From positions 1-29,538 of the IMG/VR virus record IMGVR_UViG_3300002914_000002: a DNA stretch of 29,538 nucleotides; one strand, given 5' to 3'. Of this stretch, positions 1 to 29,538 are shown piece after piece. The position numbers and the translations under genes were made by a program. The number at the start of each line of letters is the position of its first letter. The stretch's first letter is position 1. This stretch comes from a virus. The notes below the pieces were generated by a model, which was not told the origin of the DNA, did no database searches, and saw nothing but the letters and a program-made list of their open reading frames with translations.

Positions 1-247
1 CTGACTCCATTTTGCTTTCTTGTACCTGTTTTACAATTCTTTGGTGCTTGTATCTAGCATCTCGGCTAGAGCTAGATGTGTAAGTCGAGAAAGAATCTTT
101 TTTCCTTTCTTCAAAAAGATCTTTTAGCATACGGATAACTTCCCATGTGAAGGGTCTCTCATCTTCCTCTGCATATGCCCAAATGATTTTTGCCATTTCG
201 GACGGGAAACTGATGGATACACGGTAGGATTTCTGTTTTTTGTTCAC
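1..247 (-). CDS. Ribbon-helix-helix-like DNA-binding protein, partial
   Basis: The reading frame starts at a GTG at 247 and stays open to the left edge, giving 82 residues with the C-terminus missing. A strong Shine-Dalgarno site (AAAGGAGG) lies 6 bases before the GTG. The N-terminus (KSYRVSISFPSEMAKIIWAY, then FTWEVIRMLKDLFEERK) looks like a short beta strand followed by two helices, the layout of CopG/Arc-type ribbon-helix-helix repressors. It is followed by a polar Ser-rich linker and a basic stretch. It has its own consensus promoter at 285-313 and is divergent from the gene at 446, with repeated ATACTG motifs in between. A repressor that binds those motifs is the natural reading, but this is inference; the fold call rests on pattern only. 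Confidence 0.6.
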   Translation of the reverse strand, partial: MNKKQKSYRVSISFPSEMAKIIWAYAEEDERPFTWEVIRMLKDLFEERKKDSFSTYTSSSSRDARYKHQRIVKQVQESKMES

Positions 248-284
248 ATTGAACCTCCTTTAAATTAGTTGAACCTACCTGAAC

Positions 285-313
285 AGTATATGTCAGTATT
301 GGATAGTTGTCAA
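285..313 (-). promoter_or_regulatory. Sigma-70-type promoter for the RHH gene
   Basis: On the minus strand TTGACA (308-313) is followed by a 17-base spacer and TATACT (285-290). Transcription would start near 278, about 30 bases upstream of the GTG at 247. The -10 box overlaps two ATACTG-type motifs, so a repressor bound there would block RNA polymerase. Confidence 0.8.
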
Positions 314-354
314 ATTGCTCAATACTGTTTGCTCATTTTGTCCCTTTCTCCGAC

Positions 355-384
355 TTTACAGCGAGTGCAATAATACTGTATACT
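355..384 (+). promoter_or_regulatory. Promoter for the gene at 446
   Basis: TTTACA (355-360), an 18-base spacer and TATACT (379-384) form a near-consensus sigma-70 promoter. The start would be near 391, giving a leader of about 55 bases. The -10 box overlaps two ATACTG motifs. Confidence 0.7.
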
Positions 385-445
385 GTCTGTAATAGTAGTA
401 GTTGTTCTGCTAGATTGCGTGCAGTTTTGCAAATGAAAGGAAAAT

Positions 446-745
446 ATGATGCCATTCGATCAAGAAGAGATTAGGCCTTCGTATACTGACAAAGGTAGAG
501 AATATTACAATCGAACAAATAGTGCAAAATATGTGCAAATGACGGATACGGGATTTCGTAGAAAAATACAAAAAATTGAAGCGGAAAATGGTATTACCAT
601 TCCGATGATAACAAGAGGGGGACAGCAGAAGCTTGTTGATAAGCGGATTTTAGATCAATTTAGGAAAGGCATTTATGTTGGGGAGGAAGATAAATGGATG
701 GAAGAACTGAAAAAGATCATTGACCAGATCTATGCTGAAAGGTAG
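446..745 (+). CDS. Small hypothetical protein, possible DNA-binding regulator
   Basis: This 99-residue protein has a good ribosome-binding site (AAAGGA, 4 bases before the first ATG; a second in-frame ATG follows directly). It is rich in charged residues and mostly helical in appearance. The central FRRKIQKIEAENGITIPMIT followed by a basic QQKLVDKR segment resembles MerR- or excisionase-like DNA-contact helices, but I do not recognise a named family. It stands alone between its own promoter and a strong terminator and is divergent from the RHH gene, so a regulatory pair is plausible. Function is not assigned. Confidence 0.75.
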   Translation: MMPFDQEEIRPSYTDKGREYYNRTNSAKYVQMTDTGFRRKIQKIEAENGITIPMITRGGQQKLVDKRILDQFRKGIYVGEEDKWMEELKKIIDQIYAER

Positions 746-751
746 CAGTAA

Positions 752-777
752 GGGCTCCCAAATTGGGAGCCCTTTTT
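752..777 (+). terminator. Rho-independent terminator
   Basis: GGGCTCCC (752-759) pairs with GGGAGCCC (765-772) across AAATT and is followed by TTTTT (773-777). It starts 6 bases after the stop codon at 745 and separates this gene from the converging gene at 780-1016. Confidence 0.9.
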
Positions 778-779
778 GA

Positions 780-1016
780 TTAGAGGAACTTTGAGCGTTT
801 GAGAAGATCGGACAAGAGTCCTTTCCCTTGAGGTGAGATATGAAGTTTTTCATCTAATACTTGCTCACCATCCTGGTAGGATGCATGACTGATACAGGCC
901 GGATCATCACCTGCTGAGGAAAGAATAGATAAGTCAGTACGAATTCCATTTTCGTTGTACGTGTACGATTGTTCTGTGTCATTCTCAACATATGTCACAT
1001 TTTCGCTGTTCCCCAT
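780..1016 (-). CDS. Orphan small acidic hypothetical protein
   Basis: A 78-residue protein with no recognised domain. The N-terminal half is acidic and polar; the C-terminus (GLLSDLLKRSKFL) is amphipathic and basic. The ATG at 1016 has the upstream sequence GAAAGGTTAGGACC, a usable Shine-Dalgarno site. It is the sole gene behind a perfect consensus promoter (1089-1117), so it is probably expressed strongly and early, a pattern common among phage host-takeover proteins. That role is inference from context only. The coding region near 820-836 (CCTTTCCCTTGAGGTGA) resembles a degenerate copy of the CCCCTTGCAAGG palindrome found elsewhere. Confidence 0.65.
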   Translation of the reverse strand: MGNSENVTYVENDTEQSYTYNENGIRTDLSILSSAGDDPACISHASYQDGEQVLDEKLHISPQGKGLLSDLLKRSKFL

Positions 1017-1088
1017 GGTCCTAACCTTTCTGACTTGGGAATATGATGTTATACAAGGCTATAGATACTTTCACTATGTCGAAAGCAT

Positions 1089-1117
1089 ATTATATTAATA
1101 ATGTGCAGTTATGTCAA
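1089..1117 (-). promoter_or_regulatory. Perfect consensus sigma-70 promoter
   Basis: Minus strand: TTGACA (1112-1117), 17-base spacer, TATAAT (1089-1094). Both hexamers match the consensus exactly. It drives the gene at 780-1016 with a leader of about 65 bases and lies just downstream of the helicase gene on the same strand. Confidence 0.85.
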
Positions 1118-1129
1118 TATGGTAGGGCT

Positions 1130-1148
1130 AAAATAGGGGAACTCCCTA
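1130..1148 (-). terminator. Weak possible terminator after the helicase
   Basis: On the minus strand TAGGG (1144-1148) pairs with CCCTA (1134-1138) across a 5-base loop and is followed by TTTT (1130-1133). The stem is only 5 base pairs, so read-through is likely. It sits directly after the helicase stop codon at 1152. Confidence 0.35.
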
Positions 1149-1151
1149 GTA

Positions 1152-2837
1152 TCAAATCCCTAGCGATTCTTGCTTAGTTGCTTCCCTGGCAGCTTTGCGA
1201 GCTTCCTTGGCTTTCTTTTCTTTCTCTTTCCTCTTCATGTATGCATCGATTAAATCTGAAGCTTCTCCCTTGGTCATCTCATCGGTGTAGGGTATTTTTT
1301 TCCAATTCATCATGTTCTTCTGGGCTTCAGTGATCAGATCGGCTCTTCTAGGACTTGGATGAACTTTATCTAGCCAGTGAACTGATTTGGGCTCTGCCAG
1401 GATCTTGCGAGCTTCTTTTTCAGCTTCAACCTGAGCCCAATCGATAGGAAGTGGGTTTTCAGAGAGGTATGTTGCATTGTCGCTTGCAGTGTTGTAAGGC
1501 GCTCGTTTGAAAAGCACATAGTATTGCTCAGGATTATTTCTGGAAGGTGTGAGAGCTATTTTGTGTTTCTCTGCTCCAACCTCCAGTAAGAATGCTCCAT
1601 TTGGCAACTCTTTCCATTCAAGCTTCTCGAATAAGTCAATATGAACATCCTGCAAGCGTTTCTCTTTAAGCTTGCGAACTTGGATTTGCCTATCCTCATT
1701 TTCACACTTCTCACGTTCTAAAGCTTCTAGTAATGTCTCGTTATCATTAAGGTGTTTGACAAGTACCTTTTTAAGGTTTTGAGGTGATAATCGATGATTA
1801 AGACAATTATCAGTTATGTCTAGTAGAACACATTCTTTCTTTCCAGGAGCTAATCGAAGTCCTCTTCCAAACATTTGTTTGAAAAGTCCTGCGCTTTGCG
1901 TTGGGCGTGCTCCAATAATAACTTCTACGAGGCACTCATCCCATCCTTCAGTCAACACCATCACGGTACAGAGCACTTTAATTATTCCTAGATGGAAGTC
2001 ATGGTAGATACGCTTGCGTTCTTCGATGGGAGTCGTACCTTTGATGACAGCAGCAGGTACACCTTGCTTGTTAAAAGCAGAGCAAAGGTCCTCTGCATGG
2101 ATGACAGTAACACAAAAGCATGCCGCTCTTTTTCCGTTTGTATGTTCTTGATATTTCTGAACAATGAGGTTATTCCTTGCAGGTGTATTAACTGCATTGT
2201 TTAATTCTCCTTCATTGTAGTCTCCCATTGAAGTTGTTACATTATCAAGGCTAATGTGTGTTTGGATGGCAATAGCCTTGAAATTGCAAAGATAACCTTC
2301 TACAACCATATCAATGATATTTTTGCTGAATAGTGGTTGTTTGCCTTTTAAGATATCTTTTTTGTCAAGTCTTTCAGGAGTGGCAGTTACACCTAGCACA
2401 AAAGCATCTGGCAAGATTTCAAGTACTTTTTGATATGACTTGCTTGCAATGTGATGTGCTTCATCAACTATGATGAGAATGAATCCCATTCTTTGTAGCT
2501 TTTCTAGGTGTTCCGGTCGACTGATAGTTTGGATGGATGCTACTGTTATTTCACATCCATACTCATGAACACCTGAGCCAACTTTTCCTATAATGGCAGT
2601 AGGTTGGATCATTCGGTACTTGTCAGCGGCTTGCCCAAGTAATTCGTCTCTATGTGCTATTATAAGCACATTTCCTTTGTGCTCTTTTTGTATGTCGTGT
2701 GCTGCTTTTCCAAAGCAGATCGTCTTCCCGCCACCTGTGGGAATAACTATTATTTCGTATCCATTCTTATCTTTCTTGTATGCATCAAGAACACGTTTAA
2801 CACATTCCTCTTGATAAGGACGTAATTCTATAGACAT
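1152..2837 (-). CDS. SF2 DNA helicase (DEAH type, RAD25/type III Res-like)
   Basis: A 561-residue superfamily 2 helicase. An RPYQEE Q-motif-like start is followed by Walker A PTGGGKT (residues 33-39), DEAH (125-128), TATP (151-154) and a second RecA-like domain with the arginine-finger motif QMFGRGLR near residue 330. The C-terminal 200 residues are lysine/glutamate rich and not assigned. Family members use ATP to unwind or translocate on duplex DNA; phage versions usually serve replication, recombination or origin opening. The start has an excellent site (AGGGAGG). It lies 12 bases after the HTH gene at 2850, so both form one operon from the promoter at 3069-3097, divergent from the SSB operon. 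The helicase assignment is firm; the exact role is inference. Confidence 0.93.
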   Translation of the reverse strand: MSIELRPYQEECVKRVLDAYKKDKNGYEIIVIPTGGGKTICFGKAAHDIQKEHKGNVLIIAHRDELLGQAADKYRMIQPTAIIGKVGSGVHEYGCEITVASIQTISRPEHLEKLQRMGFILIIVDEAHHIASKSYQKVLEILPDAFVLGVTATPERLDKKDILKGKQPLFSKNIIDMVVEGYLCNFKAIAIQTHISLDNVTTSMGDYNEGELNNAVNTPARNNLIVQKYQEHTNGKRAACFCVTVIHAEDLCSAFNKQGVPAAVIKGTTPIEERKRIYHDFHLGIIKVLCTVMVLTEGWDECLVEVIIGARPTQSAGLFKQMFGRGLRLAPGKKECVLLDITDNCLNHRLSPQNLKKVLVKHLNDNETLLEALEREKCENEDRQIQVRKLKEKRLQDVHIDLFEKLEWKELPNGAFLLEVGAEKHKIALTPSRNNPEQYYVLFKRAPYNTASDNATYLSENPLPIDWAQVEAEKEARKILAEPKSVHWLDKVHPSPRRADLITEAQKNMMNWKKIPYTDEMTKGEASDLIDAYMKRKEKEKKAKEARKAAREATKQESLGI

Positions 2838-2849
2838 ATAACCTCCCTG

Positions 2850-3041
2850 TTATGCTGTTTCTTTGTTTTTCTTGTAAGCTTCCCATTCTTGTTTATTAAT
2901 GAGATATTTGACTTTGCTTACTTTTAAAGCAATTAAGTTACCTCGTTTAATCTCATCTCGAATGAACTGAGCATTCATGCCAAACTCACTAGCTGCCTCT
3001 TGGCAAGAGAGATAGTTTGATCGATCAATAGTATTCATCAC
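2850..3041 (-). CDS. Excisionase/MerR-like helix-turn-helix protein
   Basis: A 63-residue protein with the layout of HTH_17/excisionase-type DNA-binding domains: a short lead-in, the helix LSCQEAASEFG, a turn, the recognition helix NAQFIRDEIKRGNL, a beta wing (IALKVSKVKYLI) and a terminal EWEAYKKNK helix. It has a strong ribosome-binding site (AAAGGAG, 7 bases before ATG). It is first in an operon with the helicase. Proteins of this size bind short DNA sites as recombination directionality factors or as repressors/activators. No integrase is in the window, so a regulatory or replication-origin role is equally likely. Confidence 0.8.
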   Translation of the reverse strand: MMNTIDRSNYLSCQEAASEFGMNAQFIRDEIKRGNLIALKVSKVKYLINKQEWEAYKKNKETA

Positions 3042-3068
3042 TTTGCTCCTTTCTATGAACTAATCAAG

Positions 3069-3097
3069 ATTATACCATACTAATCATAATCATTCAA
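3069..3097 (-). promoter_or_regulatory. Promoter for the HTH-helicase operon
   Basis: Minus strand: TTGAAT (3092-3097), 17-base spacer, TATAAT (3069-3074), with an extended -10 (TGG before TATAAT). It is back to back with the promoter for the SSB operon, the -35 boxes lying only 5 bases apart. Confidence 0.8.
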
Positions 3098-3102
3098 TAC
3101 TC

Positions 3103-3131
3103 TTGACAATTATTCGATACTAGTCTATACT
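3103..3131 (+). promoter_or_regulatory. Promoter for the SSB/early operon
   Basis: Plus strand: TTGACA (3103-3108), 17-base spacer, TATACT (3126-3131). The start would be near 3138. ATACT words at 3097, 3117 and 3127 overlap or flank it and match the motif in the 284-385 control region, suggesting a shared regulator. Confidence 0.85.
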
Positions 3132-3143
3132 GATGGTAGTTAA

Positions 3144-3206
3144 GGTTACATGGCACAAAAAGTTGTAGACCGAGTCTTGTTTTGAGCCTAATCGTGCCAT
3201 GTAACC
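3144..3206 (+). promoter_or_regulatory. Long hairpin in the SSB mRNA leader
   Basis: GGTTACATGGCAC (3144-3156) and its perfect complement GTGCCATGTAACC (3194-3206) can form a 13-base-pair stem. It closes a 37-base loop that contains a small inner hairpin (AGAC CGA GTCT). The stem begins about 6 bases after the predicted transcription start and ends 25 bases before the ATG at 3232, so it takes up most of the leader. It has no U-tract, so it is not a terminator. It could be a translational operator, a 5' stability stem or a riboswitch-like element. T4 gp32 autoregulates through structured leader RNA, and the gene here is gp32-like. Confidence 0.7.
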
Positions 3207-3231
3207 AACGATTAAATTAGAAGTCCTAGCC

Positions 3232-4149
3232 ATGTCTAGGCAAGAAAGAAAGAAAATGCAAAGTTTACGACACATGCCAGCAGAAGAGGCTTTTGACAGA
3301 GCAACCGAAAGAGCAGAAAAGGCTGCTGAAGCAGCGAAAGCAGCTAAGGCTGGTGGAAAAAAGCCTTTATTCTTATGGTTGAAACCAGGGCATAAAGCTT
3401 TAATCCGTCCTCTATGCCCTCGATTGTCAGGCGGCGTCAAGTTGATGAAGCACAATCAGTGGAATAAGGACAGAGATTTGAACATCTCATCAATTTGTGC
3501 CTGTGAATTAGAGCCAGCAAAGCCTTGTCTCTATTGCGAGATGGCAAAGGAGAACAAGAAGTTGACTGCTGGTGAGTGGTTCTTTTTGCCTGTCTATGTA
3601 TATCAGGTGACAGATTCGAAAAATAATATTGTCACGTATGAAGAGAAGCAAGAAGATGGTTCTAAGGTAGAGAAAGAAGTAAAAGGAGTTGTCCGACTTC
3701 TAGAATTGACTCCGTTTGGTAGAGTTGGACCTCTCTTCCATTACTTCAGGAAGTTTCCAAATGATCCTGATAATTGTTTGCTTAATGAGTGCGATTTTAC
3801 GATTGAGCAGATTGGTGAAGGAAGTGAAAAGAACTTCCAGCCTATTCACAAGAACGCAAAGCCTATGCATGACAGGATCAAGGCTATATCAGCCCAGGTG
3901 ACGGAACAGTCAATGTATGAGCGGATCATCGCATTTTGTCCGCCCAAGGTTTCAGAGGATAATAGCAATCCTTTTGAGGATGCCCCCCGCAAGGGGAAAG
4001 CTTCAGATGATAATCCTTTTGAGGAGAACATGTCAGATAGTGATTTTGAGTTGACTAAGAATAATGGCAAAGGAGTAGACTTTGGAAAGCATCTTAAATC
4101 TGCTCCTGTAGCAGAAGAGCCTCTTGACGACACCATCACTGATTGGTAA
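3232..4149 (+). CDS. gp32-like single-stranded DNA-binding protein
   Basis: 305 residues. A basic, Ala-rich N-terminus (residues 1-45) precedes a core with His74, Cys89, Cys99 and Cys102. The 10- and 3-residue Cys spacings equal those I recall for the zinc site of T4 gp32 (His64, Cys77, Cys87, Cys90). The core GEWFFLPVYVYQVTD region is beta-rich, as expected for an OB fold. The C-terminal 70 residues are acidic and Ser/Asp rich with two NPFE motifs and end DDTITDW, an acidic tail with a terminal aromatic residue as in SSB proteins, where the tail recruits partner enzymes. It should coat ssDNA during replication or recombination, together with the helicase and nuclease nearby. The ribosome-binding site before ATG 3232 is weak (TAGAAG), consistent with translational control by the leader; starts at 3256 or 3274 are possible. 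Confidence 0.7.
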   Translation: MSRQERKKMQSLRHMPAEEAFDRATERAEKAAEAAKAAKAGGKKPLFLWLKPGHKALIRPLCPRLSGGVKLMKHNQWNKDRDLNISSICACELEPAKPCLYCEMAKENKKLTAGEWFFLPVYVYQVTDSKNNIVTYEEKQEDGSKVEKEVKGVVRLLELTPFGRVGPLFHYFRKFPNDPDNCLLNECDFTIEQIGEGSEKNFQPIHKNAKPMHDRIKAISAQVTEQSMYERIIAFCPPKVSEDNSNPFEDAPRKGKASDDNPFEENMSDSDFELTKNNGKGVDFGKHLKSAPVAEEPLDDTITDW

Positions 4150-4161
4150 TTTAGATAATTC

Positions 4162-4190
4162 GGGCATAAGTACACACTTATGCCCTTTCC
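4162..4190 (+). terminator. Terminator-like hairpin after the SSB gene
   Basis: GGGCATAAGT (4162-4171) pairs perfectly with ACTTATGCCC (4176-4185) across a 4-base ACAC loop and is followed by TTTCCTTTT. The U-tract is interrupted, so partial termination is likely. That would make the abundant SSB transcript more plentiful than the downstream genes. Confidence 0.7.
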
Positions 4191-4212
4191 TTTTGCAAGG
4201 AGACAAAACAAG

Positions 4213-4473
4213 ATGGAACTGAATAAAGATGCAAAAATCAAGCTAGAACTTAATTTTATAAGCGCTACTGTTTTACTGGAAATTGTTAATGCCAGTTTAG
4301 ATAAACTGCTAGAACAATCATCTATGGAAAGCTTACTTAAATATATGATAATCAGGGAAATTGCAAAGGAAATACTTGATCAAATTGTCTCGCAAGAAGA
4401 ACAGGAGAAAATTATAAAAGAACATGAAGAGACACTTCTTCAAGCCTTGAAAAAGGAAAGAGAGAGCAAATAA
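4213..4473 (+). CDS. Small helical hypothetical protein
   Basis: 86 residues from the ATG at 4213, which has an AAGGAG site 10 bases upstream. An earlier in-frame ATG at 4180 lies inside the terminator hairpin and is not used in my reading. The protein is entirely helical in appearance: a hydrophobic centre (LELNFISATVLLEIVNASLD) and a Glu/Lys-rich C-terminal coiled coil (SQEEQEKIIKEHEETLLQAL). No family recognised. Its stop codon overlaps the next start (TAATG), so translation is coupled. Confidence 0.75.
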   Translation: MELNKDAKIKLELNFISATVLLEIVNASLDKLLEQSSMESLLKYMIIREIAKEILDQIVSQEEQEKIIKEHEETLLQALKKERESK

Positions 4474-4697
4474 TGAGCAAGAAAACACAAAAGTGGATAG
4501 AAGAAACAAATCTTCAGAAGGGCAAAAAGGTAGAAGTCATCAATGAACATTCTCATTTCTATAAATGGATTGGAGTCTGTGAAAAACCTGGAAGTGGAAG
4601 AACAGGAGGAGCCGGATGGTATGTTCGATTTGAGAATGGTCAACTTGCTTATATTGATTATGGATATAGATTTCTTGAGGAATGGAGAAAATCATGA
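4473..4697 (+). CDS. Small hypothetical protein, SH3-like
   Basis: 74 residues starting in the TAATG overlap with the preceding gene. A basic N-terminus is followed by alternating strands, with a Gly-rich loop (PGSGRTGGAGWYVRF) and the ending GYRFLEEWRKS. The pattern of short strands with conserved Trp/Tyr is reminiscent of a small beta-barrel, but no named family is recognised. It sits between a helical protein and the nuclease and overlaps the nuclease start by 4 bases (ATGA), which suggests a role in the same process. Confidence 0.75.
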   Translation: MSKKTQKWIEETNLQKGKKVEVINEHSHFYKWIGVCEKPGSGRTGGAGWYVRFENGQLAYIDYGYRFLEEWRKS

Positions 4698-5440
4698 ACC
4701 TCAGAACTGTAGCTGCTTTATGGAAGCAAGATGTACTTGAAATGTTCAACAGGTGGAATGAAGACAAACCACTTAGAACAGGTTTTCCTCACGCTAGCAA
4801 CATTCTTGCTCCTGATCACTCCTTCTGTATGCGTCAACTTGTTCTAGCAGCTCACTATCCAAATGAGTGTGAAAGACCTCCCACAAAGCCGTGGGACACA
4901 CTTACAAATGCTCGTTTCAAAAGTGGATGGAAACTGCACGAGAAGTATCAGGAGTTGTTTCTGAAATATGGGAAAGTCGTGTATTTCAATGATAATTTGA
5001 CGACTCCTGAGCTGGACTATTCTCATTTTGATGATACGCGGTTGCTATGGTTCTCTCCAGATGCCATTCTAGAGGTTGAAGGAGAACGCATGGTCATTGA
5101 AATCAAAGGGTATAAAGCCGAGACGTTTGATAAGATGGATGAGTCTGGTGATCCTCCAATTGATGCTCACAAACAAGTAAATCTTTACCTCCATTTATTG
5201 GAATTGAAACATGGCCTGATCTTGGTTGAGAACAAGAATACCCAGGAGCCGAAAGTCTGGTGTGTTGAGTATGATAAAGAGCTTGTACAACCATACTTGG
5301 ATAGGATCTATCAGTTTAAAGGCGCTTTGCTTAGAGCTGAGAATGATAGAGGACTGCCTAAGCGAATATGCAGTTCTTCCAGAGATAGAAATGCAGAAAA
5401 GTGCTTGTGTTGTCAAGTGTGTTTTAAGATGAAAGGATAA
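4694..5440 (+). CDS. Cas4/RecB-like PD-(D/E)XK nuclease with Fe-S cluster cysteines
   Basis: 248 residues from the ATG at 4694, chosen because GGAG lies 6 bases upstream; the ATG at 4682 would lie against its own site. Motifs: Asp123 in WFSPDAIL, Glu136-Ile-Lys138 in VIEIKGY (the D...EXK nuclease core), and the Gln161...Tyr165 helix QVNLY (motif IV of RecB-family nucleases). One Cys near the N-terminus (Cys45 in FCMRQL) and a C-terminal cluster (Cys226, 237, 239, 240, 243; KCLCCQVC) match the split [4Fe-4S] arrangement of Cas4 and AddB-type nucleases. Such phage enzymes act as 5'-3' exonucleases in recombination or DNA end processing. There is no CRISPR nearby, so a replication/recombination role beside the SSB is more likely than spacer acquisition. 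Confidence 0.82.
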   Translation: MNLRTVAALWKQDVLEMFNRWNEDKPLRTGFPHASNILAPDHSFCMRQLVLAAHYPNECERPPTKPWDTLTNARFKSGWKLHEKYQELFLKYGKVVYFNDNLTTPELDYSHFDDTRLLWFSPDAILEVEGERMVIEIKGYKAETFDKMDESGDPPIDAHKQVNLYLHLLELKHGLILVENKNTQEPKVWCVEYDKELVQPYLDRIYQFKGALLRAENDRGLPKRICSSSRDRNAEKCLCCQVCFKMKG

Positions 5441-5444
5441 ACAA

Positions 5445-5699
5445 ATGGAGATTGAACAGAGTAAAACAACTTCAGGCAATCAAATGATTGAATTTGTTGA
5501 TCAATCAGCAAGTGATTTAAGCATGTGGGTAGAAGAGCGTTCAAAGCAAGGAAAAAGTACAAAACTTCTGTTCTTTGATACTGATAATGACTATTTCAAG
5601 TTCACACAGAAGGATATCAAAGCTCTACTGCCCTATCTCCAAAGCTTTACCGAGACGGGACTACTAGAGCCACTCTCCCCCTTGCAAGGGGGAGAGTGA
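5445..5699 (+). CDS. Small hypothetical protein ending in a palindrome-encoded tail
   Basis: 84 residues; the start has AAAGGA 9 bases upstream and lies 4 bases after the nuclease stop. The body (LSMWVEERSKQG, LLFFDTDNDYFKFTQKDIKA) looks like a small alpha/beta domain of unknown family. The last ten residues (EPLSPLQGGE) and the stop codon are encoded by the 28-base perfect palindrome at 5671-5698. The original C-terminus was probably replaced when that element arrived. Function unknown. Confidence 0.75.
   Translation: MEIEQSKTTSGNQMIEFVDQSASDLSMWVEERSKQGKSTKLLFFDTDNDYFKFTQKDIKALLPYLQSFTETGLLEPLSPLQGGE
5671..5698. repeat. Perfect 28-base palindrome, longest copy of the CCCCTTGCAAGGGG family
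   Basis: CACTCTCCCCCTTG followed by its exact reverse complement CAAGGGGGAGAGTG: 14 + 14 bases with no spacer. It encodes the end of the gene at 5445 (L-S-P-L-Q-G-G-E) and lies 11 bases before the ATG at 5710, so its GGGGGAG arm is also the only Shine-Dalgarno-like sequence for that gene, though at a long spacing. Confidence 0.95.
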
Positions 5700-5709
5700 G
5701 CAAATTGCT

Positions 5710-5946
5710 ATGGCTGCTGTAACTAAAGATCCTGTCAAACGCATTGAAGCTATTAATAGCTTGTTTGATAAAGTAAAAAAGGAAGCAGACTACTACAGGC
5801 GTCAATGTGATCAATATATTGATCACATTGCAAATCTTGAAGAATTGATAAAAGATTGGAGTAGTCTTTTTGAAGTTGTTTCGAATTCTACATTGGAAGA
5901 TCTTCAAGAAAAAACATCCAAGCTTTTAGGAGAGGAGACACCATGA
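5710..5946 (+). CDS. Small coiled-coil hypothetical protein
   Basis: 78 residues, helical throughout, with a heptad-like pattern from residue 8 to 50 (IEAINSLFDKVKKEADYYRR, then HIANLEELIKDW). No family recognised. It starts 10 bases after the preceding stop. The only ribosome-binding sequence is the GGGGGAGAG arm of the palindrome, about 15 bases before the ATG, so translation may depend on whether that hairpin is open. It overlaps the next gene by 4 bases (ATGA). Confidence 0.7.
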   Translation: MAAVTKDPVKRIEAINSLFDKVKKEADYYRRQCDQYIDHIANLEELIKDWSSLFEVVSNSTLEDLQEKTSKLLGEETP

Positions 5947-6359
5947 GCCCACATGACCTATTTAGATTTGTGCAAGCAGGAGGAGACATCACCACTTTCC
6001 TGCTAGACTTGCACGAGCGCAATACTGGCAAACTGCCAGCTATTGCTGATACTCCAACAGTTTCAATGGCTACAACCTCAAGGTCACTACCAGCAATCCC
6101 TAAGCGATTCTATATCGATGAGGATGGCAGACGATGCTTTAAAGTTACTGATCTTGTGTCCTCTGCTAATCAATTGGTAGAGGAAACTGTAGACCGTTTC
6201 TATCAAGCGCTTGGGGACTACCCCCACGAAATTATTTTGTGTCCAAGTAGAGCTATATTGAATCCGCATATCCAGTACAGCCCTAACGAATGGACGTTAA
6301 TCCCATTTTCTAAGTCTTTTGTATTTCCGATAGATTATGATGTTTTGCTTAGGAGGTAA
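5943..6359 (+). CDS. Hypothetical early phage protein
   Basis: 138 residues, start in an ATGA overlap with a strong site (GGAGAGGAG). The N-terminal 25 residues (LFRFVQAGGDITTFLLDLHE) are helical. A Pro/Thr/Ser linker follows, then a beta-rich domain from about residue 55 (KRFYIDEDGRRCFKVTDLV...) with a conserved-looking CPSRAIL segment. No family recognised. It ends 2 bases before the csrA start, with which it shares the AGGAGG sequence. Confidence 0.75.
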   Translation: MSPHDLFRFVQAGGDITTFLLDLHERNTGKLPAIADTPTVSMATTSRSLPAIPKRFYIDEDGRRCFKVTDLVSSANQLVEETVDRFYQALGDYPHEIILCPSRAILNPHIQYSPNEWTLIPFSKSFVFPIDYDVLLRR

Positions 6360-6361
6360 GG

Positions 6362-6541
6362 ATGCTAGTACTTAAAAGAAGAGTAGGAGAGGTTATTTTC
6401 ATTGGAGAAGATATTAGGATAGTTGTTCTTGGTATTGAAGGAGCAAAAGTAAAAATTGGTATTGATGCTCCTAATGATGTTGCTATAATTCGTGAAGAAT
6501 TAGTAAAAGAGGAGGTTTCAAATGTTCAGACAACAGATTGA
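6362..6541 (+). CDS. csrA: CsrA/RsmA RNA-binding carbon storage regulator
   Basis: A 59-residue protein, easily missed because of its size. It begins MLVLKRRVGEVIFIGEDIRI and follows the CsrA family from end to end. Leu4, Arg6, Arg7 and Arg44 (in IIREE), the residues I recall as needed for RNA binding, are all present, as is the IGIDAP segment (family: IGI.AP) and the VLGIEGAKVKIG strand pair. CsrA is a dimer that binds GGA motifs in mRNA leaders, usually over the ribosome-binding site, to repress translation or change mRNA stability. A strong AGGAGG site lies 5 bases before the ATG and itself contains GGA motifs. The gene overlaps the next one by 20 bases. It is second to last in the early operon. 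It could retune host metabolism or motility, or time the phage's own early-to-late switch. Confidence 0.95.
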   Translation: MLVLKRRVGEVIFIGEDIRIVVLGIEGAKVKIGIDAPNDVAIIREELVKEEVSNVQTTD

Positions 6542-6860
6542 AAAAGGCGCTGCACTCCTGGATGAAAAAATACCGGAGTGGGAGTCAAGACAGAAACTTG
6601 GATTACTCAATATGAAAAGCGGATCGTGTTGCATTCTTGGCTGGAGTGAAGATGTCCAAGACTACTGGATAACACTTAAGAGACTTTTCCTTCTAGCTCA
6701 AGATGAAAGAGAATTGTGCGAGATCGCTTACGAGCATGGATTTAATATCAAACCGCATGATGATAGATATGGTTTAACAGAGGAAGGTGAGAGGTATTAT
6801 GCCTCTCTTACAGAAGAGTGGAAGAAATTTATTGAAGAAAGGAGAAAACAAAAGAGATAA
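6522..6860 (+). CDS. Conserved phage-type hypothetical protein
   Basis: 112 residues, start inside csrA with a GAGGAGG site. The N-terminal pattern (IEKGAALLDEKIPEWE, then LNMKSGSCCILGW, then AYEHGFNIKP) matches a small protein type common in phages of Gram-positive bacteria: a helix with ALLDEK.P.W, a C.LG motif and a .HGF motif. Its function is unknown. It is the last gene of the plus-strand operon and is followed by two terminators. The family resemblance is from memory. Confidence 0.75.
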   Translation: MFRQQIEKGAALLDEKIPEWESRQKLGLLNMKSGSCCILGWSEDVQDYWITLKRLFLLAQDERELCEIAYEHGFNIKPHDDRYGLTEEGERYYASLTEEWKKFIEERRKQKR

Positions 6861-6870
6861 TAGGCATCTA

Positions 6871-6901
6871 GGGCAGTTTTGATACTGCCCTTTCTTTTTT
6901 T
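6871..6901 (+). terminator. Rho-independent terminator of the early operon
   Basis: GGGCAGT (6871-6877) pairs with ACTGCCC (6884-6890) across a 6-base loop and is followed by TTTCTTTTTTT. It lies 10 bases after the stop codon at 6860. Confidence 0.88.
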
Positions 6902-6941
6902 GCCCCAAGCTCACTCTCTTCTACGGTCTTCTCAGAGCCAA

Positions 6942-6965
6942 AGAGCCCAAATAGGGCTCTTTTTT
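6942..6965 (+). terminator. Second terminator between converging blocks
   Basis: AGAGCCC (6942-6948) pairs with GGGCTCT (6954-6960) across AAATA and is followed by TTTTT(6961-6965). It backs up the first terminator. The stem could also slow minus-strand transcription arriving from 7064, although the U-tract on that side is poor. The rest of 6861-7063 holds only the palindrome copy at 6984-7007 and an 8-base inverted repeat (6972-6979 with 7058-7065). Confidence 0.82.
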
Positions 6966-6983
6966 ATGGAGAGATTGCAGAAT

Positions 6984-7007
6984 ACCACTCTCCCCTTGCA
7001 AGGTGGT
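6984..7007. repeat. Palindrome family copy (intergenic)
   Basis: Core CCCCTTGCAAGG at 6992-7003, extended by ACCACTCT on the left and TGGT on the right. It lies between the early-operon terminators and the end of the peptidase gene. The CAAGGTGG right arm is shared with copies at 10166 and 25782. Confidence 0.8.
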
Positions 7008-7063
7008 TTCTCTGCCATCTGGTGAAGACAGGGATAGGCGGAAAGTATAGGGCAGTTTGCAAT

Positions 7064-7816
7064 CTACACACTTACAGTCTTAACCATCCAGAAATCACTA
7101 GCCAAGTTACTGTCTTGTAGATAGGCATAAGACATACTAAAGTATCCCGTGCCATCAATACCCCATCCAGTTCCCCAACTATTTCTGAATAGAAACCTTT
7201 GCTGACTATCGTCATATCCTACACACAAAACCGCATGGCCGCCGAGCACTGCTTCATCTGGTCCTGGCATCGGGACTATACCATCTTGTGCTACCTGAGC
7301 AGATTCAAAGCTGGTGTAAACACTGAATCCAATCACGAATGGATAGCCAAGGGCTAATACTGTTTTCATCTGCATAATGTTCTGCATAACGCGCTGGTAG
7401 ACAATCGCCCTATCCTTTAGTGCGTCATTGTAGCAGGATTGGGGTGGTTTTGTGGTGAATTGGTTGAGATCGTAGGGCCATTCTAGCTCAGGACAATCCC
7501 CAATCTTGGCAGCCGATTTGATGGTATCTCGAATTGTTGCACCTGCATCCACCGACTTTGTGTTCTTCGATCTGCTGTTGTAGTAGAGGAAAAGATGAGA
7601 GGTTGTGAAGTCAGCTAGCCCTTGGATTTTTCTAGCTACACGAATAGCTGCTCCACCTGCAAAGGATGTACAGCTTCCAAGTTGTCCTTGGTCCTCTACC
7701 GGAGGACACAAATCTCGTAAGTCAACAGATGTTGGCAGTGTAAGTCTTTCGGCGATGGCAAATTTCTTATCTCTATGGTCTGGCAAATCAGGAATGTAAC
7801 CATAATGATGTGTCAT
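7064..7816 (-). CDS. Papain-like (C1A) cysteine peptidase
   Basis: 250 residues with the full papain catalytic set: Gln43 (oxyanion hole) and Cys49 in EDQGQLGSCTSFA, His194 in GGHAVLCVGYDD, and Asn212 in RNSWGTGWG. The start VDLRDLCPPVEDQGQ is typical of mature peptidases of this clan. There is no signal peptide and no long propeptide, so it probably acts in the cytoplasm or is released at lysis. The family hydrolyses peptide bonds; the substrate is unknown. It is the last gene of the late operon, 1 base after the Acb2-like gene, away from the head genes, which argues against a capsid-maturation protease. Roles could be host-protein degradation or cell-envelope attack. Confidence 0.9.
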   Translation of the reverse strand: MTHHYGYIPDLPDHRDKKFAIAERLTLPTSVDLRDLCPPVEDQGQLGSCTSFAGGAAIRVARKIQGLADFTTSHLFLYYNSRSKNTKSVDAGATIRDTIKSAAKIGDCPELEWPYDLNQFTTKPPQSCYNDALKDRAIVYQRVMQNIMQMKTVLALGYPFVIGFSVYTSFESAQVAQDGIVPMPGPDEAVLGGHAVLCVGYDDSQQRFLFRNSWGTGWGIDGTGYFSMSYAYLQDSNLASDFWMVKTVSV

Positions 7817-7817
7817 A

Positions 7818-8027
7818 TTACTTCTCCATTCCAGTGAGTTGCCACCGGGTTTCTAGTGCCCAATGAAACGCCTGCTGAAGCTGAGTCGTCACCAAACTAT
7901 TCTCACGCCCTCCGGGTCCTCTGTTCAGATCGTTAGAGAGCTTTCTAGATGCTTCAATGGCTACATTGATCTGCTGTATCAATGCTTCATTATCTCTTAC
8001 TAATCCTTCATTGCTTGTATTTTTCAT
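7818..8027 (-). CDS. Acb2/Tad1-type hairpin-domain protein (cyclic nucleotide sponge), predicted
   Basis: 69 residues, two predicted helices: NEALIQQINVAIEASRKLSN, a loop with Pro and Gly, then RENSLVTTQLQQAFHWALET. The pattern R-E-x-S-L-x-x-T-x-L-(Q/E)-x-A-x-x-W-A is, as I recall it, the signature of the Acb2/Tad1 hairpin domain family (often written REKSLALTKLEEAVMWANAAI in relatives). Acb2 binds cyclic di- and trinucleotides and thereby blocks CBASS; related Tad1 proteins bind the Thoeris signal. A good ribosome-binding site (GAAAGG) precedes the ATG. Location at the end of the lysis block is compatible with an accessory anti-defence gene. Family membership is likely; which signal it binds cannot be read from sequence. 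Confidence 0.65.
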   Translation of the reverse strand: MKNTSNEGLVRDNEALIQQINVAIEASRKLSNDLNRGPGGRENSLVTTQLQQAFHWALETRWQLTGMEK

Positions 8028-8039
8028 TGTCTAACCTTT

Positions 8040-8405
8040 CTACCGTACAATAACGGTAATTATCTGTTTGAACAGCAGTATGCAAAAATTGGTGATTGTG
8101 CATACTGACAACAAAAGAAATACTCCAATACCAAGCCATATGCCAGCAGGCTTGCTAATGTTTATGTTGATCGGCGCGTACACTAGTGGAGGTGGTTTTT
8201 CCTCTGGTAGTCTGATCCTTCTCATCACAGGCATATTGGGTATGGTAGTTATCTTGTCGATGGGATTGGTTTTGTCTTCCAAGCTGTACCTCCTCCTATG
8301 GGTGATTGCATACCGGATCAGGATGAAGGATTCCATCCTGATCATCTGCATGAGTTGCTGGTAGGGATTTTTAATGTCCAAAGACAATAAAGAGAAGAAT
8401 GACAA
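8040..8405 (-). CDS. Small single-pass membrane protein, hypothetical
   Basis: The frame is open from a TTG at 8405 (121 residues); ATG starts at 8351, 8345 and 8336 are alternatives and none has a convincing ribosome-binding site. The clearest part is the C-terminal half: a Pro-rich linker (LPEEKPPPLVYAP) then one membrane segment (IWLGIGVFLLLSVCTITNFC). The stop codon TAG directly precedes the Shine-Dalgarno site of the Acb2-like gene, the normal spacing in this operon, which supports the minus-strand frame. Just upstream, overlapping the holin stop as TAATG, lies a 16-residue hydrophobic frame (8371-8421, MELILLVILLFIVFGH). Function unknown; could be a lysis accessory. Confidence 0.45.
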   Translation of the reverse strand: MSFFSLLSLDIKNPYQQLMQMIRMESFILIRYAITHRRRYSLEDKTNPIDKITTIPNMPVMRRIRLPEEKPPPLVYAPININISKPAGIWLGIGVFLLLSVCTITNFCILLFKQIITVIVR

Positions 8406-8420
8406 GAAGAATAAGCTCCA

Positions 8421-8756
8421 TTATGATCCCGTTGTTCCGACTACAGGTGTACTTGTAGTCGGCAATTGGTTTACAGCAGCTTCTATAAACGAGCTGAGAA
8501 TATCGCTTGAGGGCAAAGGCAAGTTGAAAGCCTTGAAAAAGCCTGAAAGCGTATCCATAGCAAGCTGTTTTTTCTCAGCACTTGTTTTACCTGCTCCAAA
8601 TTGCTCAGCTTTCAAAACTGCAACATCTGCCCATTGCGTAATATACGCTCGTTGTTGCGCAGGAATATGAACAACAACAATATGGCAAATGTAACCAATG
8701 ATAAGAACAACTAACGGTACGGCGTACTGCGCTAAAGATGCAATAAGTACATTCAT
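8421..8756 (-). CDS. LLH-type phage holin
   Basis: 111 residues. One N-terminal membrane segment (VPLVVLIIGYICHIVVVHI) is followed by a soluble helical domain with A-V-x-x-A-E-Q (VAVLKAEQFG), EKKQLAMDTL and IEAAVNQLP, which is the layout of LLH-family holins (phage holin superfamily 6). Holins open the membrane at the programmed lysis time and release the endolysin. The start overlaps the end of the DUF1003 gene by 4 bases (ATGA). A second protein of the same layout lies at 9543-9863. Confidence 0.75.
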   Translation of the reverse strand: MNVLIASLAQYAVPLVVLIIGYICHIVVVHIPAQQRAYITQWADVAVLKAEQFGAGKTSAEKKQLAMDTLSGFFKAFNLPLPSSDILSSFIEAAVNQLPTTSTPVVGTTGS

Positions 8757-9205
8757 GAATTTAATCCTTTCTGTTGAACAAGATGAAGTAACATGTTTGT
8801 TTGCTTGAGTAATTCAGCATCTTGCTCATAGAGATGCTGAATAAGTTGTCGCGTTTCCTCCTCTCCTTTCAGATTTATTTGGTAGTCGTGTTCGGATGCC
8901 AAGCGATCCTTTGACGCTTGCCTGTTCTGACTCATCAAAATAACAGGAGTAGCAAATGCAGCTTGAAATGATAAAGCGAGATTTAATAGTATATAAGGAT
9001 ATCCATCAAAATGCACAATTAACGCAATAGTATTTATAATTATCCAAATGATTAAAATGATGCTTTGAGTGATAATAAATCTCCAACTTCCCATGATTGA
9101 TGCAACTTTATCTGATACTTTTGCCCCAACACTTAACTGATCGTCATGAACTTTATTGATGTTTTTAATTTTATATATATGGGGTTTATGCTCGAATAAT
9201 TTCAT
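8753..9205 (-). CDS. DUF1003 family membrane protein
   Basis: 150 residues matching the DUF1003 family along its length: a soluble N-terminus with KVSDKVASIMGSWRFI, two membrane segments (IILIIWIIINTIALIV and YILLNLALSFQAAFATPVIL), and the family signature MSQNRQASKDRLASEHDY, then a C-terminal helix with coiled-coil character. The function of the family is not established; members occur mostly as cellular inner-membrane proteins. Here it is translationally coupled on both sides between two holin-like genes and a membrane coiled-coil gene, so it is probably part of the lysis system, either as an antiholin/pacing protein or as a membrane-exclusion factor. The family call is strong, the role is inference. 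Confidence 0.9.
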   Translation of the reverse strand: MKLFEHKPHIYKIKNINKVHDDQLSVGAKVSDKVASIMGSWRFIITQSIILIIWIIINTIALIVHFDGYPYILLNLALSFQAAFATPVILMSQNRQASKDRLASEHDYQINLKGEEETRQLIQHLYEQDAELLKQTNMLLHLVQQKGLNS

Positions 9206-9546
9206 TCTTTATCCTCCATGCGTATAATTGTACTTTTCCCATTATCTGTGATATCTATAATATCATCCGATATGGTGATAACCAGGCCTCTATTTTTTAA
9301 TGCAACTTTTATTGTTTGTATTGTTTGTTTTAACCGACTATTATCATTTCCAATATCGATCAGCTTGCGACGGATTGACTCTATTTCTTGCTGCATTGCT
9401 GCAATTGCATCATTTTGTGATTGGTTGGTTGCGTCCCCCACTTTGCTTCTCACCAGTGAGCGAGAGGCAGCATAGGCAACCCCAAGTGCAACAATCATAC
9501 TTACTAAGCCTACATAAGCATTCAGACCAGAAATAATAACATTCAT
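9202..9546 (-). CDS. Membrane-anchored coiled-coil protein of the lysis block
   Basis: 114 residues: an N-terminal membrane segment (YVGLVSMIVALGVAYAASRS), then a coiled coil (DAIAAMQQEIESIRRKLIDI, extending to NDNSRLKQTIQTIKVAL), then a small beta-rich end (GLVITISDDIIDIT). Start and stop overlap the neighbours by 4 bases each. The topology (short outside end, membrane anchor, helical cytoplasmic rod) is found in antiholins and holin partners. No named family recognised. Confidence 0.75.
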   Translation of the reverse strand: MNVIISGLNAYVGLVSMIVALGVAYAASRSLVRSKVGDATNQSQNDAIAAMQQEIESIRRKLIDIGNDNSRLKQTIQTIKVALKNRGLVITISDDIIDITDNGKSTIIRMEDKE

Positions 9547-9863
9547 GCATTTGTCTTCGGAAGCAAGAAGACAGCAGCCTCTATTGCTATACTTATTGCT
9601 TTAGGAGGTGGAGCAGGCAATTTATACATTTCAAACAAATCTAATGTATTTACTCTTGCAAGTTGTTTTTTTGCTTCTCCTCCAAGTTCCTTGTTTTGCT
9701 GTTCTACTTGCCATACTGCCATATGGGCAAATTGCTCTAATCGCACAGCAATATGTTCAGGCATTTTTTGCTTTTGAATATTGGCTAAATGAATAGCTTC
9801 AAAAACACCAAATGTTGTACCAAATACAAAGATAAGCGTATTAATTGTTTGTGCCCAACTCAT
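9543..9863 (-). CDS. Second LLH-type holin paralogue
   Basis: 106 residues with the same layout as the protein at 8421-8756: an N-terminal hydrophobic segment (TLIFVFGTTFGVFEAIHLA), then RLEQFAHMAVWQVEQQNKEL, EAKKQLARV and AISIAIEAAVFLLP. The A-V-x-x-x-E-Q and I-E-A-A-V landmarks align with the other copy although overall similarity is low. The start has an AGGAGG site 4 bases before the ATG. Two divergent LLH proteins in one operon suggest a holin plus a modified partner rather than redundancy. Confidence 0.7.
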   Translation of the reverse strand: MSWAQTINTLIFVFGTTFGVFEAIHLANIQKQKMPEHIAVRLEQFAHMAVWQVEQQNKELGGEAKKQLARVNTLDLFEMYKLPAPPPKAISIAIEAAVFLLPKTNA

Positions 9864-9864
9864 A

Positions 9865-10041
9865 TCAACCTCCTACCAAAATGACCCATGCCACAATTGC
9901 TAATATTGCAACAAAAACCCACAATATCCATAACCAACTTTCCTGACTTCTTGGTAGTGCATACCCGAATAAGCCTGATGCTGTTTTAATGTTGTTTGTA
10001 GCAGCATCAGGCTGTAAGCAATTCACGAGAAAATGCATCAT
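9865..10041 (-). CDS. 58-residue single-pass membrane protein
   Basis: A small gene between lysin and holin. It starts at an ATG-ATG pair at 10041 with AGGAGAG just upstream and ends at a TGA 1 base before the next ATG. A soluble N-terminus (residues 1-36, with QPDAATNNIKTASGLFGYAL) precedes a clear membrane segment (SWLWILWVFVAILAIVAWVI) and VGG at the end. The spacing to both neighbours and the strong ribosome-binding site support a real gene. Likely a lysis-block membrane partner. A 12-base inverted repeat lies inside its coding region. Confidence 0.75.
   Translation of the reverse strand: MMHFLVNCLQPDAATNNIKTASGLFGYALPRSQESWLWILWVFVAILAIVAWVILVGG
9972..10013. repeat. 12-base perfect inverted repeat inside the small membrane gene
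   Basis: AGCCTGATGCTG (9972-9983) and CAGCATCAGGCT (10002-10013) are perfect complements across an 18-base AT-rich loop. On the minus strand the hairpin would form 30 to 70 bases into the coding region, with no U-tract. It could slow ribosomes or mark an mRNA-processing point between lysin and holin messages. Confidence 0.8.
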
Positions 10042-10049
10042 AATCTCTC

Positions 10050-11252
10050 CTACTGAACTTGGGCAAGCTTCATGATGGTATCAACATCATTCTTAATGCT
10101 TTGTCCAACCGTTTGAATTTGCTGCATATTGGCAACAATGGGTAACGATTGAAGTTTGGCTATCTCCCCTTGCAAGGTGGCTATCTGGGGATCTTGTCCT
10201 AGCCCACTACTGATTTGAAGCGTATACACACGATCTGCACCTGGTGGATAGCTGATCACATGATCAGGATCAAAGATAAGTACCCCGCGTTCAAATCGTT
10301 GAGTGACAACTCCAGGATGGCCATTTACGGGTATCTCGTTAGAGAGCGGAAGCCCCAAATGAGTCAGTCCACACAAATCGTTTCCTCCAAATCCCTGGTA
10401 GAAAGCAAGGATCTCACCATGTAAGGTGAAGCCTGTTTGGATGCACGTCCAAGTTTTCGTGTCTCCTTTGAAGAAGTTTGCAACGGCTCCATTAGTAAGG
10501 TCAATAGTCACGGGTTGTTCCTCCGGTGGTTGAATAGACTTTGGAAATTGGGCAAGTATTTGATCAAGTAGTCCTGGATTTTGAATAGCAGTTCCATAGT
10601 GCCAAATTGAGATTGCACTGCTTCCTCTATCATGAGCAACTTTGGCATTGACAACAACGTTGTTTGGTCCTACATCTTGCGTCATTTCTAGCGTTGGCTG
10701 GAGGCATGCTCCATTGAATTGTCCCCAACAACTAACTAGAAAGTCGTCATATTGTTGAGGCATGTAGGCATCAACACAGGGACTGAGAGCGCCTAGAACC
10801 GATTGCCAGTTCTGAAGATTTGGATCAGCCCAAGTACTCACTAGGAACACTCCTGGTGTAGGATGGATTTTGCTTGCGAGATAGCTTGCCCATGAAACTT
10901 GCCCATTCCACTCTGTTTCCATATCAGCACACACAATACCGTCTTCTGCCATGAAGCTTTGGAGAATACCAATCTCAGCATCCAAGCTATTGTAGGTGTT
11001 CCCGTAGGAATATGTGTAGGGGATGCAACCAACACCCACTGACTTGATGATGTCCCTCACTGGTCGGTAGCCAATCATACCTCCATACCATAAGTTTGTC
11101 CCGTCCGCCACTTTGACTAAGAGTGAATCCACTCCATGAGCTTTTGCGAATTGGGCAGCCTGTTGGAATTGTTGGATTGACCATCCTGCTGTGCTTGTAC
11201 CGAGGAACAAAAGGTGCTCTCCTGTGACCTTGGCAACGTCTTGACATGACAT
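10050..11252 (-). CDS. Probable endolysin: TIM-barrel glycosidase with LGFP-like repeat
   Basis: 400 residues. Residues 10-230 look like a TIM-barrel of the GH25-like/DUF1906 type: FLGTSTAGWS start, VDSLLVKVADGTNLWYGG, and an acidic pair Asp110-Met-Glu112 (VCADMETEW) placed like the catalytic D-x-E of GH25 lysozymes. After a Pro-rich linker, residues about 255-340 (GLTHLGLPLSNE, then QRFERGVLIFDPDH) resemble LGFP repeats, which bind cell-wall material. The last 45 residues form a coiled coil that includes the palindrome-encoded ATLQGE. There is no signal peptide, so export depends on the holins downstream. The start lies in a TAATG overlap with the preceding gene. Confidence 0.75.
   Translation of the reverse strand: MSCQDVAKVTGEHLLFLGTSTAGWSIQQFQQAAQFAKAHGVDSLLVKVADGTNLWYGGMIGYRPVRDIIKSVGVGCIPYTYSYGNTYNSLDAEIGILQSFMAEDGIVCADMETEWNGQVSWASYLASKIHPTPGVFLVSTWADPNLQNWQSVLGALSPCVDAYMPQQYDDFLVSCWGQFNGACLQPTLEMTQDVGPNNVVVNAKVAHDRGSSAISIWHYGTAIQNPGLLDQILAQFPKSIQPPEEQPVTIDLTNGAVANFFKGDTKTWTCIQTGFTLHGEILAFYQGFGGNDLCGLTHLGLPLSNEIPVNGHPGVVTQRFERGVLIFDPDHVISYPPGADRVYTLQISSGLGQDPQIATLQGEIAKLQSLPIVANMQQIQTVGQSIKNDVDTIMKLAQVQ
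10166..10177. repeat. Palindrome family copy inside the endolysin gene
   Basis: Core CCCCTTGCAAGG, flanked by CTATCT on the left and TGGCTAT on the right. Read on the minus strand as ATA GCC ACC TTG CAA GGG GAG (I-A-T-L-Q-G-E) in the C-terminal coiled coil. Confidence 0.8.
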
Positions 11253-11464
11253 TAAACAGCATCCTCACTTCCTTCAAGATCAGGTGTCACATATGGATTT
11301 TTCTTTGATCCATATGCGCTAGACACTTCCGTTGCTATTTTATTTAATTTTTGTTCTACACGATTATCTACATATTTATCAAGTGCCTCTATTAAAGCAT
11401 CTATATAGCCTCCTTGAATGCAATTATAAATTTCAATAACTAACTCTCTATTGTCAGTAGTCAT
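11252..11464 (-). CDS. Small helical hypothetical protein upstream of the lysin
   Basis: 70 residues from the ATG at 11464, which has GAGG 9 bases upstream (overlapping the preceding gene's end); an in-frame TTG at 11479 is less likely. Mostly helical (ELVIEIYNCIQGGYIDALIE, DKYVDNRVEQKLNKIATEV) with a polar C-terminus. No family recognised. It overlaps the lysin start as TAATG, so lysin translation is coupled to it. Confidence 0.75.
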   Translation of the reverse strand: MTTDNRELVIEIYNCIQGGYIDALIEALDKYVDNRVEQKLNKIATEVSSAYGSKKNPYVTPDLEGSEDAV

Positions 11465-11468
11465 ACAT

Positions 11469-11930
11469 TTACCTCGCAACTATTAAAGTAGCAATTGCCA
11501 GTATTGTTATGTGACACACTTGATCACCCCAGATTGCTACATGTAACGCTACATCTCCACTGGTTGTCTGTTTGAAAAATCCTCTCCACCAGACAAGAGG
11601 AAATCTTAAATCAATTAGCAGATGGGTGATAGCAATAGGAATTGCCATCCACCAGGGAAAAATAAAAAATAGCCCTAGCAGATGGATACCAGAGTGTACC
11701 CATGCTGCTGGATGAGGGATGAGAAATAAAGGCCCATCTCCCTCTTTCTTTTGCTTAGGTGGATAGGGCACATAATTTGCCTTGTTTCGTGCCATCCAAT
11801 CGGATTGAAAAATCCAATCTGCAAATAAATGCCAAACAAATGCCTTTTCAAAAATATCCAAAGTTCTCTCTCTTTTGTCATCAGTATACCCTAATTGGCA
11901 ACAATTTGGATATTGCCTTGTACTATCCAC
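11469..11930 (-). CDS. DUF3307 family membrane protein
   Basis: 153 residues if started at the GTG at 11930; an internal TTG near residue 24 is an alternative. Landmarks of the DUF3307 family are present: the H-x3-D-x3-Q motif (His34, Asp38, Gln42 in HLFADWIFQSDW), HPAAWVHSGIHL, THLLID, and the C-terminal D-Q-x2-H (Asp136, Gln137, His140). Several membrane segments surround these polar residues (LLGLFFIFPWWMAIPIAI and ITILAIATLIVA). The histidine/aspartate pattern in the membrane suggests metal binding or proton chemistry, but the function of the family is unknown. Members are frequent in phages and prophages. The gene heads the lysis block. Confidence 0.8.
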   Translation of the reverse strand: MDSTRQYPNCCQLGYTDDKRERTLDIFEKAFVWHLFADWIFQSDWMARNKANYVPYPPKQKKEGDGPLFLIPHPAAWVHSGIHLLGLFFIFPWWMAIPIAITHLLIDLRFPLVWWRGFFKQTTSGDVALHVAIWGDQVCHITILAIATLIVAR

Positions 11931-12018
11931 CTACAAATTTTGAAACTGCTTCTCTCCTAGCTCCACAAGGTACTAACTTCTATAAATTAATATTAGTTGC
12001 AATTAGAATACTTCCCAT
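11923..12018 (-). pseudogene. Possible decayed small gene interrupted by an amber codon
   Basis: From an ATG at 12018 the frame reads MGSILIATNINL, then TAG, then KLVPCGARREAVSKFVGG and a TAG that overlaps the GTG start of the DUF3307 gene. The end-to-start overlap with the next gene is the normal operon pattern here, which suggests that the frame was once coding. The hydrophobic start looks like a small membrane protein. TAG is a genuine stop in other genes of this window (lysin, peptidase, gene at 446), so read-through is not expected. The stretch 12019-12159 holds only short unconvincing frames. Confidence 0.3.
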
Positions 12019-12159
12019 GCCAATAAATGAACCTTTTACCTCTTTTTAAATTGATAAGGACAACATGATAAGGGTACTTCTTCCTTTTCTGTCTGATTTG
12101 AGACTAGTGATACATACATCTTTAATCTAGTCATCTGTACAACCATGTATATACATAAT

Positions 12160-12327
12160 TCACACTCCAGCAGGCAAAGTATTTATCACGAGCACTTTGG
12201 GATTTCCAGTCCCATCATCCACATGTACCGGCTTGCCATTTAACACAATTTTAATCCACATGTTCTAACTATCAGGAGTAGCCACATCAGCAGTTTGGTA
12301 AGTATATGATGCTTTTCCCAGTACATC
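12160..12327 (-). pseudogene. Truncated remnant of a BppU-like baseplate gene
   Basis: The frame reads GKASYTYQTADVATPDS, a TAG, NMWIKIVLNGKPVHVDDGTG, then NPKVLVINTLPAGV and a stop. This aligns without gaps to the last 50 residues of the intact protein encoded at 14490-14846 (GKASYVYQSVDV..., WIKIMLGGKPVHVDDGTG, NPKVLVVNALPVGV). The N-terminal two thirds are missing, cut off exactly at the end of the fibre gene at 12326, and an amber codon interrupts what remains. Protein identity is high but the DNA is clearly diverged, so the copy is not recent or came from a related phage. Confidence 0.85.
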
Positions 12328-13909
12328 ATGCTATCATTGCAAATCTCCCGTTACCTAACGGATGTACAGATGGGCCAATCGCCTTACCTGCATTGTAATG
12401 TGCAAGGAATCGGGCAGATGTCAGTGCCGCATTCACAAAGACTGTCGGACCAATTAGCCCAGACCAATTGGCTCCCTCGACGCCTCTGCCGATATATGCC
12501 GCGCCATACACCAGATTTAGTGCAGGCGTACCCTGATTTTGAAAGACACCGTTGACATAGAACTTTGCCGTTGTGCCGTCATACGAGCATCCAAGCAGAT
12601 AGATGGTACTTGCAACAGGTGCCGCTAACGCTTGGATTTCGCCCACGCCACGAGTGAGGAACACCAATCGCTGCGCATCCCCATCAAGACCAAGACCAAT
12701 ACCCTGACGCGTGGCGTCGGTGCCTATCCCGAGCGCCATCGGGTAGCTTCCTGCCCCAGGCAAAGACGATGGCATTTTTACCCACTGGAGGATACTGAAA
12801 GATGCGCCTCCCGATGGAAGTCCGGTTGTGTTGAGCGTGATGGCAGAATTGGTGCCGTTGTAGGACTCCGATGTTCCCCAGGAACCGACCAAGAGATCAG
12901 ATTGACCGCGAATCACAGTACCGCCAATTGTCGTTATGTGCGTGCTCATCAAATCATCGCCATAAGCAAATGGCGCAGGATCATCCAACTTGTAGAGATG
13001 AGATGGGCTATCAACCATCGCCTCTCTAATATAGCGCGAGGGCGTGGTAGCAATGGCCTGGCAAACAAGCGGCCAAAGTACAGCGGCATTTGGATCTGCT
13101 GCTTGTGGCGCATAAGCACCTCCTGGACCTCCCCAGACATAATAGTAGCTAAACCAGAGGATAAGTTGAGGCGTCATGTGTCCAAGTGCTTGATGCAACA
13201 TGGCCTGCATATCAGCAAGTGTTGGATCAATGCCAGAGAAATTGAAGCCTTGTAGAACAATAGCCGATTTGATGCTTTTTGAAGTGGTAAATGCTTGAAT
13301 ATCCGCACTCATCAGGCCAATCGTAAATCCGGTCACACTTCCCGCCGCTAGTCCAATTGGGTATGTATCATCCCCTCCGACAGAACATGCGTCATACATG
13401 TTAGTACTGCTATTCCAGAATGTGCCTTGTCCTGATGATGTGTCCGACGTGCAAATAATCAAAATAGGCTTTATGTTATCCGCTGCAACAATTGCATCAT
13501 GCATCGATTTAATGACAGTATGCGACGTGTTGTACGGCTCGTCTGCAAGGTAGTAGCCCCACGTACCGGGCAAATTTTTGACCTGATTGACTACGTATGT
13601 CGCAAACGCATTGTAAGCCGTTGCGCCGGGACTTCCTGCTTCAACGTACATCGTCGGAAACAACGTAGCAAGATTCGTAGCTGTCCAGACGGTATGGAGT
13701 GCTACTGCTACTTTCATCCCTTTTGAGGCAGCATAATTGATATAGGCAATCATATTGCTTGTATGCCCATAGCAGATGCCATAATTTATCAGGACTTTAA
13801 ATCCACCCGCAGCCATCTGATCAATGCGAGGTCCCCAAACTGATTGACCTTGATCGGGATTGATATCCTCATACGTGCCGTGCCCATCTGCTGGTTGTAC
13901 TATGCTCAT
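12326..13909 (-). CDS. Tail fibre/spike with glycosidase-like and LamG-like domains
   Basis: 527 residues. Residues 1-290 look like a glycoside-hydrolase TIM barrel: VWGPRIDQMAAGGFKVLINY, KGMKVAVALHT and WGYYLADEPYN, where Asp123-Glu124 sit at a position typical of a catalytic acid. Residues about 305-515 form a concanavalin/LamG-like sandwich (LYKLDDPAPFAYGDD, SFSILQWVKM, YLLGCSYDGTTAKFYVNGVF, AAYIGRG). This is the usual build of a carbohydrate-binding and -degrading receptor protein at the tail tip. G+C content is visibly higher than in the neighbouring genes. The start overlaps the upstream gene by 4 bases (ATGA), and its 3' end is fused to a baseplate-gene remnant. Substrate unknown. Confidence 0.75.
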   Translation of the reverse strand: MSIVQPADGHGTYEDINPDQGQSVWGPRIDQMAAGGFKVLINYGICYGHTSNMIAYINYAASKGMKVAVALHTVWTATNLATLFPTMYVEAGSPGATAYNAFATYVVNQVKNLPGTWGYYLADEPYNTSHTVIKSMHDAIVAADNIKPILIICTSDTSSGQGTFWNSSTNMYDACSVGGDDTYPIGLAAGSVTGFTIGLMSADIQAFTTSKSIKSAIVLQGFNFSGIDPTLADMQAMLHQALGHMTPQLILWFSYYYVWGGPGGAYAPQAADPNAAVLWPLVCQAIATTPSRYIREAMVDSPSHLYKLDDPAPFAYGDDLMSTHITTIGGTVIRGQSDLLVGSWGTSESYNGTNSAITLNTTGLPSGGASFSILQWVKMPSSLPGAGSYPMALGIGTDATRQGIGLGLDGDAQRLVFLTRGVGEIQALAAPVASTIYLLGCSYDGTTAKFYVNGVFQNQGTPALNLVYGAAYIGRGVEGANWSGLIGPTVFVNAALTSARFLAHYNAGKAIGPSVHPLGNGRFAMIA

Positions 13910-14463
13910 GCAAACGCCTCCACAGTGATACCGCTCTGTCCCCCAAACGACTGCTGTGCAGGACTGGAAAAATGCAGCACGATTCCCGCTCGATCAAAGG
14001 CGAATGCCTGTCCTGGTGCAATGACATAGACCTGATTGCCGCTTACGGTTGTGCTTTGATCGAATGCAAGGTAAACATTGCTCGGTGTGTTATTTTGCCC
14101 GCTTACATGATTAAATGAGGTAGTACCACTTGCGCCAAATTTGTACTGTGTATCGGCACCATTACTAGCAGTTTGAACAGGATTGCTCCCGTACGGTGTG
14201 AGGGCAGGGCCAGCAGCAACTGACACTATCTGATCAGAGGGAAGCACTACAGGAATAGAAGCTACTTTTAATGCCTGTCCAAGCGTGAAAAGTACATCTC
14301 CAATCTGCTTCAGATTGAAATTGACAGGGGTAGTTTTATTGTTATTGCCATCAGTAGTGGTATTTGTTGATCCTTGTGCCAATACAGGATCAAAAGTACC
14401 AGGAACAATAGATGTTGGTAAAGGCATCGTATCAGTGCCTAGTGGAGTGTTTCCAACTCCCAT
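13906..14463 (-). CDS. Virion-associated hypothetical protein (tail tip)
   Basis: 185 residues. The N-terminus is Pro/Thr/Asn rich (PTSIVPGTFDPVLAQGSTNT), a short helix follows (NLKQIGDVLFTLGQALKV), and the rest is predicted beta (QVYVIAPGQAFAFDRAGIVL). No family recognised; composition and place fit a tail-tip or fibre-attachment protein. The site AAGGAG lies 7 bases before the ATG, just beyond a palindrome copy. Like the fibre gene it is comparatively G+C rich, so the two probably travelled together. Confidence 0.75.
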   Translation of the reverse strand: MGVGNTPLGTDTMPLPTSIVPGTFDPVLAQGSTNTTTDGNNNKTTPVNFNLKQIGDVLFTLGQALKVASIPVVLPSDQIVSVAAGPALTPYGSNPVQTASNGADTQYKFGASGTTSFNHVSGQNNTPSNVYLAFDQSTTVSGNQVYVIAPGQAFAFDRAGIVLHFSSPAQQSFGGQSGITVEAFA

Positions 14464-14476
14464 AATACTCTCCTTC

Positions 14477-14489
14477 CCCCTTGCATGGG
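14477..14489. repeat. Palindrome family copy upstream of the 13906-14463 gene
   Basis: CCCCTTGCATGGG, a variant with one mismatch. On the minus strand it reads CCCATGCAAGGGG and leads directly into the GAAGGAG ribosome-binding site of the next gene. Confidence 0.7.
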
Positions 14490-14846
14490 TTACACTCCTA
14501 CGGGAAGTGCATTTACTACAAGTACCTTAGGATTACCAGTTCCGTCATCTACATGTACAGGTTTTCCTCCTAACATGATTTTAATCCATATTTGACTACT
14601 GCCAACAGTATCAACATCAACAGATTGATATACATAAGAAGCTTTTCCATTATCTCTAGAGTCAATTGTCCAGGGTCCTGTACATGTTTTAATGGTATTT
14701 GTTGCAGTATTAAACAACTTCATTGTAATAGTAGTACCTAATATACTCATAAACCCATTTTTATGTGCAACATAGATAGAAAATGGGTTTGAAGTATCGC
14801 CCACAAAAATAGGACTATAATCATCTACAGGTATCACAGTCGTCAT
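14490..14846 (-). CDS. BppU-like baseplate/receptor-binding adaptor domain protein
   Basis: 118 residues. Pattern of a small beta-sandwich like the N-terminal domain of siphophage upper-baseplate (BppU) proteins: a leading GDTSNPFSIYVAHKNG strand pair, TTITMKLFNTATNTIKTCTG, PWTIDSRDNGKASYVYQSVD, and a last pair WIKIMLGGKPVHVDDGTG. In that family the domain docks fibre proteins on the baseplate. It lies between the small repeat protein and the fibre-related genes. A truncated, amber-interrupted copy lies at 12160-12327. The start (14846) overlaps neither neighbour, with AGAGG about 7 bases upstream. Family call is from pattern only. Confidence 0.6.
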   Translation of the reverse strand: MTTVIPVDDYSPIFVGDTSNPFSIYVAHKNGFMSILGTTITMKLFNTATNTIKTCTGPWTIDSRDNGKASYVYQSVDVDTVGSSQIWIKIMLGGKPVHVDDGTGNPKVLVVNALPVGV

Positions 14847-14849
14847 ACA

Positions 14850-15029
14850 TCACCTCTCGTATAATATTATATCACCACTACGTGTATAAAAAGTAACATT
14901 TATATCAATTGGAATGAGTGGAGAAGGCAATGGGATAATTCCTCCAACAACCCTTGGGACATATCTCTTACCAGTCATATTTGACAAAAACACAGGTCCC
15001 CCAATTACTCTTGGTACATATCTTCTCAT
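14850..15029 (-). CDS. 59-residue protein with an internal RYVPRV-GG repeat
   Basis: A short gene not previously obvious: ATG at 15029 with GAGAAAGAGG upstream, TGA at 14850, 3 bases before the next ATG. The sequence contains the unit RYVPRVIGG at residues 3-11 and RYVPRVVGG at 22-30, followed by IPLPSPLIPIDINVTFY. Each unit begins with two basic residues. Spacing and ribosome-binding site are normal for the operon, so the gene is probably real. A repeated basic-aromatic unit next to baseplate proteins suggests a structural peptide or adaptor; no family known. Confidence 0.7.
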   Translation of the reverse strand: MRRYVPRVIGGPVFLSNMTGKRYVPRVVGGIIPLPSPLIPIDINVTFYTRSGDIILYER

Positions 15030-15042
15030 ATCGCCTCTTTCT

Positions 15043-15055
15043 CCCCTTGCAAGGG
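15043..15055. repeat. Palindrome family copy between tail genes
   Basis: CCCCTTGCAAGGG, 1 base beyond the stop of the 15057-15407 gene. On the minus strand it supplies CAAGGGGAGAAAGAGG immediately before the 59-residue gene, overlapping its ribosome-binding region. Confidence 0.8.
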
Positions 15056-15056
15056 A

Positions 15057-15407
15057 TTATGGTGTATTCCCCATTGGAGGAATTGCATCTACAATTGACT
15101 TTACAGTAGGATGAGTCCCTTCTAACGCTTGTGTTTCAGTTGCAATGTATTCTGCAAATGTTCGCAAGAACTTTGATATCACCACAACCTTATCAGTCTG
15201 GGCTCCTGCTGTTTGAACCTGAGAAATCAAGTTAAAGCCATCAGTTGAAAACTGATTTCCTTGAATCTTGGCAATATCATCCTGAGCTTGCTTTCGTTTA
15301 CGAAGCTGCACAAGTGCTTGATCAAAATTGCTTGATGAGAGCGGTCCTAGAGCAACTAAAGCTGCCTCAGCATCTGCTATATCTTGTTGATCTGATTGGA
15401 GTGTCAT
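15057..15407 (-). CDS. Helical tail-associated protein, hypothetical
   Basis: 116 residues from the ATG at 15407, chosen because GGGAG lies 8 bases upstream, inside the end of the hub gene; an in-frame ATG at 15422 is less well placed. Entirely helical: LQSDQQDIADAEAALVAL, NFDQALVQLRKRKQAQDDIA, KFLRTFAEYIATETQALEG. Such small helical proteins between the hub and baseplate genes often act in tail-tip assembly. No family recognised. Confidence 0.7.
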   Translation of the reverse strand: MTLQSDQQDIADAEAALVALGPLSSSNFDQALVQLRKRKQAQDDIAKIQGNQFSTDGFNLISQVQTAGAQTDKVVVISKFLRTFAEYIATETQALEGTHPTVKSIVDAIPPMGNTP

Positions 15408-15411
15408 AGTA

Positions 15412-18400
15412 TCAACTCCCATTTAAAGCTTGCACTAATGTCTTTTGCCAAGAACCAAGTGATGGTCCCTCTACACACGTTATTTGCCAGTAGTAGAGCA
15501 TCGATGCTTGATTGCCTACAAGGGTTATTTCTGGATGAAGATCCATATTTGTGATGAGCATAGCCGCGTCGTTTAATTTATGCTCAGGAATGAACACGGC
15601 AATATATTGACCTACTGAGAGTCCCGTGCGATTGGTTTTAAAGATAAGTGTGCGACCAATCACCCCATTCTTTTGAAGCAACCCATCTCCATAGGCATTT
15701 GCAGAGGGTACATCAAGCTGCATGGCTGTTATGTCTTCAACATTCTCAACAATGCCTGAGCCGCCTGTGAGAGCCGCGTACTGTGTCTGTGAAGTCGTAC
15801 CTGGAAATTGACCGGTGTTGTTACGCACAACCTCCGTTGTGAATTGGCCTGTGTAGCTAATGGTGAAACTATCAATATTAGACTGGAGAATTGTCCCTGA
15901 TGAATCTTGAGCAAGCGACGTGCTACCAAGGGCATAATAGAAATCTTTCCCTATATCGATACCTTTTTGACCGATGGTTTTTACTTCTCCATTGAGAAAA
16001 ATTGTCGGGGTTTGTCCAACTACAGGAAACTTGAGTGTCCAGGAAGTTGATTTTCCATCACCTGGATGTTTCTCACTCATTGCCATTGTTGCTAATACAC
16101 CTGTTAAGATCTCCCTATTTCTATAGAGATCTCCTGAATTCTCAACTGAAAGCGACGCGCTCCCATCGTCTGGATAGAGCACATCCTTTGATGTAAGTAT
16201 CCAAGGAGCAGGAATGGCAATTCTAGGACCAGCCAACATATTAAGATTAGGATCGATTTGCCATGTCCAATTGGCTTTCTTGGCTATATCATCCATATTT
16301 GCTGAGAGGTAGGTTCTTTTATAGTTGACCGTTGGAATAATTGGACCAAGTGCAATATTGGGATGAAGTGCTACAAGCGTTAAATCTGTTAATTGAGGCG
16401 TGACTGTTGGATCTGTTGAAGTTAATGTGACTTTGCTATAAAGGTTGACGCCTGCGAGAGATTGCCCAAGAGGCTGCATTCTGAAGTTATAAAAATGGGC
16501 ATTGCCAGAAACATTGATCATGCCAGACTTGCCAGGACCAGCTAGAGCACTATCAGTTGCAGTCAAAACAATAGATCCATCAAACCAGATAGTGATGGCA
16601 GTGCCTACCATTGTCACCCGAGCGCGGTATGCTACACCTCGTACAAACGTGATAGCAATTGTAGCGCCGATCTGAGTCTTGACATTTGCCACAACCTTAT
16701 ATAATTTCAAAGCATTGGTTGATCCTGCACTGGAGGATGCATCAAAGATATCAAGCTCGTAGAAATTGCTAGCGTCTGTCTGTCTCCAGACAATCCCTCC
16801 GCAATCGACTTGATCAGTGTCAAAAATCCAATCACCATCTTTGGTAGAAGTTGTTGGTTGAAATGTAAGTGCTCCAAGGGAGAGAAATGTAGAGGGAGAA
16901 CTTTGATTGTTAAAAGATGTTGTTCTCCAACCAGCAGTTCGCACGCTATTTGATATTCGTATTTCATCTTCCAAACCAAGATAATATCCAAATCCATCAG
17001 TACGTCTTCCAATATTAAAAAGAGAAGATGTACCTATTGATAGAGAAAGACTTCCATTATTGGGAACTGTCACTCCATTAACATCAAGTGTTACCGCATG
17101 AGTGGATGCCGTATATGTACCTTGCAACATAAGCCAATTACCAGTAGGCCATGTTTGATTGCTTATAATATGCTGTCCTGTTGAGTCATTCACAGCAAAA
17201 GCAATTGTCCCTCCTCCAGCAGCATCCAACACAAATTGATAGACATTGGTACCATCAATATTATTGATTAATATCCTTGGATCAGAACCATTAGCATCAA
17301 GCGCAAAAGAATCTGTGTTTACCCATACCTCAACCGTCTTATCACCTATAATATCTGTTACAGCCCCATGCGCTACACTAAGATATTGTGTTAATCCATC
17401 AAACGTAAGACTTCCATCAATTTGACCAGCCCCTTGCAAGGGGGAGTTGTGCTGTGTAGCTGTTACAGCATTAGAAGTTGAGTCACTTTGGTTTGCTCCA
17501 GTAGCCTCATCCATATGCCAGACAGCTTTATAATTGCTATCCCATACAGCAGTTACATGCTCTTGAGTTGTTGATATACCAGGATTACAGAAATATATCC
17601 AAATTATGGTATCTACGGTATGGGATAGTGTTGGTATTAACACATACATTTCTATTTCACCAGTAGATGCATTATAATTTTCTATTTCATGATTTAATTG
17701 TGTTGTTTCATCTGCACTTACAAAGATAATATCAAATCCATTCACATTCTGAACAAAACCACTGGGAATAACGAGATTGGGATCAATGAAAGAAACCAAT
17801 AGAGGATAATTTGAAAGATCTGCACCTCCAACGACTTTAGTATGATCGATAATTATCTGTTTCTTCACTTGATAACCAGTATTAAACCAGACACCAGTAT
17901 ACAACTGCATATCGTTGCTACCACCTGAAGCAGTAACTCTTGAATTGGCAGTATCCCATGTCCAAGTGGATGCTGATCCTCCAGTCCTGGCAAGATGTGC
18001 ATAAGCAGGAGAGTCATTGGTTGCAAACGTATCAAGAATTGGTAAAGGTTGTGTTACAAGGCCAGAGATAACAACACCAAGTAAACCAAAGATACCTGAG
18101 TAGGTGATGTTATCTAGTGAAGTGGCAAGTGCAAATGATGTGTTTGGTGGAGTAACCACATTCCAGGAGGCCGTTGCACTCCCACAAATAAGAGCAGGTG
18201 CCAAGGATAGTACAGGGGCTATTCTTGTCCCTGTACTATTGAACTGTCCTAGAACACGACACACTAAATATTGAATTTGAGGCATAATAGCAGCCGATTG
18301 TGTTGAGAGTGTCACTCTAAGCTGTAGATTAACACCACTAAGGGATTGACCAGCAGTTAAATTTGGAATAGGACCACCGTTTGTACACGTTTGCCATGTA

Positions 18401-20667
18401 CTTCCTCCATTAACAGTACTCTCAACAAGAATAGTGGTGGATTGAGGATTAATTGAGACATCTTTCCACGTGACAACAGAATTGCCATATGTCCCCACGC
18501 TCGTCAAGCTTGTGCTTGCAGATACCCACGTCCCTGATAATCCTGTTACAGTTACACCAAGATTATTAAATTGCCCCTGATAGCCTGCGCTTGAACTTAC
18601 ATTTGATGTTCGTAGTCCTATATTTCCCGCTGCCGTATATGTTGAGTCATTTTGATTAATATAAAGAACGTCATCAATATATATTTTATGATTAGATCCA
18701 ACAACTAATACTTTTAATCTATGCCATCCACCAGTGGCAATTGGAACACTGGCAATGACAATTTGTGTTCGTGTCCCATCTGATGAAGCTGATGTATTTG
18801 ATCCTTTTTGAAGTGAAACGCTACCTGGATTGCCTTGTATAGCTTGCACTGCATAAGCATAATCAGAATCCCAATTCGACCAGCCAGTAGTGCGGTATAC
18901 AATGCCGTTTATCCCAAAGCTAACATCTAAATAGAGATCAACTTCAAGCAAAAAGTCTTGCCACGAACCAAGAAAATCAAGCCGAGAACGACCTTCAATA
19001 CTAATCCCCATCCCAATCCAGAAAGATTTATAGTTCACGTGTTGATTAAGATTTGTACCTGGACCTGTACCTTTATTGCCAAAAATGGTCATTCCACTGA
19101 GATCAGCACCACTCCAATTGCGTACTGCTCCAAGCAATGACAGGACACCATTATTTACCTGTGTATTGGTGAGGGTTCCTGCATTCCACTCTCCAGTTGT
19201 TGAAGCTGATAATTTCACATCTGATTTTGTTGCTGTATACGATGGATTAATAACTGCTTCCATAAAGCTGAGAACTGGTGGAGTCTCAGGAGACGCGCCT
19301 GATGTTTGCTGAAATGTTTGCCTGAACTGAATGGAAAAACCAGCAACAGACAAGCCAGCAAGCAATGAAGGCAATGCAGCATTATTGGTGCACGTAATGT
19401 ATGAGTTACCACCATCAATGCTATATTCCATTAATGTGTTTGTTCCTGCTGGATTTGTTGCTATCCAATTCAGAAAAGAATTTCGGATGATCTTTGCAGC
19501 ATCTATACTGTATGAGGGACTTACACGCTGAGAAAGTGAATAACAATCATAGGTATTCACAATAGAAATTGAAACATTAGAATAACCTGAATTTTGCAAT
19601 TGTCGTGGAGGATTAACGTTAAATGTCCCATTAAAGAATGTATTAACAACTGATGTTCCATCAGTTTCATAGATGTTTTTAATATACGTTGTATACGTAC
19701 CGCCCTTATCTCCTTCAAACACTACATCCACATGCGAAATAGTTTTCCCACTTAAATTATCAAGCAAGAACTTCCGATGTCTCCACTTTCCATCTGCATA
19801 TCCTTGCTGGTCATACTTCGGATGAGGTGGTATATTCTGATCGTCCCCGTAAGGATATGGATTCCCGCCTACGGAGTCTCTAAGCGTCGTACCATCAGTA
19901 CAAATAATATCAACACCAGACTTTATTTCAGGCGATTTCGGATCAATCCAGATATCATATTCAAGGTATCTGCCTGAAATAATGCCTATACTTCCTGATG
20001 AAAGTATTTCAATATAAGCATAAGCATTTCCATCTTGCGTAAGACTCTCAGTACCAACAAATTTGATAGTAGGAGTGGGAATAGGAATAAGAGTATTTCC
20101 TGAAACTTGACAATTAACAAGTGTTCCTTGCCCAAAGATAGAGCCTGTATTTTCAAAAATTGTCACCTGACTACCAGCAGAAGCAAGTTCAAGATCACCT
20201 CCAAGATTGATTGTTGCAACTAATCCATTTAGTGTACCCTGGCTAAATTCTACTTGTGTATTATCTTCTCTTATAGCATAATTTGCTGTTACCCCTTCTG
20301 ATGATATTGTATCATTTACCATTCCTGCAACGATCACACCTGCATTTTGATTTATATATATTTTATTGGTTGTTCTCTCATCTGCTGCTTGATGCATATC
20401 ATCACAAACAATATCGTGATGCATCATAGTTCCAGTTCCTATCCTATACCGTAAAGCAGTACTGACTGTTCCTGTAAATTTAATAGTTGATGCTGAGTCT
20501 GTGAGTGTGACTTGTTGACCTTTTTGAAAACTAAAGACATTGGTAGGATCAAGAACAGTAAATGTAAGTTTTGAACGTTGTTCTACTTGCGGATTAAAAT
20601 CAAATGATCCTTCTTTAATATCATACGTTACACCAACTATTTGAATTGTAAAAGTGAGGACACTCAT
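15412..20667 (-). CDS. Giant tail-tip hub protein with nested carbohydrate-binding domains
   Basis: 1751 residues. The two ends look like halves of a tail hub: residues 1-190 (SFDFNPQVEQRSKLTFTVLD, GTGTMMHHDIVCDDMHQAAD) and about 1440-1751 (YLSANMDDIAKKANWTWQID, ENSGDLYRNREILTGV, TGLSVGQYIAVFIPEHKLND). Between them lie about 1,250 residues of beta-rich modules: a CBM-like segment near 200-330, a LamG-like domain near 570-710, a DUF2341 domain (starting VKKQIIIDHTKVVGGADLSN) near 930-1030, a LamG domain near 1050-1230 (VWHMDEATG, SLTFDGLTQYLSV), and another sandwich domain split around them. These are typical receptor-binding modules. A palindrome copy encodes NSPLQGAGQ near residue 1075. The start overlaps the tape measure gene by 4 bases. 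Confidence 0.82.
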   Translation of the reverse strand: MSVLTFTIQIVGVTYDIKEGSFDFNPQVEQRSKLTFTVLDPTNVFSFQKGQQVTLTDSASTIKFTGTVSTALRYRIGTGTMMHHDIVCDDMHQAADERTTNKIYINQNAGVIVAGMVNDTISSEGVTANYAIREDNTQVEFSQGTLNGLVATINLGGDLELASAGSQVTIFENTGSIFGQGTLVNCQVSGNTLIPIPTPTIKFVGTESLTQDGNAYAYIEILSSGSIGIISGRYLEYDIWIDPKSPEIKSGVDIICTDGTTLRDSVGGNPYPYGDDQNIPPHPKYDQQGYADGKWRHRKFLLDNLSGKTISHVDVVFEGDKGGTYTTYIKNIYETDGTSVVNTFFNGTFNVNPPRQLQNSGYSNVSISIVNTYDCYSLSQRVSPSYSIDAAKIIRNSFLNWIATNPAGTNTLMEYSIDGGNSYITCTNNAALPSLLAGLSVAGFSIQFRQTFQQTSGASPETPPVLSFMEAVINPSYTATKSDVKLSASTTGEWNAGTLTNTQVNNGVLSLLGAVRNWSGADLSGMTIFGNKGTGPGTNLNQHVNYKSFWIGMGISIEGRSRLDFLGSWQDFLLEVDLYLDVSFGINGIVYRTTGWSNWDSDYAYAVQAIQGNPGSVSLQKGSNTSASSDGTRTQIVIASVPIATGGWHRLKVLVVGSNHKIYIDDVLYINQNDSTYTAAGNIGLRTSNVSSSAGYQGQFNNLGVTVTGLSGTWVSASTSLTSVGTYGNSVVTWKDVSINPQSTTILVESTVNGGSTWQTCTNGGPIPNLTAGQSLSGVNLQLRVTLSTQSAAIMPQIQYLVCRVLGQFNSTGTRIAPVLSLAPALICGSATASWNVVTPPNTSFALATSLDNITYSGIFGLLGVVISGLVTQPLPILDTFATNDSPAYAHLARTGGSASTWTWDTANSRVTASGGSNDMQLYTGVWFNTGYQVKKQIIIDHTKVVGGADLSNYPLLVSFIDPNLVIPSGFVQNVNGFDIIFVSADETTQLNHEIENYNASTGEIEMYVLIPTLSHTVDTIIWIYFCNPGISTTQEHVTAVWDSNYKAVWHMDEATGANQSDSTSNAVTATQHNSPLQGAGQIDGSLTFDGLTQYLSVAHGAVTDIIGDKTVEVWVNTDSFALDANGSDPRILINNIDGTNVYQFVLDAAGGGTIAFAVNDSTGQHIISNQTWPTGNWLMLQGTYTASTHAVTLDVNGVTVPNNGSLSLSIGTSSLFNIGRRTDGFGYYLGLEDEIRISNSVRTAGWRTTSFNNQSSPSTFLSLGALTFQPTTSTKDGDWIFDTDQVDCGGIVWRQTDASNFYELDIFDASSSAGSTNALKLYKVVANVKTQIGATIAITFVRGVAYRARVTMVGTAITIWFDGSIVLTATDSALAGPGKSGMINVSGNAHFYNFRMQPLGQSLAGVNLYSKVTLTSTDPTVTPQLTDLTLVALHPNIALGPIIPTVNYKRTYLSANMDDIAKKANWTWQIDPNLNMLAGPRIAIPAPWILTSKDVLYPDDGSASLSVENSGDLYRNREILTGVLATMAMSEKHPGDGKSTSWTLKFPVVGQTPTIFLNGEVKTIGQKGIDIGKDFYYALGSTSLAQDSSGTILQSNIDSFTISYTGQFTTEVVRNNTGQFPGTTSQTQYAALTGGSGIVENVEDITAMQLDVPSANAYGDGLLQKNGVIGRTLIFKTNRTGLSVGQYIAVFIPEHKLNDAAMLITNMDLHPEITLVGNQASMLYYWQITCVEGPSLGSWQKTLVQALNGS
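17430..17443. repeat. Palindrome family copy inside the hub gene
   Basis: Perfect core CCCCTTGCAAGGGG followed by GAG. Read on the minus strand as S-P-L-Q-G in a loop of the LamG domain, near residue 1075. Confidence 0.85.
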
Positions 20668-22832
20668 TTTTTCAAACCATGTCCTCTCAACTCTTTCTGA
20701 ACACGCTTCATTGTGCTATTGGTGATGTCTTTTCCATCAAGAGTGATGGTGATGTACGTATCACCATGATTCCCCCCTTGCAGGGGGGTGCCTGTGGTTG
20801 CTGTACCTTTCAATCCTAGTGAAATGGGCTTCGTGAGGTTATTCATAGCACCTGTAAGCAGTGGTGTACCTGCAAGCATTCCCTGGGCAATCTGGTTACT
20901 AATCTCAGTACCTTGTTGTTGAAGACCCACAAGAGGTCCAACTTTAGCAGGAGAGTGGGGGAGATGTGCAGATATCCAAGAAGTCACGTTTGTGACAGCA
21001 TCAGTGACAAAATGAATAGCATTTGTTATTCCCGTTCCAATAGCTTTACAAATATTGGCACCTGCACTTAATGCATCACTTACAATAGTATTCCATACAT
21101 TTTTAATTGTACTTACTATATTGTTAAATATGTTACCAATACTATTTAAAAGATTTGTAAACCACGATATTGCACCATTTACAATATCTGGAATAACTGA
21201 TCCCCCTATCAAAAAATGGAATAGCCATGTAAAGAAATCTCCTATCGCATGACAAACCGTTCCTATCAACCACCCTATCCAGTTCATAATATCCCCCCAG
21301 TGCATAATAGCCAGGATGATAAGTGCAATAATTCCGATTGCTAACAAAACAGGCCACATAGCAAAAAGAGTTGCAGCACCAGCAGCAAGAGCAGCAACCG
21401 CCCAAGCGCCAAACGCAATAACAAGAGGAACCCCAATAACAAAGGCAGCAGCTAAAAGGACAGCTTTTAGAGCATCGGCAGCTAATTTATTCTTTTCAAA
21501 CCATTGAACAACACTTGTAACAATATTAATCACAAGAGTAAGAGCATCGGTAACAAGCCCAATAGCAACAGTAAGAATAGTTAAAGCGATATGCCAAAAT
21601 GTTGTATTAGAAATGAGTGGCAAGAGAACTTGTCCTAGATGCTGGAGTGCAGTCCCTAATGCTTCAAATTTTGGCTTAAGATAATCAATAATTGGCTTCA
21701 GCTTATCCATGATGTCGTGGGCAGCTTTTCCTGATGTAACCCAACTGCCAAAGGCAACAATAAGAGGTGTTATTGCAGTGAGTAGATTGCCAAGTGCAGG
21801 AAGTAACAATGTTCCTAGCTGAATAGCTACAGATGCTACAGCAGCTTTTGCTTGATCCATTTTAATATTGAAGTTTGATTGCGCCGTCTCCCATCCAAGT
21901 ACAGCATTCTTATTTTTCTGCATAGCATCAAGAATAAGAGCCGAATTCTTTGTAAAATCTTTCATATGATCGCCCGTCAACGCTGAAAATGTCGAAAGTG
22001 ACCGCAAACCTCCTACCATATCTGCAACAGCTCTGTTAAATGGCACACTTCCCTCCGGTCCCACTTTCTTTGCTGCATCAGCTATCATCTGCAATGCGCC
22101 TGGAAGACTCACTTTCATTTCATCGGCAACGGCAACACTATTCAACCCTAATAACTTCATCTCATCTTTGGCCTTGCCTGTAGGATTTTCAAGTGCCATC
22201 ATCATAAAACGCAATCCAGTTGCAGCACGAGCAGCAGGTATCATAGCATTCGTTTGTGTCGTCATAGCTGCTGCCATATCATTAAAGGAAATTCCTAGAG
22301 ATTGAGCAATTGGATCAACAGGCCCCATAGAAACTGCCAGGTCCTCCAGCGTAATTTTACCTTGCTGTACAGCAGTAATAAGTCCATTCATATATTGCGT
22401 AGCATTAAATGTTTTTGTCCCATAGTTAGTCATTACTCCACTGAGTGTATTTGCCACCTCCACTACATTTGCTTGTTCAATTTGAGCACCTTCGGATGCA
22501 ACTTTTAACGTATCAAGAGCTTGTCCCCCACGTTGACCAGATGAAATAATGAGATACATAGCAGAATTAAGACCCTCAGCTCCATTGGTAAGTACTCCCG
22601 TAGCAACAGATGTTGCGAGAATACCCTTGCCCATTGTTGCCATGTTGTCAGTGACATCACCCGCGCCTGTTTTTAATCTCGTTACTCCTTGCTCAAAATC
22701 ACCAGCCATCTTGACAGATACAGCAGCAACACCAGCAGCAGCAACGCCAAGAGCAGCAAGTGCTGTTACAGCATTGCCTAATCCTGATGTTTCTGCTACA
22801 TATTCAACTACCATGGTCGCTAGTACTGGCAA
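20664..22832 (-). CDS. Tail tape measure protein (TP901 type)
   Basis: 722 residues. The N-terminal half matches the TP901 core region of tape measure proteins (GQALDTLKVASEGAQIEQ, NTLSGVMTNYG, AVSMGPVDPIAQSLGISF, PAARAATGLRFMMMALENP). The middle (about residues 440-530) is a run of hydrophobic segments (FVIGVPLVIAFGAWAVAA, PVLLAIGIIALIILAIMHWG) that probably meet the host membrane during DNA entry. The C-terminus has SAHLPHSPAKVGPL, common in this family. By the usual 1.5 Angstrom per residue this predicts a tail of about 110 nm. The start is a TTG at 22832 with GGGAG 9 bases upstream. Confidence 0.9.
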   Translation of the reverse strand: MPVLATMVVEYVAETSGLGNAVTALAALGVAAAGVAAVSVKMAGDFEQGVTRLKTGAGDVTDNMATMGKGILATSVATGVLTNGAEGLNSAMYLIISSGQRGGQALDTLKVASEGAQIEQANVVEVANTLSGVMTNYGTKTFNATQYMNGLITAVQQGKITLEDLAVSMGPVDPIAQSLGISFNDMAAAMTTQTNAMIPAARAATGLRFMMMALENPTGKAKDEMKLLGLNSVAVADEMKVSLPGALQMIADAAKKVGPEGSVPFNRAVADMVGGLRSLSTFSALTGDHMKDFTKNSALILDAMQKNKNAVLGWETAQSNFNIKMDQAKAAVASVAIQLGTLLLPALGNLLTAITPLIVAFGSWVTSGKAAHDIMDKLKPIIDYLKPKFEALGTALQHLGQVLLPLISNTTFWHIALTILTVAIGLVTDALTLVINIVTSVVQWFEKNKLAADALKAVLLAAAFVIGVPLVIAFGAWAVAALAAGAATLFAMWPVLLAIGIIALIILAIMHWGDIMNWIGWLIGTVCHAIGDFFTWLFHFLIGGSVIPDIVNGAISWFTNLLNSIGNIFNNIVSTIKNVWNTIVSDALSAGANICKAIGTGITNAIHFVTDAVTNVTSWISAHLPHSPAKVGPLVGLQQQGTEISNQIAQGMLAGTPLLTGAMNNLTKPISLGLKGTATTGTPLQGGNHGDTYITITLDGKDITNSTMKRVQKELRGHGLKK
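20772..20788. repeat. Palindrome family copy inside the tape measure gene
   Basis: CCCCCCTTGCAGGGGGG, G/C-extended with one A missing from the centre. Read on the minus strand as T-P-L-Q-G-G near the C-terminus of the tape measure protein. Confidence 0.75.
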
Positions 22833-22836
22833 TTAA

Positions 22837-23091
22837 TCATTCTCCCGCTTGATCTGCTTCAATTGCTGCAATCAACTCATCTGTGATATCCTCGTCATCA
22901 CTACTACTGTTTGATTGTCCTTTATTTGCTTTCTCCGCTTCCTCATCTTCTATAGAAAAAATGGCAGCCCAATCGGTGATCTCTTGGCTGCCAATACGCG
23001 TTAGCATCTCTTCTACCGTCATACCTCCTATTTCACGTGTTATTCGATAATGAAGGCGTCGCTCTCCACTGTTCTTGCTTCTAAAGAAGGT
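22837..23091 (-). CDS. Tail assembly chaperone, downstream (gpT-like) frame made by -1 frameshift
   Basis: This frame is open from the slippery site at 23091-23097 to the stop at 22837 (84 residues: TFFRSKNSGERRLHYRITRE, then IGGMTVEEMLTRIGSQEITDW and an acidic Ser/Asp-rich end). It contains an ATG at 23022, but the AGGAGG there lies only one base before that ATG, too close for efficient initiation. The frame is exactly -1 relative to the upstream chaperone gene, overlaps it for 51 bases, and lies directly before the tape measure gene, the standard place of gpG/gpGT chaperones in siphophages. The fusion protein would have 255 residues (232 with the internal start). Confidence 0.78.
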   Translation of the reverse strand, partial: TFFRSKNSGERRLHYRITREIGGMTVEEMLTRIGSQEITDWAAIFSIEDEEAEKANKGQSNSSSDDEDITDELIAAIEADQAGE

Positions 23092-23603
23092 TTTTTTTCC
23101 TCAACATCTTCTGGTCTCAGTCCTGATAGCTCTGCTGCTGGCTTATTTAAAAGCTCAAGAATGTTACCTGGTCCTGCATTCAAAGGTCCCATATCTGCAA
23201 TGTTATTGAATATAGGCTTACCTGCACGAGGATGCTTAGGTTTTCCATTAGCTCCTGGGAATTCATGAAAATGGGGGTGATCTAATTCAGGTAGATTAGC
23301 AGGATCAGGATAACGAACTGACAAAACAACCAACATTGGATACAACTTCTCAAGATTGACCGTTGCTTTCTTCCCATCAATCTCTGTACACTGCTGAAGC
23401 AGTTTTGATCGTTGTGAGCCCGTCAATTCACGAACTGTTACCCAACGGTTCCATCGCTCGACCCAGAATGGCCGTTGCTCTAGTGGCGTCTCAAATGCTA
23501 TTTGTCGATAATCATCAAATTGTTCTTCTGTCATCTCTATAAGCTTTCTAACAACTAAAGTAACAATAACAGTAAAAATAAATGCTAATAGCACATTCAA
23601 CAT
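23040..23603 (-). CDS. Tail assembly chaperone (gpG-like)
   Basis: The frame runs 187 residues from an ATG at 23603; an internal ATG at 23534 (residue 24, MTEEQFDDYRQ) gives 164 residues and a more typical soluble chaperone start. The first 18 residues of the long form are hydrophobic (NVLLAFIFTVIVTLVV), unusual for this family, and neither start has a clear ribosome-binding site. The body (FWVERWNRWVTVRELTGSQR, then KLLQQCTEIDG, MLVVLSVRYPDPANLP) fits a chaperone that binds the tape measure protein during tail assembly. A -1 slippery site near its end produces the longer form. Confidence 0.75.
   Translation of the reverse strand: MLNVLLAFIFTVIVTLVVRKLIEMTEEQFDDYRQIAFETPLEQRPFWVERWNRWVTVRELTGSQRSKLLQQCTEIDGKKATVNLEKLYPMLVVLSVRYPDPANLPELDHPHFHEFPGANGKPKHPRAGKPIFNNIADMGPLNAGPGNILELLNKPAAELSGLRPEDVEEKKPSLEARTVESDAFIIE
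23091..23097 (-). other. Slippery site A-AAA-AAA for -1 frameshifting
   Basis: Minus strand, in the zero frame GAA AAA AAA CCT. The heptamer A AAA AAA lets both tRNAs slip back by one base and continue ACC TTC TTT. An 8-base A run makes it efficient. This is the class of signal used in many tail-chaperone genes. Confidence 0.8.
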
Positions 23604-23605
23604 AA

Positions 23606-24571
23606 TTAGCTCGTTGTAAGCACTAACTGACCATCAATAATAAAATCAAGATCCTCCATTTCAATCTCTTTTAATGGAATTTTCATACCATCCTTCGTAA
23701 GTTTTCCATATGCCTCTAATCTTGGGAGTCCCGTTGTTGCATCTTGTACCATGGAGAGGATAAGCGTATCATCAGTGCTGATTGTGAAGAGATTGGCATA
23801 GGTGTTATCTGCCAAGAACTTGTTTATTTTGATGCTTCCTCCTGCAAGTCCAGGGAGATATGTTTTCCAGTGAACAGGAGAGCTTGTAACTGTCATACTA
23901 GTAGTCTCATGACATGTTCGTGAGACATCTGGAGCCCATTCTAAAATGTCCCCCACTGCTGTATAGGGAAGATACGCACCTGTTACTCTACATCCAGCCT
24001 GCGTACCAAGGAATGCATTTGTAAATCGAACAACTCCACCAACATACTGAATAACGTTGTTACCTACTTGAGTTGTCCAAGTTGCTCCACCTTGTGCTCG
24101 CGTGATGGAAACTGAAGGAGACGAACCACCTGTCAAGCTATTAGTTGTTAGTGTGATAAGAGCTTGCGATGCAAAGCCAAGCGTAGACACAAATTCCACT
24201 GTGTAGGGAGTAGCAGGACCAGGACCTCCTGTTACCAGACATTTTCCTGCTGTAATACTTGAGAGAGCTTGAAGTCTTGTTTGAACCGTTGACGCTGGAT
24301 CATTCCAATTGATCGTAGCAGTGGTTTGACCACCAAAGGTAAGCGTATAAGTTCCACCAGTAGGACTGCCTGTTACTTGGATAGTTTGAACCTCGTCATA
24401 CTCAGCTTGAACAGTCCAAGACGCCGTGCGATCCCAATACCGCTTGGTTGGAATGGCAGAACTATTGAAGTTCTGATGATCACCAGGATCAGTCAATGCC
24501 TGTGTTGTAAGTGCAACATTAGGAGTTGATGTAAGCAAAAGTTGCGCTCGATTCCCATGAACAGCAGTCAT
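23606..24571 (-). CDS. Major tail tube protein with an inserted Ig-like domain
   Basis: 321 residues. Outer segments (1-60: RAQLLLTSTPNVALTTQALT; 180-321: GAYLPYTAVGDILEWAPDVS, AGGSIKINKFLAD, LKEIEMEDLDFIIDGQLVL) look like a tail tube fold. Between residues about 60 and 165 an Ig-like module is inserted (EVQTIQVTGSPTGGTYTLTF, TVQTRLQALSS, GPGPATPYTVEF), a type frequent in virion proteins of phages of Gram-positive bacteria. It is thought to decorate the virion surface and bind carbohydrates weakly. Site AGGAG lies 8 bases before the ATG. The gene at 24581-24973 shows related features. Confidence 0.75.
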   Translation of the reverse strand: MTAVHGNRAQLLLTSTPNVALTTQALTDPGDHQNFNSSAIPTKRYWDRTASWTVQAEYDEVQTIQVTGSPTGGTYTLTFGGQTTATINWNDPASTVQTRLQALSSITAGKCLVTGGPGPATPYTVEFVSTLGFASQALITLTTNSLTGGSSPSVSITRAQGGATWTTQVGNNVIQYVGGVVRFTNAFLGTQAGCRVTGAYLPYTAVGDILEWAPDVSRTCHETTSMTVTSSPVHWKTYLPGLAGGSIKINKFLADNTYANLFTISTDDTLILSMVQDATTGLPRLEAYGKLTKDGMKIPLKEIEMEDLDFIIDGQLVLTTS

Positions 24572-24580
24572 GTCAAACTC

Positions 24581-24973
24581 CTACGTGTAGGTTACTGCAC
24601 CTGTTACCACCATATCCCATGACACTGTTTCAGGATCTTTCAATGGTGCTTTTGCTGCAAATTTCTCAACAAATGCATTAAAACCAAAGTTATGCGTTGC
24701 ACTCAAGTTGAGCACCATTGCAATTGCAGCATCGGTTGTCAGTGAATTAAAAAGAACAACTTGACCATTGGTATCTGTCATGTCAAGCCGTCCTTGAAAC
24801 TTGACTTTTGCGCCAACGAGACCAACCATAAACGCTTTCCATGGGAGAGAGCCCAAGGCAAACTTGGTGATGTCATGAGAGGTTCGATCTATGTCCAATT
24901 GCCACTCATCAATTTCTGCTACCGTGGCAGCAACAACTAATACATTTCCACCTTTTCCGTGTAACGCGGCCAT
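24581..24973 (-). CDS. Second tail tube-like protein
   Basis: 130 residues. HGKGGNVLVVAATVAEIDEW at the start and SWDMVVTGAVTYT at the end resemble the first and last strands of the tube protein encoded just downstream; both begin M-(A/T)-A-x-H-G. It carries no Ig-like insert. Site GGAGG lies 10 bases before the ATG. It may be the major tube protein, with the Ig-bearing copy as a decorated or minor form, or the reverse. Confidence 0.7.
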   Translation of the reverse strand: MAALHGKGGNVLVVAATVAEIDEWQLDIDRTSHDITKFALGSLPWKAFMVGLVGAKVKFQGRLDMTDTNGQVVLFNSLTTDAAIAMVLNLSATHNFGFNAFVEKFAAKAPLKDPETVSWDMVVTGAVTYT

Positions 24974-25432
24974 TTAAATTGCCTCCGTTAAAACTCGATA
25001 ACGATCAGTCATATGCCATTTATTGATATTTGACGTGTTATCTGGTAGTATTTGACCATTATCATACAAACAAGCAATAGATCGAAATACACCTCCTAAA
25101 AGCGTTAAAGTCGGAGGTCCTGATTGACCGTCATCAAGTACATTAAATATCGCATCGTGCATTTTTAATATCTCAGTTTTTCCTTGGTATTCACTCCATC
25201 CATGTATTGTTGCAACAACATCTTGACCTTTCTTTCCAAATACATTAGCAGGAGTTGACACTGACTCACCAAGTACAATATAAGGTGGATTAAGACCTAC
25301 TGGTACATTATTTTCATCAAATACTGCTGCTTTGCCATCTGAGTATGGAAACACTGCAATGCAACCCGCGTCATTCCTAAGTGCAAGATATATTGCATCC
25401 CATACCAATCCTTCAGATGTTATTGTTGGCAT
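24974..25432 (-). CDS. Tail terminator/completion protein (DUF3168-like)
   Basis: 152 residues. Start with a helix (SEGLVWDAIYLALRNDAG), then PPYIVLGESVSTPANVFG, VVATIHGWSEYQGKTEIL and KMHDAIFNVLDD, the layout of DUF3168/tail terminator proteins. These form a hexameric ring that ends tail polymerisation and joins the head. Position between the gp10-like and tube genes is the standard one. Confidence 0.72.
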   Translation of the reverse strand: MPTITSEGLVWDAIYLALRNDAGCIAVFPYSDGKAAVFDENNVPVGLNPPYIVLGESVSTPANVFGKKGQDVVATIHGWSEYQGKTEILKMHDAIFNVLDDGQSGPPTLTLLGGVFRSIACLYDNGQILPDNTSNINKWHMTDRYRVLTEAI

Positions 25433-25774
25433 TTATACACCTGAATGTGCTAATATCATTGATACCCATTTATTTTTATTTGCTTCAGATGCATTAAATA
25501 AGTATGGACGAGCCTTCATTTTCCACGTCCCGTTATGGACAAAAATGCTATACGGCACATTCATATTGCCTATTTGACGCTTGCCAGGACTGGCATAGAC
25601 TTTGATGTCATCTTGGAGTGCTCCGGTTGCAACGGGACAATTATTCTTGGCATCGGACTGAATAAGATCTGCAATCTCATCTAAATCATCCTCAGAGGCC
25701 CTTATAATTTCAGCATTTGCTGCAACTGCCAAAGCCGCCAAGTCCGGTCCTGTAATCTTAGCAATCATATTCAT
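25433..25774 (-). CDS. HK97 gp10-like head-tail joining protein
   Basis: 113 residues. Matches the HK97 gp10 pattern: helix DLDEIADLIQSDAKNNCPVA then TGALQDDIKVY, a strand with VPYSIFVHNGT, and RPYLFNASEANKNKW at the end (family: P..TG.L..SI ... Y...VE.GT ... PFL..A). It acts in head-tail joining. Its ribosome-binding site (AAGGGG, 8 bases before the ATG) is supplied by the palindrome copy at 25782. Confidence 0.8.
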   Translation of the reverse strand: MNMIAKITGPDLAALAVAANAEIIRASEDDLDEIADLIQSDAKNNCPVATGALQDDIKVYASPGKRQIGNMNVPYSIFVHNGTWKMKARPYLFNASEANKNKWVSMILAHSGV

Positions 25775-25781
25775 ATCAATT

Positions 25782-25793
25782 CCCCTTGCAAGG
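25782..25793. repeat. Palindrome family copy supplying a ribosome-binding site
   Basis: Core CCCCTTGCAAGG followed by TGG. On the minus strand CAAGGGGAATTGAT runs straight into the ATG at 25774, so its right arm is the only Shine-Dalgarno candidate for the gp10-like gene. The 25775-25804 gap is almost entirely this element. Confidence 0.8.
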
Positions 25794-25804
25794 TGGTTAG
25801 AGTA

Positions 25805-26056
25805 CTACCCATAAAAATCCGGTTCATAATGAGTAGCAACCTCTTCAGCACTTCTTGGATGGTTCCAGGAATGCTTCTCAGGACTGGTATTATGTGGTAC
25901 GTCTACCACTTCAATTGGGTAGCTATCAATAATTATATCAAGACTTGCCTCTCCATTTTCATTGACACTCTTGATAACTGCTTCATATATTGCGCCATCC
26001 TGATCAACATAGAATGCCTTATCACCCTCGTTTGTTTCTTGGTTGTTCACCATCAT
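25805..26056 (-). CDS. Small hypothetical protein of the connector region
   Basis: 83 residues. Acidic start (NNQETNEGDKAFYVDQDGAI), one strand-rich stretch (YEAVIKSVNENGEASLDIII) and a polar C-terminus with HSWNHPRSAEEVATHYEPDF. The start overlaps the preceding gene by 4 bases. Position between head closure and gp10-like genes suggests a virion assembly role; no family recognised. Its small-barrel pattern with DGAIYEAVI could be SH3-like. Confidence 0.72.
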   Translation of the reverse strand: MMVNNQETNEGDKAFYVDQDGAIYEAVIKSVNENGEASLDIIIDSYPIEVVDVPHNTSPEKHSWNHPRSAEEVATHYEPDFYG

Positions 26057-26427
26057 GCCATTGTCCTCTTCTGTATGATAACGCTCGTAAATATCTGGAT
26101 CGTCTTTTCCCCATAGGGAGCAAGTACACGATAAATCACATTATTAATTGTTACCTCATCATTTACCATGATATCCGTTCCAAATGGCGTGTGCAGCGTT
26201 CTTGCATCTATGCCAACATTTTGACCAGCCAACATTGACTGCACTGGCATTGACAATCCAACCATTGCGCATGGAATATTGTCTGCAATATCGATATAGT
26301 TATCAGGACTTCCACCCTTACTATCAAATGTTTGGCTATCACGCTTGATGGTGCATTTCTTGTCAAATACAACTGCATAGGCATCTGTCCTCATTTGAGC
26401 AAGTTCAAGAGTCATTAAAGTATTCAT
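26053..26427 (-). CDS. Head closure/stopper protein
   Basis: 124 residues, a beta-barrel pattern typical of head-closure proteins (SPP1 gp16 type): CTIKRDSQTFDSKGGSPDNY, IADNIPCAMVGL, FGTDIMVNDEVTINNVIYRV and IFTSVIIQKR. The segment N-x-x-(I/V)-Y-x-V near the end is characteristic. Located directly after the connector gene, as in other HK97-type phages. Confidence 0.7.
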   Translation of the reverse strand: MNTLMTLELAQMRTDAYAVVFDKKCTIKRDSQTFDSKGGSPDNYIDIADNIPCAMVGLSMPVQSMLAGQNVGIDARTLHTPFGTDIMVNDEVTINNVIYRVLAPYGEKTIQIFTSVIIQKRTMA

Positions 26428-26433
26428 GTATAT

Positions 26434-27048
26434 TTATCCCTGTTTCGATCCCGAGCTGTAGTAGTCAATATTTCGAGGCTCAAGATTCAAGGCTTGATTA
26501 GCCTCGCTTGCAACAAAATCACCACGTTTCATTGTGATGGTACGAGGCCTCTGCTTTCTTCTGTAAGTTTTTGCAAGATTTAACAACGCCATTACAGCTT
26601 GCCCCCGTTGGATGGTCTGACCATCCACCGTCATGCTCACACGCAATGCCCATTGTGCAGCTTGGCGCTCTAGAATATCTGCTGCACTACGATAGACATC
26701 ATATATCTTTCCAGTGATAAAAACTGGAGGAAACTCATTTACAGCAAACTGAAAATGTCCTGCTATCGGCTCTACAAATGATGGTGTGATAGCTACTGTC
26801 AAGTATTGCTTCAAAACATAGTCCGTTTCCCATCCTCCATATTCACTGAAGTAGTCCAAGTACTGAATTGTACTTCCTGAAAACGTTGGCTTCTCAGTTA
26901 AATGACCGTTGTATACATCTATACGCCCCTCGTCTAATACATCCTGGATTTGATTATCAGACCACACTTGCCCACTGCCAGCAGGCAAGTTGTCGTTGGT
27001 CAAATCCCGTATTCTTGAAATGAGAGCAGCCATAGATGCACGTGCCAT
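26434..27048 (-). CDS. Head-tail connector (adaptor) protein
   Basis: 204 residues. N-terminal helices (SMAALISRIRDLTNDN, DNQIQDVLDEGRIDV) and a later helix pair (AADILERQAAQWALRV, AVMALLNLAKTYRRKQR) match adaptor proteins that bind below the portal. An extra middle part (STIQYLDYFSEYGGWETDYV) is beta-rich. Basic C-terminal region. It is the first gene after the capsid and decoration genes, the standard position. The start lies in GTAAGTATGGC with a weak site upstream. Confidence 0.72.
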   Translation of the reverse strand: MARASMAALISRIRDLTNDNLPAGSGQVWSDNQIQDVLDEGRIDVYNGHLTEKPTFSGSTIQYLDYFSEYGGWETDYVLKQYLTVAITPSFVEPIAGHFQFAVNEFPPVFITGKIYDVYRSAADILERQAAQWALRVSMTVDGQTIQRGQAVMALLNLAKTYRRKQRPRTITMKRGDFVASEANQALNLEPRNIDYYSSGSKQG

Positions 27049-27068
27049 ACTTACTCACTTTACGTTCA

Positions 27069-27464
27069 CTAGGGACGACCAACTACCAATGCACCACTAT
27101 ATGTAGTGGTAGGAGTAGTTGGTGATCCAGAAAGAGTTGCTGACAAACGGATTTGAGTTCCATTAACAACACTAGTAGGTGAAATACTAAATGGAATAAA
27201 GATTTCACCACTTTGAGCAGAAGCAGTGAGCGTGATGGGAGGAGCAACAAAATCGACATTCCATGTAGTAGGGACTCCATCATAGCATACGTCTATGCTG
27301 AAGGTCCATACTCCACTTCCTGATGCCTGTTGTGTTGCTGAATAAATCACACGTGCTACAAGTCCCCTACGTGGTGTACCACCAGGAAGAATAATCGCTG
27401 CACCATTAAATGTAGCCGTTTTAGTCACACTTGCTTGTAAAATTAGGTTGGAATCTTGTGGCAT
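27069..27464 (-). CDS. Capsid-associated structural protein, hypothetical
   Basis: 131 residues, all beta: SVTKTATFNGAAIILPGGTP, RRGLVARVIYSATQQ, GVWTFSIDVCYDGVPTTW, SGEIFIPFSIS, TYSGALVVGRP. The pattern with LPGGTPRRGL and SGEIF(I/L)PF is seen in proteins next to capsid genes in other phages. It may be a decoration or head-fibre-like protein. Site AAAGGA lies 8 bases before the ATG. Confidence 0.72.
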   Translation of the reverse strand: MPQDSNLILQASVTKTATFNGAAIILPGGTPRRGLVARVIYSATQQASGSGVWTFSIDVCYDGVPTTWNVDFVAPPITLTASAQSGEIFIPFSISPTSVVNGTQIRLSATLSGSPTTPTTTYSGALVVGRP

Positions 27465-27482
27465 AATCGTTTCCTTTCTGGG

Positions 27483-27875
27483 CTACCCTTTGCCCTTAAT
27501 TGAGAGGGTAGTCGTTAAACTACACCCAGAAGAAACCACTAAATCAACTTGGATCTGATCTCCAAATGAAACATTTGTAGGAAGCCCCGCTCCCACATTT
27601 ATTGAAAAAGTATCTGCTGGTGAAAAGTTATGAGTCCCTATTCCAAGAGTAGTCTCATCCAATTCTAATATTCCCTTGAGGAAATAGAGATTGCCATCAG
27701 CACCAATTCTACTAAGATTAAAACTAACACTATCATTAACAGCTACAAAAACTACTTGAGTAACAGACATATCTATCGCTAACTCATACAAATCTCCAAC
27801 ATCAAGAGAACTAGATGAATAAGATGATACAACCGACAGGGATGTATTCAAAACTGTACGTGTATCTGATTTCAT
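27483..27875 (-). CDS. Capsid-associated structural protein, hypothetical (second)
   Basis: 130 residues, beta-rich with a Ser-rich start (LSVVSSYSSSSLDVGDLYEL), then VTQVVFVAVNDSVSFNLSRI, NLYFLKGILELDETT and DQIQVDLVVSSGCSLTTTLS. No family recognised. It directly follows the major capsid gene (4 bases), the usual place of a decoration protein. It has no evident homology to the 27069 gene apart from composition. Confidence 0.68.
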   Translation of the reverse strand: MKSDTRTVLNTSLSVVSSYSSSSLDVGDLYELAIDMSVTQVVFVAVNDSVSFNLSRIGADGNLYFLKGILELDETTLGIGTHNFSPADTFSINVGAGLPTNVSFGDQIQVDLVVSSGCSLTTTLSIKGKG

Positions 27876-27879
27876 ATGC

Positions 27880-28905
27880 CTACCCTAAGTTCAAACCATA
27901 CAATCTTGCTAAACTACGTGTACTATTATTCATCATACCTACAGCCCATGAAATGCTGGTTCTATAGATTACATCGTTATTCAATAATCCAAGATCACGA
28001 GCATTTATTTCGCTAAACTGCCATGCATGCATGTGGTCTGCGCTTGTGTTTACAGCATAAATACTGGTGTAGGTAGTACCTCCAGTATTTCCGTTCACAT
28101 CCTCATTCTTAGGAATTATTCTGGTAACCTGATCTGCTTTATAGCCAGGATCACGAATAGTGGCATTTTTGTACATTTCAATACTGCGATCAAACATATC
28201 TTTCGATACATCAAAACCACCACTAGTACCCAATGCTCTAATCGCAAAATTAACACGACGCCTTGCTACTTCATTCATGTAAAGAACAACACCTGTACCC
28301 GTTGGAGAGTCTACTGACCACAAAAGCTGGTCAAGGAATTCAATGAGGATGTTGCCATTGGAGATAGTAGCAGCAGTGGTAAGAGCTGCTTGCGAAATGT
28401 CTAAGCCTGAAGTACCGGCCTTGATACTGTTCTCAGGACGTACACCAAAGATCCCGCCATTGTTTATCCTAAACTTAATACCTACTGGAGCGTTGGCATT
28501 TCCTGCAATATGATCGTTGTTAAAAAACTTATCGTTCATATCATAGGTATATGCCTTCATGTACGCTTCTGTTTGTGTTGCACGCGGATCTTGAATACTG
28601 TTGACATCTTCAACGTAGAGCTTATCTACATCGATATAGTTTCTGATGACATACACTTGCTCTGCATACGGGGTCGGCGTACCACGTGTGGTCACGCCTT
28701 CAGAGTTGAGTGCAGACCAATTGACGCTTGGAAGATTGCCTTCGAACCTGACACCATTGGCTATCATGGTTGCCTGTGTCAAAATAGGCATATCTTGAAG
28801 GACGTTACCCGATTCTATGAGGGAGTACGTAATTGCACGTACCATCGGAGAGTTGGAATTAAGAGCGTAGTCCGCTAGACTATACGCATTGGAATCAATT
28901 GCCAT
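27880..28905 (-). CDS. Major capsid protein (HK97 fold)
   Basis: 341 residues from the ATG at 28905 (MAIDSNAYS), preferred because GGGAG lies 9 bases upstream; the frame extends to an ATG at 28995, but that part coincides with an mRNA hairpin and has no good site. Features of HK97-type capsid proteins: an N-arm helix, PTPYAEQVYVIRNYIDVDKL (E-loop/P-domain transition), the long spine-helix region (ATQTEAYMKAYTYDMNDKFF), NNDHIAGNANAPVGIKFRI, SIYAVNTSADHMHAWQFSEI, and the A-domain end WAVGMMNNSTRSLARLYGL. Neighbouring scaffold and connector genes agree with this. Confidence 0.88.
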   Translation of the reverse strand: MAIDSNAYSLADYALNSNSPMVRAITYSLIESGNVLQDMPILTQATMIANGVRFEGNLPSVNWSALNSEGVTTRGTPTPYAEQVYVIRNYIDVDKLYVEDVNSIQDPRATQTEAYMKAYTYDMNDKFFNNDHIAGNANAPVGIKFRINNGGIFGVRPENSIKAGTSGLDISQAALTTAATISNGNILIEFLDQLLWSVDSPTGTGVVLYMNEVARRRVNFAIRALGTSGGFDVSKDMFDRSIEMYKNATIRDPGYKADQVTRIIPKNEDVNGNTGGTTYTSIYAVNTSADHMHAWQFSEINARDLGLLNNDVIYRTSISWAVGMMNNSTRSLARLYGLNLG

Positions 28906-28913
28906 AGAAAAAG

Positions 28914-28951
28914 GCTCCCATTTACTTTCAAGTAAAAATGCTTCTGGGAGC
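28914..28951 (-). promoter_or_regulatory. Hairpin in the capsid gene leader, hiding the ribosome-binding site
   Basis: Minus strand: GCTCCCA (28945-28951) pairs with TGGGAGC (28914-28920); inside it TTTACTT (28930-28936) wait-pairs with AAGTAAA (28921-28927) across 2 bases, with an 8-base bulge on one side. The capsid gene's GGGAG site is within the closing arm. CTTTTTCT follows, so the structure is also terminator-like. The 120-base gap 28906-29025 also contains two small CCTGCGA-centred hairpins. Confidence 0.7.
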
Positions 28952-29025
28952 ATCGCGCTACCTGAAGTTAATGAGTGCCTATCGCAGGCTTTCATTCATA
29001 CCCGTCGCAGGTATTTATGAAGAAA

Positions 29026-29538
29026 CTATGTGGATCTTGGTCGAGGCCCGTACGCCTCGTTAAACGTTATTTTTCTACCTGACTGAAGTGTGTTCGGTGC
29101 TGAGATACTTGAGCGACCTGGATTCATGGCAGGCGTGCTAGGCGGTCTCTGATTATTAGCAGTTTGAGCAGGTGTTGTTTGCTCGGGTGGCAATTCTTCC
29201 TTGGGTTTCAGCAAAAATGGATTGGACTTAGCTAAATCCTCCAACGCTTTCAGTAGATTCGTCGGGAGTCCATTTTCGTCATACTCAAGCTCAATCACCT
29301 TTGCAACAATCTCAGGATTGATAAAATCCATCGATTTTGCTGCTAACTTTACCTCTGCCATCACAAGTTGCTGTCTCAACTGCTGAACTTGTGCCTCAAC
29401 TGCTGCTTTCTCTGCTGTCGCTCGTTCAACATCTTTCTTTGATTTTTCAATCTCTGAAAGCGTTGCCTCACTAGCTACTCTCTCTTTTTCTTTGTATGCT
29501 GCTAATTCTTTCTCAGCAGCCGTGAGAGATTTGCCATG
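29026..29538 (-). CDS. Head scaffolding protein (GP20-like), partial
   Basis: The frame is open to the right edge (170 residues, N-terminus missing). A long Ala/Glu/Lys coiled coil (EKELAAYKEKERVASE, SEIEKSKKDVERATAEKAAV, QVQQLRQQLVMAEVKLAAKS) is followed by DFINPEIVAKVIELEYDEN, GLPTNLLKALEDLAKSNPFL and a Pro/Thr/Gln-rich tail. The INPE...V.. ..G......L..L....P.L pattern is typical of GP20-type scaffold proteins, which guide capsid assembly and leave before DNA packaging. Position just before the major capsid gene agrees. Confidence 0.82.
   Translation of the reverse strand, partial: HGKSLTAAEKELAAYKEKERVASEATLSEIEKSKKDVERATAEKAAVEAQVQQLRQQLVMAEVKLAAKSMDFINPEIVAKVIELEYDENGLPTNLLKALEDLAKSNPFLLKPKEELPPEQTTPAQTANNQRPPSTPAMNPGRSSISAPNTLQSGRKITFNEAYGPRPRST

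Follow-up and report, generated by a model that had tools for sequence, protein, structure and literature searches.

In phage T4, the single-stranded DNA-binding protein (SSB) gp32 nucleates on a pseudoknot at the 5′ end of its own mRNA and spreads from there along an A+U-rich stretch of UUAAA repeats to the ribosome-binding site (RBS) (PMC535899, PMC3014915). The operator of T4 gene 43, the gene of the DNA polymerase, combines a hairpin placed 5′ of the initiation codon with sequence over the RBS (PMC3014915). Structured RNA is also associated with ssb genes in the STAXI motif, whose tandem pseudoknots lie close to ssb and to other genes of DNA handling (PMC2864571). Besides these motifs, secondary structures at the 5′ terminus are known stabilizers of mRNAs (PMC3997798).

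Here we describe the leader of an ssb gene in a viral DNA of 29,538 nucleotides (IMG/VR record IMGVR_UViG_3300002914_000002; hereafter the window), with features on the plus strand unless marked (−). Like the gene 32 operator of T4 and RB69, it is the leader of a gene for a zinc-containing SSB of predicted gp32 fold, and its 5′ part is folded, after which an A+U-rich stretch leads up to the RBS. It differs from that operator in being folded as a simple long hairpin, instead of a pseudoknot of ~28 nt, and in having this hairpin where a primary transcript is predicted to begin; moreover, it holds an invariant 18-nt block and one UUAAA-type unit, whereas T4 has several units. Like the gene 43 operator, it belongs to a replication gene and has a hairpin ahead of the start codon and an RBS-proximal sequence, but the protein is another one and the hairpin, of variable sequence, lies 50–115 nt upstream. 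We think that the parallel with T4 in position and partner protein is a reasonable analogy.

The ssb gene (3256–4149) codes for a protein of 297 aa, which gave no match when compared with Pfam, PHROG and PDB sequences. The model of its structure reached modest confidence (pLDDT 54.6), and its best structural matches are the RB69 and T4 gp32 cores, with Z 8.6 over 165–166 residues, the next fold being at Z 4.4. The only Foldseek match below E 0.001 was 8gme_A (gp32-Dda), with E 4.4e-4 and a probability of 1.00. In T4 gp32 the zinc-site ligands follow the pattern C-X9-C-X2-C. The corresponding residues H66, C81, C91 and C94, numbered from the start at 3256, are invariant in six homologues, and the spacing of this H-C-C-C set agrees with the gp32 pattern. 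In addition, the homologue L011 matches SSB PHROGs (E 1.8e-6 and 1.7e-5). A preliminary description of this DNA had proposed a gp32-like SSB with a zinc site, and the structural model together with the invariant ligands supports this assignment. No close SSB relatives were found among annotated phages, plasmids and GTDB genome contigs, and a search with the major head protein led to scattered hosts, all under 30% identity. In another part of the window, a gene for a papain-family (C1) cysteine protease was observed at 7064–7816 (−) (Pfam E 5.5e-15).

A homologous leader is present, in one copy per record, in five unclassified IMG/VR phages, namely the window and four contigs (L002, L005, L006 and L008/L009). 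Their comparison served to place the SSB start. The distance from ATG 3232 to the second ATG is 24 nt in the window, and that between the corresponding codons is 25 nt in L002, 29 in L009 and 30 in both L006 and L005, so that in two of the four relatives (L002 and L009) the counterpart of ATG 3232 is not in the SSB reading frame. In L009 the frame from the first ATG stops at a TGA that overlaps the SSB start in the sequence ATGA. Moreover, the Shine-Dalgarno sequence AAAGAGG precedes the second ATG in L005, L006 and L009. ATG 3232 is therefore rejected, the SSB start is ATG 3256 and the leader runs to 3255. The preliminary description, which had taken ATG 3232 as the start, gave the leader hairpin as the interval 3144–3231; its stem coordinates hold, while its end does not, and the weak RBS it had seen at the SSB start is mostly an artefact of the wrong codon. 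Before 3256 there is a purine-rich ribosome-binding region (3243–3255, the position of AAAGAGG in homologues) with the site AAGAAAGAAAGAAA, without a canonical GGAGG. In L009, the AUG that lies in the invariant block opens a frame of 10 codons, MSRQKERGFT (L009:3019–3048), and because its TGA overlaps the SSB start, the two frames may be translationally coupled in L009.

Upstream of the leader, a sigma-70-type promoter with the motif TTGACA-17-TATACT was found at 3103–3131. An equal 11/12 match with a 17-nt spacer exists in L002 and L005, and the promoter is aligned in all five leaders. The stem of the hairpin begins 12 nt past the −10 box in the window, and 11–13 nt past it across the five leaders, so that the hairpin would lie at the very beginning of the ssb mRNA; we infer a transcription start near 3138–3139, ~5 nt before the stem. 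Directly after the gene, an intrinsic terminator is predicted at 4162–4185, and four relatives likewise have, 3′ of ssb, a GGGCA...TGCCC stem that runs into a T-rich tail. With its own promoter and terminator, ssb is apparently a separate transcription unit, and it looks like a monocistronic, strongly promoted gene.

An excisionase/RDF-like HTH gene and a DNA helicase gene lie divergently upstream of ssb. Between the divergent promoters there are several copies of CAATACT/TATACT-like repeats (3059–3131 and L002:3803–3891), which might serve as operators bound by the divergent HTH/excisionase-like protein; CAATACTnTTGACAA across the −35 box and TCTATACT across the −10 box are kept in the five phages. 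L002 carries a fused gene (2756–3499, −) whose product joins a helicase-like N-terminus (MIELFPDQQEALDRVLERYK...) to a protein with HTH_17 and recombination endonuclease VII. It is followed by a helicase gene that is complete but codes for another N-terminus (1108–2763, −), and this arrangement has the look of homing or recombination. An HNH_3 endonuclease also adjoins the helicase gene in the more distant relative L011 (1651–2148, −). A nut/put-like antitermination element in the leader is not favoured, because the divergent transcript has no second copy.

The hairpin is encoded by a perfect inverted repeat with arms of 13 nt, GGTTACATGGCAC at 3144–3156 and GTGCCATGTAACC at 3194–3206, enclosing a loop of 37 nt (3157–3193). 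The perfect 13-bp stem and 37-base loop had been placed exactly in the preliminary description, and if anything understated. This repeat is the longest in the window when arms of at least 10 nt and loops of up to 60 nt are scanned. Two other inverted repeats, at 5671–5698 and 5803–5830, with 12-nt arms and 4-nt loops, are also unusually long for the window. The folding energy of the 121-nt leader is −30.4 kcal/mol, whereas its shuffled versions average −19.1 (z between −3.5 and −3.9), and no dinucleotide shuffle reached the value of the leader. Ten first-order Markov sequences of the window length contained in total one arm of at least 13 nt, that is, ~0.1 such repeats expected per window, and this figure taken by itself would leave some room for a functionless chance repeat. 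That explanation is nevertheless refuted by covariation and positional conservation in the five phages, and we give it a practically negligible probability.

For the covariation analysis, the arms were aligned by anchoring on their conserved ends AAGGTT and ACCA. Pairing is maintained in register, with 96.6% of the cells being standard pairs (12 stem pairs, five leaders), and it falls to 26–53% when the strands are slid out of register. Changes on both sides occur at 6 of the 12 pairs; the cells changed on both sides amount to 10 against a shuffled mean of 3.9, and covariation scores 0.600, compared with 0.337 after shuffling, values that come from a small sample of five related sequences and in which the shuffle counts are not probabilities. 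A covariance model trained on three of the leaders recovered the other two (E 1.8e-12 and 1.5e-10), its alignment reproduced the pairing and the counts of two-sided changes, and its search located exactly one true leader in each of the five phage records, the second match in the window being the same repeat on the opposite strand. The exceptions to Watson–Crick pairing on the sense strand are four G-U cells and one A-C cell, which fits an RNA transcribed from that strand. Two-sided changes at half of the pairs and in exact register are hard to explain otherwise. These changes and the contrast between the register and the slid strands indicate that the hairpin is real as RNA and under selection, and we consider it highly probable that the leader is a genuine conserved RNA element. 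A lack of covariation among the homologues was half of the refutation set by the preliminary description; the outcome is instead strong covariation.

The pairing of the stem is conserved, whereas the sequence of its arms and loop is not; within the loop, ACCRAGYCTT occurs in three of the five homologues and the rest is variable. The resemblance to T4 would be closer if the loop formed a pseudoknot with the RBS or with the linker that follows the hairpin. However, loop–linker and loop–RBS pairing in the five homologues was no better than with shuffled loops (p 0.13–0.83), which gives no support to a T4-type pseudoknot; a p of 0.013 for loop–linker pairing in the distant locus L015 is an isolated value. 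Since the pseudoknot test failed, we do not claim membership in the T4 gene 32 operator class. Thus, the earlier interpretation stands partly, with covariation and a gp32-like zinc SSB in its favour and no support for a T4-like pseudoknot. With arms and loop free in sequence and no pseudoknot, the hairpin itself may be a generic 5′-end element.

An Rfam scan of the window gave no gathering-score match to any family, and relaxed matches in the leader (MIR2619, mir-8, GOLLD) are at chance level. STAXI is likewise a candidate structured RNA associated with ssb genes, but here there is a single hairpin and cmscan returned no gathering-score match. In kind, we place the leader with phage autogenous leaders or 5′ stabilizers, and it is absent from Rfam.

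The more distant SSB contigs form the groups L011/L016, L015 and L022. No such leader was found at the L011/L016 and L022 loci. In L015 there is a 5′ hairpin and the invariant block is absent; this hairpin, non-homologous and of 13 pairs, lies at the 5′ end of a gp32-like ssb leader (L015:1030–1082; z −3.1). A stem that varies in sequence but stays paired, together with an unrelated hairpin at the same place in L015, favours a role at the 5′ end that depends only on shape. The hairpin might then simply shield a plentiful ssb transcript from enzymes that require an unpaired 5′ end (RppH, RNase E or RNase J), with no feedback by the SSB. This is consistent with the position of the stem at the predicted 5′ end in all five phages, with the separate promoter and terminator of ssb and with the precedent of 5′-terminal secondary structures (PMC3997798). 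As in stabilizing stem-loops such as that of papA, a long stem of free sequence lies a few nucleotides from the inferred 5′ end, but here there is an additional invariant block before the RBS. A protecting 5′ hairpin accounts for the stem about equally well as an operator does; it leaves the block near the RBS and the long loop unexplained. Protection alone is, in our opinion, a serious possibility, although a somewhat doubtful one.

The block, CCTAGCCATGTCTAGGCA (3225–3242), was not mentioned in the preliminary description. It is identical in the five phages, whose SSBs are only 43–74% identical to that of the window, and it is present in a single copy per genome. L006 and L009 first surfaced through this conserved DNA block and were found independently by protein searches, so the conservation is not a search artefact. 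Three viral contigs obtained with a relaxed block pattern (L012–L014) have no such leader and are taken as chance. The first 16 nt form the near-palindrome CCTAGmCATGkCTAGG, with 14 of 16 bases palindromic. As RNA, the block could fold into a 5-bp hairpin (CCUAG/CUAGG around CCAUGU), populated at only 16–61% in folding predictions, and since the block never varies, its helix has no covariation evidence. The form in which the block acts may be linear RNA, a hairpin or, at the DNA level, its near-palindrome.

As DNA, the near-palindrome would be an operator for a dimeric protein, for example that of the divergent excisionase/RDF-like HTH gene, and the long repeat would also act as DNA. The symmetry of the site and the presence of that gene speak for this, but the site occurs once per genome, lies ~85 nt downstream of the inferred transcription start and belongs to an invariant block that includes asymmetric flanks, while the wobble pairs in the long repeat favour sense RNA. 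We consider it very improbable.

At the RNA level, an invariant block beside the ribosome-binding site speaks for a factor that binds specifically at this place, and the block is the best candidate for such recognition. The binder could be a host or phage factor other than the SSB that sets the timing of ssb translation, possibly through a switch at the RBS, since the AAGNCCT of some relatives is able to base-pair with an RBS of the sequence AGAGGUUUU. The invariance of the block would fit such a factor, and in L006 and L009 the minimum-energy prediction is a fold that sequesters the Shine-Dalgarno sequence. On the other hand, the window and L002 do not have the AGG required by the switch and no candidate factor is known, and thus we regard this explanation as unlikely. 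By T4 precedent, our guess is that the SSB would be the likeliest ligand of the leader.

Between the hairpin and the block there is an A+T-rich linker, AACGATTAAATTAGAAGT (3207–3224), mostly unpaired by folding prediction. In the window, the leader stretch near the RBS is A+U-rich and A-rich and mostly unpaired, with one UUAAA-like unit, the number found in each leader. The conserved promoter, hairpin and block before a gp32-like protein can be arranged in a leader of two parts. The first would be the long hairpin ~5 nt from the inferred mRNA 5′ end, which would seal this end against 5′-dependent decay and bound a single-stranded stretch. The second would be the A+U-rich single-stranded linker with the 18-nt block, directly upstream of the purine-rich ribosome-binding site. 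Surplus SSB would bind linker, block and ribosome-binding site and block translation, in the manner of gp32 on the gene 32 mRNA, with specificity provided by the downstream block and not by the hairpin sequence. Points against this arrangement are the unsupported pseudoknot, the single UUAAA-type unit per leader, the partly populated and unvarying helix of the block, and the 5′ hairpin of L015, which comes without the block. Both SSB binding with repression and mRNA protection are putative, and the complete mechanism, a 5′ cap hairpin plus an SSB operator by the ribosome-binding site, is proposed tentatively by analogy, with a chance that we would place not far short of even.

There is also an appreciable chance, though well below even, that these phages have a second, independent autogenous operator for an SSB, in which a 5′ hairpin and an invariant block replace the T4 pseudoknot. 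In any case, a covarying leader before a remote SSB of gp32 fold, outside the T4 group, offers a concrete test case for asking whether self-control by SSBs is general and makes use of different RNA shapes, or whether ssb mRNAs merely carry 5′ stabilizers.
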